Positions 1 through 64,000 of a DNA stretch of 64,000 nt are shown one piece after another. Source of the DNA: Bacteroidota bacterium (GTDB lineage: Bacteria > Bacteroidota > Bacteroidia > Chitinophagales > Chitinophagaceae). Every line of letters begins with the position of its first letter. Position 1 is the first letter of the stretch. Position numbers and translations under genes: made by a program. The stretch spans positions 6,424-70,423 of the forward strand of contig JABDGW010000001.1 of NCBI GenBank assembly GCA_013285855.1, in the 5' to 3' direction. The notes under the pieces were generated by a model. That model did not search any database and was not told the DNA's origin. It was given only the letters and a program-made list of their open reading frames with translations.

Positions 1-179
1 GTGTTTATAATGGAGAAATAAATTTTAATAAACATGAAGTAAAAGATATTTGCTTCCGCTCAATGAAAGAAATAGAATCAGATCTTCAATCGCACCCAAA
101 TAAATTTACTGCGTGGTTTTTAATTGCTTTTCCTATGATAAAAAAATGGCAACATAAACAAGCAGCCGCAGTTGTTTAA
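1..179 (+). CDS. idi: Isopentenyl-diphosphate delta-isomerase, C-terminal fragment (truncated by window start)
   Basis: Frame starting at nt 3 reads ...VYNGEINFNKHEVKDICFRSMKEIESDLQSHPNKFTAWFLIAFPMIKKWQHKQAAAVV*. HPxKFTAWF is typical of type I IPP isomerase C-termini. Next to carotenoid genes. Confidence 0.75.
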   Translation, partial: VYNGEINFNKHEVKDICFRSMKEIESDLQSHPNKFTAWFLIAFPMIKKWQHKQAAAVV

Positions 180-181
180 TA

Positions 182-1684
182 ATGTCAGCAAAACAAACAG
201 TATGCATAATTGGTTCGGGTATTGCAGGTTTAGCATGCGCAATCCGTTTGGCCGTACATGGGTTTGCTGTAACCATATTTGAAAAAAATTCTCACCCGGG
301 TGGTAAAATAAATGTGCTGGAAAAAGATGCTTATCGTTTTGATACCGGGCCGAGCTTATTTGTACAGCCGCAAAATGTAGAAGAATTATTTAAGCTTGCA
401 GGTGAAGACATTCATCAATACATACAATATAAAAAACTTGATATCAACTGCAAATATTTTTATGAAGATGGCACTGTAATAAATGCTTATTCCAATAAAG
501 AAAAATTTGCAAAAGAGGTTGAAGAAAAAACCGGCGAACCCGCACAGCATATTCTTTCTTATTTAAAAGAATCCAAAAACATTTATACAAACATTGGCAA
601 TGTGTTTTTAAATCATTCTTTACATAAAAGAAAAACAATTACTGAACATGGCATATTAAAAGCACTGGCAACAACAAAACCTGCTTACATTTTTTCAACA
701 TTACATGCAGCCAATAAAAAAAAGTTTCATGATCCTCATGTTATCCAGTTGTTCGATCGCTATGCAACCTACAACGGAAGTAATCCTTATAAAGCGCCGG
801 GAATGCTTAAGCTTATTCCGCATCTTGAAATGAATGAAGACGTTTTTTATCCGCAAGGCGGAATGATTTCAATAAATAAAGCGTTATATAATCTTGCCTT
901 AAAAAAAGGAGTAACGTTCAATTTTAATACAACTGTGCAGCGCATTATTGAAACTGATAACGAAGCAAAAGGCATTGTTATAAACAATGAAAATCATTTT
1001 GCTGATGTTGTTATAAGTAATACTGATGTATTTTTTACTTATTTAAAATTGCTGAATGATAAACAGCAGGCAAAGAAAATTTTAAAACAAGAACGCAGCA
1101 GCAGCGCTATAGTTTTTTATTGGGGAATAAAAAAAGAGTTTAGGCAATTATATCTGCATAATATTTTTTTTAGTAAAGATTATGAGGCAGAATTCAACAG
1201 TATTTTTAAATTAAAAAACCCTTACAGCGATCCTACCATTTATATAAACATTACAGCAAAAATGGAACCCGGCGTTCATGCGCCTGCAGGCAAAGAAAAC
1301 TGGTTTGTAATGGTAAATGTTGCCAGTGATGAAGGCATGAGTGATGAAGCAATCATTAGCTTGTATAAAAAAAATATAATTGCAAAACTCAATCGCCTGT
1401 TGCAATTTGATATTGAGCCATTGATTGAAACTGAAACAGTATTGCATCCAAAATTAATTGAAGAACAAACAGTAAGTTTTGGCGGTGCATTATACGGTAC
1501 AAGTTCCAACTCGCGCAGTGCTGCATTTTTGCGCCACCCTAATTTTTCAGGAAGAATAAAGCGCTTGTATTTTACAGGAGGAAGTGTACATCCGGGCGGT
1601 GGGATTCCTTTGTGCTTGAAAAGCGCTGCAATAACTTCTCAATTAATTATACAAGACAGCAAAAAATGGAAACGGTATGACTAA
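182..1684 (+). CDS. crtD: Phytoene desaturase family protein, CrtD-like (1-hydroxycarotenoid 3,4-desaturase)
   Basis: N-terminal FAD motif CIIGSGIAGLACAIRLA...GKINVLEKDAYRFDTGPSLF; C-terminal GGSVHPGGGIPLCLKSA. Confidence 0.85.
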   Translation: MSAKQTVCIIGSGIAGLACAIRLAVHGFAVTIFEKNSHPGGKINVLEKDAYRFDTGPSLFVQPQNVEELFKLAGEDIHQYIQYKKLDINCKYFYEDGTVINAYSNKEKFAKEVEEKTGEPAQHILSYLKESKNIYTNIGNVFLNHSLHKRKTITEHGILKALATTKPAYIFSTLHAANKKKFHDPHVIQLFDRYATYNGSNPYKAPGMLKLIPHLEMNEDVFYPQGGMISINKALYNLALKKGVTFNFNTTVQRIIETDNEAKGIVINNENHFADVVISNTDVFFTYLKLLNDKQQAKKILKQERSSSAIVFYWGIKKEFRQLYLHNIFFSKDYEAEFNSIFKLKNPYSDPTIYINITAKMEPGVHAPAGKENWFVMVNVASDEGMSDEAIISLYKKNIIAKLNRLLQFDIEPLIETETVLHPKLIEEQTVSFGGALYGTSSNSRSAAFLRHPNFSGRIKRLYFTGGSVHPGGGIPLCLKSAAITSQLIIQDSKKWKRYD

Positions 1685-2366
1685 AAAACATATTATCCGA
1701 AACATTGCGCTGTTTATTGCTTTACTCTTTCACGTCAGCGGGCTTATTGGCATCCTGTTTACAACACATAAAGATTGGTTTATTCAAAATACACCTGTTA
1801 ATCTTTTATTGATGGCCGCATTGATCATTATTACACATTCGAAAAAAGATAAAAATTTTTACCTGTTTTTTATTATGGTAGTTGTTATAGCATTTAGCGC
1901 AGAAGCTTTTGGTGTAAACACCGGTTGGTTTTTTGGCCGCTACACTTATGGTAATATTTTAGGCATAAGGCTTTTTAATGTGCCGCTTATAATTGGCATT
2001 AATTGGTTTATTATTATTTATTGCGCAGGCATGGTTACGCAATCGTATGAAAATTTTATGCTGAAAAGAATAAATGCAAAAGGTATTATTTTAAACCGGC
2101 GCATGATGATTACCTCTTTTATAATTGATGCTGTTTTTCTTTCTGTATTATTTGATTGGGTAATGGAACCTGTTGCTTTGAAACTGGGTTTTTGGCAATG
2201 GAATAACAATCAAATACCACGTTCAAATTATATAAGCTGGGCTATAGTAAGCGCCATATTGCTTATAATTTTCAGAAAGCTTAACAAAGATAAACGCAAC
2301 ATATTCGCGGTACATTTGTTCATTATTCAGTTACTGTTTTTTTTAGTGTTAAGAACTTTTTTATGA
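1677..2366 (+). CDS. cruF: Carotenoid biosynthesis protein (CruF-like, multi-pass membrane)
   Basis: Hydrophobic protein with FGVNTGWFFGRYTYGNILG and DWVMEPVALKLGFWQW. Overlaps crtD by 8 nt. Confidence 0.75.
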   Translation: MTKKHIIRNIALFIALLFHVSGLIGILFTTHKDWFIQNTPVNLLLMAALIIITHSKKDKNFYLFFIMVVVIAFSAEAFGVNTGWFFGRYTYGNILGIRLFNVPLIIGINWFIIIYCAGMVTQSYENFMLKRINAKGIILNRRMMITSFIIDAVFLSVLFDWVMEPVALKLGFWQWNNNQIPRSNYISWAIVSAILLIIFRKLNKDKRNIFAVHLFIIQLLFFLVLRTFL

Positions 2367-2875
2367 GCTGGATGATCTATTGTTTAATTGCACTTGCAAC
2401 ATTTTTCCTGATGGAAGGTGTAACATGGCTTACACACAAATATATTATGCACGGTTTTTTATGGTACCTGCATAAAGATCATCACCAGCCTGCAAAAGGT
2501 TTTCTTGAAAAAAATGATTTCTTCTTTTTAATTTTTGCTATTCCCGGGTGGCTTTGTATAATGCTTGGCTGGAGCCATGCAAACTGGCTTGTTGTAGGCA
2601 TTGGTGCCGGCATAACTTTATACGGAATTGCTTATTTTCTTGTGCATGAAATTATTATTCATCAGCGGTTTAAATTATTTACAAGAAGCAATAATCATTA
2701 TATAAAGACAATTCGCTGGGCGCATAAAATGCATCACCGCCATTTGAATAAAGAAGATGGCGAAAGTTTTGGAATGTTGTTCGTTTCAAAAAAGTACCGG
2801 GATAAAATAAATAAAGATGCAGCGCTGCAAAAATCAACCAAACATATTTCTAAAATAAAAGCTGATCGCATTTAA
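2363..2875 (+). CDS. crtZ: Beta-carotene hydroxylase (CrtZ-like, fatty acid hydroxylase superfamily)
   Basis: His motifs HKYIMHG, HKDHH, HKMHHRH. ATGA overlap with the upstream gene. Confidence 0.85.
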   Translation: MSWMIYCLIALATFFLMEGVTWLTHKYIMHGFLWYLHKDHHQPAKGFLEKNDFFFLIFAIPGWLCIMLGWSHANWLVVGIGAGITLYGIAYFLVHEIIIHQRFKLFTRSNNHYIKTIRWAHKMHHRHLNKEDGESFGMLFVSKKYRDKINKDAALQKSTKHISKIKADRI

Positions 2876-2949
2876 GCGAGCTTCTAAAGTCTAATAACAA
2901 CGCTGTAGATTTTTAAATTTTGACTTTTCAACATTCTTATCTTCGCCGC

Positions 2950-3948
2950 ATGCCTAAAGAAGTTGTTTTAAGCGGAATAAGGCCAACAGGTTTTTTGCAT
3001 CTTGGAAATTATTTTGGTGCAGTAAAAAACTGGGTGCGCATGCAGCATGATTACAATTGCTATTTCTGTGTTGTTGACTGGCATAGTTTAACCACGCATC
3101 CCGATACAAAGGAGCTTCGCAACAATGTGCACAGGCTGTTTGGTGAGTTGCTTGCATCGGGGCTTGATCCGGAACAATCCGTTATTTATGTGCAAAGTGA
3201 TGTACCTGAAATTGCAGAACTGTATCTGTATTTAAATATGCTTGCATACCAGGGCGAGCTTGAAAAAACGTCAACGTTTAAAGATAAAGTGCGTCAACAC
3301 CCGCAAAATGTAAATGCTGGTTTACTCACTTATCCTGTATTGCAGGCTGCAGATATTTTAATACACCGTGCCGTAAAAGTTCCTGTTGGCAAAGACCAGG
3401 AGCAACATGTGGAAATGACACGAAATCTTGCAGAGCGTTTTAATCGCCGTTATGAGGCAGTATTTTCTATGCCGTTTGCTTTTAATTATGGTGAATCACT
3501 TACAAAAATTTTGGGTCTTGATGGAAAAGGAAAAATGAGCAAGAGTGAAAATCCAATGTCAACAATTTATTTGAATGATGATGATGATCTTATCCGCAAA
3601 AAAATAATGAAGGCAAAAACAGACAGCGGGCCAACAGAAAAGGGAATGCCTAAACCTGATTATATTGAAAATCTTTTTACACTAATGCAGCTTGTAAGCA
3701 GATATGATGTTGTTGCAGCATTTGAAAGCGAATATGAAGCCTGCAGCATTCGCTATGGCGATATGAAAAAGCAACTGGCAGAAGATATGATTTCATTTAT
3801 AACTCCTATTCGTGAAAAAGCTGAAGCCATTCAAAACGATAAAGCATATCTTACAAAAGTTATAAAAACCGGCGAACAAAAAGCAAGAGAAAGCGCCGCT
3901 GAAACTTTAAAGCTTGTAAGAAAAGCAATGGGCTTGAATTATGTTTAA
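2950..3948 (+). CDS. trpS: Tryptophanyl-tRNA synthetase (start at 2950 preferred over the 2920 TTG)
   Basis: LSGIRPTGFLHLGNYFGAVKNW and KMSKSENP (class I aaRS HIGH/KMSKS-type motifs). Confidence 0.95.
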   Translation: MPKEVVLSGIRPTGFLHLGNYFGAVKNWVRMQHDYNCYFCVVDWHSLTTHPDTKELRNNVHRLFGELLASGLDPEQSVIYVQSDVPEIAELYLYLNMLAYQGELEKTSTFKDKVRQHPQNVNAGLLTYPVLQAADILIHRAVKVPVGKDQEQHVEMTRNLAERFNRRYEAVFSMPFAFNYGESLTKILGLDGKGKMSKSENPMSTIYLNDDDDLIRKKIMKAKTDSGPTEKGMPKPDYIENLFTLMQLVSRYDVVAAFESEYEACSIRYGDMKKQLAEDMISFITPIREKAEAIQNDKAYLTKVIKTGEQKARESAAETLKLVRKAMGLNYV

Positions 3949-4031
3949 TAAAATTATTTATGAAGATTGATTGCTTATTTTTAGCAGGTATAAAAATTCT
4001 TAATCTCAAAAAGTCCCTTTAGGGATTCAGC

Positions 4032-4667
4032 ATGGCGAAACAAAAAAAACCTAAGCATATTGCTGTAGCCGGAAATATTGGTGCAGGAAAAACCACACTT
4101 ACTGAACTATTGAGCAAGCACTATAAATGGATCCCGCAGTTTGAAGATGTTGATCATAACCCTTATTTAATGGATTTTTATGAAGACATGCCGCGCTGGA
4201 GTTTTAACCTGCAGATTTATTTCTTAAACGGAAGATTAAATCAGTTGCTCGATATTCAACATGGAACAGAAACCGTAATTCAGGACAGAACGGTTTATGA
4301 AGATGCACACATATTTGCACCCAACCTTCATGATATGGGTTTGATGAACAAGCGTGATTTTGATAATTATTTTAATTTTTTTAAAACGCTGCAATCAATG
4401 GTGCAGGCACCTGATTTGCTGATTTATCTTAAAGCATCGGTGCCAACATTAGTTGATCAGATTCAAAAACGCGGACGCGAATATGAAGAAAATATTCGTC
4501 TTGATTATTTAAAAAAATTAAACGAACTCTACAATCGCTGGATTGAAAATTATAAGCAGGGACCTGTGCTTATAATTGATGTTGATAAAAATAAATTTCC
4601 TGAAAATGAAGAGCACCTTGGCGATATCATCAATAAAATAGACTCTTTACTTTTCGGATTGTTTTAA
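4032..4667 (+). CDS. Deoxynucleoside kinase family protein
   Basis: P-loop GNIGAGKTTLTELL; QDRTVYEDAHIFA; RGREYEENI lid. Confidence 0.9.
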   Translation: MAKQKKPKHIAVAGNIGAGKTTLTELLSKHYKWIPQFEDVDHNPYLMDFYEDMPRWSFNLQIYFLNGRLNQLLDIQHGTETVIQDRTVYEDAHIFAPNLHDMGLMNKRDFDNYFNFFKTLQSMVQAPDLLIYLKASVPTLVDQIQKRGREYEENIRLDYLKKLNELYNRWIENYKQGPVLIIDVDKNKFPENEEHLGDIINKIDSLLFGLF

Positions 4668-4735
4668 TTTTCTGTTTGTATTTATTTAAACAGGCACAAC
4701 GCGCCTAACAAAAAATTACAAATAAAAATTTATAT

Positions 4736-6526
4736 ATGCAATCAGCACAAAATAAAATATTACTGAAAGGTGGTGAATGGCTGGTTAAAGAAAGCAGCGC
4801 TGACGATATTTTTATTCGTGAAGGTTTTACAGAAGAGCAGCAAATGATCTTTGATATGTGCCGGCAATTTATACATACTGAAGTATATCCAATATTAGAT
4901 AGAATTGATAGCCTGGAAAAAGGCTTGATGCGTTCATTGCTTTCAAAAGCCGGGGAGCAGGGTTTGCTTGGTACATCACTTCCGGAAGAATATGGTGGAT
5001 TGGGAAAAGACTTTATTTCATCAACAATTATTAATGAAGGTTTGGGGGATGGCTTTTCTTTTTCTGTCGCCATATCTGCACATACAGGTATAGGCTCCTT
5101 ACCCATTTTATATTTTGGAACAGAAACACAAAAACAAAAATATCTACCAAAGCTTGGTACCGGCGAGTGGCTTGGTTCTTATGGATTAACGGAGCCAAAC
5201 AGTGGCAGTGATGCATTGGGTGCAAAAACTACAGCGCGTTTAAGTGATGATAAAAAATATTATTTATTGAACGGCCAAAAGTGCTGGATAACAAACGGTG
5301 GCTTTGCTGATATATATACGGTGTTTGCAAAAATTGACGGAGATAAATTTACAGCCTTTATTGTTGAGCGCGGCTTTGAAGGTTTTACGCAAGGGCCGGA
5401 AGAACATAAAATGGGTATTAAAGGTTCATCAACAGTGCAATTATATTTCCAGGATTGTAAAGTGCCGGTTGAAAATGTATTGGGTGAAATTGGCAAAGGC
5501 CATCTTATTGCTTTTAATATTTTAAATATTGGCCGTCTTAAATTATGTGCAGCAACCACGCAGGGTGCAAAAAGCGCATTGAATATGTCTGTTGAATATG
5601 CAATAACAAGAGAACAGTTTAAAACATCTATTTCAAACTTTGGTGCAATAAAAGAAAAGCTTGCGGAAATGGCCATTCGTATATGGACTTGCGAAAGTGG
5701 TTTATACAGAACGGCTTCATGGATTGAAGAAAAACAACAGGAACTTGAAGCTGAAGGCAAAACGCATACACAGGCATTATTAGGCGCAGCAGAAGAATAT
5801 GCCATTGAATGTGCGATTTTAAAAGTGTATGGAAGTGAAGTGCTGAATTTTGCTGCAGATGAAGGCGTGCAGATTCATGGCGGTAATGGTTTTAGCGATG
5901 AATATTTAATATCAAAAGTGTATCGCGACAGCCGTATAAACCGCATTTATGAAGGCACAAATGAAATAAACCGTTTATTAATTTTAGATATGACATTAAA
6001 ACGGGCGATGAAAGGAAGATTGGATTTAATGGGGCCTGCAATGGCTGTTTCAAATGAACTGATGAGCATTCCTGATTTTAATGAAGGCGATGATGGTTTA
6101 TATAGTGAGCAGAAAAAATATATCAGCAATTTTAAAAAATCTATTTTAATGGTTGCTGGTGCCGCGGTACAAAAGCTAATGACGAATTTGGATAAAGAAC
6201 AGGAAATCCTAATGCATATAGCTGATATGGCAATTGATACATTTCATGCTGAAAGCGCTTTGCTGCGTTTGATGAAACTTGCTGAAAGGAATGGCGAACA
6301 AAATGTTTCGTTGCAAAAAGATATCGTTGATTCATTTATTTATGATGCTGCAGACAGAATAAATAAACATGGTAAAGATGCAATAAATGCTTTTGCTGAT
6401 GGCGATGAATTAAGAATTATGAATATTGGCTTAAAGCGGTTTACTAAAGTTCAACCATTTAATAGTAAAGCTGCAAAAAGAAGAATCGCTGATAAGATGA
6501 TTGGACAGAGAGAATATGCATTTTAA
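4736..6526 (+). CDS. Acyl-CoA dehydrogenase
   Basis: GLTEPNSGSDALGAKTTA, CWITNGGFAD, QIHGGNGFSDEY, YRDSRINRIYEGTNEINR. Confidence 0.95.
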   Translation: MQSAQNKILLKGGEWLVKESSADDIFIREGFTEEQQMIFDMCRQFIHTEVYPILDRIDSLEKGLMRSLLSKAGEQGLLGTSLPEEYGGLGKDFISSTIINEGLGDGFSFSVAISAHTGIGSLPILYFGTETQKQKYLPKLGTGEWLGSYGLTEPNSGSDALGAKTTARLSDDKKYYLLNGQKCWITNGGFADIYTVFAKIDGDKFTAFIVERGFEGFTQGPEEHKMGIKGSSTVQLYFQDCKVPVENVLGEIGKGHLIAFNILNIGRLKLCAATTQGAKSALNMSVEYAITREQFKTSISNFGAIKEKLAEMAIRIWTCESGLYRTASWIEEKQQELEAEGKTHTQALLGAAEEYAIECAILKVYGSEVLNFAADEGVQIHGGNGFSDEYLISKVYRDSRINRIYEGTNEINRLLILDMTLKRAMKGRLDLMGPAMAVSNELMSIPDFNEGDDGLYSEQKKYISNFKKSILMVAGAAVQKLMTNLDKEQEILMHIADMAIDTFHAESALLRLMKLAERNGEQNVSLQKDIVDSFIYDAADRINKHGKDAINAFADGDELRIMNIGLKRFTKVQPFNSKAAKRRIADKMIGQREYAF

Positions 6527-6568
6527 GCAAAAAGTAAAATTTTTTCTTTGGCACATTAGAATGGAATA

Positions 6569-6985
6569 CTACTTGCAATTTTTACAAACTCCATTTACCA
6601 ACACATTGGTTTGATGCGCAGAAAAACCTTTAGGAATATTTACCGCAGGAATATTTACGTTATCCAAACAATAAGTTGTGCCGCATTTATCGCATAAAAA
6701 ATGCACATGATCATCATGATGATGACCTTCGCTGCAGGCTTCTTTACACAAAGCATACATTATTGAATTATCTGCGGTTGGTATAGTATGAATAATACCT
6801 TTATCAACAAAAGTTTGCAGAGTGCGGTAAATAGTAACGCGGTCAAAATGCTTACCGCTTAATTTTTCAATATCAGCATGTGAAAGCGCTTTATCATTGT
6901 TCTGAAACAATTTTAAAATCTTCAGCCGGTTATCAGTTATGCTTAGCTGGCTTTGTTTTAATATGTCTGTAATTTCCTGTTCCAT
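6569..6985 (-). CDS. Fur family transcriptional repressor
   Basis: FDRVTIYRTLQTFVDKGIIH; HHHDDHVHFLCDKCGTTYCL metal-binding region. Confidence 0.9.
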   Translation of the reverse strand: MEQEITDILKQSQLSITDNRLKILKLFQNNDKALSHADIEKLSGKHFDRVTIYRTLQTFVDKGIIHTIPTADNSIMYALCKEACSEGHHHDDHVHFLCDKCGTTYCLDNVNIPAVNIPKGFSAHQTNVLVNGVCKNCK

Positions 6986-6991
6986 TCTATA

Positions 6992-7645
6992 TTAATTTGC
7001 AAAAGAAGTTCCGCTGGTTGAAGTTGAAGGCGGTTCTTTTTCTTTCAATAAAGACCGGATATTTTTCTCCAGCAATTTTAAATCATCTGGTTTTAAAGCA
7101 TCATACACCTGGCCGCGTACATTGCCAAATTTATCAACCAAAGCAACAAACTGCGAATGCAGAAACTGGTCATTAATATTGCCAACATTGTTGTTTGGAT
7201 CATCAATTAAATAACTGTTTCTTGCTGCAAGATATAAACTGTCTTTCCTGCCGGTTAAAAATATCCATTTGTTATCATCAACTTTCATTGAGTCTGCATA
7301 ATGTTTTAATTGTGCGGCAGAATCTGTTTCCGGATCACAAGTATGAGAAACAATTAAAAAATCCTTTTCATCTATCAGATCGTTGTACACTTTATCAAGA
7401 TTATTATTCATAACAGGACAAACACCCTTACACGTAGTAAAAAAGAAATTTACAGCGCATACTTTTCCCAACATATCTTTTTGAGTAAAATTTTTTTTAT
7501 CCTGTGTTGTAAAATTAAACGGCTTTACATTACTTATAATTGGAGCGCTGGATTTCCATGTGTCTGTGCCGGCAAAAACAAACACAAGAAATGCTCCAGT
7601 AAGTGCTACAAAAAAAACAATATAACCAATCGCTTTTTTACTCAT
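6992..7645 (-). CDS. SCO1/SenC family copper/electron transport protein
   Basis: NFFFTTCKGVCPVMN (CxxxC) and FLHSQFVALVDKFGNVRG. Confidence 0.9.
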   Translation of the reverse strand: MSKKAIGYIVFFVALTGAFLVFVFAGTDTWKSSAPIISNVKPFNFTTQDKKNFTQKDMLGKVCAVNFFFTTCKGVCPVMNNNLDKVYNDLIDEKDFLIVSHTCDPETDSAAQLKHYADSMKVDDNKWIFLTGRKDSLYLAARNSYLIDDPNNNVGNINDQFLHSQFVALVDKFGNVRGQVYDALKPDDLKLLEKNIRSLLKEKEPPSTSTSGTSFAN

Positions 7646-7733
7646 AAATGCAAAGTTATGACAGGCAAAAAAAAGTATTTGTTAACGAAGTAAATTTTGC
7701 AACCTTGTTGCAAACCAATATTTTTGCTTAGGA

Positions 7734-8153
7734 ATGATAAAGACAATTTCAAAGAAAATAAATTTAGATGCATTAGGCATATCTGCGTCGTTATTATGCG
7801 CCATACATTGCGCTGTTTTGCCTTTGTTTTTAACAAGCCTTCCATTATTTGGGTTGGAGATTTTGCACAATAAAATTTTTGAATACAGTATGATTGCATT
7901 TGCCGGGCTTATTGGTTCTTATGCTTTATACCACGGCTGGAAAAAACATCACCATAAAAAATTTCCGTTGATTATTTTTTTAACCGGTCTTTGTTTTTTG
8001 GTGTTGAAAGAAGTATTTATTTCAGAAGAATTAATATTATTAATTCCGGCTGCAACTTTTATATTAAGTGCGCATTTTTTAAATTATTATTACTGCAGAA
8101 AAGCAAATCATTGCCATTCTAATGATTGTGATCATGCGCATTTATTAAGTTGA
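7734..8153 (+). CDS. MerC domain membrane protein
   Basis: DALGISASLLCAIHCAVLPLFLTSLPLFG; His-rich C-terminus CHSNDCDHAH. Confidence 0.8.
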   Translation: MIKTISKKINLDALGISASLLCAIHCAVLPLFLTSLPLFGLEILHNKIFEYSMIAFAGLIGSYALYHGWKKHHHKKFPLIIFLTGLCFLVLKEVFISEELILLIPAATFILSAHFLNYYYCRKANHCHSNDCDHAHLLS

Positions 8154-8160
8154 TATAAGA

Positions 8161-8652
8161 TTAATGAGCCGCTATCTGTTCTCTTGATTCATCTACCTGC
8201 ACATCCCTGGAAAAACTTTCTTCAAGCGAAATAATAGTATCAGTTCGTTCAATACCTCTTATTTTTTGCAGCTCATCATGCAACACAAATTTTAGCTGCC
8301 CGATATCTTTACAAATAACTTCTGCAAACATGCTGTAATTACCAGTAGTATAATTAACGCGAACAATCTCAGGAATTTTTTTAAGCTCTTTTGCAACCGC
8401 ATCATATAATGAACTTTTTTCAAGATATATTCCGATAAAAGCAATTACATCGTACCCAAGCAGTTTATGATTGATATGCAATTTGGTGCCGCGTACAATT
8501 CCGGTTTCTTGTAATTTTTTCATGCGTACATGAATGGTACCGCCTGAAACAAATAATTTTTTACCAAGATCTGCGTAGGAAATATTTGCGTTATCCATCA
8601 TTGCCTGAATGATTTGAAAATCCAGTTTGTCAAAATTTGATTTGCCTGTCAT
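8161..8652 (-). CDS. Lrp/AsnC family transcriptional regulator
   Basis: N-terminal HTH (LDFQIIQAMMDNANISYADLGKKLFVSGGTIHVRMKKLQETGIV) plus ligand-binding domain. Confidence 0.9.
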   Translation of the reverse strand: MTGKSNFDKLDFQIIQAMMDNANISYADLGKKLFVSGGTIHVRMKKLQETGIVRGTKLHINHKLLGYDVIAFIGIYLEKSSLYDAVAKELKKIPEIVRVNYTTGNYSMFAEVICKDIGQLKFVLHDELQKIRGIERTDTIISLEESFSRDVQVDESREQIAAH

Positions 8653-8796
8653 ATTTATTTATTTGTTAGATAATTTTCATTCAAATATATAAATGATTAG
8701 ATAATTTCTATAATTTAAAAAATTAACTTGAATAACTTCTATTGAATAAATATGTGTTTTAATATTGCAGTGCAGACGCATATAGTTCTTTACATA

Positions 8797-8968
8797 CTGT
8801 GGGGTGATGAAATCTTTGGCAGACATGCCCTCTCGTCTCGGGGGTGGGGATAACAGGATAAACGGAATGTAGAGCCGACGTTACTTATGGTAAGGCCGAC
8901 CAGGGTTGACCACTAAACTTTGCATTACAGCTAACTGCCTCGTGAAGGTTCGAGTCCTTCCCCTACAG
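8797..8968 (+). ncRNA. Candidate tRNA-like structured RNA with large insertion at the variable-arm position
   Basis: TGTGGGG(8798-8804)/CCCTACA(8961-8967) acceptor with one G-U; D-arm ATG(8807-8809)/CAT(8824-8826) with GG in the loop; CCCTC/GGGGG stem (8828-8844); T-arm GAAGG-TTCGAGT-CCTTC (8944-8960). Followed by a terminator. Confidence 0.55.
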
Positions 8969-8974
8969 CTTAAG

Positions 8975-9012
8975 AAGCCTCAACTATTGTCAGCAATAAG
9001 TTGAGGCTTTTG
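8975..9012 (+). terminator. Rho-independent-type terminator of the tRNA-like RNA
   Basis: AAGCCTCAACT-ATTG / CAAT-AAGTTGAGGCTT hairpin (one bulge) followed by TTTTGTGTTT. Confidence 0.75.
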
Positions 9013-9111
9013 TGTTTATAACGCAGACACTTCTATTTCAGTGCTGTAAGGTATTTTTATTAAAAAATTCAACTTTTATTTAATTTTCCCAATACAACAT
9101 TTTTAATTGAA

Positions 9112-9714
9112 ATGATAAAACGGCTATTGTATATTCTTTTAATTGTAATAATATTAATTATCGGCTCAGTTTACTTTTATAACTATGACGAGAAAGATGG
9201 AAGACTGAAAGATACCTGCCAGGCCTTAACCGGAGCACTTACCGTTTTAGCTATTTCATATGCATTCTTAACTTATGAGTTTAATTATCGCAAGTCAGTA
9301 ACTGAAACAAAGAAAAACAAAGAATTACTAACTTATAATACGGCAAGCGAATGGAGTAAACCTCATATGTTGGATTACCAAATCATTCTTGATGATTTTT
9401 ATCAAAGCCATGATTCCAACGACCCTGATTATTACAAAAAATTCTTTGATGATTTAATGGATCAAAAAAATATAGAAGTTAGAAAAGCTTTTGCCTGTAT
9501 ATTCAATTATTTAGAAACTATTTCCTTAGCGGTAAGGCAAGATTTGGTAGATGTGGAATTTACAAAAATCTTTTTGTACGATATTTTTGAATTTTATTAC
9601 AATACCTACAAAGGTCATATCAAATACAGGGAAGAAAAAAGAAATGTTAGTGATTTGTGGTACACTTTTACCCATTTAGCACAGGAATGGCAGGAAAAGA
9701 AGCTGCAGAACTAA
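9112..9714 (+). CDS. Hypothetical membrane-anchored protein (DUF4760-like)
   Basis: 500-nt-scale ORF with two N-terminal hydrophobic segments; family assignment by resemblance only. Confidence 0.6.
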   Translation: MIKRLLYILLIVIILIIGSVYFYNYDEKDGRLKDTCQALTGALTVLAISYAFLTYEFNYRKSVTETKKNKELLTYNTASEWSKPHMLDYQIILDDFYQSHDSNDPDYYKKFFDDLMDQKNIEVRKAFACIFNYLETISLAVRQDLVDVEFTKIFLYDIFEFYYNTYKGHIKYREEKRNVSDLWYTFTHLAQEWQEKKLQN

Positions 9715-9729
9715 ATAATTAAATTACAT

Positions 9730-9886
9730 TATCTTTGTGTATAATTAAACATCATTATTATGATAAACTTAGGCGGCGATAGAGCTTAACATTATTCAAC
9801 CTTTATAAGGTAAAACTGATACAACAGGTTGCTTTACAGCTCCTGCAGTTTTTAAATGTCCTTTCTGAATGCAGAAGGGATTTTTT
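9730..9886 (+). ncRNA. Candidate short transcript/leader: promoter-like TATCTTTG, mini-ORF MINLGGDRA, strong terminator
   Basis: TATCTTTG at 9730-9737 matches the Bacteroidota -7 box TAnnTTTG; ATG mini-ORF starts at ~9760; terminator TCCTTTCTG-aat-GCAGAAGGGA-TTTTTT at 9859-9886. Confidence 0.4.
9859..9886 (+). terminator. Rho-independent terminator
   Basis: TCCTTTCTGAATGCAGAAGGGATTTTTT. Confidence 0.8.
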
Positions 9887-10060
9887 GTTTTGCTGATTGC
9901 TAAATTCCAGGCATTTTCACCGAATTAAATAAGCATCCCAAATAATGTGATAATAGCTAAAAAAAATTATTTTGCCATAATATAAAGTTTGATGCAAGTC
10001 AAAACAATCTTTTACAGTATAAAGAAGCAGAATTAAACCATTAACAGAAAAAAATAAACT

Positions 10061-11242
10061 ATGCATATTAAGAACAATATATTTTTTATCTTATTGATCG
10101 CATTTGCAGCGTGTCAAAATAATTCAACAATGAACAATACAAGCAATACAGACAGTACAAAAAATGATGCAGACACAACCACACAATTAATTCCATCAGC
10201 GAAAGATTTTCAAAGCACGATTGATGAAAAGCAAACTGATTTATATGTGCTGAAGAATGGGAATATGCAGGTTGCCATCACGAATTATGGTGCAAGAATA
10301 GTAAGCATTATTGTGCCTGATAAAAACGGAAATCCAACCGATGTTTCTGTTGGATATGATGCAGTAAAACCATATTCAGAGGGTGGCGATACCTATTTTG
10401 GTGCTATCGTGGGCCGCTATGGAAACCGCATTGCAAAAGGCAAATTTAAACTTGATGAAAAAGAATATACATTGGCAACAAATAATGCACCCAACCATTT
10501 GCATGGCGGTAATAAAGGTTTTTCAAGAGTGGTGTGGGATGCACAACCACAAAATGATTCAACGTTAATTCTTACTTATTTGTCTAAAGATGGTGAAGAA
10601 GGTTATCCGGGAAATCTTACTTCAAAAGTTATATACACTGTATTAAGTAATAATAAATTAAAAATAGATTACGAGGCAACAACTGATAAGAACACTGTTT
10701 TAAATCTTACTAACCATACTTATTTTAATTTGAACGGGCAGGGCAGCGAAACGATTTTAAATCATGCTGTAATGATAAATGCTGACAGGTATACGCCGGT
10801 TGATTCTACACTAATTCCCACAGGAAAATTTGAAGCTGTTAAGGGAACCCCGCTTGATTTTAGAACGCCAACAGCAATTGGTATAAGAGTAAATGATACA
10901 AGCAATCAGCAAGTAAAATTTGGTCATGGCTATGATCACAATTTTGTTTTAAATACAAAAGGAAATTTGAATGAAAAAGCTGCAGAGGTTATCAGCGATC
11001 AGTCAGGTATTGTTATGGATGTTTATACGAAAGAACCGGGTTTACAATTTTATGTAGGTAATTTTATGAACGGAAGTCATACAATAAAAGGCGGAAAAAA
11101 AGATGATTACAGAACTGCTTTCTGCATGGAAACACAGCATTATCCAGATTCACCTAATCAACCAAATTTTCCAACAACAGAATTAAAACCGGGGCAGCAA
11201 TATCAAACAACAACAATCTATGCTTTTACAGTAAACAGGTAA
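10061..11242 (+). CDS. galM: Aldose 1-epimerase (lipoprotein)
   Basis: Lipobox AFAACQ; TNYGARIVSIIVPDKNGNPTDVSVGYD, GAIVGRYGNRIAKGKF, NLTNHTYFNL. Confidence 0.9.
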   Translation: MHIKNNIFFILLIAFAACQNNSTMNNTSNTDSTKNDADTTTQLIPSAKDFQSTIDEKQTDLYVLKNGNMQVAITNYGARIVSIIVPDKNGNPTDVSVGYDAVKPYSEGGDTYFGAIVGRYGNRIAKGKFKLDEKEYTLATNNAPNHLHGGNKGFSRVVWDAQPQNDSTLILTYLSKDGEEGYPGNLTSKVIYTVLSNNKLKIDYEATTDKNTVLNLTNHTYFNLNGQGSETILNHAVMINADRYTPVDSTLIPTGKFEAVKGTPLDFRTPTAIGIRVNDTSNQQVKFGHGYDHNFVLNTKGNLNEKAAEVISDQSGIVMDVYTKEPGLQFYVGNFMNGSHTIKGGKKDDYRTAFCMETQHYPDSPNQPNFPTTELKPGQQYQTTTIYAFTVNR

Positions 11243-11248
11243 GTGTGC

Positions 11249-12619
11249 TTAAAGTGGTTTGAATAGTTTTACGGCGATTAAATTTCCAGGTATTGGATTT
11301 TCATTCCAGTGTTCGTGCATTAACAATGCAGCGCCTAATGCAGATGCATGAGAAACAGTTGCCGCATACACTTCCATCTCAGGAAATGATATGGCAAGTA
11401 AATTCATATACACATCATTTTTACTAAAGCCGCCATCAACAAAAATTTTTTGCACAGCTGTGCCCTGTAAAACAAGTTTTAAAGCATGTACCTGCTGCTG
11501 CATTATATCTGACATTAGCTGATGATATGCCTGCTCATATGTTTTAAATTTTTTTAAATCACGCTCTTTAAATAAAGATTGCTGAACCATTGCATTTTTA
11601 TCACTCACTGGTTGCGTTATATTTTTCCGCTGGTTTTTTTTCAGCAGCGCTGCATCATAATTTATTGTTGTAAAATAATCCTCCGGCTTGCGAAAATATT
11701 CACTCAAAATTTTCACCTGTTGTTCATGTTCATAGCCTGCAAATAATCTTGATGCTTTAACAGGCTCTCCCTTATAATTAAGAAAACAAAGACAATCCTG
11801 ATGCAGTTCATAATCAGTAAGCATTGAATGATTAAACGGATTTAAGCTGATGCACCATGTGCCCGTTGATATTAAAACAAATGGTTCATTAAAAGAATGC
11901 AGGTATGGAATTAATGCCGCTGAACTATCATGCAAACCAATACCGGATAAATATTTTTTGTTGTTGTATTCAAACGGAATTGATGAAACAGATGGTAATA
12001 TAGGCGCAAAATATTTTTCTATACTTTCATTATTTATCCATTGATGATAGGCATGCTGATTAAAATTCCAGAGATTGGTATGGCAGCCGATGCTGGTAAT
12101 ATCTGTCGCAAAATTTTTAGTCAATATATAATGTAAATACTGAGGAAGGTGCAGCGCATATTTAATTGTAGAAAACGATTTTGGCTTTTCGTGTTTTAAA
12201 CGATATAGTTGCATGCCAGCATTAAGACTTCCTAAAACCGGCGATGCAGATTCTTTTGTAAAAGCACTTATGCCGCCATATTTTTTATAAAATCTTTGCT
12301 GCAGTTTCTGCGGAAATGGTTTAAGATAATTATATAAATGAGTAACCGGGTTTTCATTTTCATCAAGATAAACAAAGCTGGCGCCGTAAGCACAAAAGTT
12401 AATTGCTTTTATATTAAACCGGCCATCAGTAATAATTGCATCGAAAGAATTTTTTATCCATTCTGTTAATGCGTGTAAATCTTCACAGGGAAAGTTATCT
12501 TCATCTGTCGTTTCAGCAAGCTGTGTATTTTGTTCATAAATGATAGTATAATTTTCATCAAACAGAACAAGCTTCTTATTGGTTTTACCCACATCAAATA
12601 TGGCAATTACATTTTGCAT
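11249..12619 (-). CDS. FGGY-family carbohydrate kinase (rhamnulokinase-type by context)
   Basis: AIFDVGKTNKKLVLFDENY; VLISTGTWCISLNPF; IFVDGGFSKNDVYMNLLA. Adjacent to rhamnose isomerase-like gene. Confidence 0.8.
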   Translation of the reverse strand: MQNVIAIFDVGKTNKKLVLFDENYTIIYEQNTQLAETTDEDNFPCEDLHALTEWIKNSFDAIITDGRFNIKAINFCAYGASFVYLDENENPVTHLYNYLKPFPQKLQQRFYKKYGGISAFTKESASPVLGSLNAGMQLYRLKHEKPKSFSTIKYALHLPQYLHYILTKNFATDITSIGCHTNLWNFNQHAYHQWINNESIEKYFAPILPSVSSIPFEYNNKKYLSGIGLHDSSAALIPYLHSFNEPFVLISTGTWCISLNPFNHSMLTDYELHQDCLCFLNYKGEPVKASRLFAGYEHEQQVKILSEYFRKPEDYFTTINYDAALLKKNQRKNITQPVSDKNAMVQQSLFKERDLKKFKTYEQAYHQLMSDIMQQQVHALKLVLQGTAVQKIFVDGGFSKNDVYMNLLAISFPEMEVYAATVSHASALGAALLMHEHWNENPIPGNLIAVKLFKPL

Positions 12620-13893
12620 TACAATCCTGTTGCAATTGTTTTGCTGCCGCGTTCTTTTAATAAATGTTCGCGCACCTTTTCATTCCTGTATACAATAAGA
12701 GGACTGATTGCGCCGCCCTTTTGTAATCTTGCTTCGGCAATAATTGCACGCACATCAGTGCGAAAAGCGTGCTGTAAAATTTCCTGTGCTGTTACAACAT
12801 CGTTATTATTTTGCGCTTCTGATAATTTTTTCCTGTCAACTATTAAAGCCTGCGCATAAGCAATCATAATAGCTTCAACAGATTGCAACAGGTCTTCCAA
12901 CGGATCTTTTATATTGTGTGATGCATCAATCATCCAGGCTAAATCATTTGCATGATGCATATTTCGCGCATCCATTCCTTCAATCAATTCGTTAAAAATT
13001 AAAAATAACTGGTAAGGCCTGATGCTGCCAACTGTAAGATCATCATCTCCATATTTTGAATCATTAAAATGAAAACCACCGAGCTTTTTTTCCATTAACA
13101 GCAAAGCTACAATCTGTTCAATATTTGCATTGGGTAAATGATGGCCAAGATCAACAAGCGTGTAAGCTTTATCGCCAAGTTTGTTTGTATATAATAATGA
13201 TTGCCCCCAATCACCTACAGTCATCGAATAAAAATTGGGCTCATAAGCTTTATATTCAACAAACATTTTCCAATCAGCAGGTAAAGCTGCATATACTTCC
13301 TGCAAACTTTCCAGTGTGTTTTGAAAGGCTTTTCTAAAATTCAATTGACCAGGAAAGCTTGAGCCATCACTTAACCAAACTGTAAGTGATGACGATCCTA
13401 ATTCCATCCCATATTTTATTACTTCAATGTTATGATCAATTGCCTGTTTGCGCACAGCTTTATCAACGTGCTGCATTGAACCAAATTTGTAACTGAGCTT
13501 TTGATCGGGTTGATCCTGGAAAGTATTTGAGTTCATTGCGTCGAACTTTAAACCATTTTCTGCTGCAAGTTTTTGTATGTGTGAAGCATTGGAAGGAATA
13601 TCCCACGGAATATGTAATGATATAGCACCGCTCGATGTATTCAGTGCATTTAATAAACCAATGTCTTCAATTTTTTCTTCAAGATTTCGCGGCTCGCCAC
13701 CGCCTGGAAATCTTGCAAAGCGTGTGCCCCCTGTTCCTAATGCCCACGATGGAATGGCAACCTGGAAATCTTTTAAATGTTGAAGTATAACCAGAACATT
13801 ATTAATACCGGCAGCGATAAATTCAAATCTATTTTTATGCTCTTTTAAAAAGAATTGATTGTGCTGTTGAATTTTTTCTTTTTCAATTTTCAT
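12619..13893 (-). CDS. L-rhamnose isomerase (RhaI-type TIM barrel)
   Basis: GTGGTRFARFPGGGEPRNLEEKIEDIGLL; VEYKAYEPNFYSMTVGDWGQS; LVDLGHHLPNANIEQIV; GGFHFNDSKYGDDDLTVGSI. Confidence 0.8.
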   Translation of the reverse strand: MKIEKEKIQQHNQFFLKEHKNRFEFIAAGINNVLVILQHLKDFQVAIPSWALGTGGTRFARFPGGGEPRNLEEKIEDIGLLNALNTSSGAISLHIPWDIPSNASHIQKLAAENGLKFDAMNSNTFQDQPDQKLSYKFGSMQHVDKAVRKQAIDHNIEVIKYGMELGSSSLTVWLSDGSSFPGQLNFRKAFQNTLESLQEVYAALPADWKMFVEYKAYEPNFYSMTVGDWGQSLLYTNKLGDKAYTLVDLGHHLPNANIEQIVALLLMEKKLGGFHFNDSKYGDDDLTVGSIRPYQLFLIFNELIEGMDARNMHHANDLAWMIDASHNIKDPLEDLLQSVEAIMIAYAQALIVDRKKLSEAQNNNDVVTAQEILQHAFRTDVRAIIAEARLQKGGAISPLIVYRNEKVREHLLKERGSKTIATGL

Positions 13894-14056
13894 ATGAGTT
13901 TTTTAAAATTATCTGTTCAATAATTTCGGCAATCGCTAACAAGATAAAGATAGGCTGCATGCAAAAACAATCTTTACTGTGCTTTACTGTTAACACTTTT
14001 GAATATTATAATTTTTGAAAGCTAACAATTATTAGTTTTGATTCTCATTTTTACAT

Positions 14057-16129
14057 ATGAATAAGCTTGAAAATTTTGTTAAGGGAAGCTGGGTTACGGG
14101 AGATGATGAAGGGCAAATATTGTACAATGCCGTAACCGCAGAAACAATTGCATCAGCAACAACACAAGGGTTGGATTTTAAAGCAATGATTGATTATGCG
14201 CATACAGTTGGTAATCCAAATTTACGCAAACTAACTTTTCATGAACGGGGCAGGATGCTGCGGGCGCTTGCAATGCATTTAAGAAATCATCTCGAAAAGT
14301 TTTATACACTTTCTTATAAAACCGGTGCAACCAAAGCTGATAGCTGGGTTGATATTGAAGGTGGCATTGGTAATTTATTTTCTTATGCTTCGCTACGCAG
14401 AAAATTTCCTGATGAAACATTTGCTGTTGATGGCGACGGCATCAATTTAAGTAAGCACAACACATTCATGGGTCATCATATGCTGGTGCCGAAAGAAGGT
14501 GTTGCCATTCATATTAATGCTTTCAATTTTCCGGTTTGGGGCATGCTGGAAAAATGTGCCGTAAACTGGCTTGCCGGTATGCCTGCTATTGTAAAACCTG
14601 CAACAATTACAAGTTATTTAACTGAAGCAGTAGTAAAAGAAATTATCGCTTCAAACATATTGCCTCAAGGCGCACTGCAATTATTGTGTGGTAATGTTGG
14701 CGATTTATTAGATCATGTTACTGCACAGGATGTGATAACTTTTACGGGCTCAAAATCAACTGCATTAAAATTAAAAAAGCATGAAAGCATTTTAAATGAA
14801 TCTGTACCTTTTAACATGGAAGCTGATAGTTTAAATTGTATTGTGCTGGGTGATGATGTAAATCCAAACGATGCAGAGTGGGATATTTTTATTAAAGAGA
14901 TAAGAAAAGAAATGACGGCAAAAGCTGGACAAAAATGTACAGCCATCCGGAGAATTTTTGTGCCTGAAAATAAAATGGAAGATGCATGGAAATCATTAAA
15001 GCAATCTTTATCGCAAACAGTTATTGGCAATCCGCTAAATGATAAAGTAAGAATGGGTTCGCTTGCAGGCCAATCACAACGTAATGAAGTAAAACAACAG
15101 GTACAGAAATTATTAGCATCGTCACAGTTAATTTATGGTTCATTAGATAGTGTTGAAGTAACAGGTGCAGACGCAAGCAAAGGCGCATTTCTTTCACCAT
15201 TATTACTAATGAATTCAACGCCTTTTGCATCAAACGCTGTACACGAAATTGAAGCTTTCGGACCTGTAAGCACCATAATGCCTTATAAAAACCTGGATGA
15301 AGCAATTGCATTAAGCAAAATGGGAAAGGGTTCATTGTGTTCATCCATCGTTACGGCGAATGATACAATCGCAAAACAATATGTATTAGGTGCAGGCACA
15401 CATCACGGAAGAATTTTAATATTGAATAAAGATTGCGCAAAAGAAAGTACTGGTCATGGTTCGCCATTACCAATGCTTGTTCACGGTGGCCCGGGAAGAG
15501 CCGGTGGAGGTGAAGAAATGGGTGGCATGCGGGGCGTAAAACATTACATGCAGCGTGTAGCCATACAGGGCTCTCCAACATCAATTACAAACATTACAAA
15601 TGTTTATCAGCAACATGCAAAAAGTATTCAAAGCAGCGTACATCCTTTTAAAAAATACTTTGAAGAACTAAGTATTGGTGATCAGGTGATCACAGAAAAA
15701 AGAATTATTACAAGTGAGGATATTAACCGCTTTGCAGATTTAAGCGGAGATCATTTTTACGCACACATTCAAACAACCAATTTTGCCGGAACTATGTTTG
15801 AACAACAGGTTGCGCATGGATATTTTATCATGAGTATTGCTGCGGGTTTATTTGTTGACAGCTATGAAAAAAACCCTGTGCTGTTGAATTATGGCATTGA
15901 TGAATTACGGTTTACAAAACCTGCTTATCCCGGCACAGAGATCTATATTAAATTTACATGCAAAGAAAAATTACCTAACGATAAAAGAATAACCAATAAT
16001 GCTGAAGATTTTAAACGTGGCGATGATATTGAAAAAGGCATAGTGAAATGGCTGGTAGAAATGATTGATGAAACTGAGGAGCAGGTTGGTATTGCTACAA
16101 TATTAACGATGGTGGCTAAAAAAAATTAA
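14057..16129 (+). CDS. PaaZ-like bifunctional protein: aldehyde dehydrogenase plus MaoC dehydratase
   Basis: ALDH motifs (INAFNFPVWGMLEKCAVNWLAGMPAIVKPA, TFTGSKSTA, AGQKCTAIRR) fused to a C-terminal MaoC domain (FADLSGDHFYAHI). Confidence 0.85.
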   Translation: MNKLENFVKGSWVTGDDEGQILYNAVTAETIASATTQGLDFKAMIDYAHTVGNPNLRKLTFHERGRMLRALAMHLRNHLEKFYTLSYKTGATKADSWVDIEGGIGNLFSYASLRRKFPDETFAVDGDGINLSKHNTFMGHHMLVPKEGVAIHINAFNFPVWGMLEKCAVNWLAGMPAIVKPATITSYLTEAVVKEIIASNILPQGALQLLCGNVGDLLDHVTAQDVITFTGSKSTALKLKKHESILNESVPFNMEADSLNCIVLGDDVNPNDAEWDIFIKEIRKEMTAKAGQKCTAIRRIFVPENKMEDAWKSLKQSLSQTVIGNPLNDKVRMGSLAGQSQRNEVKQQVQKLLASSQLIYGSLDSVEVTGADASKGAFLSPLLLMNSTPFASNAVHEIEAFGPVSTIMPYKNLDEAIALSKMGKGSLCSSIVTANDTIAKQYVLGAGTHHGRILILNKDCAKESTGHGSPLPMLVHGGPGRAGGGEEMGGMRGVKHYMQRVAIQGSPTSITNITNVYQQHAKSIQSSVHPFKKYFEELSIGDQVITEKRIITSEDINRFADLSGDHFYAHIQTTNFAGTMFEQQVAHGYFIMSIAAGLFVDSYEKNPVLLNYGIDELRFTKPAYPGTEIYIKFTCKEKLPNDKRITNNAEDFKRGDDIEKGIVKWLVEMIDETEEQVGIATILTMVAKKN

Positions 16130-16134
16130 ACAAT

Positions 16135-16914
16135 ATGATTCATCAAATTCAACAAGGCTACGTAAAAACTGAAACCCACCAGGGCATTACTTCAATTGAA
16201 TTCTTTCATCCGCAAAGCAATTCTTTGCCTGCAAAGATTCTAGAAGAGATTGCACAGGAAATCCACATTGCCGGTCATGATGTTGATTGTAAATTGATCA
16301 TTCTTAAAAGTGCAGGTGACAGAACATTTTGCGCAGGCGCATCATTTGATGAGCTTGCTTCTATTTCAACTGAAACAGAAGGCACAAAATTTTTTAGCGG
16401 CTTTGCAAACGTTATTAATGCAATGCGTAAATGTTCAAAGTTTATTATTGGCAGAATACAAGGCAAATGTGTTGGCGGTGGCGTTGGCCTTGCTGCTGCC
16501 TGTGATTATGCAATTGCATTAGAAGGTGCAGATGTAAAACTAAGCGAACTTGCTTTAGGCATTGGGCCTTTTGTTGTTGGGCCTGCTGTTGAAAGAAAAA
16601 TTGGCGTTGCTGCATTTAGCCAGCTATCTATAGATGCAGCATCATGGCACAGCTGTGATTGGGCTAAACGCAAAGGTTTATACGCAGAACTCCACCATGA
16701 TATGGAAAGTTTGGAAGAAGGCATTCAGCAATTATCTTTTTCACTTGCACATACCAGCATACGGGCAATGGCAGAACTTAAAAAAATTTTGTGGCAGGGA
16801 ACAGAACATTGGGATAAACTTTTGCATGAAAGAGCGGCCATAAGCGGTAAGCTTGTTTTAAGTGATTTTACTAAAAATTATATAAAGCAATTTAAAGAAA
16901 AGCTAAGAGGCTAA
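16135..16914 (+). CDS. Enoyl-CoA hydratase/isomerase family protein
   Basis: SAGDRTFCAGASFDELA; GRIQGKCVGGGVGLAAACDYAIA crotonase motifs. Confidence 0.9.
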   Translation: MIHQIQQGYVKTETHQGITSIEFFHPQSNSLPAKILEEIAQEIHIAGHDVDCKLIILKSAGDRTFCAGASFDELASISTETEGTKFFSGFANVINAMRKCSKFIIGRIQGKCVGGGVGLAAACDYAIALEGADVKLSELALGIGPFVVGPAVERKIGVAAFSQLSIDAASWHSCDWAKRKGLYAELHHDMESLEEGIQQLSFSLAHTSIRAMAELKKILWQGTEHWDKLLHERAAISGKLVLSDFTKNYIKQFKEKLRG

Positions 16915-16985
16915 GAGAAAGAGAAATTTGAATTTACAATTGTTATTTCTTTATCTCCTTTACTCCTTCAATCTCTTAGTTACAT

Positions 16986-18260
16986 TTGCAGCAAACGGTA
17001 ATAATGGAAAAATTAAGCAAGTTGGCAGAAACTATGGTGGGCAGTGAAATTGTGCGGCTTGGAAATGAAATAAATGAACGCAAACGCAAAGGGGAAAATA
17101 TTTTCAATTTTACTATAGGCGATTTTGATCCCTCCGTTTTTCCCATACCTGAAGCGCTGGAAAAATTAATAATCGAAAGCTATAAAAATCACAATACAAA
17201 TTATCCGCCCGCAGAAGGCACAACAGAGTTGCGTGAATCTGTTTCCATTTTTATAAAAGAATGGCAGCATCTTAATTATTCCCCGGAAGAAATACTGATC
17301 GCTTGCGGGGGGAGACCATTGATCTATACATTGTTTAAAACTGTTGTAAACGAAGATGACAAAGTAATTTACGCCGCACCTTCATGGAATAATAATCATT
17401 ATACTAACCTGCATAAGGGCAAACATTGTATAATAGAAACAAAGCCCGAAAATAATTTCATGCCTGTGGCAGATGATATTGCGCCTAATATTAAAGATGC
17501 TGCGCTTATTTGCCTGTGTACGCCTCAAAACCCAACAGGAACTACCTTAAGCAAAGAATCACTTTCGGCAATATGCGATCTTATTGTTGAAGAAAATAAC
17601 AGGCGCGGAAAAGACAAGAAGAAACTTTATTTAATGTTTGACCAGATCTACTGGACACTGACTTATGGGATAATTGAACATTATAACCCTGTAACGCTGC
17701 ATCCTGAAATGCGTAATTATACAATTTTTATTGATGGCATTTCAAAAGCATTTGCGGCAACAGGTGTGCGTGTTGGATGGGCATATGGCCCTGCTGAAGT
17801 GCTCGCAAAAATGAAAGCTTTTTTAAGCCATATTGGTGCATGGTCGCCAATGGCTGAACAAAAGGCAACTGCAAAATATCTTTTAGAAAAAAAATTGTTA
17901 CAGCAATATTTTGATAAGTTTAAAGCTGAACTGGAATTAAGATTGAATAAAATTTATGAAGGATTAACGGCTTTAAAAAATGAAGGCTTTGATGTTGATG
18001 CAATTGCCCCGCAGGCTGGTATATATCTTACAATTAAATTTGATCTTGTTAGTAAGGCAACCGGTAATACAGCATTAAAATCACAGGAGGATGTTACGGA
18101 ATATTTGTTAAGTAAGGCAAATTTGGCTGTAGTTCCGTTTTATGCGTTCGGAGCGGAAAAAAGCTCTCCCTGGTATAGGTTAAGCGTAGGCACCTGTAAA
18201 ATAAATGACATTGAACCTTTTTTGCAAAATTTGAAAAAGGCCCTGCAGGATTTGCAATAA
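16986..18260 (+). CDS. Pyridoxal phosphate-dependent aminotransferase class I/II
   Basis: CTPQNPTGTTLSKE; FDQIYW; IDGISKAFAATGVRVGWAYGP (PLP lysine). Confidence 0.9.
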   Translation: MQQTVIMEKLSKLAETMVGSEIVRLGNEINERKRKGENIFNFTIGDFDPSVFPIPEALEKLIIESYKNHNTNYPPAEGTTELRESVSIFIKEWQHLNYSPEEILIACGGRPLIYTLFKTVVNEDDKVIYAAPSWNNNHYTNLHKGKHCIIETKPENNFMPVADDIAPNIKDAALICLCTPQNPTGTTLSKESLSAICDLIVEENNRRGKDKKKLYLMFDQIYWTLTYGIIEHYNPVTLHPEMRNYTIFIDGISKAFAATGVRVGWAYGPAEVLAKMKAFLSHIGAWSPMAEQKATAKYLLEKKLLQQYFDKFKAELELRLNKIYEGLTALKNEGFDVDAIAPQAGIYLTIKFDLVSKATGNTALKSQEDVTEYLLSKANLAVVPFYAFGAEKSSPWYRLSVGTCKINDIEPFLQNLKKALQDLQ

Positions 18261-18274
18261 TATTAATTGCTCTA

Positions 18275-18523
18275 TTAGTTTTTATTGCTGATAAATACAA
18301 ATGGTTTAAGCCGCTGCTCTTTTAATATCTGTTTTACCAGGTGAAGCTTTCGAATTACTTTGTAATGGTTAATATCAATAACTTCATTGGAAATGCATAG
18401 AGCATTAGAACTTTCAACATGGCAAAATAAATCATTCAAAAGCTCTATTTCATGCTCAAGCTCCTGTTGATTCATCATCTCTTTTTTTGTAAGTACCAGC
18501 AGGTCTCTATTTCGGGGGTTCAT
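18275..18523 (-). CDS. Small hypothetical protein (82 aa)
   Basis: Intact ORF in an otherwise unassigned gap; charged/helical composition; no family recognised. Confidence 0.4.
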   Translation of the reverse strand: MNPRNRDLLVLTKKEMMNQQELEHEIELLNDLFCHVESSNALCISNEVIDINHYKVIRKLHLVKQILKEQRLKPFVFISNKN

Positions 18524-18557
18524 AGTTCCCTGTTTATTTAGTGTTTAATATTTCCAA

Positions 18558-18689
18558 TTATCTTACAGAAGGGCAACCACATTTTGTTCTGTCACCAATA
18601 GTAGTTCTATAGCTAGAACTGCATGAAGTTGTCAAAACAATCGTTATTATAAGCATCAGAAAAAGACCAAGCTTTAGTTGCCGCTTCAT
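18558..18689 (-). CDS. Small lipoprotein, 43 aa, MKRQLKLGLFLMLIITIVLTTSCSSSYRTTIGDRTKCGCPSVR (not in supplied ORF track)
   Basis: Reverse complement of 18687..18558 gives ATG...TAA with a signal peptide, lipobox LTTS-C and CGCP C-terminus. Confidence 0.65.
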   Translation of the reverse strand: MKRQLKLGLFLMLIITIVLTTSCSSSYRTTIGDRTKCGCPSVR

Positions 18690-18742
18690 TATATTGTGAT
18701 TTGTAAATTACAGAGTTTTTATACAACTCAACAAAAAAATTT

Positions 18743-19828
18743 TTGAACACAGATATTCAGCATAAGAAAATTCTGATCGCACCGCTTGACTGGGGACTTG
18801 GACATGCCGCCCGTTGCATGGTAATAATTAATGATTTACAGAAACTTAATTGCGATATCACCATTGCCGGATCAGGAAAAATCAAAACCCTCCTTCAAAA
18901 CGAATTTCCAAATATTAACTTTCTTGATCTACCCGGATACAAAATATCTTATTCAAAATTTAAACGCTTACTCCCGCTGAAAATTTTAATACAAGTTCCA
19001 AAAATTTTAAAAATTATCCGTTTTGAAAATAAATGGCTGAAAAACATTCTGGAAATGTACAAGTTTGATGCGATAATTTCAGACAATCGTTTTGGTTTTT
19101 ATTCAAAAAAAATTACTTCTGTTTTTATAACCCACCAATTGCAAATAAAAACAAATTTATCCTGGCTTGATAAGAAATTACAACATTTAAATTACACTTA
19201 TATCAATAATTTTCATGAATGCTGGGTTCCTGATTTTAAAGAAAATCCAAATATAGCCGGCGAACTTTCTCATCCTGAAATATTACCTGAGATTATTGTA
19301 AAATATATGGGCCCGCTTTCAAGATTTAAAAAAATTACAACCGGCAAAATTCGTTTTAAATGGATGGCAATTATTTCAGGTCCTGAACCGCAACGAACCT
19401 TATTTGAAAAAAAAATTTTTGACATTGCATCAAAAACAAATGATGATTTTTTAATTGTGCGCGGTTTGCCTGGTGAAAAAGAAAATAATTTTTCTCTGTC
19501 CAATTGTAAAGTATTTAATCATTTAAATACTGCTGATATGCAGGAAGCTATTGAATCAAGCGAATTTATAATAAGCCGTTGCGGTTATACAACTGTAATG
19601 GAAATTTTAGCGCTTCAAAAAAAATCAGTTTTTATACCAACGCCTGGCCAAACCGAGCAGGAATATCTGGCTAAACATCTTTCAAAACAAAACTGGTGTT
19701 ATACATTCGATCAAAAAGAAGATTTTACCGAGCATCTTGGAAATGCAAAAACATTTGAATATAATTTTCCGGAAATAAATATGCAACAGCATACAGAAAT
19801 TATCACAAACTTTATTAATGCTCTTTAA
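18743..19828 (+). CDS. Glycosyltransferase (MurG/UGT-like)
   Basis: ILIAPLDWGLGHAARCMVIINDL; C-terminal SRCGYTTVMEILALQKKSVFIPTPGQTEQEYLAKHL. Confidence 0.8.
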   Translation: MNTDIQHKKILIAPLDWGLGHAARCMVIINDLQKLNCDITIAGSGKIKTLLQNEFPNINFLDLPGYKISYSKFKRLLPLKILIQVPKILKIIRFENKWLKNILEMYKFDAIISDNRFGFYSKKITSVFITHQLQIKTNLSWLDKKLQHLNYTYINNFHECWVPDFKENPNIAGELSHPEILPEIIVKYMGPLSRFKKITTGKIRFKWMAIISGPEPQRTLFEKKIFDIASKTNDDFLIVRGLPGEKENNFSLSNCKVFNHLNTADMQEAIESSEFIISRCGYTTVMEILALQKKSVFIPTPGQTEQEYLAKHLSKQNWCYTFDQKEDFTEHLGNAKTFEYNFPEINMQQHTEIITNFINAL

Positions 19829-19857
19829 TAATTGCACTAAATATCTTTGCGCACTTA

Positions 19858-20748
19858 ATGAATAAAAAATTAAAGGCGCATATTGCTGTTCTTCTTGCTA
19901 ATATATTCTTTGGCATAAATTATATCACCATAAAAATTATTGTTCCGCTAAAATTATCTGCACCTGCTTTAAATGTTTGCAGGGTTGTTGGTTCATCTAT
20001 TTTTTTCTGGATTTTATTTTTATTAAACCCTTCAAAACCTGGTATTCAAAAAAAAGATATACCGCTTTTTATTGTATGTGCTGTTTTAGGTGTTGCATTA
20101 AACCAGGCGTTATTTGTAAAAGGACTATCGCTCACATCTTCCATTCATGCTTCACTTTTAATGTTGGTAACACCAATTCTTATCATTTTTATTGCAGCGT
20201 GGCTTTTAAAAGAGAGCATTACTTTTTTAAAGATTGTTGGCGTTATAGCTGGCATAACCGGCGCTGCTATTCTTATTTTAATGAAAGATGTTTCGCATAC
20301 TGCAAGCAATATTGTTTTGGGTGATGTGCTTGTAATTTTAAATGCAGTTAGTTATGCATTTTATCTTGTAATAGTGCGGCCATTAATGAGGAGATATAGT
20401 GCAATACATGTAATAAGATGGGTGTTTACGTTGAGTTTGTTTTTTATGATTCCATATGGATGGCATGATGCAGTTGCAACGCAATGGCAAAATTTTACAA
20501 CTGCAAACTGGATGTGCTTTGCATTTGTAATAAGCGGCGCAACCTTTTTTGCTTATCTTTTTAATATTTATGGTGTTGCTGTTATCGGCGCTCCTGCAAC
20601 CGGATCTTACATTTATACGCAACCTGTTTTTGCAGCTATTATTGCAATGATATTTACAGGTGAAACTTATGATTGGGTAAAGTTATTAGCCGCAGTTCTG
20701 ATTTTCAGTGGTGTTTATATGGTGAATCATAAACCGAAGATCAACTGA
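19858..20748 (+). CDS. EamA/DMT superfamily transporter
   Basis: Ten-helix EamA pattern; YIYTQPVFAAIIAMIFTGE. Confidence 0.85.
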   Translation: MNKKLKAHIAVLLANIFFGINYITIKIIVPLKLSAPALNVCRVVGSSIFFWILFLLNPSKPGIQKKDIPLFIVCAVLGVALNQALFVKGLSLTSSIHASLLMLVTPILIIFIAAWLLKESITFLKIVGVIAGITGAAILILMKDVSHTASNIVLGDVLVILNAVSYAFYLVIVRPLMRRYSAIHVIRWVFTLSLFFMIPYGWHDAVATQWQNFTTANWMCFAFVISGATFFAYLFNIYGVAVIGAPATGSYIYTQPVFAAIIAMIFTGETYDWVKLLAAVLIFSGVYMVNHKPKIN

Positions 20749-21238
20749 AATTTTTTGGGTAATCAAAAAACCAGAATTCCTTTTCATCTATTCTAAAATC
20801 TTTCCAGCTATTTGTTTTTATATGCAATGCAAATACAGCGCAGGTTGGCATATCATCAACATGAACATTCGTTAATTGATTTGCAAAAGCAGTGATGCCA
20901 GGATTATGCGAGAATAAAGCAACCGAATCATATTCATCATCTATATTTATTACGGCATCATAAAAATTTTCGATTGTTGCTTCATATAATTCGGGCTTTT
21001 CAATAATGTGTTTCTTTTTTATATCGAATTCATCAGCAAAAAATTTTGCAGTGGCAAATGCTCTTTTTGCAGGGCTTGAAACGATCGCATCAAGCTCAAT
21101 ATTTTTTTCTTTGTTCAAACGCTTTGCCATTTCCGGCGCATCTTTTTTTCCTCTTTCGTTCAATGGCCGGTCAAAATCTTTTTGAGCAAGATCTTCCCAA
21201 CTGCTTTTAGCATGGCGAATAAGAATAAGTGATTTGAT
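20741..21238 (-). CDS. SixA-like histidine phosphatase; apparent N-terminus IKSLILIRHAKSSWED begins at an ATC codon
   Basis: The ORF track starts at an internal TTG (21163). The upstream in-frame extension contains the catalytic RHAKSSW motif, but no ATG/GTG/TTG before the upstream TAA. Confidence 0.75.
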   Translation of the reverse strand: MKSLILIRHAKSSWEDLAQKDFDRPLNERGKKDAPEMAKRLNKEKNIELDAIVSSPAKRAFATAKFFADEFDIKKKHIIEKPELYEATIENFYDAVINIDDEYDSVALFSHNPGITAFANQLTNVHVDDMPTCAVFALHIKTNSWKDFRIDEKEFWFFDYPKNFS

Positions 21239-21310
21239 GGTTGCTGTTTTAAAGATGAAAAATTATATTTTAATCAATACAAATGGTTACCAGTTGAATG
21301 TATGTAAATA

Positions 21311-23248
21311 TTAATTGATTATTTTCTCTGCAACCGGTTGATGTATCATTTTGCGCACAGCCGCAGCAATTGCAGTTGCATCATAATCACATTCATGATG
21401 TAACTCTTTCAATGTTCCGTGCTCAATAATTTTATCAGGAATACCTAATATATTTATACCTGCCTTGTAATTATTTGCATTCATAAATTCAAGCACTGCG
21501 CTGCCAAAACCACCAACAACTGTTCCGTCCTCAACAGTAATTATCTTATCGTATTTGCTGAACACTTCATGCAATAATTCTTCATCAATTGGTTTTACAA
21601 AACGCATGTCATAATGCGCCGGATTAATGCCATCAGCTTTTAATTCGCGTATGGCTGCGGCAGCAAAATTGCCCGGATGCCCAAAACTTAAAATTGCAAT
21701 TCCATCACCATCTTTTATCTTTCTTCCCTTACCGATCTTTATTTCTTTGAATGGTGTTTTCCATTCGGACATTACACCTTCGCCACGGGGATAACGGATA
21801 ACGAAAGGACATTTATTTTTTTCAAGCTGAGCAGTGTACATCAGGTTGCGCAGTTCACTTTCATTCATCGGCGCGCTTACAATCATATTTGGTATGCAGC
21901 GCATGTAAGGAATATCATAAGCGCCGTGATGTGTTGGTCCGTCTTCACCCACAAGCCCTGCCCTGTCTAAGCAAAATATGACGGGCAATTTTTGAATAGC
22001 AACATCGTGTATTACCTGGTCGTAAGCACGTTGCATAAATGATGAATAAATGTTGCAAAATACGCGCATGCCCTGTGTTGCCAACCCGGCGCTTAAAGTA
22101 ACGGCATGTTGTTCGCAAATACCCACATCAAATGCACGGTCCGGCATAGCTTCCATCATAAATTTTAATGATGAGCCGCTTGGCATTGCCGGAGTTACAC
22201 CCAAAATCTTATCGTTGCTTTTTGCAAGCTCAATTATAGAATGCCCGAAAACATCCTGGTATTTCGGAGGCTGGGGAATATCAAATTTTTTCTTATAAAT
22301 TTCGCCTGTTACTTTATCAAACAAACCGGGCGCATGCCATTTGGTTTGGTCTTGTTCAGCCAGCGCATAACCCTTTCCTTTTACGGTAATGATATGCAAA
22401 AGTTTTGGGCCGGGGATTTTTTTAAGATCTGATAAAGTATCAACCAGCTTTGTAATATTATGTCCATCAATAGGGCCAAAATATCTGAACTTTAGTGATT
22501 CAAAAAGATTACTGCTTTTACTAACCATGCCCTTTATACTTAGTTCAAGTTTGGCAGCCATATCTCTTGTAAAACGTTTGCCAACAGGTAATTTTCCCAG
22601 GAGTTTCCAAACATCATCTCTTACTTTATTATATGCAGGCGAAGTAGTAATATCAGTTAAATATTCTTTTAAAGCGCCAACGTTTGGATCAATGCTCATG
22701 CAGTTATCATTCAGTATCACAAGTAAGTCTGCATCAGCAACGCCGGCATGATTTAAGCCTTCAAAAGCCAGACCTGCTGTCATAGCACCATCACCAATAA
22801 CAGCCACAGTTTTACGCTCTTTCTCCTTCTTATATTTTGCAGCCATTGCCATACCCAGTGCTGCAGAAACAGAAGTAGATGAATGTCCAACGCCGAAAGT
22901 ATCATATTCACTTTCGCTACGTTTTGGGAAACCGCTGAGGCCGTTGTACTTGCGGTTGGTAATAAAATTATCGCGACGGCCGGTTAATATTTTGTGGCCA
23001 TAAGCCTGGTGGCCAACATCCCATACCAATTGGTCATAAGGTGTATTGTAAATATAATGCAGCGCAACACTTAGCTCAACAACACCAAGGCTGGCTCCAA
23101 AATGGCCGCCGTACACACTTACCACATCAATAATGTACTGCCGCAATTCATCGCAAACCTTAAAAAGCTGATCGCGGGAAATTTTTTTGAGATCGTCAGG
23201 AGTGTTTATTTGGCTTAACAAAGGACCGGGGAAAATTTCCATTAACAA
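21311..23248 (-). CDS. dxs: 1-deoxy-D-xylulose-5-phosphate synthase
   Basis: GHFGASLGVVELSVALHY, IGDGAMTAGLAFEGLNHAG, DRAGLVGEDGPTHHGAYD. Confidence 0.97.
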   Translation of the reverse strand: MLMEIFPGPLLSQINTPDDLKKISRDQLFKVCDELRQYIIDVVSVYGGHFGASLGVVELSVALHYIYNTPYDQLVWDVGHQAYGHKILTGRRDNFITNRKYNGLSGFPKRSESEYDTFGVGHSSTSVSAALGMAMAAKYKKEKERKTVAVIGDGAMTAGLAFEGLNHAGVADADLLVILNDNCMSIDPNVGALKEYLTDITTSPAYNKVRDDVWKLLGKLPVGKRFTRDMAAKLELSIKGMVSKSSNLFESLKFRYFGPIDGHNITKLVDTLSDLKKIPGPKLLHIITVKGKGYALAEQDQTKWHAPGLFDKVTGEIYKKKFDIPQPPKYQDVFGHSIIELAKSNDKILGVTPAMPSGSSLKFMMEAMPDRAFDVGICEQHAVTLSAGLATQGMRVFCNIYSSFMQRAYDQVIHDVAIQKLPVIFCLDRAGLVGEDGPTHHGAYDIPYMRCIPNMIVSAPMNESELRNLMYTAQLEKNKCPFVIRYPRGEGVMSEWKTPFKEIKIGKGRKIKDGDGIAILSFGHPGNFAAAAIRELKADGINPAHYDMRFVKPIDEELLHEVFSKYDKIITVEDGTVVGGFGSAVLEFMNANNYKAGINILGIPDKIIEHGTLKELHHECDYDATAIAAAVRKMIHQPVAEKIIN

Positions 23249-23462
23249 AAATTAAGTTGTAAAATTAATTGTTTTAACAGTATTATGCTTAATATAAACG
23301 TGTTTGCCAGTTTATTAGTTTAGTTATAATTTTAAAGATGGATTGATTGAATCAACCGATTTTAAATTCTCATTCGTTATTTATGCCAAACAGACCTCAA
23401 ATTAACCATTGGTAAAAATTGGCAGTTATGGGGCTTATTTAAGTATTTACATTTGCAGGCGC

Positions 23463-24521
23463 ATGCGAAAAAATCATTTAGCATATTGGTGGTGCCAGTT
23501 TGGTGGATGGACGTTTTATGGCCTATCTATGTTTTTTTTTATTTGGGTTTATTACTTTGATGTTTCAACACTGTACCTAAAACGCACTTTATTGTCAATT
23601 TTTTTTGGTTTACTGTTTACGCATCTTCTACGCTTCATAATACTTAAATTAAAATTAACTGCCCCGATTTTTGGCAAACAATGGATTCATCTTTTTGCGC
23701 TTATACTATTTATTTGCATTGCATACAGCTACGCCATCAGCACAGTTGTTGAATGGCTGAAATTGTACGATCCGAAAATGAAAGCGTCCGTGCCCGAACG
23801 CTTTTTTTTGAATCTTGTAACAGATTCACCAATTATTCTTGTTTGGCTTTCTATTTACTATTTATGGCATTACATTGAAAACACCCGCAACACAAAAATT
23901 GACAGCGTGAAAATGGAAAGCCTGGTAAAAGAACTGCAGCTTAAAACTATAAAAGCGCACATTAATCCGCATTTTATTTTTAATGCACTTAACAGCATAC
24001 GGGCTTTGGTTGACGAAAACCCTGAACGGGCAAGAACCGCTATAACAGAACTGAGTAATATTTTAAGAAGCAGTATGCAGGCAGAAAAAATAGAAACAAC
24101 TTCTCTTGAAAAAGAATTAAGCATAGTAAAGGATTATCTTGAACTGGAACAAATTCGCTTTGAAGACCGCCTTAAAGTACAATATGAAATTGATGAAGAT
24201 ACCTTAGACCAGCAGGTCCCCCCCATGATGTTGCAAACATTGGTTGAAAATGCTATTAAGCATGGCATAAGCAAACAGGTAAATGGCGGCTTTATAAAAG
24301 TAAGCTCAGATTTTAGCGGAGACTATCATGAATTGGTTGTTGAGAATACGGGATATTTAAATACAAAAAAGGGTACAGAAGGATTCGGTATTTTAAGTAC
24401 AATTAACCGGTTGAAACTATTATATGGCAATAATGCTAACTTCGAAATTAAAAATATAAATGGCAATATGGTAAAAGCAAAAGTAATATTACCTGTTGCT
24501 TCGGTTTCATTATTAAAATAA
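23463..24521 (+). CDS. LytS/YehU-type sensor histidine kinase
   Basis: Transmembrane N-terminus; LKAHINPHFIFNALNSIRALV; VPPMMLQTLVENAIKHGI. Confidence 0.9.
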   Translation: MRKNHLAYWWCQFGGWTFYGLSMFFFIWVYYFDVSTLYLKRTLLSIFFGLLFTHLLRFIILKLKLTAPIFGKQWIHLFALILFICIAYSYAISTVVEWLKLYDPKMKASVPERFFLNLVTDSPIILVWLSIYYLWHYIENTRNTKIDSVKMESLVKELQLKTIKAHINPHFIFNALNSIRALVDENPERARTAITELSNILRSSMQAEKIETTSLEKELSIVKDYLELEQIRFEDRLKVQYEIDEDTLDQQVPPMMLQTLVENAIKHGISKQVNGGFIKVSSDFSGDYHELVVENTGYLNTKKGTEGFGILSTINRLKLLYGNNANFEIKNINGNMVKAKVILPVASVSLLK

Positions 24522-24526
24522 AATTC

Positions 24527-25258
24527 ATGTCGTTAAAAGCCATTATTGTAGATGATGAACGCCTGGCAAGAGCAGAGCTTAAAAAATTATTGCAGGCTTA
24601 TCCTGAGATTGATGTGATTGATGAAGCAGCCAATGCCCAGGAAGGCGTAGATAAAATTGAGAACCAGAATCCGGATATTATTTTTCTTGATATACAAATG
24701 CCAGGCAAAACCGGCTTTGATTTACTGAGTGACCTGGAAAGAGCGCCGCATGTAATTTTTACTACTGCTTATGATGAATATGCATTAAAAGCATTTGAAG
24801 TAAATGCACTGGATTATCTTTTAAAACCAATAGAGCCAAAAAGATTAGCTGATGCCATACATAAACTGCAATTTGAAATAAGTAAAGAACGTGCCGGCTT
24901 AAATGGTGCTAACCGCGGTGCGCTTACCGAAGCGGACCAGGTTTTTGTAAAAGATGGTGAACGCTGCTGGTTTGTAAAGCTTAGTGAAATCCGCTTGTTT
25001 GAAAGTGTCGGCAATTATGCAAAAGTATTTTTTGGAACAAATAAACCGCTAATCCTGAAATCACTTAATTCGCTGGAAGAGCGTTTGGATGACCGCGTTT
25101 TTTTTCGCGCCAACCGAAAACATATTATCAATTTAAGATGGATTGAGAAAATAGAACCCTACTTTAACGGCGGATTATTGGTAGAATTAAAAGGTGGAGA
25201 AAAGATAGAAGTAAGCCGCCGCCAAACCGTAAAGTTTAAAGAAATGATGAGCTTTTAA
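24527..25258 (+). CDS. LytTR-family response regulator
   Basis: Receiver (VDDERLARAELKKLL...DIIFLDIQMPGKTGFDLL) plus LytTR domain (FFRANRKHIINLRWIEKIEPYF). Confidence 0.95.
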   Translation: MSLKAIIVDDERLARAELKKLLQAYPEIDVIDEAANAQEGVDKIENQNPDIIFLDIQMPGKTGFDLLSDLERAPHVIFTTAYDEYALKAFEVNALDYLLKPIEPKRLADAIHKLQFEISKERAGLNGANRGALTEADQVFVKDGERCWFVKLSEIRLFESVGNYAKVFFGTNKPLILKSLNSLEERLDDRVFFRANRKHIINLRWIEKIEPYFNGGLLVELKGGEKIEVSRRQTVKFKEMMSF

Positions 25259-25268
25259 GTCCCTCTCT

Positions 25269-26033
25269 TTAGGAGATGGGGGCATTTACAGCCGCTGAAT
25301 GAATTCCGTCGCTTATTTCTTTTATCAACGATGCATCTTTTTCAATTGCATTTCCTACAACAATAATATCGGCGCCGCTACGGCAATTCAGGTAAGCCTT
25401 TTCAGCATTGGTTATTCCGCCGCCTATAATTAAAGGCGCTTCAATATGTGATGAAACTTTTTCTATCATTGCAGTAGAAACAGGGTTTTTAGCCCCACTG
25501 CCTGCATCCATAAAAATTAATTTCATTCCAAGCATTTCGCCGGCCATTGCGGTACACATCGCAATTTCGCTTTTATCAGCAGGTATTGGTGTGGCATTGG
25601 AAATATAAGACACCGTTGTTGGTGCTCCGCCATCAATTACCATATAACCGGTAGGCATAATCTCCAGGCCGCTTTGTTTTACGGCAGGTGCACTTATTAC
25701 ATGCTGGCCAATTAATAACTCAGGGTTACGGCCGGATATTAATGACAAATACAAAAGTGCATCCGCATACCGGCTTATTTGTGAGTGTGCTCCCGGAAAA
25801 ATTATTACCGGTATTGAACAGGAAACTTTAATCTGCCTTATGCATTCATCAAGATTATTGGAGATAACCAGGCTTCCCCCCACAAAAAAATAATCTATCC
25901 TGGCATCCAAAGCCAGTGATACAAGTTGCTCAGTAGTTGCAACATTTACTTTATCAGGATCAATAAGTACTGCAAATGACTTTTTCCCAGTTAGTTTTTT
26001 GTCCTGTATTTGATGGTACAACGTATGCTTCAT
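25269..26033 (-). CDS. Geranylgeranylglyceryl phosphate synthase / PcrB family
   Basis: AVLIDPDKVN, FVGGSLV, MKLIFMDAGSGAKNPV, PLIIGGGITNAEKA, GADIIVVGNAIEKD. Confidence 0.9.
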   Translation of the reverse strand: MKHTLYHQIQDKKLTGKKSFAVLIDPDKVNVATTEQLVSLALDARIDYFFVGGSLVISNNLDECIRQIKVSCSIPVIIFPGAHSQISRYADALLYLSLISGRNPELLIGQHVISAPAVKQSGLEIMPTGYMVIDGGAPTTVSYISNATPIPADKSEIAMCTAMAGEMLGMKLIFMDAGSGAKNPVSTAMIEKVSSHIEAPLIIGGGITNAEKAYLNCRSGADIIVVGNAIEKDASLIKEISDGIHSAAVNAPIS

Positions 26034-26381
26034 GCAGGTTGATTGTTTTCGCTATGTGCAAAAATGCAAAAAAGTTCGCATTCTTAATAATTCGTTAGCA
26101 ATGTTTTCAATCTGTAATGTTATTTTATTAAATACGTATTTTTGTAAATCAGGTATTTTAACCCTTAAAAATTAAAATTTTTTGTTTAAATAATTTTTAT
26201 CTACAATCTTTTTTTTCTGAAATGCAATGCCTGTTTGAGCTTGAAAAAATTGTATGTTCATTTTCCACAGTATGTGCATATTCATAGTTTCAATTTTCAT
26301 TGCTTAAAGATATTTTCGTTACCCGTCTCTAACGAAATTCTAAAGCAAAAAAATATTTCCAAACGCATTAAATTAATTTAA

Positions 26382-29300
26382 ATGGCAACAGAGAAACCCC
26401 AAAAAGCGCTCCAGTTTCAGCGTCGCTTTACAAATGAAGGTATTAGTCCTTTTGATATGTTTGAATATGATTATCGCACCAGCATTATAAAAAACCCAAC
26501 TGGTGAGGTTTTATTTGAAATGAATAATGTGGAGGTACCTAAGCAATGGAGCCAGATTGCTACAGATATTATTGCACAGAAATATTTCAGAAAAGCAGGT
26601 ATTCCCCAGCCTGATGGAAGCTTGGGAAGAGAAACTTCTGCAAAACAGGTGGCACATCGAATGGCTAATTGCTGGCGCGTTTGGGGTGAGCGCAATGATT
26701 ATTTTAATTCAGAAAAAGATGCACAGGTTTTTTATGAAGAACTTGTTTACAGTATTTTAAACCAGGCTTGCGTACCTAATAGTCCGCAATGGTTTAATAC
26801 CGGTTTACACGAAAGCTATGGCATAACCGGAAAACCACAAGGCCATTATTACGTTGATGCGAAGGATGGAAAATTAAAAAAATCTACAAGTGCGTATGAA
26901 CGTCCGCAACCGCATGCCTGTTTTATTTTAAGTGTGGATGATGATTTGGTAAATGATGGCGGTATTATGGATTTGTGGATTCGCGAAGCACGCATATTTA
27001 AATACGGTTCTGGTGTTGGAACAAACTTTTCGAGAATTCGTGGTGAAGGAGAAAAGCTAAGCGGCGGCGGCACTTCAAGTGGTTTAATGAGTTTCTTGAA
27101 AATTGGTGATCGCTCTGCAGGTGCCATTAAAAGCGGAGGCACTACACGTCGTGCAGCTAAAATGGTTTGTTTGGATTTAGATCATCCTGAAGTGATGAGC
27201 TTTATCAATTGGAAAATGGAGGAAGAAAAGAAAGTAGGAGCATTGGTGGCTGCAGGTTATGATAACAGTTATGAAGGCGAAGCTTATTTGACTGTTTCCG
27301 GCCAGAATTCAAATAATTCTGTTCGCATACCAAACGAATTTTTTAAAGCACTGGCGGAAGATGGCGATTGGGAATTGAAAGCAAGAACTGATGGAAGAAC
27401 GATGAAAAAAATTCCTGCACGTGAAGTTTGGAATAAGATAAATTATGCAGCCTGGCGTTGTGCAGATCCGGGAACACAATATGATACTACAATAAATGAA
27501 TGGCATACCTGTCCGCAGGGTGGAAGAATAAATGCATCTAATCCATGTTCAGAATACATGTTTTTGGATAACACTGCGTGTAACCTGGCAAGTGCCAACC
27601 TCATGAAATTTTTCGATACAGAAAAAAATATTTTTGATGTGGAAGGCTTTGCATACACATGCAGGCTTTGGACAACTGTTTTAGAAATTTCTGTATTGAT
27701 GGCTCAGTTTCCTTCAAAAGAAGTAGCTCAATTATCTTATGATTACCGCACGCTTGGCTTAGGCTTTGCCAACCTTGGAACCATGCTTATGGTTAGCGGC
27801 ATTGCTTATGATAGTGAAAAAGCGCGTGGTATTGCCGGAGCAATCACAGCAATAATGACTGGCGTTGCTTATAAAACTTCAGCAGAACTTGCAAGTGTGT
27901 TAGGCGCATTTGCAAAATATGAAGAAAATAAAGAAGATATGTTGCGTGTAATGCGCAATCATCGTGCTGCTGCTTATGATGCTTCAGATGCTTATTATGG
28001 GTTAAGCGTAAAGCCAATCGGCATCAATGCAAAATATTGTCCTGATTATTTATTGTCTGCTGCCTGCAAAGCCTGGGATGATGCAGTTGAGCTTGGTGAG
28101 AAATATGGTTACCGCAATGCACAAACAACAGTTATTGCACCAACAGGTACTATTGGTTTGGTGATGGATTGCGATACAACCGGTGTTGAACCTGATTTTG
28201 CGTTGGTGAAATTTAAAAAACTTTCCGGCGGCGGTTATTTTAAGATCATCAATCAAAGCGTGCCGCAGGCTTTAAAAAATTTAAATTATTCTGCAAAAGA
28301 AATTGATGCAATTATAAAATATGCAGTAGGTTCAGCAAGTTTTGAAGGTGCACCATTTATTAATGCGCAAACATTAAGTGAGAAAGGTTTTATTGCAGAA
28401 GAAATTCACAAATTAAATAATGCGGCAACAGCAGCATTTGAGATCGGTTTTCTCTTTAATAAATTTATTTTAGGTGAAGCATGCCTTGAAAGATTAGGTT
28501 TTACAGCAGAACAATACAACGACTGGAGTTTTGATCTGCTCGCTGCGCTTGGATTTACGGATGAACAAATTGAAGCTGCGAATGATTATATCTGCGGAAC
28601 AATGACGATTGAAGGCGCACCTTCTTTAAAATCTGAACATCTTTCTGTATTTGACTGCGCTAATAAATGCGGCAAAAAAGGCGAACGCTATATTCATGCA
28701 CACGGGCATATAAGAATGATGGCTGCCTGCCAGCCATTTTTAAGCGGCGCTATTTCTAAAACCATTAACCTGCCGCATGAAGCAACGATAGAAGAAATTG
28801 CTGATTCATATTTGTTAAGCTGGCAATTGGGTTTAAAAGCCTGCGCATTATATCGCGATGGTTCTAAATTATCGCAGCCATTAAGTAATAAATCAGATAA
28901 AAAGAAAAAATCTGAAAAAACAGAAATAAACAAATCCGAAGAAACAATACAATCAGAAACAACAAGTTTAATTTCTGAATCAAATATTGTTGATCTTTCT
29001 AAACTTACTGCAGAAGATTTATTGGAAGAGATTCATAAGCGTATGCAGGCAAGTAATGATACATCGTTAAAAAGACAATTATCAAAAATTGTTGAAAGGA
29101 AAACATTACCGGCAAAACGCAGAGGCTTTGTTCAAAAAGCAAAAATTAACGGGCAGGCGATGTTTTTAAGAACCGGTGAATATACCGATGGAACGTTGGG
29201 AGAAATATTTATTGATCTGGCAAAAGAAGGTTCTACTGTAAGAAGTTTAATGAACTGCTTTGCCATTGCTATTTCTGTAGGTTTACAATATGGTGTGCCA

Positions 29301-29747
29301 CTTGAAGAATTTGTAGAAAAATTTGTATTTACAAGATTTGAGCCTGCCGGCATGGTTGATCATCCAAATATAAAAACAACAACATCATTGGTAGATTTTG
29401 TATTCAGATGCCTGGCTTATGAATATTTGGGAAGAACAGATCTCGTACATGTAATTGATAAACCTGAAATAACCAATCTTGGAGAACAAGATGAAACAGA
29501 AATTATTGGTAAGCCATCCTTAAGTTATGTACGCATTAAAAGTCCGAATGCAACGTCATCTTCACAACCGCATAAATTGTATAAAGTAGCAAATGTGCAT
29601 ACAGAATCTGGTTTGGATGCAGCAAATGCTGCGGCTAAAAGCATGCAGAGTGATGCACCTTCCTGCAATGTTTGCGGGCATATTACGGTAAGAAGCGGCA
29701 CTTGCTATAAATGTTTGAATTGCGGCAACAGTATGGGTTGCAGTTAA
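26382..29747 (+). CDS. nrdJ: Vitamin B12-dependent (class II) ribonucleotide reductase
   Basis: CVPNSPQWFNTGLHESYGI, NPCSEYMFLDNTACNLAS, APTGTIGLVMDCDTTGVEPD; C-terminal CNVCGHI...CYKCLNCG zinc-type cysteines. Confidence 0.95.
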   Translation: MATEKPQKALQFQRRFTNEGISPFDMFEYDYRTSIIKNPTGEVLFEMNNVEVPKQWSQIATDIIAQKYFRKAGIPQPDGSLGRETSAKQVAHRMANCWRVWGERNDYFNSEKDAQVFYEELVYSILNQACVPNSPQWFNTGLHESYGITGKPQGHYYVDAKDGKLKKSTSAYERPQPHACFILSVDDDLVNDGGIMDLWIREARIFKYGSGVGTNFSRIRGEGEKLSGGGTSSGLMSFLKIGDRSAGAIKSGGTTRRAAKMVCLDLDHPEVMSFINWKMEEEKKVGALVAAGYDNSYEGEAYLTVSGQNSNNSVRIPNEFFKALAEDGDWELKARTDGRTMKKIPAREVWNKINYAAWRCADPGTQYDTTINEWHTCPQGGRINASNPCSEYMFLDNTACNLASANLMKFFDTEKNIFDVEGFAYTCRLWTTVLEISVLMAQFPSKEVAQLSYDYRTLGLGFANLGTMLMVSGIAYDSEKARGIAGAITAIMTGVAYKTSAELASVLGAFAKYEENKEDMLRVMRNHRAAAYDASDAYYGLSVKPIGINAKYCPDYLLSAACKAWDDAVELGEKYGYRNAQTTVIAPTGTIGLVMDCDTTGVEPDFALVKFKKLSGGGYFKIINQSVPQALKNLNYSAKEIDAIIKYAVGSASFEGAPFINAQTLSEKGFIAEEIHKLNNAATAAFEIGFLFNKFILGEACLERLGFTAEQYNDWSFDLLAALGFTDEQIEAANDYICGTMTIEGAPSLKSEHLSVFDCANKCGKKGERYIHAHGHIRMMAACQPFLSGAISKTINLPHEATIEEIADSYLLSWQLGLKACALYRDGSKLSQPLSNKSDKKKKSEKTEINKSEETIQSETTSLISESNIVDLSKLTAEDLLEEIHKRMQASNDTSLKRQLSKIVERKTLPAKRRGFVQKAKINGQAMFLRTGEYTDGTLGEIFIDLAKEGSTVRSLMNCFAIAISVGLQYGVPLEEFVEKFVFTRFEPAGMVDHPNIKTTTSLVDFVFRCLAYEYLGRTDLVHVIDKPEITNLGEQDETEIIGKPSLSYVRIKSPNATSSSQPHKLYKVANVHTESGLDAANAAAKSMQSDAPSCNVCGHITVRSGTCYKCLNCGNSMGCS

Positions 29748-29775
29748 AAAATACAATTTTTTCAACGGAGAATAT

Positions 29776-29801
29776 AAAGGCTGCATTTGCGGCCTTTTTT
29801 T
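29776..29801 (+). terminator. Rho-independent terminator after nrdJ
   Basis: AAAGGCTGC-attt-GCGGCCTTTTTTT. Confidence 0.8.
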
Positions 29802-29876
29802 ATTTTGTAATTCTAATCATTCAATTAAGATTGGTTCTTGAAAGATGAATGTTTACTTTGCAATAAACATTGATAT

Positions 29877-30320
29877 ATGAAAAAAATATTTTCAATACTC
29901 TTCATTTCTGCCACTATTTTTATTTCAACAACAAAAGCACAGCCGGTTGTTAATCATATAACCGTTTATGTGGTTGATCTTAATACAAGCACTTCCTTTT
30001 ATAAAGATGCAATGCAATTGCAGCAAATACCAGAACCTTTCCATGATAACCGCCACGTTTGGTTTAAAATTGGTGAACATACTCAACTGCATGTTGTGTC
30101 AGGAGCAAAAGAAGTTGTTCCGCACGATATAAATATTCATCTTGCTTTCAGCGTGCCTTCTGTTGAAGATTTTGCAAAGCATCTTGATTCAATGAATATA
30201 AAATATGGCAACTGGGCGCAAACAAGCAAAGAGCCGCAAAAACGTCCTGACGGTATAAAGCAAATTTATTTCCAGGATCCGGATGGTTACTGGATTGAAG
30301 TAAATGATGATAAATTTTAA
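29877..30320 (+). CDS. VOC/glyoxalase family protein with signal peptide
   Basis: VNHITVYVVDLNTSTSFYKDAMQL; YFQDPDGYWIEVNDD. Confidence 0.85.
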   Translation: MKKIFSILFISATIFISTTKAQPVVNHITVYVVDLNTSTSFYKDAMQLQQIPEPFHDNRHVWFKIGEHTQLHVVSGAKEVVPHDINIHLAFSVPSVEDFAKHLDSMNIKYGNWAQTSKEPQKRPDGIKQIYFQDPDGYWIEVNDDKF

Positions 30321-30379
30321 GGTGAATAGTGAATAGTCAGCAGTCAATTCTAAACTATTATCTTCGCCGCTCTTAAAAT

Positions 30380-31039
30380 GTGCGTATGAAGTTTTATAAC
30401 CTGATAATCAAGTATCGTTTCTGGCTAAGCATATTCGCCATTGTTCTTGGTGTAATATTAAATTTAACAGTATCTGGCTTCTGGCCTGTGTTCCCATTAT
30501 ATTTTGTTGGATTAATCGGGTTGCTCAGCCATTTTTTTATTGGCCCAATGCGTCTTTTGCAGGAACCGATGGAAAACGGTAATACAGATGAAGTGGAAAA
30601 AATCCTCGACAGCATCTGGTTTCCTAATTTATTATACAAACCAATCCGCTCAACATATTATACTGTAAAAGGCAATATGGCTATGATGAAGCAGGATTTT
30701 GATACAGCTGAAAAACATTTAAAGAAAAGTGCATCCCTGGGTTCTCCTATGCCTGAAGCTGAAGGTTCAAACAAACTGCAGTTAGGAATGATGGCTATGC
30801 AAAAAGGTGATATGAGAGGTGCAGAAGGTTATATGCGTGCCGCTATACGTGCTGGTGTTCCTGATAAAGAAAGCGAAGCAATTGCTTATTTAAGCATGTG
30901 CCAGATATTTATGAACAAGCGCGAATTTAGGGCGGCAAAAGATTTTTTCCGTAAAGCAAAAGCCTGCAAGCCAAAAACAAAACAGGTACTTGACCAGATT
31001 AAAGAAATTGAAAAATATATTTCAAGAGTGCCCGGTTAA
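30380..31039 (+). CDS. TPR-like membrane protein of unknown function
   Basis: Two N-terminal transmembrane segments, then repeats such as AEKHLKKSASLGSPMPEAEGSNKLQLGMMAMQKGD. Confidence 0.6.
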   Translation: MRMKFYNLIIKYRFWLSIFAIVLGVILNLTVSGFWPVFPLYFVGLIGLLSHFFIGPMRLLQEPMENGNTDEVEKILDSIWFPNLLYKPIRSTYYTVKGNMAMMKQDFDTAEKHLKKSASLGSPMPEAEGSNKLQLGMMAMQKGDMRGAEGYMRAAIRAGVPDKESEAIAYLSMCQIFMNKREFRAAKDFFRKAKACKPKTKQVLDQIKEIEKYISRVPG

Positions 31040-31131
31040 ACCGGCTTCGTAAATAACCCTTTTATTGTCGCTTTTTGCATTGTTTGTTTTTTATGATTAA
31101 GATAGCTTTGTTCTAATCATAAAAAAATAAT

Positions 31132-31617
31132 ATGGCAAACATCACACAAAAAATTACACCATTTCTTTGGTTTGATAAAGAGGCAGAAGAAGCCGCAAAC
31201 TTTTACACTTCTGTATTTAAAGATTCATCAATAAACGGCAGATCGTATTATGGTGAAGGTGCTCCTTTGCCAAAGGGCACATTGCTTACAGTTGGGTTTA
31301 CTTTGAATGGTCAAATATTCACAGCACTGAATGGCGGACCCATGTTTAAATTTACAGAGGCAATTTCTTTTGTAGTGAATTGCGACAGCCAGGAGGAAGT
31401 GAATTATTATTGGGATAAATTGGTAGAAGGCGGTCAGGAATCACAATGTGGCTGGCTGAAAGATAAATTTGGTTTATCATGGCAAATTGTGCCGGTACGC
31501 TTAATGGAATTACTTATGGATAAAAATGAAGGCGTGCGAAATCGTGTTATGAACGCAATGATGAAAATGGTAAAAATTGATCTGCCAACTTTAGAAAGTG
31601 CTGCAGCAGGTAAATAG
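31132..31617 (+). CDS. VOC family protein (PhnB-like)
   Basis: ITPFLWFDKEAEEAANFYTSVFKDS; CGWLKDKFGLSWQIVP. Confidence 0.85.
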   Translation: MANITQKITPFLWFDKEAEEAANFYTSVFKDSSINGRSYYGEGAPLPKGTLLTVGFTLNGQIFTALNGGPMFKFTEAISFVVNCDSQEEVNYYWDKLVEGGQESQCGWLKDKFGLSWQIVPVRLMELLMDKNEGVRNRVMNAMMKMVKIDLPTLESAAAGK

Positions 31618-31703
31618 AAAGTTGTATTGATTGGTTTCAATGTTTCAGCGTTTCACAATTTTAGTTGCCCGTTTTAATTAGCACTTCTCATCATCACATA
31701 AAT

Positions 31704-31740
31704 AAAAAAAACCTCTTCCGCGTATGGAAAAGGTTTTTTT
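31704..31740. terminator. Bidirectional-looking terminator between convergent genes
   Basis: AAAAAAACCTCTTCC-gcgta-TGGAAAAGGTTTTTTT. Confidence 0.7.
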
Positions 31741-31757
31741 ATAAACAGCAACCAATA

Positions 31758-32417
31758 TTAACCGCCCACTGTAAAACTCACTAACGGGCTAAAGCCGCTT
31801 TTACCGGCTGTATTTTGCGCCAGCACCTGCAAGCTTATATTAGTGCCCGCAGGTATTACATTATGCAATGTTTCTCTAAGATGGCCATTTGGAATAACTA
31901 TAACCGGTGCAGCAGGCAATTTAATATAATTCGCGCCTACCGATGCAGCACCCGGCGAGTCTAAAAAAATAAGCCAGCAATAACTGTCCGCACCATTTAC
32001 CTTGGCTGTTTCAATAGTTAATGCTGCCGCAGTGCCTGTAATTTTTGCTGCATTGGGTGTTTGCGGCACTACAGGTGTAGTGTTGGTATCACTTGTTGGT
32101 ATAAAAGCGGCTAACTGAATAATGCTTCTGTTGCCCCTTGCCACGCTGTTTACATAATCCGCTTCATTATGCAGCAGCATATCAAGAGTAGTGTCCGCAT
32201 CATCCAGTTCGGTTTTAGCCAGCGGCCCGTTCATGCGGTTGGCGTAAGCCATTTCCACACGGTTTGCCGCCTCGTCAAGATCACTTGAGCTTACAGAGGG
32301 TGCAGGAAAAGTTTCAGCATTGTTTGAAATAGCCGCTGCAACGCCATGTTCAAAAGAAGCCATTTCAGTAGGTGATGAATGCGTCCATGAAATACGCACA
32401 ACAATTTGTCTTGGCAT
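31758..32417 (-). CDS. Hypothetical protein with C-terminal Fn3-like segment
   Basis: Intact ORF MPRQIVVRISWTHSSPTEM...; C-terminus GTNISLQVLAQNTAGKSGFSPLVSFTVGG resembles a fibronectin type III strand pattern. Confidence 0.6.
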   Translation of the reverse strand: MPRQIVVRISWTHSSPTEMASFEHGVAAAISNNAETFPAPSVSSSDLDEAANRVEMAYANRMNGPLAKTELDDADTTLDMLLHNEADYVNSVARGNRSIIQLAAFIPTSDTNTTPVVPQTPNAAKITGTAAALTIETAKVNGADSYCWLIFLDSPGAASVGANYIKLPAAPVIVIPNGHLRETLHNVIPAGTNISLQVLAQNTAGKSGFSPLVSFTVGG

Positions 32418-32567
32418 AATTTAAAAATTTAGGTGAATTAATATTGAAAGTTAATAACCCGGCTGCATATTTAAAAACTCATCAGAACTTTTTTACAACC
32501 ATATAAGATAGTATTCAGGATGAATGCTGATATACAGCAGCAGCGTTTATATGGAAAATAATACCGC

Positions 32568-32798
32568 ACAGGTGTTCCGGGGGCTGAAACAGGTGTTCTG
32601 AGGTTGGCAACAGGTGTTCCGCACGCTGGAACAGGTGTTTCGGATGCCGCAACAGGTATTCTGAATTTTGCAACATGTGTTCCGGAGGCTGCAACAGGTG
32701 TTACAGGGTTTGTAATAGTTGTTTTGATGCTTTGAACTGCTATATCAAAGTGTAGAACAGGTGTTCTGCGGTTTGGTACAGGTGTATTGAACTTATTG
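32568..32798. repeat. 21-bp-period tandem array, ~11 units, consensus ACAGGTGTTCnGnnngnTGnA with conserved and variable halves
   Basis: Units counted at 32568, 32589, 32610, 32631, 32652, 32673, 32694, 32715, 32736, 32757 and 32778, each exactly 21 nt; units 8 and 9 degenerate, last partial. Confidence 0.9.
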
Positions 32799-32823
32799 TA
32801 AATAGAAAAGACAAACCCGCGGT

Positions 32824-32892
32824 TTGTAAGTTGCGGCAATACAGCTACAGGTGGCATATTTACGCAATAAAATTTTGTAAGTTGCGGCAATA
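32824..32892. repeat. 18-bp direct repeat TTGTAAGTTGCGGCAATA x2, 51 bp apart
   Basis: Copies at 32824-32841 and 32875-32892. Confidence 0.9.
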
Positions 32893-32897
32893 TTTGA

Positions 32898-34181
32898 GTT
32901 AGCGGTAATTTCTTATGAGAACCTTCTATACAATCATATCAATTTTTATTTCGACTTCATGTTTTTCACAAATGACAACTGATATTGCAATTTCAATTGA
33001 CAGTGGGAAAAACGAGTTTAAATTACAAGCACAAAGTCAAACTCCAGATTATTCTAAAGCTTATAAAATACTTTCAACGCAAGTCAAACAAAATCCAAAG
33101 AACGCAGAATTAAAATACTTTTTAGGCTACACAATTGACAGAATGAATGCTGATGATGGAAAGAGTATGTTTCAAGTAAGAAAAGATATGTCAATCGAAG
33201 CAAGTGAACAATTTGAGGAAGTCAATAGACTTGAACCAATTTATAAAGGAGAACAATACATTCTAGACCCTTATGCGAAAATTACATCAATCTGGGGAAG
33301 TTTAGCAGAAGCATACCTAAACAGAAGTTTGCTTGATTCTGCCAAATGGGCTTTTGAAGAAGGGGAAAGAAGAGGCGGTTTTATTGAACCTATTTTAGAA
33401 TATAATAGACAACTTTTAAACAGCTGTGACACAAATTCGATTCTTATAACTTATGGAGATGATATTACAATTCCAATTTGGTATTTACAAACTATCGAAA
33501 ATTTCAGAAATGATATTACAGTTGTTGATGCGAATTTGATAAATGCAAGTTGGTATCCAAAGTATCTCAAAAACCAGGGAAAATTAAAAATAAGTTTTTC
33601 TGACGCTGAAATAGATACAATTGACTATATACAATGGCAAAGCGAAAACATTGAGATTATTAATCCTAAAGACACAACAAAAAAATTAAGCTGGGAATTT
33701 CGACCCACTTATATGGAAGGATACATTTTAAAAGGTGACAGAATTCTTCTTGATATAATTCAGCAAAACTTTTTTACTCGAGATATTTATTTTAATGCAG
33801 GTTCTGATAGCACTTATAATCTTTTTCTTACTGATTATTTAATTGAGCAAGGACTTGTTAGCAAAATTAGTATGCAACCTTTCAATTATTTAAAAGATGT
33901 TTTTACAATCTCAAATAATTTTGGATTTTACAATATTAAAGACATTAAAGCAGAAGATATACACAAATCGAAAGATGCAATTACTACATTAAATGGTTTT
34001 CGTTCGGCATATTCCAAGACAATTTATTATTTGATTTTGCAAGCCAGAATGGATGAGGCTAAGGAATTATTAAAACAAATGACAGAAAAATTTAGTAAAG
34101 ACAAATTACCTTTTGTATCAGAAGAGCAAGAAAAAAATTATGCTGACTTCTTTAAGCAAGTGGACGAAAACTACCGCTAAC
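32898..34181. mobile_element. Candidate single-gene cassette bounded by inverted repeats
   Basis: GTTAGCGGTAATTTC at 32898-32912, 3 nt from the ATG; GACGAAAACTACCGCTAAC at 34163-34181, containing the stop codon. 10-bp perfect inverted core GTTAGCGGTA/TACCGCTAAC. Confidence 0.45.
32915..34180 (+). CDS. Secreted/periplasmic TPR-type hypothetical protein; middle region resembles C-terminal part of DUF2723 proteins
   Basis: Signal peptide MRTFYTIISIFISTSCFSQ; SILITYGDDITIPIWYLQTIENFRNDITVVDANLINASWYPKYL. Confidence 0.7.
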   Translation: MRTFYTIISIFISTSCFSQMTTDIAISIDSGKNEFKLQAQSQTPDYSKAYKILSTQVKQNPKNAELKYFLGYTIDRMNADDGKSMFQVRKDMSIEASEQFEEVNRLEPIYKGEQYILDPYAKITSIWGSLAEAYLNRSLLDSAKWAFEEGERRGGFIEPILEYNRQLLNSCDTNSILITYGDDITIPIWYLQTIENFRNDITVVDANLINASWYPKYLKNQGKLKISFSDAEIDTIDYIQWQSENIEIINPKDTTKKLSWEFRPTYMEGYILKGDRILLDIIQQNFFTRDIYFNAGSDSTYNLFLTDYLIEQGLVSKISMQPFNYLKDVFTISNNFGFYNIKDIKAEDIHKSKDAITTLNGFRSAYSKTIYYLILQARMDEAKELLKQMTEKFSKDKLPFVSEEQEKNYADFFKQVDENYR

Positions 34182-34255
34182 ATAAGTATTGCTAAAATGC
34201 AGGCTTGACAAGGTTTGCCTCAACTACATTTTTTCAATTAAGCCGTTGTTTCTGT

Positions 34256-34284
34256 CGCAGCGGGGTCTGCAAAGCGACCCTGCG
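34256..34284. repeat. Strong hairpin downstream of cassette gene
   Basis: CGCAGcGGGGTC-tgcaaagc-GACCC-TGCG imperfect inverted repeat. Confidence 0.6.
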
Positions 34285-34372
34285 TTCATTTTACGCGAGG
34301 TCTCATCCTTCAGCACAAGGCAGGCAATGAAGACCTGTATGTTCAATTGCCGACAATGATTGAGACATATAT

Positions 34373-35029
34373 TCAAAGCACCCAACTCAATATTATTTCA
34401 TTAAATATTTTTGAATGAACATTTAAATGAATAATATTTTCTTTTTTAAACACAAACGGCAGTATAAAACTGTCGTTTTGTTTTTGTATGATATTATTGA
34501 GCTGCATGTTTTCTTTGAAATCAATCCCGCCCAAACTATGCCATTTAAAAACTGATTCTTTAGCACTCCATAAAACCGTCAACAGTTTACGGTTGACAGT
34601 TAACAGATTATTACTATCTATGGACTGTGGTTTAAGGGCTATTGACAAATTTCTCCATTCATCCTCATGCACAAACTTATGCGCAATGCGCTCAACTTTT
34701 TCAGATGGAATTTCTATATCAATACCAACTCTGTGTGTTGAACTTACAATGGCTGCTGCATAATTACCACAATGTGAAATTGAAAAATGATATTGTTCAT
34801 TTTGCAGGTAAGGCTTTCTTGTATCTGCAATTAAAATTTCTTCGTAAGGAAAATCAGGAAATAAATATTGCAGCAAATATCTTCCGGCTAAATGCTGCAG
34901 GCGTTTATGCGGATGTGTAATGCTTTGTTGTAACGGAACTGCTGCAAGAAAAAAATTTTCATCTTCTTCTATTTGCCAGATGCCAAATTTAGTGGTTGAA
35001 TTAATTGTATGCTGGTAATATAAAGGCAC
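34373..35029 (-). CDS. 4'-phosphopantetheinyl transferase superfamily protein
   Basis: FSISHCGNYAAAIVSSTHRVGIDIEIPSEKVERIAHKFVHEDE; LWSAKESVFKW. Confidence 0.9.
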   Translation of the reverse strand: MPLYYQHTINSTTKFGIWQIEEDENFFLAAVPLQQSITHPHKRLQHLAGRYLLQYLFPDFPYEEILIADTRKPYLQNEQYHFSISHCGNYAAAIVSSTHRVGIDIEIPSEKVERIAHKFVHEDEWRNLSIALKPQSIDSNNLLTVNRKLLTVLWSAKESVFKWHSLGGIDFKENMQLNNIIQKQNDSFILPFVFKKENIIHLNVHSKIFNEIILSWVL

Positions 35030-35071
35030 AGAAGATTGCAGATTTACGATTGCAGATTTACGATTTAATTA

Positions 35072-35503
35072 CTATCGCAATTCATTCTCTGTATATTTTT
35101 TAAAATTATCCAATATTGCCTGCCAGCCACCTTTCTGCATTTCTATTGGATTTGTGTCTTCAGCTTCAAAAACTTCTGTTATATGTGTGGCGTTACTGCT
35201 GCCTGAAAAAGTGGTGGTTACTTTTCTGCCATCACCAAGCGTGTATTCAATCTTTTTATTTGTCTCTACAGCATCATAAACTCCGCCGAAATCAAAACCA
35301 AAACTTCCATCTTTTGCTTCCATACGAAAACTAAATTTTCCACCAGGTTTAAGATCATTTTCTGCTTTTGGCGTGTGCCAGTCATCAGAGGCTGCATTCC
35401 ATTTTATGATGTGTTCAGGTTTTGTAAAATATTCCCATACTTTTTCAACAGGCGCATTCACCGTGGTATCTATGGTTATGTTTTGTTTGTTATTGTTTTC
35501 CAT
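35072..35503 (-). CDS. SRPBCC/AHSA1 family protein
   Basis: TIDTTVNAPVEKVWEYFTKPEHIIKWNAASDDWHTPKAENDLKPGGKFSFRMEAKDGSFGFDF. Confidence 0.9.
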   Translation of the reverse strand: MENNNKQNITIDTTVNAPVEKVWEYFTKPEHIIKWNAASDDWHTPKAENDLKPGGKFSFRMEAKDGSFGFDFGGVYDAVETNKKIEYTLGDGRKVTTTFSGSSNATHITEVFEAEDTNPIEMQKGGWQAILDNFKKYTENELR

Positions 35504-35646
35504 TTTTTAATTTTTGGTTGATTAATTACAACACAAACATCTGCAATTTATAAACTTGAAATGTTGTTTGAAGACGACAATTTTAAGGTTGAATGCGACT
35601 TTAGATAATTACTATACGCGTAAAAATCCGAAGGAATTTTAAAAAA

Positions 35647-36171
35647 TTACTTCTCTGCTTCCTTCTTACCCTGCCATTCCTTATGGTTGACGATAATTTC
35701 AATCTTCTTGCGGCAGCGTTCTATATCAGCGTGATATTCTTTTATTTTTTCATCGCTTAAAGAATTCAGGATTGCTTTCTCAAAACAACTGATGGCAGCA
35801 TCAAAATTCATATTCAATTCTTCAGTAATTGCAAAGCGATAATATACCCACGACTTTTCTATGGTGGGAATGGCAAGGCAAAGATCAAGATGTTTTTTTA
35901 ACTCATCATAACGTTCCATATCCGTTAATAAAACTGCATAATGAAAATATGGATGCGGGTAATTGGGATCGCTTTTTATAGCTGCACGAAAATGCACTTC
36001 CGCTTTTTTATAATCATCAAACTGCGTTTTGTATATCCAGCCGAGTGAGTTGTGCGTAGGCGCATGCGTGGGCACATCATATAAAATGGTTTCATACTTG
36101 CGTAATGCATCTACATGTGCATTTTTTTTGATGTCTGCTTCCGCTTCTAAAAATAATTCTTCAATGTTCAT
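35647..36171 (-). CDS. Tetratricopeptide repeat protein (start at internal ATG MNIEELF preferred)
   Basis: TPR-like ALRKYETILYDVPTHAPTHNSLGWIYKTQFDDYKKAEVHFRAAIKSDPNYPHPYFHYAVLL. Confidence 0.75.
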   Translation of the reverse strand: MNIEELFLEAEADIKKNAHVDALRKYETILYDVPTHAPTHNSLGWIYKTQFDDYKKAEVHFRAAIKSDPNYPHPYFHYAVLLTDMERYDELKKHLDLCLAIPTIEKSWVYYRFAITEELNMNFDAAISCFEKAILNSLSDEKIKEYHADIERCRKKIEIIVNHKEWQGKKEAEK

Positions 36172-36185
36172 AATATTCAGTTTTA

Positions 36186-36218
36186 AAACCTTGAAGGTTT
36201 CCAAAACCTTCAAGGTTT
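36186..36218. terminator. Perfect 15-bp inverted repeat (palindromic arms), likely transcription-end/processing hairpin
   Basis: AAACCTTGAAGGTTT-CCA-AAACCTTCAAGGTTT. Confidence 0.6.
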
Positions 36219-36220
36219 AT

Positions 36221-37195
36221 TTACCAGCCAAGCAACCAGGCAAATATTAAAGGTGCAACTATAGTTGCATCACTTTCAACAATAAACTTAGGTGTATGAA
36301 TATCTAACTTTCCCCAGGTAATTTTTTCGTTAGGAACGGCACCGGAATAAGAACCATACGATGTTGTGCTGTCACTTATCTGGCAGAAATAACTCCAGAA
36401 CGGAACATCGTGCCATTCAAGATCCTGGTACATCATCGGCACTACACAAATAGGAAAATCCCCTGCAATACCGCCGCCAATCTGAAAAAATCCAACACCT
36501 TTACCTGATGAATTTGCGCGGTACCATTCAGTTAAATACACCATATATTCAATACCGCTTTTTACGGTTGAAGCTTTCAATTCATTTTTTATAACATAAC
36601 TCGCAAAAATATTTCCTGTTGTACTGTCTTCCCAACCGGGAACGATGATAGGAATATTTTTTTCTGCTGCAGCCACTATCCAGCTATCTTTTTTGTCTAT
36701 CTCATAATACTGTTCAAGATCACCGCTTAAAACAGTTTTATATAAAAATTCATGTGGAAAATATCTTTCACCTTTTGCTTCTGCATCTTTCCATTGCTTT
36801 ACCAAATGTTTTTGCAAACGGCGGAATGCTTCTTCTTCGGGTATACATGTATCTGTTACGCGGTTGTAATGATTTTCTAATAAATCCCATTCTTCCTGCG
36901 GTGTAAGATCGCGATAATTGGGAACGCGTTTATAACTGTTATGTGCAACAAGATTCATTACATCTTCTTCCAGGTTTGCGCCGGTACAACTGATGATATC
37001 AATCTTTCCCTGCCGTATCATTTCAGCCAAAGAAATTCCAAGTTCAGCCGTGCTCATAGCACCGGCAATTGTAACCATCATTTTACCGCCTTCAGTTAAA
37101 TGTTGTTCATAACCTTTAGCTGCATCCATCAAAGCAGCTGCATTAAAATGGCGGTAATGGTGTTGTATAAATTGTGAAACGGGACCTTTATTCAT
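36221..37195 (-). CDS. Deoxyhypusine synthase family protein
   Basis: MVTIAGAMSTAELGISLAEMIRQGKIDIISCTGANLEED; GSYSGAVPNEKITWGKL retains the WGK lysine motif. Confidence 0.85.
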   Translation of the reverse strand: MNKGPVSQFIQHHYRHFNAAALMDAAKGYEQHLTEGGKMMVTIAGAMSTAELGISLAEMIRQGKIDIISCTGANLEEDVMNLVAHNSYKRVPNYRDLTPQEEWDLLENHYNRVTDTCIPEEEAFRRLQKHLVKQWKDAEAKGERYFPHEFLYKTVLSGDLEQYYEIDKKDSWIVAAAEKNIPIIVPGWEDSTTGNIFASYVIKNELKASTVKSGIEYMVYLTEWYRANSSGKGVGFFQIGGGIAGDFPICVVPMMYQDLEWHDVPFWSYFCQISDSTTSYGSYSGAVPNEKITWGKLDIHTPKFIVESDATIVAPLIFAWLLGW

Positions 37196-37337
37196 CTTTA
37201 ATTTTTAGAACAGCAAAAATAATTTTTTACAATTAAGAGAAACTGTTAAACAAGATTAGATTTTTAAGCAACTCTTTTTTTAAAATTAGGGTTTACTTAT
37301 ATCCCCGGGGTAAAATTATTTTTCACAAAAAAAATTA

Positions 37338-38468
37338 TTGTATATGAAAACTGTACAAAGGCATAGCTATATGCTTACCTCTTTAATTGTTCTTTCTGCT
37401 TTTATTGCGATCACCGGCTGCCAAAAAACAAATGATGTCAAGGCATTAAACAATCAAAATGTTTCCAATGCGGGAGCCGATGCAACTTCTTTTAGATTAG
37501 GTGAATTTGCACAGGTAAATGTAACTGCAAACAGAAACCAGTATCATGCTTTACATACCAGTGATAATAAACGTTTGCGCAATGCATGGGGTATGTCTGC
37601 CAGCCCCGGCGGAACTTTTTGGATTTCCGCAGCAGACGGTGGTTTAAGTTATGTATATAATAGCCTGGGTGTGCAACCACTATCACCGGTTCGCATCCCT
37701 TCTCATATGCATGGTGTGCCTGGCAACCCTACAGGAAATATTTTTAATGGAACAACGGATTTTGTAATTAGCGGTACAGGTAAGCCGGCAGCATTTCTTT
37801 TTGCCAGTGAGGATGGAACTGTTTCAGGATGGAATGGCGGTACTGCTGCAGTTGTAGTTGCAGATCGTTCGGGCGATGGCGCCGGCTACACAGGTCTTGC
37901 TATCGCAAATGATGGCGGCTCTAATTTTTTATATGTTGCCAATTTTGCAAAACACAGGGTAGATGTGTTTGATAAAGATTTTCAACCTGTCAGCGGAAAA
38001 CTGTTTGAAGATGCAGACATTCCCAGTGCGTATTCTCCATTCAACATTCGCACAATTGATAGCATGTTGTATGTAACCTATGCAGTGGTAGCCTCTGATG
38101 GAGATGATTCAACCGGTGCAGGTTTAGGTTATGTGGATGTATATTGGCCAAATGGATCATTAAGCAAAAGGCTTGCTACACAAGGTACTTTAAATGCACC
38201 CTGGGGCATTACACCAGCATCGCCGGATCTTATAGGTATGAGTGGTGTTCTAGTTGGAAATTTTGGTGATGGCCGTATTAATGTTTATGACTGGGATGGC
38301 AATTACCAGGGCCAGTTGAAGGCAGGAGCAGGAACAATGCCTATCGTAATCGAAGGGCTTTGGGCAATTGATAACACCATTGCAAATACAAGTCCAAGAC
38401 AATTATACTTTACTGCAGGTCCTGCAGATGAAGGAGATGGGTTATTTGGATTTTTGCAAAAGCGCTAG
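37338..38468 (+). CDS. TIGR03118-like lipoprotein (beta-propeller type)
   Basis: Lipobox ITGCQ; LRNAWGMSASPGGTFWISAADGGLSYVYN; LNAPWGITPASPDLIGMSGVLVGNFGDGRINVYD. Confidence 0.7.
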   Translation: MYMKTVQRHSYMLTSLIVLSAFIAITGCQKTNDVKALNNQNVSNAGADATSFRLGEFAQVNVTANRNQYHALHTSDNKRLRNAWGMSASPGGTFWISAADGGLSYVYNSLGVQPLSPVRIPSHMHGVPGNPTGNIFNGTTDFVISGTGKPAAFLFASEDGTVSGWNGGTAAVVVADRSGDGAGYTGLAIANDGGSNFLYVANFAKHRVDVFDKDFQPVSGKLFEDADIPSAYSPFNIRTIDSMLYVTYAVVASDGDDSTGAGLGYVDVYWPNGSLSKRLATQGTLNAPWGITPASPDLIGMSGVLVGNFGDGRINVYDWDGNYQGQLKAGAGTMPIVIEGLWAIDNTIANTSPRQLYFTAGPADEGDGLFGFLQKR

Positions 38469-38494
38469 CAAAGACCGAAAGTCACTAAAGTCTG

Positions 38495-38556
38495 AAAAGT
38501 CCGAAAGCAGGAAATGTACTATATAACAGGAAATTTTTTTTGTCTTTCGGACTTTT
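38495..38556. terminator. Bidirectional terminator-like 13-bp inverted repeat between convergent genes
   Basis: AAAAGTCCGAAAG (38495-38507) / CTTTCGGACTTTT (38544-38556). Confidence 0.55.
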
Positions 38557-38570
38557 GGTCTTTTCCAACT

Positions 38571-39473
38571 TTACTGACTTTTCTTATTTACAAGATAAAC
38601 GCCGGCAAGAATGATAAACAAACACCCGATTTCCGGCACCGTTACTTTTTCGCCGAAAATTAAACCCCATAATACAGCAATAAAAGGAATGCCATACGTA
38701 ACAAGCGACGCGAATATAGATCCTGCTGTTTTCACCAATTTATAAAACCAAACGGAGGCCAATGCTGTACCCAATGCACCAAGTATAAATGATGCAAGAA
38801 TAGAAAAGGGAATATTGTTTTGTAAAAGTGACAAATTAAAAAAACCTGTGCCTGCCAATATTAAAATGCATACAGGTATAAAAAAACTAAAGGCAACAGC
38901 AGCAATCTGCACCGATGGAATTTCTTTTAAATAACGGCTTACCACATGCACATTTGTACCATAGCAAACTGTTGCAACAAGCACCAATGATGCATAAGAA
39001 AGATTGTCAAAACTTATTCCGCCTTCAGCAGCAAAAGGCAACAATACTAATCCTATAAAGCCAACAATAACACCAAAAATTTTTTGCCATGTTATTTTTA
39101 ATTGAAAGAATGCTACGCCAATAAGAATAGCACATAAAGGAGTTAAGGCGTTTAAAATAGAAGTAAGAGAACTATTAATTTTAATTTCAGCCAAACAATA
39201 TAAATAAGCAGGAAAAAAATTACCAAGCAAACCAGCTATCACTACAGTCAACACTTTATTTTTTGGAATAAGCTTCCATCCTTTTACGGCAAAAGGCAAC
39301 ATCACCAACCCGGCGCTTAATATTCTTATTGATGCAACCTGGTAAGCAGTTAAATGTTGCATCCCAATCTTCATTAAAATAAAAGAGCTTCCCCAAATTA
39401 AAGAGAGCAAAATAAACAGCAGCCATTTGGATGTTTGCGCTTTCAAAAAAAAGTTTGCGCAAATGTCATACAT
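38571..39473 (-). CDS. EamA/DMT superfamily transporter
   Basis: SLIWGSSFILMKIGMQHLTAYQVASIRILSAG. Confidence 0.85.
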   Translation of the reverse strand: MYDICANFFLKAQTSKWLLFILLSLIWGSSFILMKIGMQHLTAYQVASIRILSAGLVMLPFAVKGWKLIPKNKVLTVVIAGLLGNFFPAYLYCLAEIKINSSLTSILNALTPLCAILIGVAFFQLKITWQKIFGVIVGFIGLVLLPFAAEGGISFDNLSYASLVLVATVCYGTNVHVVSRYLKEIPSVQIAAVAFSFFIPVCILILAGTGFFNLSLLQNNIPFSILASFILGALGTALASVWFYKLVKTAGSIFASLVTYGIPFIAVLWGLIFGEKVTVPEIGCLFIILAGVYLVNKKSQ

Positions 39474-39488
39474 TCATCACAAAAAATA

Positions 39489-40232
39489 ATGAGTGATGTA
39501 CAGTTGGATAAAATAGATACAAGAGCGCCTGAAAAAGCTGATAAAGACAAAACAAAAGCAAAAATAAAATTGATACTTGAAGAGCTGAATGAACTTCAAA
39601 ACATTTTATATGCTGAGAACAAACATGCTGTTTTAATAATAATACAAGGCATGGATGCCAGCGGCAAAGATGGTGTGATACGTAATGTATTTGGTAATCT
39701 TAATCCGCAAGGTGTATTGGTACAATCTTTTAAAGAACCCGAGCCGGAAGAACTTGCACACGATTTTTTATGGCGCATACATAAACACGCACCCGCAAAA
39801 GGCATGATCCAGGTTTTCAACAGGTCGCACTACGAAGATATTTTAATAACAAGAGTACATAAAATAATAGATGATGAAACTGCGCATAAACGCATGAAAG
39901 CAATTAATGATTTTGAAGAATTGCTTGCAGATAATAATACAATCATCTTAAAATTTTACCTGCACGTTTCTGCCAAAGAGCAGCATGAGCGCCTGGAAGA
40001 AAGGATACATGATGTAACAAAGCAATGGAAATACAATGAGCAGGATTTTATTGAAGCCGCACTTAGAAAAGAATATATAAATGTTTATGAAGACTGTTTT
40101 AAACATTGCGATAAAATTGAATGGACAATTGTACCGGCAGATCAAAACTGGTATAAGGAATATATAATTGCCTTTGCTTTATGTGAAGCACTGAAAAAAT
40201 TACATCTTCAATACCCGGGTTTAAAAAAATAA
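39489..40232 (+). CDS. ppk2: Polyphosphate kinase 2 family protein (start 39489 preferred)
   Basis: IIIQGMDASGKDGVIRNVFGNLNPQGVLVQSFKEPE; HYEDILITRVH. Confidence 0.9.
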   Translation: MSDVQLDKIDTRAPEKADKDKTKAKIKLILEELNELQNILYAENKHAVLIIIQGMDASGKDGVIRNVFGNLNPQGVLVQSFKEPEPEELAHDFLWRIHKHAPAKGMIQVFNRSHYEDILITRVHKIIDDETAHKRMKAINDFEELLADNNTIILKFYLHVSAKEQHERLEERIHDVTKQWKYNEQDFIEAALRKEYINVYEDCFKHCDKIEWTIVPADQNWYKEYIIAFALCEALKKLHLQYPGLKK

Positions 40233-40289
40233 ACCATGTTGCTATTATAAAAAATATATACATTCATATTCATATTAAAAAAGTAACCT

Positions 40290-40724
40290 ATGGGATTTGT
40301 AAAAGAATTTAAAGAGTTTGCCTTAAAAGGAAATGTTATTGACCTGGCCGTTGGTGTTATCATCGGCGGTGCATTTGGAAAAATAATTGATTCTGTAGTA
40401 AACGATTTAATTATGCCAATTGTATCTGCCATTATTGGCTCGCCAGATTTCAGCAGCTTATTTCTTGTTCTTAAAGGCAACGTTCCAGAAGGTACGCCGC
40501 TTGCTGATGCAAAAAAAATTCCCCATGCAGTAGTACTTGCTTATGGAAATTTTATAACTGTAGCTATTAATTTTCTTTTGCTTGCTATAATAATTTTTTT
40601 AATGATAAAAGCTATTAACCGCTTAAAACGCAAGGAGGCAGATGTGCCGCCATCTCCGCCGTCACCATCAAGCACAGACCAGTTGCTTATGGAAATCCGC
40701 GATGAACTGAAGAATAAAGCTTAA
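40290..40724 (+). CDS. mscL: Large-conductance mechanosensitive channel
   Basis: [43 protein letters not shown]. Confidence 0.97.
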
Positions 40725-40824
40725 GGCCGTTTCACTATTTATATTGTGTAAAACTCACTTTCGCAGTGTACAATTCTCTAACTACATTGCGGCAGCTATA
40801 ATAATTATTTTTTAAAAGCAAACA

Positions 40825-41610
40825 GTGAACACAGAAACTTATCAAATAAAATTACCGCAGTTCGAAGGCCCGTTTGACCTGCTGTTATTTTTTATTGAAC
40901 GTGATGAACTTGACATTTATAATATTCCCATCAGCAGGATAACGAAAGACTTTCTTGATTATATTCATCAGCAGGAAAAACTAAACATTGAATTAAGCAG
41001 CGAATTCATTCTTTTTATATCAACCCTAATGCGTATAAAAGCAAAAATGCTTTTGCCGCGCAAAGAAATAGATGCCGAAGGAAATGAAATTGATCCTCGA
41101 CGGGAGTTAATTGATAAGATTCTTGAATACAAAAAATTTAAAGAAGCTGCCACGCAAATGGTTGAACTGGAAGCCATGCGCATGCTAATGATGAAACGCG
41201 GCAATCTGCAAAAAGAATTGATGCAGGTTGGTGAAGATGCTGCTGACGGAACGGAAATACAAACAGTAACATTGTTTCGTTTAATGAAAGCTTTTGAGCG
41301 TGTAATAAAACGTATGCAGGAGCGGCAAAACAAACCTGTGCATACGGTTATACAGTATAATTATACTATTGAAGCCAGCCGTGAATTTATGCTGAACATA
41401 GTACAGCAGCAGCACTCTGTTTCTTTTGAAAAAGTTTTTGAACTATGTGAGAATCGTATTCATGCCATCTTTCTTTTTCTTTCATTGCTTGAATTGGTGC
41501 AATTGAATTATATGATGATATTAAGCGGTGAAGGCCGGAATAATTTTATATTGGAATGGAATGATAAAAGAGAAGATATTGTTGCCGCTGAGGCTGAAAC
41601 CCAACACTAA
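40825..41610 (+). CDS. scpA: Segregation and condensation protein A
   Basis: IKLPQFEGPFDLLLFFIERDELDIYNIPISRITKDFLDYI. Confidence 0.93.
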   Translation: MNTETYQIKLPQFEGPFDLLLFFIERDELDIYNIPISRITKDFLDYIHQQEKLNIELSSEFILFISTLMRIKAKMLLPRKEIDAEGNEIDPRRELIDKILEYKKFKEAATQMVELEAMRMLMMKRGNLQKELMQVGEDAADGTEIQTVTLFRLMKAFERVIKRMQERQNKPVHTVIQYNYTIEASREFMLNIVQQQHSVSFEKVFELCENRIHAIFLFLSLLELVQLNYMMILSGEGRNNFILEWNDKREDIVAAEAETQH

Positions 41611-41756
41611 ATTTTACTGAATTTTCAAGCGTAATAAATTATAAAACTTCCTGCGCGCTTAACTGTCTGTTTGATATTGCGCTTTCATATATTTTGTAAA
41701 GAGGAAATTGATCTGTTCTCATACTCTTTCCGTATTTAAAAGAAAGCAAATTTGTA

Positions 41757-43706
41757 ATGATCAATACCAGAGCAAAGCTTTTTTCAAACTTTCATAAACA
41801 AAAGTTTTTGTGGCTGCTTGTATGCACCATGCACGCGTGTTTGTGTTTTTCACAAACAAAACATCTTGATAGTTTGCGCACCAATATCCTGCTTGCAAAA
41901 GATGATCATCAAAAATTAGAAGCGGTTTTTGCTTTGTGCAATGAAGCGAATTCTTTAAACCCGGATACTTTATATAAATATTGCACACTTGCAAAAATAA
42001 TTGCTACACAAAGAGGAAATAAAAATGATGTAATTCAGTCGGACTTATATAAGACGCAATTTTTTTTAAGGAAAGGACAGTTTGAATATGCTGAAGATTT
42101 GGATGATTCTTGCCTTTTTGTTATAAATAATACTGATAATATAAAGCTTAAAAACCGGTTCCTCATTTTAAGATCGAACCTGCTTATAAGATTGGACAGG
42201 CAAAAGGAATCAATGAGCAACAGCCTGCAGTTATTAAGTACGGCTGAAAAAATAAAAGATGTAGAAACGCAGGTGCGTGCAAAAATTTTAATTGGTTGGG
42301 CATATATGGAACTTGGCCAAAACCGCGATGCGCTCAATTGGTTCTTCACTGCTGAAAAACAACAAAAAACTTTACCTCAAAATCAATGGCAACCATTTTT
42401 GTATTCAAACATTGCAGCAGTATATAATGAGCTTAAGAAAAATGACTCCGCAGAATTCTATATAAAAAAATCTTTGAACGAAGCGCTTGCTATCAACGAT
42501 CTTTCTTACCTCGCTAACACATATTTTATTTACGGCGGCATTTGCGCTGATCTGCATGAAACAGCTAAAGCTGAAATGCTTTTAAAAAAAGGATTACAGG
42601 TAAGAGAAATTATTGGCGATCCTTTTTACATCGTTTCAGATATGTATCAAATGGGTTTGTTTTATGCAGATAACAATGAAACAGACAAAGGCATTGCTGC
42701 ATTGCAGGAAGGTATTTCAATGGCCTATAAAAACGGGCTGTTGGAAAAGCTTCCTATTTTATATACTGCGCTTGCAAGAAATTATAAGCTTGCGGGCAAC
42801 TATGTTCAATATAGTAAAACTGTAGATACGCTTTTGCTGCTGAAGGATTCTTTATACAAAAAAAATTCTGCAGATGCACTTGCAGAAATGCAGACAAAAT
42901 ATGAGGTTCAGAAAAAAGAAAATACAATTATTAAGCAGCACTATGATCTTGCAAAAAAGGATCTTTTTATATATGCAATCGGCGGGTTATTGGCAATAAC
43001 GCTGTTAAGTGGCTTTTTCTTTTTTCAGAACCGGAGAAAAAATCAGCGGTTAAAATTACAGGCGATAGAAATGGAGCAAAAGAAAAAATTAACCCATGCA
43101 GTAATGAAAGCAGAAGAAGACGAGCGTAAACGCATAGCGGAAGATCTGCACGACAGCGTGGCGCAAAAAATGGTAGTTGCTAAACTTAATCTTGAAGCGC
43201 TTGGAAATAGTTTAGAACTGGCAGATCAGAAAAAAACAATTTATAACAACATTAATGCGTTGTTAAAAGAATCAACAGCTGAAGTGAGAAGTTTAAGTCA
43301 CAGTATGATGCCGCATGCTTTTGAGCTTTATGGATTAACGAATTCAGTAAAAGATTTTCTTGATAAGATACACAAGAAAGATTTGAAAATAAATTTTAAT
43401 GCAGAAGGAGATTTTTCTGTGATTAAAGAGAACAAAGCATTATTGATTTATCGCATTATGCAGGAATGCATACAAAATGTATTAAAACATTCTGCTGCAA
43501 CAAGGCTTGATATATCAATGACCTGTGCAAATAACGAAGCTGATATTTTAATAGAAGACAATGGGTGCGGTTTTAATAAAAATGAAATAAATTATGGAAC
43601 CGGTTTAAAAAATATACAGTCAAGAATAGAATTCTTAAATGGTAAATCAGATATAAATAGCACACCCGGTAAAGGAACGGTTGTTGCTATCTACATATCT
43701 TTATAA
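41757..43706 (+). CDS. TPR-containing sensor histidine kinase (HisKA_3/NarX-like)
   Basis: DERKRIAEDLHDSVAQKMVVAKLNLE; GTGLKNIQSRIEFLNGKSDINSTPGKGTVVAI. Confidence 0.92.
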   Translation: MINTRAKLFSNFHKQKFLWLLVCTMHACLCFSQTKHLDSLRTNILLAKDDHQKLEAVFALCNEANSLNPDTLYKYCTLAKIIATQRGNKNDVIQSDLYKTQFFLRKGQFEYAEDLDDSCLFVINNTDNIKLKNRFLILRSNLLIRLDRQKESMSNSLQLLSTAEKIKDVETQVRAKILIGWAYMELGQNRDALNWFFTAEKQQKTLPQNQWQPFLYSNIAAVYNELKKNDSAEFYIKKSLNEALAINDLSYLANTYFIYGGICADLHETAKAEMLLKKGLQVREIIGDPFYIVSDMYQMGLFYADNNETDKGIAALQEGISMAYKNGLLEKLPILYTALARNYKLAGNYVQYSKTVDTLLLLKDSLYKKNSADALAEMQTKYEVQKKENTIIKQHYDLAKKDLFIYAIGGLLAITLLSGFFFFQNRRKNQRLKLQAIEMEQKKKLTHAVMKAEEDERKRIAEDLHDSVAQKMVVAKLNLEALGNSLELADQKKTIYNNINALLKESTAEVRSLSHSMMPHAFELYGLTNSVKDFLDKIHKKDLKINFNAEGDFSVIKENKALLIYRIMQECIQNVLKHSAATRLDISMTCANNEADILIEDNGCGFNKNEINYGTGLKNIQSRIEFLNGKSDINSTPGKGTVVAIYISL

Positions 43707-43733
43707 GAACAAATAATTATTTAAATTTTCTAA

Positions 43734-44381
43734 GTGAGTGAACCTATAATACATCTTGCAATTTTGGATGATCACCAGATAGTGATTGATGGCCTTAAAT
43801 TATTATTACAGGCTGCTCCCGAATTGAATATTGATGCTGAAGCAAACTCGGCAGAAGAAATGCTTGAACAGCTTAAAACAAAAAAAATAGATGTTATTCT
43901 TACTGATATAACAATGCCGCATGGTATGAACGGCTATGATTTTTCACTTAAAATAAAACAGGAAATGCCTGAGATAAAAATACTGGCGCTTTCCATGAGT
44001 GAAGAATGAGGAATGATCACCCGGATGATTGAAACAGCTAAGGTAGATGGCTATATTCCCAAGTCTGCAGGCCAGCAGGAATTGCTAACAGCCATCAAAG
44101 AAATTTCTTCAGGAAGAAAATATTTTTCTACCGATGCGTTGCAGCAATATGAAATATATAAGCATACTAAAAATGAAAACCAGGAACTGAATCTTACGCC
44201 GAGAGAATTAGAAATTATTCAGTGCATTATAAAATATTACAGCAATAAGCAAATTGCAGACACCCTTTTTATAAGTGAGCGCACTGTTGAAACACACCGC
44301 AAAAATATCTACCGTAAAACCCAAACAAAAGGCGAAGCTTCGCTAATACAATTTGTAAGAGAACACAACATACTATCTTAA
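43734..44381 (+). pseudogene. NarL/LuxR-family response regulator interrupted by one in-frame TGA (44007-44009)
   Basis: Receiver half ...ILALSMSEE-TGA-GMITRMIETAKVDGYIPKSAG... then HTH half LTPRELEIIQCIIKYYSNKQIADTLFISERTVETHRKNIYRKT; both halves in the same frame. Confidence 0.8.
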
Positions 44382-44577
44382 ACGAGCAACCCATTCTTCT
44401 AAAAGCCGTATGTATTAAACGATTCGTGCCTTATAAATTTACCCAAGTTTGGGTATTGACTTTCTCGTCATCATCATTATACATTTGATAATTGAAAAAA
44501 CTGCTTTTTTAATCTTGCAAACCAATACTTAATAAATTTTCACTTTTTATCCTTTAATCAAACATAAAATCGTTCAA

Positions 44578-47319
44578 ATGAAACAAAAAATTTTACTCTT
44601 ATTGCTGCTCGCAGGTATTTTTTTCAGCGCTGCAAAAGCAAATGAAAGCGAGCCAAACGATACAAGGGCACAGGCAAATGTGCTGCCGCTAAATGGTAAT
44701 AATACCGGAGCAATTGGAACAGCTACTGATGTGGATTGGTATAAAGTAACCACTACTACTGATGGACAACTGAATCTTACGCTTGCCGTATCAAATGGGT
44801 TATATACTTATTTCACTATTTATGATAATGACGGAACAACAGTGCTGCAATCAACTTATACTGCAGGTACTTCTTCTTATAGTGTAGATGGATTGGCTGT
44901 AGGTACATATTATATACAAATCTACCCTTATTATCCAGGGCAGATGCCTGCTTACACGCTGTCAAATACACTAACTGCTGCCACACCGGCAAATGATGCA
45001 GAGCCTGACAGTACCCGTGCACAAGCCCTCGTACTTCCGCTTAATGGAAGCAAAACCGGGCATATTGGTTATTATTACAATCATCACCGCGACTCAGTTG
45101 ATGTATACAAAGTAACAACTACCGCTGACGGAAGGCTTCGTTTAACAATGGCATCTGCAAATGGCCAGAATGTATATATTGATCTTTATGATAATAATGG
45201 AACCATTTTATTAGGAAGTGCTTATACAGCGGGTACTGCAGTTTTGGTAGATAAAGATGGTTTAGCTGCAGGAACTTATTATGTAAGAATACACACTTAT
45301 TATACAACTGAGTTTGCACCATATACTTTATCAGATAGCTTATTTGTACCAACCATTGCAAACGATGTTGAACCAGACAGTACTCGTGCACAAGCCCTTG
45401 TACTCCCGCTTAATGGAAGTAAAACCGGCCATATAGGTTATTATTATAATAATCACCGGGATAGTGTTGATTGGTACAAAGTGACTACTAATGCAGACGG
45501 CAGGTTGCGCTTAACTATGACATCTGCAAATGGTCAGAATGTATATGCTAATCTTTTTGATAATAACGGCACCACTTTATTGGCTAGTGCCTATACCGCC
45601 AGTTCTGCTGTTTTGGTAAATCTGGATGGTCTTGCCGCCGGCACTTATTATATAAGAGTAAATACATATTATAATACTGAATTTGCACCCTATACTTTAT
45701 CGGATAGTTTATTTAAACCAACTGAGGCAAATGATGCAGAACCGGACAGCACAAAAGCTACAGCGCTTACTTTGCCTTTAAATGGAAGTGTTACGGGGCA
45801 TGTTAATTACTATTATAATAATCACCGCGACTCAGTTGATGAATATAAACTCACAACAAATGCTGATGGAAACATTAATTTAAATCTTTCCATACTAAAT
45901 AATACGCCTGTTTTCTTTAATTTATACGATAATGATGGCACAACATTATTACATCAGCAATATACACCTGGTAATGACAACTATAATGTAGACGGGCTTG
46001 CGCAGGGTACTTATTATGTAAAGGTTTTCACTTACTATAATAACCAGTTTGCTCCATATACATTAAAAAATACATTGTCAACTTATAATGCCAATGATGC
46101 AGAACCAAATAAATATGCAAAACAGGCGAAAACCCTCAATTCAGACCAGGATAACTCCGGGCATGTGAATTTTTATTACAACAATGTTCGTGATAGTATA
46201 GATTGGTTCAAGATTAATTACACAGGTAAGAATGGTAATATGTCTGTAACATTAAAAGTTATACAAAATATTACCGGAGCTGCCCAGAATGCCTACATGC
46301 AAATTTACAAAGACACTACAGTTGCTCCTGTTTACAGTGCTTACACTACCACTACTGAAACAGCAAACTTAACAGGCCTTGCACAAGGGTATTATTATGT
46401 TCGCATTTTTGAATATTTTAATAATCAATTTACAGCTTATACTGTAACACCAACTTTCGTTCAAACAAAAGCGCTAATTGTAACCACTTCTTATGATACA
46501 ATACCAAACTGCTCATTAAATACAATTACATATAAGTTAAGCAAGAGTCATTCGCCTTACAGCGTTACATTGTTTAGGTTTGGCACCCGCTATACTACAG
46601 CATCTGCAAAAGGTGGCACTATAACATTTGACAGCCTGCCTGTTGGTATATATTACGCAACAGTTTATGGCGACGGCGCAACAGGTACTGCAAAAGGAAG
46701 AAGCGATACTATTTCACTAATGGCTGCGCCAACAAATACACAAACGTTAACAATAAAAGCCACACAGGCAAAGCTTAGCTGGACCAAAGTGACATGCGCA
46801 TCTTATGATTCAGTTCAGTATCGTGTGCATGGTACAGGTGCATGGACAGGAATTGCCACAACCGGCAATGTTGCGAGCTATATACTAACGGGACTTACAC
46901 CTAATACATCTTACGACTGGCGTGTTGCAGCTATTGATTCAGAGGATGGAATGTCTGTAATAAGCGCCTTTACAAGTGTTGTTACATTTGCCACATCTGC
47001 TTCACTTGTTGCTGATGAAAACAACAACCAGGAAGATGTTAGTGTAAATAACAAGAATGCAGGTTTGATAAACGTTTCACCAAATCCTGTCAGCAGCTAT
47101 TTTACTATTCATCACAAAATATCAACACAACAAAAACTAACTGCTTCATTGTTTGATTTTAGTGGAAAAGCAGTTTGGTCATCCGGTTCAATAAATGCCG
47201 ATGCACTAAACGGCAAGAAAGTAATAGTAAACCAGTTTGGAAGCGGCTTGTATTATCTTAAAATAACTGATGCACAGGGTGCAGTTTTAGGAACTATAAA
47301 AGTTTCCATAACAAAATAA
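44578..47319 (+). CDS. Secreted multi-domain protein with tandem PPC-like domains, Fn3 and type IX secretion C-terminal sorting domain
   Basis: Repeated NDAEPDSTRAQALVLPLNGSKTGHIGYYYN..RDSVD blocks; C-terminus INVSPNPVSSYFTI...GLYYLKITDAQGAVLGTIKVSI. Confidence 0.9.
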   Translation: MKQKILLLLLLAGIFFSAAKANESEPNDTRAQANVLPLNGNNTGAIGTATDVDWYKVTTTTDGQLNLTLAVSNGLYTYFTIYDNDGTTVLQSTYTAGTSSYSVDGLAVGTYYIQIYPYYPGQMPAYTLSNTLTAATPANDAEPDSTRAQALVLPLNGSKTGHIGYYYNHHRDSVDVYKVTTTADGRLRLTMASANGQNVYIDLYDNNGTILLGSAYTAGTAVLVDKDGLAAGTYYVRIHTYYTTEFAPYTLSDSLFVPTIANDVEPDSTRAQALVLPLNGSKTGHIGYYYNNHRDSVDWYKVTTNADGRLRLTMTSANGQNVYANLFDNNGTTLLASAYTASSAVLVNLDGLAAGTYYIRVNTYYNTEFAPYTLSDSLFKPTEANDAEPDSTKATALTLPLNGSVTGHVNYYYNNHRDSVDEYKLTTNADGNINLNLSILNNTPVFFNLYDNDGTTLLHQQYTPGNDNYNVDGLAQGTYYVKVFTYYNNQFAPYTLKNTLSTYNANDAEPNKYAKQAKTLNSDQDNSGHVNFYYNNVRDSIDWFKINYTGKNGNMSVTLKVIQNITGAAQNAYMQIYKDTTVAPVYSAYTTTTETANLTGLAQGYYYVRIFEYFNNQFTAYTVTPTFVQTKALIVTTSYDTIPNCSLNTITYKLSKSHSPYSVTLFRFGTRYTTASAKGGTITFDSLPVGIYYATVYGDGATGTAKGRSDTISLMAAPTNTQTLTIKATQAKLSWTKVTCASYDSVQYRVHGTGAWTGIATTGNVASYILTGLTPNTSYDWRVAAIDSEDGMSVISAFTSVVTFATSASLVADENNNQEDVSVNNKNAGLINVSPNPVSSYFTIHHKISTQQKLTASLFDFSGKAVWSSGSINADALNGKKVIVNQFGSGLYYLKITDAQGAVLGTIKVSITK
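44999..45720 (+). repeat. Tandem ~360-bp intragenic duplication (PPC-like domains)
   Basis: Two consecutive blocks ANDxEPDSTRAQALVLPLNGSKTGHIGYYYNxHRDSVDxYKVTTxADGRLRLTMxSANGQNVY... closely similar in protein and DNA. Confidence 0.85.
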
Positions 47320-47340
47320 ACTACCCTATACTAAACATGA

Positions 47341-47369
47341 AACCCGTTGTAAAAACAGCGGGTTTTTTT
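47341..47369 (+). terminator. Rho-independent terminator
   Basis: AACCCGTTGT-aaaa-ACAGCGGGTTTTTTT. Confidence 0.85.
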
Positions 47370-47519
47370 ATTCTAATTTTATGGATGCACTCAGCATATA
47401 ACAGTGAACAAATTATTTGGTTTGCAGTTGCATTAATAATTGTTTACATCAGAAAGTGGTTTTGTAATTTTAAGTGCATTTACAGTAATTAAGTTTAAAT
47501 CGTATTTAGTACTTGCCTC

Positions 47520-50099
47520 ATGAAATATATACTTATCACTTTATTATTCATTAATAATATTTCGTTTGCACAACAAGCACAATGGCCAATATTAAAACAT
47601 TACGAAGGTGAATACATTGATAAAATTGCTATGCCTGTTGGTGGTATTGGTACAGGAGATATTTCCATTGCCGGAAATGGCCAATGGCAGGACGTAGAGA
47701 TTATGAATAAACCGGGCATGGGTTTTTATGGTGCGACATCGCCAAAGCAGGCTCCCTGTTTTATGGTATTTACAAAAGCACAAAATGGTGAAAAAAAATC
47801 AAAAACATTAACCGGCCCAATTCCATTATCAGAATATGCAGGCGCCCAGGGAAGCACGGCACCTAATCATGGTTTGCCACGTTTTGAACAGGCAAGCTTT
47901 GATGCTGCTTATCCGTTTGCAACCGTCAATCTTGAAGATAGCAACATGCCTGTTTCTGCAAAAGCAAAAGTGTTCAATCCGTTCATTCCCGGCGATGAAA
48001 TAAACAGCGGAATTCCTGTTGCTGTAATTCGTTATGAGATAAAAAATAAAACCAATGCGCCACTTACAGTTGCTGTTGCCGGCTCATTAGATAATTTTAT
48101 AGGCATGGATGGTTCAAAAGTTGAATTCAATTCGTTTGACCGGAGCCTTAATTTACTCGGTGCAAATAACAATCGCAATACTTTTAAACAAATCCATACA
48201 CTTGCCGGAATTTACATGACATCAGATAGCGTTGATAAAAATTCCTCTGCATGGGGAACCATTGCTTTAACAACGCCTGATGTTGGTAATGATTATACAA
48301 TAAGTTACAGAACACAATTTAATACGAAAGGCTGGGGCACAAATTTTACAGATATGTGGGATGATTTTTCGGATGATGGCATGTTCAAGAATATAACATT
48401 TGATACCAAATTAGATGACCCGCGAGCCGCTTTATCAGTAGAATTTCAGTTGGCAGCTAATGAAACAAAAACAATAGAATTTTTATTAACCTGGAATTTT
48501 CCCAACCGTAAAGACTGGAATGATGATTCTATTATCGGCAATTATTATTCTACGTTGTATAATGATGCATGGGATGTTGCAGAAAAAACGTTGCCTCAAA
48601 TTCCTGCGCTCGAAGCAAAAACACTTGACTTCGTTGATCTCATCATCAATAGTAATTATCCTGATGTTGTAAAAGAAGCTGCTTTATTCAATAGCAGCAC
48701 ACTTCGCTCGCAAACTACGTTTCGTAATAAAGACGGTTATTTTTTCGGATGGGAAGGTGTGTTTGCTTCAACAGGTTCATGTTATGGCAACTGTGCACAT
48801 GTATGGAATTATGAATATGCTACGCCGTTTTTATTTGGTGATCTTGCTATGAAAATGCGTGAAGTGGATTACAAATATGCATTGGATGATAGCTCCGGCT
48901 TAATGAGTTTTCGTGTATCGTTACCTTTTAATAAAAAAGCAAACTGGAAAGTTGCTGCAGCTGATGGACAAATGGGTGCCATCATGAAAACATATCGTGA
49001 ATGGCAATTATCTGGTGATGATAATTTTTTGAAAGAATTATATCCTAATATTAAAAAAGCATTATCATTTGCATGGATTCCTGATGGATGGGATGCCAAT
49101 AAAGATGGAGTGATGGAAGGTTGCCAGCACAACACGATGGATATAGAATATTTTGGCCCAAACCCTGAAATAGAGTTCTGGTATCTCGGCGCATTAAAAG
49201 CTGCAGCAGCAATGGCGCATTATATGAAGGATGCGACATTTGAAAATACCTGCACCACACTTTTTATTAATGGTAGTAAATGGACGGATGAAAATATTTT
49301 CAACGGAGAATTTTATTACCAGAAAATACAACCTGCAAAAAGTAAAAATGATATTGCATTTGGATTAAGCGCTGGCATGGGCGCAAAAGATGTTTCCAAT
49401 CCTGATTTTCAGATTGGTGAAGGTTGTTTGGTGGATCAACTGGTTGGTCAGAACATGGCATTCATTTGCGGGCTTGGTTATCTTGCCGATTCAAACCATA
49501 TAAAAAAAGCATTGCAAAGTATCTGGAAGTACAATCACGTAAACACGTTCGGTGATCATTTCAACAACATGCGCTCTTATGCTTTGGGCGATGAATCAGG
49601 ATTGATGCTTACTGCTTATCCTGATCCTTCAAAACGCCCCGCTGTTCCATTGTCTTATGGCTTTGAAGCATGGACAGGCCTTGAATATACTGCAGCAACA
49701 GGAATGATTTATGAAGGTTTAAATAATGAAGCACAACAAGTAATTACCGATGTGCGCAACCGGTATGATGGTTATAAGCGCAATCCATTTAATGAAGAAG
49801 AATGTGGCAATCATTATGCACGTGCGATGGCAAGCTGGTCAACAATAATTGCACTGAGTGGGTTTAATTATTCAGGTGTAAGCAAAACATTTACTATTAC
49901 TACAAAACCCGGAAATTACTTTTGGTCAAACGGGCATGCATGGGGAAGTGCAATTGTATCTGGTAATAAACTCAGCATCTCCGTTCACTACGGCAAACTT
50001 GATGTGCAAACTGTGCGGTTGAATGATGGAAGATTATTAAAGCTGAAAAAGCAAATAACGATTGCAGAGAATAATTCAGAAGAATTTCAAATGCAATAA
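47520..50099 (+). CDS. GH116 family glycosidase (bile-acid beta-glucosidase/GBA2-type)
   Basis: IAMPVGGIGTGDISIAGNGQWQDVEIMNKPG; GDESGLMLTAYPDPSKRPAVPLSYGFEAWTGLEYTAATGMI. Confidence 0.85.
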   Translation: MKYILITLLFINNISFAQQAQWPILKHYEGEYIDKIAMPVGGIGTGDISIAGNGQWQDVEIMNKPGMGFYGATSPKQAPCFMVFTKAQNGEKKSKTLTGPIPLSEYAGAQGSTAPNHGLPRFEQASFDAAYPFATVNLEDSNMPVSAKAKVFNPFIPGDEINSGIPVAVIRYEIKNKTNAPLTVAVAGSLDNFIGMDGSKVEFNSFDRSLNLLGANNNRNTFKQIHTLAGIYMTSDSVDKNSSAWGTIALTTPDVGNDYTISYRTQFNTKGWGTNFTDMWDDFSDDGMFKNITFDTKLDDPRAALSVEFQLAANETKTIEFLLTWNFPNRKDWNDDSIIGNYYSTLYNDAWDVAEKTLPQIPALEAKTLDFVDLIINSNYPDVVKEAALFNSSTLRSQTTFRNKDGYFFGWEGVFASTGSCYGNCAHVWNYEYATPFLFGDLAMKMREVDYKYALDDSSGLMSFRVSLPFNKKANWKVAAADGQMGAIMKTYREWQLSGDDNFLKELYPNIKKALSFAWIPDGWDANKDGVMEGCQHNTMDIEYFGPNPEIEFWYLGALKAAAAMAHYMKDATFENTCTTLFINGSKWTDENIFNGEFYYQKIQPAKSKNDIAFGLSAGMGAKDVSNPDFQIGEGCLVDQLVGQNMAFICGLGYLADSNHIKKALQSIWKYNHVNTFGDHFNNMRSYALGDESGLMLTAYPDPSKRPAVPLSYGFEAWTGLEYTAATGMIYEGLNNEAQQVITDVRNRYDGYKRNPFNEEECGNHYARAMASWSTIIALSGFNYSGVSKTFTITTKPGNYFWSNGHAWGSAIVSGNKLSISVHYGKLDVQTVRLNDGRLLKLKKQITIAENNSEEFQMQ

Positions 50100-50123
50100 A
50101 TTTATTGATCCCTGTCAATGCAA

Positions 50124-50813
50124 TTACTGCGGAGAAGCAATATAAATATCCATTACTTTCTTGCCTTTAAAATGAATGAAAATTGCAGTGCATATTTTTT
50201 GATTGTTTACATTAACAATTTCAAAAGCAATTCCATCCTTCACAGCATCATAAACAGTAAATTTTTTAGTATCTTCTTCATTCTGTTTTACTTTATGAAT
50301 CTCCGGAAAAGCTTTCTGTATTTCATTTAATGAACTATACACATGAATACCATTTCCGGTGTTGAAAAAAGATGAAGTTGTACGCACCTGCTGTACAGAC
50401 TTTTCACGCATGCCGGTATCTTTATAAGCAGTATAAATATCCAACTGCGTTTTATTATTGTGTTCATCATTTTTTTTACCATACCATGTAAGCCATGCTT
50501 TTCCCATCGCAGCGTCACTCATATCAGGCTTGCCAAATAATTGCTCAAGGCTGTCAGCATTTGTGTTCAACACAGCTCTTCCAATTTTTTCACCCGGAAC
50601 AATTAATTTATCTGACCCTGTTGTGTTGATTGGATTGGTAATGCCCGTATCATTACTTAAATCATTCCTGTTGGTGTCAACAATTTTATTGTTGTTTCCT
50701 GTATCAAGTATTGCTGTGTTTGTATCAATTGAAGTATTATTTTGCGCTGATCTATTATTGTTATTACATGCAAACAATAATACCGTAACAATTATAAAAG
50801 AAAGTTTTTTCAT
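50124..50813 (-). CDS. Hypothetical lipoprotein (start at internal ATG MKKLSFI preferred)
   Basis: MKKLSFIIVTVLLFACNNNN lipoprotein signal. Confidence 0.65.
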   Translation of the reverse strand: MKKLSFIIVTVLLFACNNNNRSAQNNTSIDTNTAILDTGNNNKIVDTNRNDLSNDTGITNPINTTGSDKLIVPGEKIGRAVLNTNADSLEQLFGKPDMSDAAMGKAWLTWYGKKNDEHNNKTQLDIYTAYKDTGMREKSVQQVRTTSSFFNTGNGIHVYSSLNEIQKAFPEIHKVKQNEEDTKKFTVYDAVKDGIAFEIVNVNNQKICTAIFIHFKGKKVMDIYIASPQ

Positions 50814-50857
50814 ATCATCGTTCAATAAGAAACAAAACTGTTCCAGGTACAACGGGT

Positions 50858-51208
50858 TTATTTATGCAGCATTTGAATAATAACATAGCCTAAAATGCAA
50901 AGCAGTATTACAGCTATCACAGCAATAATTTCCCAGGAAAGAGTATTAACTCCTCTCTTGTTTTTTATTTTTTTATCTGCAAGCCTGCTATGCAAATCTT
51001 CGTTTATTTGCTGTGCAAAAACATTAATTTTTTCTGCTGAAGAAAATTGCTGCAAACCTTCAACGCCATCGTCAACGAAAGAAGAATCAGCCATTTTTTT
51101 TTCTACAGCATGCGCATCTTCTTTAGTTGATTTTCCATTTATATAGTTCATCAACTGTTCTTCATTCAGCTCATCATCAGCATTCCATATATTGTTCAAA
51201 TCTTCCAT
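50858..51208 (-). CDS. Small membrane protein, probable anti-sigma-like partner of downstream-strand ECF sigma factor
   Basis: Adjacent to sigma-70 gene; single C-terminal transmembrane helix LSWEIIAVIAVILLCILGYVIIQML. Confidence 0.55.
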   Translation of the reverse strand: MEDLNNIWNADDELNEEQLMNYINGKSTKEDAHAVEKKMADSSFVDDGVEGLQQFSSAEKINVFAQQINEDLHSRLADKKIKNKRGVNTLSWEIIAVIAVILLCILGYVIIQMLHK

Positions 51209-51210
51209 TA

Positions 51211-51789
51211 TTATTTATGCAGCTTTTTTTCAACAAGCAGTTTAAGATTACGCTTACCATTTTGTATAAAGCTCTTTACCTGTAATAAACTAAAGCCTGT
51301 TTGTTCACTAATTTGCTGGTAAGATTTTTTTTCAAGATAAAATAAAGTTATGCATGTTTTCTGATCATCATTCAATTCATCCAGCGAAGCTTCCAGCAAT
51401 AAAAGCAATTTTTCTTTTTCCAGCTCACGCTGCAAAAAATTTTCTTCCTCTGCAATATTTTCTTTGATATCATTTACAGGTTTCACATCGTGTTTGCGCA
51501 ATTGCATCAGGCAATGGTTGCGCGCAATTGTATATAACCAGCTTTTAAAATACTGTACAGGATAGCGCTGCAGTTCATGAATCACTTTTAAAAAGATCTG
51601 CTGAACTGCATCTTTTGCAGCTTCTTCATTCTTTAAATATTTCATGCACACACCAAGCAACAATAAAGTATAACGCTGCAGTAAAACACCGAGCAAATAG
51701 TTATCGCGGGTATTATGATATTGCAGTAATAAATCCTGGTCGCTTGTATGTTTAAATTCTTTCCCGTTCAATGTGTAAGTCTTATTCAA
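51211..51789 (-). CDS. ECF RNA polymerase sigma factor (sigma-70 family)
   Basis: EEAAKDAVQQIFLKVIHEL, FKSWLYTIARNHCLMQLRKH, sigma4 region LNDDQKTCITLFYLEKKSYQQISEQTGFSLLQVKSFIQNGKRNLK. Confidence 0.93.
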   Translation of the reverse strand: MNKTYTLNGKEFKHTSDQDLLLQYHNTRDNYLLGVLLQRYTLLLLGVCMKYLKNEEAAKDAVQQIFLKVIHELQRYPVQYFKSWLYTIARNHCLMQLRKHDVKPVNDIKENIAEEENFLQRELEKEKLLLLLEASLDELNDDQKTCITLFYLEKKSYQQISEQTGFSLLQVKSFIQNGKRNLKLLVEKKLHK

Positions 51790-52031
51790 AAGATGCAGCT
51801 ACTAATAAATTTCCATAATTATTCCGGTAAATCGAGCCCTGCATTGCGAAAGTTTTCTATAAACTTCTTGCAACTGCAGTGCTTGCCATGCCGTTGATAA
51901 CACGGTATAGTTCCCCCTCTTTTAAAATGGTTTTGAGACATGTAGTTGTTTATACAACCATTTCAAAATTATATATCTTTATCACATCAGCAAATGATTA
52001 AATTACCTTTTGTGTTAAGATATGATCTTAC

Positions 52032-52832
52032 ATGCAGCAGCTTTCTTTAGCATATAAATCTTCCCATATAAATTATTATGTGTTTGGCAGCGGAGACGAA
52101 ATTTTATTTTGCCTGCACGGTTATGGCGAAGATGGAAGTTCTTTTGCTTTTCTTGAAAAAGAGCTTGGCAAAATGTATACTTTATATGCCATTGATTTTC
52201 CTTTTCATGGTACAACTGCATGGATTGAAAAGCAACCTTTTACCATGAATGATCTTATTGCAGTTTGGCATTTAATCCAGCAGGATCAAAACAAAAAAAT
52301 AACTGTGCTGGCATACAGCATGGGAGGCCGGGCGGCGTTGGATTTGCTGCAGCAAACTCCTGAAAAAATTAAATGTATTGCTTTGATTGCACCTGATGGA
52401 TTGCGCGTGAATTTCTGGTATTGGATAACTACGCAAACCGCTTTTGGAAATAAAGCTTTTGCACACACTATGAAAAATCCATACTGGTTTTTCTTTTTTT
52501 TGAATACTGTTGGCAAGCTTAAACTATATAATAAAAGCGTTATAAAATTTGTGCATTATTATTTAGATGATGCAGAACAAAGAATACAATTATATAAACG
52601 ATGGACCTGCATGCGCAAAATGAAACCCGATCTTTTTTTGATAAAAAAAATATGTGTTGAAAAAAATATTAAGCTGAATTTTTTATTCGGAAAATATGAC
52701 CGTATTATTTTAAGCAAACGTGCTGATATTTTTAAAAACGCAAAAAACATCAACATAAAAATTATTGAAGCAGGCCATCAACTGCTGAAAGAAAAATATA
52801 CAAAAGAGATTATAGCATTGCTGAATGAATGA
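52032..52832 (+). CDS. Alpha/beta hydrolase
   Basis: LFCLHGYGEDGSSFAFLE; ITVLAYSMGGRAALDLL; AGHQLLKE. Confidence 0.85.
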   Translation: MQQLSLAYKSSHINYYVFGSGDEILFCLHGYGEDGSSFAFLEKELGKMYTLYAIDFPFHGTTAWIEKQPFTMNDLIAVWHLIQQDQNKKITVLAYSMGGRAALDLLQQTPEKIKCIALIAPDGLRVNFWYWITTQTAFGNKAFAHTMKNPYWFFFFLNTVGKLKLYNKSVIKFVHYYLDDAEQRIQLYKRWTCMRKMKPDLFLIKKICVEKNIKLNFLFGKYDRIILSKRADIFKNAKNINIKIIEAGHQLLKEKYTKEIIALLNE

Positions 52833-52844
52833 TTCTGGTTTTCT

Positions 52845-53999
52845 TTGCTTATGCAGCTGCTTATTTATTTCATCTATACTACTGCCGTATTGCTTTTCAT
52901 TTATTTATTATTGGTAAACACGTATTTATATTGGCTTAGTAAACTCAAACCCTTTCAACCTTTGCCTGGTGAGCCGGCAATAACATTTTCCATCATTATT
53001 CCTGCGCGCAATGAAGAAGAAAATATTAAAAGCTGCATACAATCTGTTCTCAATAATAATTATCCAAAAGATCTGTACGAAATAATTGTTGCAGATGATT
53101 TTTCAACAGATGCAACGCCTGAAATTGTTGCGCAACTGCAGGCGCAGTTTTCAAATATTAAATTAATCAGTTTAAAAAATATTATTACAGAGAATATCAA
53201 TTCTTATAAAAAAAGAGCCATAGAACTTGCCATTGCGCAAAGCAAATTTGAATGGATTATCACAACAGATGCAGATTGCATTGTTCCGCAAAACTGGTTA
53301 AGCTTGTTTGATGCATACCTTAAAAATAATGAACGTGTTTTTGTTGCAGCACCGGTAATGTTTCATTGCAACAATACATTTATATCCATTTTTCAATGCC
53401 TCGATTTTTTGAGTTTGCAGGGCATTACAGCGGCTTCTGTGTATGCAGGCGCGCACAGCATGTGCAACGGCGCAAATCTTGCTTATAAAAAAAATATTTT
53501 TTATGAAGTGGATGGATTTAAAAATACAGATCATATTGCGAGTGGTGACGATATGCTGCTGATGCATAAAATAAAAACAAAGTATCCTTTAAATATTGGT
53601 TATTTATTCACCAGCGATGCAATTGTTACTACAGCACCAATGCCCGATTGGAAAAGTTTTATAAATCAGCGCATACGCTGGGCAAGCAAAGCAACAAGCT
53701 ATAAAGACAAACGTGTTTTTTGGGTGTTGTTATTGGTTTATTTTACCAACCTGTTTTTATTTTTATTATTCATAGCGTGTTTATTTCAACCAAAATTATT
53801 TTTATTATGGTTGCTGTTTATTCTTACAAAAGCTTTATTTGAAATGCCATTTATGTACCGCGCAGCAAAATTTTTTTCGCTGCAAAGGCTAATGCTGTGG
53901 TTTGTATTAATGCAGCCTTTTCATATTTTGTACACGATCGTTTCCGGTTTGCTTGGCAGGGTGGGAAAATATAAATGGAAAGGAAGAACAGTGAAATAA
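52845..53999 (+). CDS. Family 2 glycosyltransferase, membrane
   Basis: FSIIIPARNEEENIKSCIQSVLNNNYPKDLYEIIVADDFSTDAT; INQRIRWASKATSY. Confidence 0.92.
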   Translation: MLMQLLIYFIYTTAVLLFIYLLLVNTYLYWLSKLKPFQPLPGEPAITFSIIIPARNEEENIKSCIQSVLNNNYPKDLYEIIVADDFSTDATPEIVAQLQAQFSNIKLISLKNIITENINSYKKRAIELAIAQSKFEWIITTDADCIVPQNWLSLFDAYLKNNERVFVAAPVMFHCNNTFISIFQCLDFLSLQGITAASVYAGAHSMCNGANLAYKKNIFYEVDGFKNTDHIASGDDMLLMHKIKTKYPLNIGYLFTSDAIVTTAPMPDWKSFINQRIRWASKATSYKDKRVFWVLLLVYFTNLFLFLLFIACLFQPKLFLLWLLFILTKALFEMPFMYRAAKFFSLQRLMLWFVLMQPFHILYTIVSGLLGRVGKYKWKGRTVK

Positions 54000-54057
54000 C
54001 AGCGTTATAGAAAACTCAAAATTTTGCAGTCAATAATTTGCCGCCCTATCTTTGCAC

Positions 54058-55545
54058 ATGGCAACAATAAATAGTTCTTCAAAAGATACCCGTTTTTTTG
54101 GTGAAGGTTTAACCTTTGATGATGTTCTCTTAACTCCCGCTTACAGCGAGGTTCTTCCACGGGAAACAGATATTTCCACACGGCTTACAAAAACTTTAAA
54201 GCTAAATATTCCAATGCTGTCTGCAGCTATGGATACAGTTACAGAAGCAAGCCTTGCTATGGCATTAGCCAGGGAAGGAGGCCTTGGTATTCTTCATAAA
54301 AACATGACGATTGAACAACAGGCGGAGCAGGTAAGAAAAGTAAAACGCAGTGAAAGCGGGCTCATCATTGATCCTATTACCTTACTGGCTGATGCAACCA
54401 TTGGCGATGCATTGAGATTAATGAAAGAAAATAAAATCGGCGGTATTCCTATTGTTGATAAAAGCAATATTCTTGTCGGCATTCTTACCAATCGCGACCT
54501 GCGTTTTGAAACGGATAAAAAGAAAAAAGTAAGCGAGGCGATGACAAAAGAAAATTTGATTACTGCGCCTGACGGAACTGATCTTAAAAAAGCAGAGAAA
54601 ATTCTGCATCAATATAAAATTGAAAAATTGCCGGTAGTAAATAAATCAGGCAAGCTTACAGGTCTTATCACTTATCGCGATATACTTCAAATAAGAAATT
54701 ATCCAAATGCTATTAAAGATGAATTTGGAAGATTAATTGTTGGCGCAGCACTTGGCATAACAAAAGATATTAATGAACGTGCTACTGCATTAATGCATGT
54801 TGGCGTTGATGTAGTAACATTAGATAGTGCGCATGGACACAGCAAAGGCGTTATATCAGCATTAAAATCATTAAAGAAAAATTTCAAAAACCTGCAAGTT
54901 ATTGCAGGAAATATTGGAACTGCAGCCGGCGCAAAGGCTTTGGCAAATGCAGGCGCAGATGCAGTTAAAGTTGGTATCGGTCCCGGCTCTATTTGTACTA
55001 CAAGAATTGTTGCAGGCACAGGCGTGCCGCAGTTAACAGCAATTATAGAAGCGGCGAATGCATTAAAATCTTCAGGCATACCGGTAATTGCAGATGGTGG
55101 TATTCGTTATACAGGTGATATGGTAAAAGCACTGGCTGCAGGTGCAGATACTGTAATGATGGGAAGTGTGTTTGCGGGAACCGAAGAAAGTCCGGGTGAA
55201 ACTATTATTTATGAAGGAAGAAAGTTTAAGGAATACCGCGGCATGGGAAGTATTGCTGCGATGGCACAAGGTAGCAGCGACCGCTATTTCCAGGATGTAG
55301 AAGATGATATAAAGAAATTTGTTCCTGAAGGCATTGAAGGCCGTGTTGCCTATAAAGGTTTTTTAAGTGAAGTAGTTGCTCAATTTACCGGTGGCTTGCG
55401 TGCAGGTATGGGTTATTGCGGTGCTAAAACAATCACCGATTTGCAGAATGCAACCTTTGTAAAAATTACCAATGCAGGCATGCGCGAAAGTCATGCGCAT
55501 GATATTGAGATAACAAGAGAAGCGCCTAATTACAGCAGGAATTAA
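54058..55545 (+). CDS. guaB: IMP dehydrogenase
   Basis: [21 protein letters not shown] domains; [26 protein letters not shown]. Confidence 0.97.
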
Positions 55546-55651
55546 TTTAAAAGTCAAAATTAAAAACTAAAAAAGACAGCTTGAATGTTAAAAACTTTCC
55601 AGAATTGAAGCCTCCAAAAGTTTTGACTTTTTACTTTTAAATTTTTACTTT

Positions 55652-57316
<1,665 letters not shown>

Positions 57317-57781
57317 TTATATGTTATAAGTTTTAAGTGCAACTGATTATCGGAAACCTGCCACCAACAAAAAAAGAAAACCTGCACAGAAACTCTGTGT
57401 TTCGTTTTCAGTACTATCTAATTCTATTGACTTTTTCCGGTGACCGGAGAGAAGAAAAATCTCAGAGGTCATGCAAAGCTAAAAGATATTTTTGGGGCAT
57501 CGAAATTTCAACCTGAAAACTGGATAGAAAGTGGAAAATTTTTTATTCTTCTTATGAAATGCCGGGTATTATTTATTAACATTAAAAGAAATGAATATGC
57601 CAGGCATTCCACCTGGCAATTAAAAAACAAACTTTACGCAGGTGAAATCACTAACAAGTGTTTCGCTTTATTACCTTTGCAACCCAATTTATTTTTTACC
57701 ATAAAATATATAGAATGAAATGAGTCACGCCTTTAGCGTGACGAATTCCATGTTACAATTAAAAAACAAAAATTTATAAAC

Positions 57782-58711
57782 ATGAAAATTACTGTTGTAG
57801 GCGCCGGGGCAGTTGGTGCAACCTGTGCTGATAACATTATGCGCAGGGAATTAGCGCATGAAGTTGTATTGCTTGACATTAAAGAAGGCCTTGCCGAAGG
57901 GAAAGCACAGGACATGATGCAAACCGCAACATTGCTTGGCTTTGATACACGCATCAGCGGAAGCACAAATGATTATGCAAAAACCGCCAACAGCGATGTG
58001 GTGGTTATTACATCAGGCTTGCCGCGCAAACCCGGCATGACGCGTGAAGAATTGATTGGCACCAATGCGGGTATTGTAAAAGGTGTTGTTGAAAATATTT
58101 TAAAGCATTCACCGGATGTAATTATCATCATCATCAGCAACCCGATGGATACAATGACGTACCTCGCACTTACATCAAGCAAGCTGCCAAAGAACCGCAT
58201 AATTGGTATGGGTGGAATCCTGGATAGTGCACGTTTTAAATATCAACTCAGCCAGCATTTGAATTGCAGCCCTGCAGACCTGAATGCAATTGTTGTTGGC
58301 GGCCATGGCGATACTACAATGATACCTTTAATAAGCAAAGCAACATGGAACAGCCTGCCTGTTACCAAATTTTTAAGCGAAGAACAGCAAAAACAAATTG
58401 TAAACGACACAATGGTTGGCGGTGCAACACTTACCAAGTTAATCGGCACTTCTGCATGGTATGCGCCCGGCGCCGCCGGAGCAGCTTTAGTGGAAGCTAT
58501 TGTACGTGATGAGAAAAAATTATTTACCTGCTGTGTGTTTGTTGATGGAGAATATGGTCAAAAAGATATTTGCATGGGAGTACCTGTTGTAATTGGCAAA
58601 AGCGGCTGGGAAAAAATTGTTGAAGTTGAATTGAATGAAGAAGAAAAAGCTGCATTTGCTAAAAGTGCAGATGCCGTAAGAAGCATGAATGATGTGTTGA
58701 AGACGTTGTAA
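57782..58711 (+). CDS. mdh: Malate dehydrogenase
   Basis: MKITVVGAGAVGATCADNIMRRELAHEVVLLDIKEG; GGHGDTTMIPL. Confidence 0.93.
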   Translation: MKITVVGAGAVGATCADNIMRRELAHEVVLLDIKEGLAEGKAQDMMQTATLLGFDTRISGSTNDYAKTANSDVVVITSGLPRKPGMTREELIGTNAGIVKGVVENILKHSPDVIIIIISNPMDTMTYLALTSSKLPKNRIIGMGGILDSARFKYQLSQHLNCSPADLNAIVVGGHGDTTMIPLISKATWNSLPVTKFLSEEQQKQIVNDTMVGGATLTKLIGTSAWYAPGAAGAALVEAIVRDEKKLFTCCVFVDGEYGQKDICMGVPVVIGKSGWEKIVEVELNEEEKAAFAKSADAVRSMNDVLKTL

Positions 58712-58730
58712 GAAAATATTTCTATTTAGT

Positions 58731-58759
58731 AAAGCTGCACTGCAATGTGCGGCTTTTTT
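58731..58759 (+). terminator. Rho-independent terminator after mdh
   Basis: AAAGCTGCAC-tgcaat-GTGCGGCTTTTTT. Confidence 0.85.
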
Positions 58760-58800
58760 ATTTAATAAATACATGGCACATTTTTTTCGCCATCAATTGC

Positions 58801-59325
58801 ATGCTAAGCAAAGTAAAAATATTGGGCCACGCATTGCATCCAATGCTCATCCCCTTTCCCATCGCATTTAATACAGCAACAATGGTTTGTTGTATTGTAT
58901 ATGCAACTACCGGCAATATATTCTGGTTTCACGTAGCTTTTGTGGCCAACTGCGCTGCTATTATACTATCTGCGGTTGCCATGTTGCCCGGTTTAATTGA
59001 CTGGCTTTCTATTCCATCTTTAAGCGATGCAAAATCAACCGGTTTAAAACACATGGTAGCGAATATTTTTTCTCTTGGATTTTTTACAGCCAATGCAGCC
59101 GTTATGTTCACTGAATTTGATAATGCGCATCCTCCGGCAACATCGCATATTATGATGACGGTGTTTGGTTTTTTGGTGATGTTGTATGCAGGTTTCCAGG
59201 GATGGTCGCTTGTGCAAACGCATCATATAGGTGTTGATATGAATGCCAATGAAGATGTACCTGCACAGGAAGAAATAGAAGAAAATGCAAGTGCGATTTT
59301 TACAAATACTGCCGAAAAAAAGTAA
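58801..59325 (+). CDS. DUF2231-like membrane protein (start 58801 preferred)
   Basis: KVKILGHALHPMLIPFPIAFNTATMVCCIVYATTG; four hydrophobic segments. Confidence 0.75.
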   Translation: MLSKVKILGHALHPMLIPFPIAFNTATMVCCIVYATTGNIFWFHVAFVANCAAIILSAVAMLPGLIDWLSIPSLSDAKSTGLKHMVANIFSLGFFTANAAVMFTEFDNAHPPATSHIMMTVFGFLVMLYAGFQGWSLVQTHHIGVDMNANEDVPAQEEIEENASAIFTNTAEKK

Positions 59326-59404
59326 TGCTTGGTTGCCAACGCCCTATTGAATTTAGATGAAGTAGTGACGAAGAATTAGTTGGGGCTGTGAACAGTTCAT
59401 CATT

Positions 59405-59528
59405 ACGAAGACGAATCAACATTGTGACCGTCATTCCCGACGCCGATCGGGAAATGCGAAGCATTCATCGAGACCATTAAAAAATAATTGAGCTGCGAGA
59501 TAATCTCCTAATTACGAAAACGAATCAA
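59405..59528. repeat. 18-nt near-identical direct repeats ATTACGAAGACGAATCAA / ATTACGAAAACGAATCAA
   Basis: Copies at 59405-59422 and 59511-59528. Confidence 0.8.
59436..59458. repeat. REP-like palindrome ATTCCCGA-cgccga-TCGGGAAAT
   Basis: Perfect TTCCCGA/TCGGGAA arms in an intergenic, non-coding stretch. Confidence 0.6.
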
Positions 59529-59832
59529 TCTCTTACTTACAACATACAACCTAAAACTTATAACTTGATTTATTTGGGACTCTTATCGTTCGTCCCTTTA
59601 TTCAACTACAGTTCCCGCTTTACGTTTCTACTCCGCCACAAAAGCCATGCACAAAACCTTCAGCGGGGTATCCACTTCAATCGGGCAGCCTTTGAGCGAT
59701 AAAAATTCTACAGCACAAATATTCATTACGTTGCACATTTTGCTTACATATTTATCTGGCTGTTTTTAGTAAGTGTTGCTAGGGTGAGTAAAGGCATTTA
59801 TATTTACAATCACTTCAACCAAAACGATAATA

Positions 59833-62805
59833 ATGCTATATACCGAATTTAATAGAGGGTCAGAATGGAGAAAATGGGATTTACATGTCCACACACCTCT
59901 TTCTTATCATCAGGCTTTTCCCAATTGGGATGACTACATCAAAGAACTTAAAGAGAAATCTGTCGACCATGGAATCGAAGTAATGGGGGTTACGGATTAT
60001 TTTTCAACAGATGGATATGAAAAGCTTTTAGAAGAGTGCGAACCTGACTTTAAGGATACAAACCCGCGAATAAAGCTTTCAAACGGACAGAGCTTGTTCT
60101 TAATACCTATCGTTGAATTACGCCTTGATAATTTTACAGATGATTCAAGTTCTGTAAACATTCACATAGCCTTTTCTCCAGAAATTCTACCATCAACAAT
60201 TAAAGACAGTTTTTTAGAAAAGCTTGATATTACGTATCAAGGCAAAACTTTACAATGTAAGGAAAGTGATCTAATTAAAATTGGTCATGCTGAAGAGAAT
60301 AACGGTTCTTTCAATGTAAATCTAAATATCTCAAGTCTTAATGACACTCAGAAGAAGCAGTTAATAAGAAAAGCCCAGAGTATAATCACTTTTTCAAGTT
60401 CATCATTTGAGGACAAACTTTATAGTTTCGAAAAAACTCTTGAAGATGCGGGCATTCATAAAAACAGCTATTTAATTTTGATAGCAAATAAAGGTCATGG
60501 CGGCTTAGATGGTTTTAAATGGGTTGATTCGTCTAGAAATATTTCAAGAGCTGGAATAATCCGTCAAAATTTATTACATCTTTCTGACATATGCTTCTCA
60601 AACAACACTGACGATATCAAATTCCTTTGTGGCGAAAAACCAGGTACATCAAAACAGGAAATAATTTCAAGATTTAGATCAATTAAGCCGTGTATTTGGG
60701 GATCTGATGCTCACGATGTAAAAAACTTATTTTCACCTTCTAATGGAGCGACCAAGGATTATACCTGGATTAAGGCTGATCCAACATTTGAAGGCTTGAG
60801 ACAAACACTGTTTGAACCAAACGACAGAGTGAAAATTCAGACCTTGAAGCCAGATGTCAAAAATGAGCGATACATAATATCTGAATTACAATTTAATGAT
60901 AAAGACGAGTTGTTTGGGAGCCAAACTATAGCGTTAAATGAAAATTTGAATGCTATTATTGGAGGTAAATCATCCGGAAAATCACTGCTCTTATACACAG
61001 CAGCGAAGAGCATTGACCCCGAACAAGTGAAACACACTTCTGAGCGTCTAAAATTTGACGGCTATCAATTTGAGAAGTCTTTTGAATTTGAAGTCATTTG
61101 GAAGAATGGAGATCGGGATAATTTTAATGATCCGCTTAACAAACAGCATGCGATTACTTATATACCACAACTTTACATTAATTATTTGGTTGAAAGAGAT
61201 AATAAAGAAGATTTAAACAGTCTAATAAGAAGCATATTACTTCAAGATTCAGACTTTAAACAATTTTACGAAGCGCAAGCAAATACTATTCGAGATTTGA
61301 ATAATGAAATAGAACAAATACTTTCCAATTATTTACAGACACGAGTAAAATATAATGATCTACTTCAAAAATTAAAGCAAGTTGGCAAATCCGATGCAAT
61401 TGATAAAGGAATCTCTGCGATAAAAACTGAGATTCAAAAGGGTCAAAAGGCAGTAAATTTTTCGGCTAGTGAATCTGAAGAATATAATAAACTAGCAAAA
61501 GAAAATTCCGAATTAAAATCTTCCAACTCCAATTTAAGTAAACAGAAAAGCGTATTAGAGAAAATAGTAAGTCAAGTTGAATTCCATCAAAAATCTCTCT
61601 TCGGAGAAAAAGAATCTGGAGATAGTTATTACATAAAAGGAGAAGTGAATAAAATTCTTGATGAACTAACCGAAATCCCAGATTATATATCACAAATTAT
61701 TACGAAGCTTTCAGCTGATTATCAAAACATGATAACTAATCTCAAAACGGAAATTCGAACTAGTAATAATGACCAAAACATCAAAACTATAAATGACAGA
61801 TTAAAAGAAATTGAAGGATTGCTGAAACCATATTTAGATAAATTAGCTGGTCAACAAGAACTTAAAAAGTTAACGGAACGCCTAGATAACGAATTACAAA
61901 AAAAAGAGCAAGCACTCAATCTTGAAAAGCAATTAGCAACTGTCAAATACGATTATGATAATTTGCGACAACGAACGTCCGAGCTTCTAAATAAAAGATT
62001 AGGCATTTATAAGACAGTAATCAATAAAATAAATACTTCAAAAAATAACATTGCGCAAGGTATCACTTTGACCTCTCGACTAATCTATAAAAGAAGCAAT
62101 TTTGATTTTTATGATCAGGCTAACAAAGTCGCAATACCGAGAGATCATTATTTCAATACTTTATTTGAAGGTGATCTCGTTAAATACGATTTAATATCTC
62201 CATTATATTCCCAATTTTTAAGGGTAAGTGATGGCAAATTGTTAGTGGGTGACAAAGAGCAAATTCCTTTAAGGCAAGGAGTTCTATTAGAAGAAGTGTT
62301 GAAAGGTTTAATCAAAGACAACTTCGAGATAGATTATACTGTCAAATATAAATCTGATGATCTTTTGAGTATGTCACCAGGAAAAAAAGGAACAGTGCTA
62401 TTGATCTTATTTTTACAAATAAGTTCTTCAGAATACCCTATATTAATCGACCAGCCAGAAGATAATCTTGATAACAGAACTATATATGACTTGCTTTGTC
62501 AAATAATAAAAGAAAAAAAGAAAGAAAGACAAATAATTATCGTATCACATAACGCTAATCTTGTAGTTGCAACAGATACCGAAAATATCATTGTTGCAAA
62601 TCAAGAAGGACAAGAATCACCAATCAAAGAAGGGCACTTTCGATTTGAATATGTAAACGGTTCTTTAGAGCACACCTTTGAAAGAAACGATAGTGGTTTA
62701 ACTATACTGGAACAAAAGGGCATAAGAGAACATGTTTGTGATATTCTAGAAGGTGGCAATGAAGCTTTCAAACAGCGAGAATATAAGTATTCTATAAAGG
62801 ATTGA
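59833..62805 (+). CDS. TrlF-like PHP-domain/SMC-like AAA ATPase (candidate defence protein)
   Basis: N-terminal PHP KWDLHVHTPLSYHQAF...GVTDYFSTDGYE and WGSDAHDVKNL; Walker A IIGGKSSGKSLLLYTAA; long coiled coil; ABC-type DQPEDNLDNRTIYDLL and IIIVSHNANLVVATD. Confidence 0.85.
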   Translation: MLYTEFNRGSEWRKWDLHVHTPLSYHQAFPNWDDYIKELKEKSVDHGIEVMGVTDYFSTDGYEKLLEECEPDFKDTNPRIKLSNGQSLFLIPIVELRLDNFTDDSSSVNIHIAFSPEILPSTIKDSFLEKLDITYQGKTLQCKESDLIKIGHAEENNGSFNVNLNISSLNDTQKKQLIRKAQSIITFSSSSFEDKLYSFEKTLEDAGIHKNSYLILIANKGHGGLDGFKWVDSSRNISRAGIIRQNLLHLSDICFSNNTDDIKFLCGEKPGTSKQEIISRFRSIKPCIWGSDAHDVKNLFSPSNGATKDYTWIKADPTFEGLRQTLFEPNDRVKIQTLKPDVKNERYIISELQFNDKDELFGSQTIALNENLNAIIGGKSSGKSLLLYTAAKSIDPEQVKHTSERLKFDGYQFEKSFEFEVIWKNGDRDNFNDPLNKQHAITYIPQLYINYLVERDNKEDLNSLIRSILLQDSDFKQFYEAQANTIRDLNNEIEQILSNYLQTRVKYNDLLQKLKQVGKSDAIDKGISAIKTEIQKGQKAVNFSASESEEYNKLAKENSELKSSNSNLSKQKSVLEKIVSQVEFHQKSLFGEKESGDSYYIKGEVNKILDELTEIPDYISQIITKLSADYQNMITNLKTEIRTSNNDQNIKTINDRLKEIEGLLKPYLDKLAGQQELKKLTERLDNELQKKEQALNLEKQLATVKYDYDNLRQRTSELLNKRLGIYKTVINKINTSKNNIAQGITLTSRLIYKRSNFDFYDQANKVAIPRDHYFNTLFEGDLVKYDLISPLYSQFLRVSDGKLLVGDKEQIPLRQGVLLEEVLKGLIKDNFEIDYTVKYKSDDLLSMSPGKKGTVLLILFLQISSSEYPILIDQPEDNLDNRTIYDLLCQIIKEKKKERQIIIVSHNANLVVATDTENIIVANQEGQESPIKEGHFRFEYVNGSLEHTFERNDSGLTILEQKGIREHVCDILEGGNEAFKQREYKYSIKD

Positions 62806-63086
62806 TGATTATAAACAAGATTATACCCATAGATAACAATGAATACTTCTTTAAATAATCATCTCAATCGTAGTGCATTTAACATTGAAATATCCCAGCT
62901 CTCCGTAGAATGCCCGTTGCTCTCCGTATGTCTTCGACTACGGAGGCAAATGAAAAGCCAGATTGCATCTGGAGTTAGAATACAGAACATTAAATGAAGA
63001 AATCCGTAGTTGCAAACTGCGTAATGATATATCTGATCTCAAGGGTTTACCGGTTAAAAATCAATTGCTGTTCTTACTTTTGTAAT

Positions 63087-64000
63087 ATGAGTACCGGCGT
63101 GGAGCGGCTACCCGCATGTAGAATACTTCTTTCCACAAGCATACGAAACAAAATTGCGAATGCCTGTTATATACTTGCCGCATTACTTTTTAGCTGTAAA
63201 TTATTTGCACAGAAAGAATTAATAGTACCGCCTGCAAAATTTATTTCTACAGTTCCGTTTACACAACTTACAGGTGGCATTATCATTTTGCATGCAACGC
63301 TCGACGATTTTAAAGATACACTCAACTTCGTGCTTGGCACCGGCAGCGGTGGGATCTCGCTGAATTCGTTAACCTGCGCTTATTATCATTTAACAACGGT
63401 GCCCAGCGATAAAACAGTGCGTGGTGTAGCCGGCGCGAAAAAAGCATCCTTTGCGAATGATCATACCTTGCATTTCAAAGGTATAACCGTAGACAGCCTT
63501 GATTTTCATATCAACGATTATGAGAGTTTATCCAGTACTTACGGTATAAAAATAGATGGCATAATGGGTCTTAGTTTTTTACGACGGTATGTGGTAGCTC
63601 TTGATTATGATAAAATGGAAATGGCAGTTTTTGAACCCGGCAGTTACCAATACCCTGAGGGCGGTTATCTATTGAAACAAAACTTTTCAAATATACCCAA
63701 AGAGATCGTTGAGGTTAATGATAATACTGATGTACGTAGCCAGTTTTATTTTGATACCGGTTCAGGCTTATGTTTATTGATGACGGATGACTTCATCGAA
63801 GACAGTGCAATCTTTAAAAATAAAAGAAAACTTTATGCTGTAAACGGTCTGAGTTTCGGAGGAACAGTTCCCATGACGCTTTCCGTAGTGAAGGAAATTA
63901 AACTTGGGCCCTACAGTTTTCGTGATGTTCCGGTGTATAAATTTAAAGATCAGTATGGAGTAATTTCCTATCCTGATGTGAGCGGCGTATTGGGGAATGA
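63087..64000 (+). CDS. Retropepsin-like aspartyl protease family protein, partial (runs off window end)
   Basis: Open frame from ATG 63087: signal peptide ...YILAALLFSCKLFAQKE, ...FTQLTGGIIILHATLDDFKDTLNFVLGTGSGGISLNS..., GIMGLSFLRRYVVALDYDKMEM, FYFDTGSGLCLL. Confidence 0.75.
   Translation, partial: MSTGVERLPACRILLSTSIRNKIANACYILAALLFSCKLFAQKELIVPPAKFISTVPFTQLTGGIIILHATLDDFKDTLNFVLGTGSGGISLNSLTCAYYHLTTVPSDKTVRGVAGAKKASFANDHTLHFKGITVDSLDFHINDYESLSSTYGIKIDGIMGLSFLRRYVVALDYDKMEMAVFEPGSYQYPEGGYLLKQNFSNIPKEIVEVNDNTDVRSQFYFDTGSGLCLLMTDDFIEDSAIFKNKRKLYAVNGLSFGGTVPMTLSVVKEIKLGPYSFRDVPVYKFKDQYGVISYPDVSGVLGN

Follow-up and report, generated by a model that had tools for sequence, protein, structure and literature searches.

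The window, a stretch of 64,000 nucleotides in all, encodes at positions 8797–8968 (+) an RNA with a tRNA cloverleaf in which ~99 nt lie between the anticodon stem and the T-stem, followed by a hairpin and a T-run. It is one member of an RNA family that is absent from Rfam 15 and whose copies range from 108 to 211 nt in length. The locus comprises the following features.

8161–8652 (−): gene for an AsnC-type transcription regulator with HTH_AsnC-type and AsnC ligand-binding domains (Pfam), divergent from the RNA
8694–8741 (+): conserved operator-like region, AT-rich and repeated, with putative AsnC sites
8760–8767 (+): Bacteroidota-type −7 promoter element TAATATTG (TAnnTTTG-like)
8784–8792 (+): boxA-like antitermination element AGTTCTTTA in the leader
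8797–8968 (+): tRNA-like RNA, positions −1 to 73 (alignment, model R1); position 74 (C) at 8969
8798–8804 (+): acceptor stem 5' strand, positions 1–7 (U1, G2); U1-A72 in 248/252 and G2-C71 in 251/252 distinct copies
8807–8826 (+): D-arm, 3 bp, GG present, no U20a (GGCAGA)
8828–8844 (+): anticodon arm, loop UCGUCUC, 5-bp stem at least 98% paired
8835–8839 (+): aspartate identity bases G34 U35 C36 (8835–8837), variable position 37 (8838), C38 (8839)
8846–8941 (+): branched giant variable arm; 12 of the 14 pairs of V1, V2 and V3 with compensatory changes
8846–8849/8938–8941 (+): variable-arm stem V1, covarying G-C and A-U pairs
8854–8856/8935–8937 (+): variable-arm stem V2, short
8857–8863 (+): conserved internal loop GATAAAC opposite GCTAA (8930–8934)
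8863–8869/8923–8930 (+): variable-arm stem V3, then a junction with hairpins a and b
8876–8898 (+): hairpin a, variable in length and sequence
8901–8915 (+): hairpin b, conserved apex GGGTYGACCAC (125/130 family and 52/54 phage copies)
8944–8960 (+): T-arm, loop TTCGAGT; pair 50-64 is GC in 112, GT in 56, AT in 39 and TA in 35 of 252 copies
8961–8969 (+): acceptor 3' strand (66–72), G73 (8968; 250/252 copies) and encoded C74 (8969)
8975–9011 (+): intrinsic terminator, hairpin and T-run, seen in the sequence and in the same arrangement after most homologues

The fold was assessed in an alignment of 73 homologues with 43 base pairs, in which changes on both sides of a pair were counted as compensatory. 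Over these pairs 96.8% of the cells are paired and 20 of the 43 show compensatory changes, while the covariation score of 0.279 exceeds that of shuffled alignments (0.134 ± 0.005, with 0 of 500 reaching it) and that of slid partners (at most 0.086). The case rests on covariation, since the single-sequence folding energy is ordinary (z 0.74). Among 252 distinct copies, acceptor pairs 5–7 and the anticodon and T stems are at least 96.8% paired, as in a tRNA fold, and the T-loop reads TTCGA in 246. An earlier note on this DNA had described an oversized type II tRNA-like RNA with its own terminator; such an RNA is real, and its cloverleaf elements and ~99-nt insert lie where that note placed them. 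The present analysis adds promoter signals, a boxA-like leader, the AsnC neighbour, the aspartate identity set with U1-A72, co-occurrence with GatCAB and phage copies. Two of the earlier observations had to be given up. The similarity of GGGGATAACAGG to 23S rRNA is due to chance, and a 23S-derived insert was rejected, because the matching bases, the middle of the match above all, vary freely among homologues; the GCCGAC direct repeat belongs to a hairpin that varies, and was a red herring too.

Minimal copies of 108–125 nt retain V1, V2 and the internal loop. Tandem second copies of 118–122 nt that lack both arm hairpins occur at loci L070, L015, L043 and L044 and at many others, and genomes G350, G348 and G388 hold 4–5 RNA copies each. 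At locus L277, two 68-nt stretches (2475–2542 and 2793–2860, −) that match only the inner variable arm (model positions 62–138) lie beside a full copy. As a guess, the branched arm may serve to keep the RNA out of translation.

In the window Rfam gave no match that reached the gathering threshold, and around the RNA no credible one even at E ≤ 10; ARAGORN called neither a tRNA nor a tmRNA in the window and none of the long copies submitted to it. With its insert removed, one homologue was called as tRNA-Asp(GTC). Blastn returned full-length matches at 71–94% identity in most of 200 family genomes (best E values across genomes 1e-17 to 1e-93), a degree of conservation that chance would not produce, and the window RNA scores 192.8 bits against the covariance model R1. 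The next-best R1 matches after the family are ordinary tRNA-Leu(GAG) genes, which makes tRNA-Leu(GAG) the likely ancestor of the RNA. Other identities were considered and rejected. The window contains no tmRNA according to ARAGORN and Rfam, the host's ordinary tmRNA lying elsewhere. The earlier description of the RNA as neither tmRNA nor recognizably intron-bearing holds, and the RNA matches no Rfam family. A hammerhead-like GUGAUGA..GUC has the wrong motif order, and the D-arm is tRNA-Leu-like; a tRNA-Sec-like 8-bp acceptor does not fit the D-stem and anticodon. Leucyl-tRNA identity would require A73, whereas the copies carry G73. Recognition by GlnRS, for which U1-A72, G2-C71 and G73 would speak, is contradicted by the anticodon, and the host tRNA-Gln seen has A73. 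Among the papers searched in full text, no published account of the RNA was found. Of the three options that the earlier note had offered, that of a new tRNA-like class, here an oversized type II RNA with a branched variable arm, is supported.

The regulator upstream finds its best solved-structure match in Escherichia coli AsnC (2cg4, 115 bits, against 36.5 for Lrp). At 109 of ~117 family loci and at 28 of 53 order and class loci the RNA is preceded by a divergent AsnC-type regulator gene; the remaining 25 of these 53 are not beside AsnC, which counts against the link. Regulator and RNA are separated by 144 bp, and the divergent E. coli asnC and asnA by 151 bp. Within the operator-like region, where AsnC may bind, many columns are 60–90% conserved, and TTGAA[TA][AT]AT[TC]T occurs in 53 of 114 upstream regions (1.6 expected). 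The arrangement is that of a putative member of an AsnC regulon. Promoter-like sites were found at 104 of 115 loci (23.6 expected), and G[TC]TCTT in 83 of 115 leaders (5.2 expected). At the 3' end, 99% of copies have C directly after G73, and conservation stops there. Because 48 of 53 host tRNA genes likewise encode C74 alone, the RNA is likely to be matured at its 3' end like a tRNA and to receive CCA. Between RNA and terminator, many homologous loci share a recurrent trailer motif, TTTTCTCATGTG.

Searches with R1 identified long copies, often in tandem, in 140 of 249 order genomes and 50 of 295 class genomes, including Chitinophaga pinensis, Niabella defluvii and Segetibacter koreensis. Approximately 98 viral contig stretches carry the RNA as well, several on contigs with terminase, DNA polymerase and DnaB-like genes, and on large viral contigs it is located among tRNA genes and near tmRNA. 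Blastn against named phages and plasmids gave no match to the RNA. The large phage contigs L357, L375, L384, L390, L404 and L406 combine tmRNA (tag peptides such as DVELSTMTFEDAMAFVGADYAVAA), tRNA sets and the RNA, and of 234 ordinary tRNA genes in the phage loci fetched, 211 continue past the discriminator with C74 alone. Another phage RNA family, distinct from this one, has constant tRNA-Leu-like ends, TAGTCAGGTGGCGRAATTGG...ACAGGTTCGAATCCTGTCCTGACTA, around a wholly variable middle. Its members, mostly 71–183 nt in all and mostly not called by ARAGORN, were found in L354, L362, L464 and L474 and in more than 120 IMG/VR stretches, with 104 distinct inserts and up to five per contig; they look like tRNA-bookended RNAs with swapped cargo.

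The bases conserved in the RNA point to aspartate. Strong determinants for aspartate are G73, G34, U35, C36 and C38, with a minor role for the 2-71 pair (PMC9976931), and the determinants of bacterial AspRS include G2-C71 and G10 (PMC9976931, PMC6523644). All 252 distinct copies have U35 and C36, almost all have G34 and C38, and position 37 is T in 246, the anticodon loop of the viral copies being fixed by construction because these, in contrast to the family and class copies, were collected by a pattern containing GTCTCG. All 130 family copies have G34, U35, C36 and C38, and the class copies have G34 in 66, U35 in 68, C36 in 68 and C38 in 66 of 68. G73, G2-C71 and U1-A72 are near-invariant, while pair 4-69 varies and 3-70 varies somewhat. 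From these bases the RNA would be a substrate of AspRS, with only G10 missing from the published bacterial set. Two features speak against an aspartate carrier: A10 replaces G10 in most copies (10-25 is A-U in all family copies), and U1-A72 takes the place of G1-C72, which is said to assist in placing the 3' end within AspRS. Amidation of Asp-tRNA-Asn by GatCAB is conferred by U1-A72 and prevented by G1-C72 plus U20a (PMC9976931). U20a is never present in the RNA, and its bases thus predict a GatCAB substrate. The host tRNA-Asp has G1-C72, U20a, G73 and the loop CTGTCAC, from which the RNA departs at position 37 and partly at 32/33; among the listed host tRNAs, U1 is confined to those for Asn and Gln. 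An elongator would combine U33 with a purine at 37, and the RNA does not: position 37 in class copies is U in 62, G in 3, C in 2 and A in 1, and position 33 in family copies is T in 73, C in 56 and G in 1. The C33 of the earlier note is accordingly present in the window copy as one variant and is not a fixed trait.

The RNA co-occurs with gatB. Among high-quality order genomes, 124 have both RNA and gatB, 2 the RNA only, 34 gatB only and 42 neither (Fisher 6e-20), corresponding to gatB in 124 of 126 RNA-bearing genomes. In the class, the RNA list and the gatB list, compared by reading, give gatB in 50 of 50 RNA-bearing genomes. Within the window's own family, both are present in 47 genomes and both absent from 10 (7 genera), and none has the RNA without gatB. 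Against the link stand G305 and G378, draft assemblies in the order that hold the RNA without gatB, and the many class genomes that have gatB but no RNA. In G038 the RNA copy is cut by a contig end.

Retention of GatCAB in many bacteria with both AsnRS and GlnRS, Bacteroidota included, is a noted puzzle; for some that possess an asparagine synthetase as well, it has been suggested that the complex may be a vestige (PMC4206432). AsnRS is present in 24 of 24 genomes tested and GlnRS in 43 of 49, the latter picked with gatB and RNA status known; GatCAB therefore has no evident charging duty in most tested genomes. Three genomes with gatB and without the RNA were included besides G129, and since none of the three has GlnRS, GatCAB serves a different purpose in them. 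When mapped onto a GlnRS tree of 40 genomes possessing this enzyme, RNA and gatB change together at 6 of 6 inferred transitions. Only four independent co-transitions fall on well-supported branches, so that the tree by itself does not reach significance (p 0.125). G129, RNA-negative by R1, has a blastn match (E 2e-17) and was scored as positive in the tree test, and leaving it out changes nothing. AsnB occurs in many RNA-bearing genomes, so the RNA route is not their only route to asparagine, and the RNA is perhaps needed under a particular condition and not essential. AsnB as a simple complement of the RNA was rejected, since its distribution does not fit; G032, G128 and G197 lack RNA, gatB and AsnB alike (AsnA was outside the comparison).

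These observations are best accounted for, with a probability of about 0.7, by a dedicated non-decoding carrier for tRNA-dependent asparagine synthesis that would be loaded by AspRS, amidated by GatCAB and controlled by AsnC. The RNA would be transcribed from its own promoter, with the opposite AsnC-type regulator as probable controller, and presumably matured like a tRNA. AspRS would read G34, U35, C36 and C38 together with G73 and G2-C71 and attach aspartate, which GatCAB, recognizing U1-A72 and unblocked because G1-C72 and U20a are absent, would amidate to asparagine on the RNA. The product would be kept from translation by the branched variable arm and by the altered anticodon loop, in which 33 is not always U and 37 mostly is; this matters because an Asn-tRNA bearing the anticodon GUC would put asparagine at Asp codons. 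Asparagine would then be freed or passed on.

The same charging chemistry could serve a different end. Staphylococcal cell-wall synthesis uses tRNA-Gly variants, and by analogy the RNA might be aspartylated, perhaps amidated, and donate its amino acid to a non-ribosomal acceptor such as a lipid, a peptide or a protein end. The aspartate identity bases fit this equally and a non-decoding loop would suit any such donor; it is nevertheless unlikely, as no recurrent transferase gene adjoins the RNA at family or class level, and the AsnC neighbour and the gatB link point to asparagine itself. The 'tRNA-derived regulatory RNA' of the earlier note stays in contention as a mimic of tRNA: it might sense or titrate AspRS/GatCAB, or exert feedback on AsnC, with its charging state as the signal. 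Divergence from a regulator gene across conserved operator-like repeats and the elaborate conserved arm would be in keeping with this, yet for an RNA acting only as a decoy it would be superfluous to combine the Asp identity set with the amidation determinant, and placement among phage tRNA and tmRNA genes is more like that of a working RNA, which renders regulation improbable.

That the RNA is an unusual translation adaptor, either a second Asp tRNA or a recoding tRNA, is very improbable, since 33 is often not U and 37 mostly U, hosts and phages already possess ordinary tRNA-Asp, and the joint loss with GatB would be unexplained; the GUC anticodon, T- and D-loops suited to an L-shape and the ARAGORN call on the trimmed homologue are what recommends it. 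Tandem and partial copies and the related RNA in viral contigs might suggest a decayed tRNA or phage attachment-site remnant, the 'decayed integration site' of the earlier note. The covariation refutes this reading: 20 pairs have evolved by compensatory change, and the identity bases hardly vary. The viral copies inspected lie inside phage gene clusters.

If an asparagine carrier is the correct reading, its dedicated RNA substrate would explain why GatCAB is retained alongside AsnRS and GlnRS. There would be a new RNA family spread through a large class of bacteria and the phages of that class, an RNA would occupy the genomic place of a biosynthetic enzyme, and asparagine would be made by tRNA chemistry without a non-discriminating AspRS. 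More broadly, it seems on balance plausible that such bacterial and phage RNAs form a class of reusable carriers for making a free amino acid outside translation, by which phages would supply asparagine during infection.

Several known systems share parts of this picture. Like tmRNA, the RNA is a stable tRNA-like molecule also found in phage tRNA clusters, but it has a D-stem and an anticodon arm, no tag reading frame was seen in it, and the host tmRNA is separate. Allo-tRNAs, tRNA-Sec and other non-canonical tRNAs (PMC7609411) are likewise non-standard tRNAs with a long variable arm, from which it differs by a 7+5 acceptor/T-arm, a possible −1:73 pair, the branched arm, a 3-bp D-stem and the GUC loop. 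The nearest ordinary tRNA by model score, tRNA-Leu(GAG), is type II with a very similar D-arm and has A73, whereas the RNA has G73, a GUC loop and a variable arm of up to ~130 nt. In tRNA-dependent asparagine synthesis, as in Deinococcus, Thermus and Bdellovibrio (PMC4206432), AspRS and GatCAB act on tRNA-Asn; the predicted loading with aspartate and amidation via U1-A72 are alike, while the carrier here would be a separate, non-decoding, AsnC-linked RNA, found in phages too, with Asp anticodon bases, for which an ordinary discriminating AspRS would suffice. Finally, E. coli asnC-asnA offers the same divergence of an AsnC regulator, over ~150 bp, from a gene for asparagine formation, with the difference that the putative target is here an RNA rather than asparagine synthetase A.
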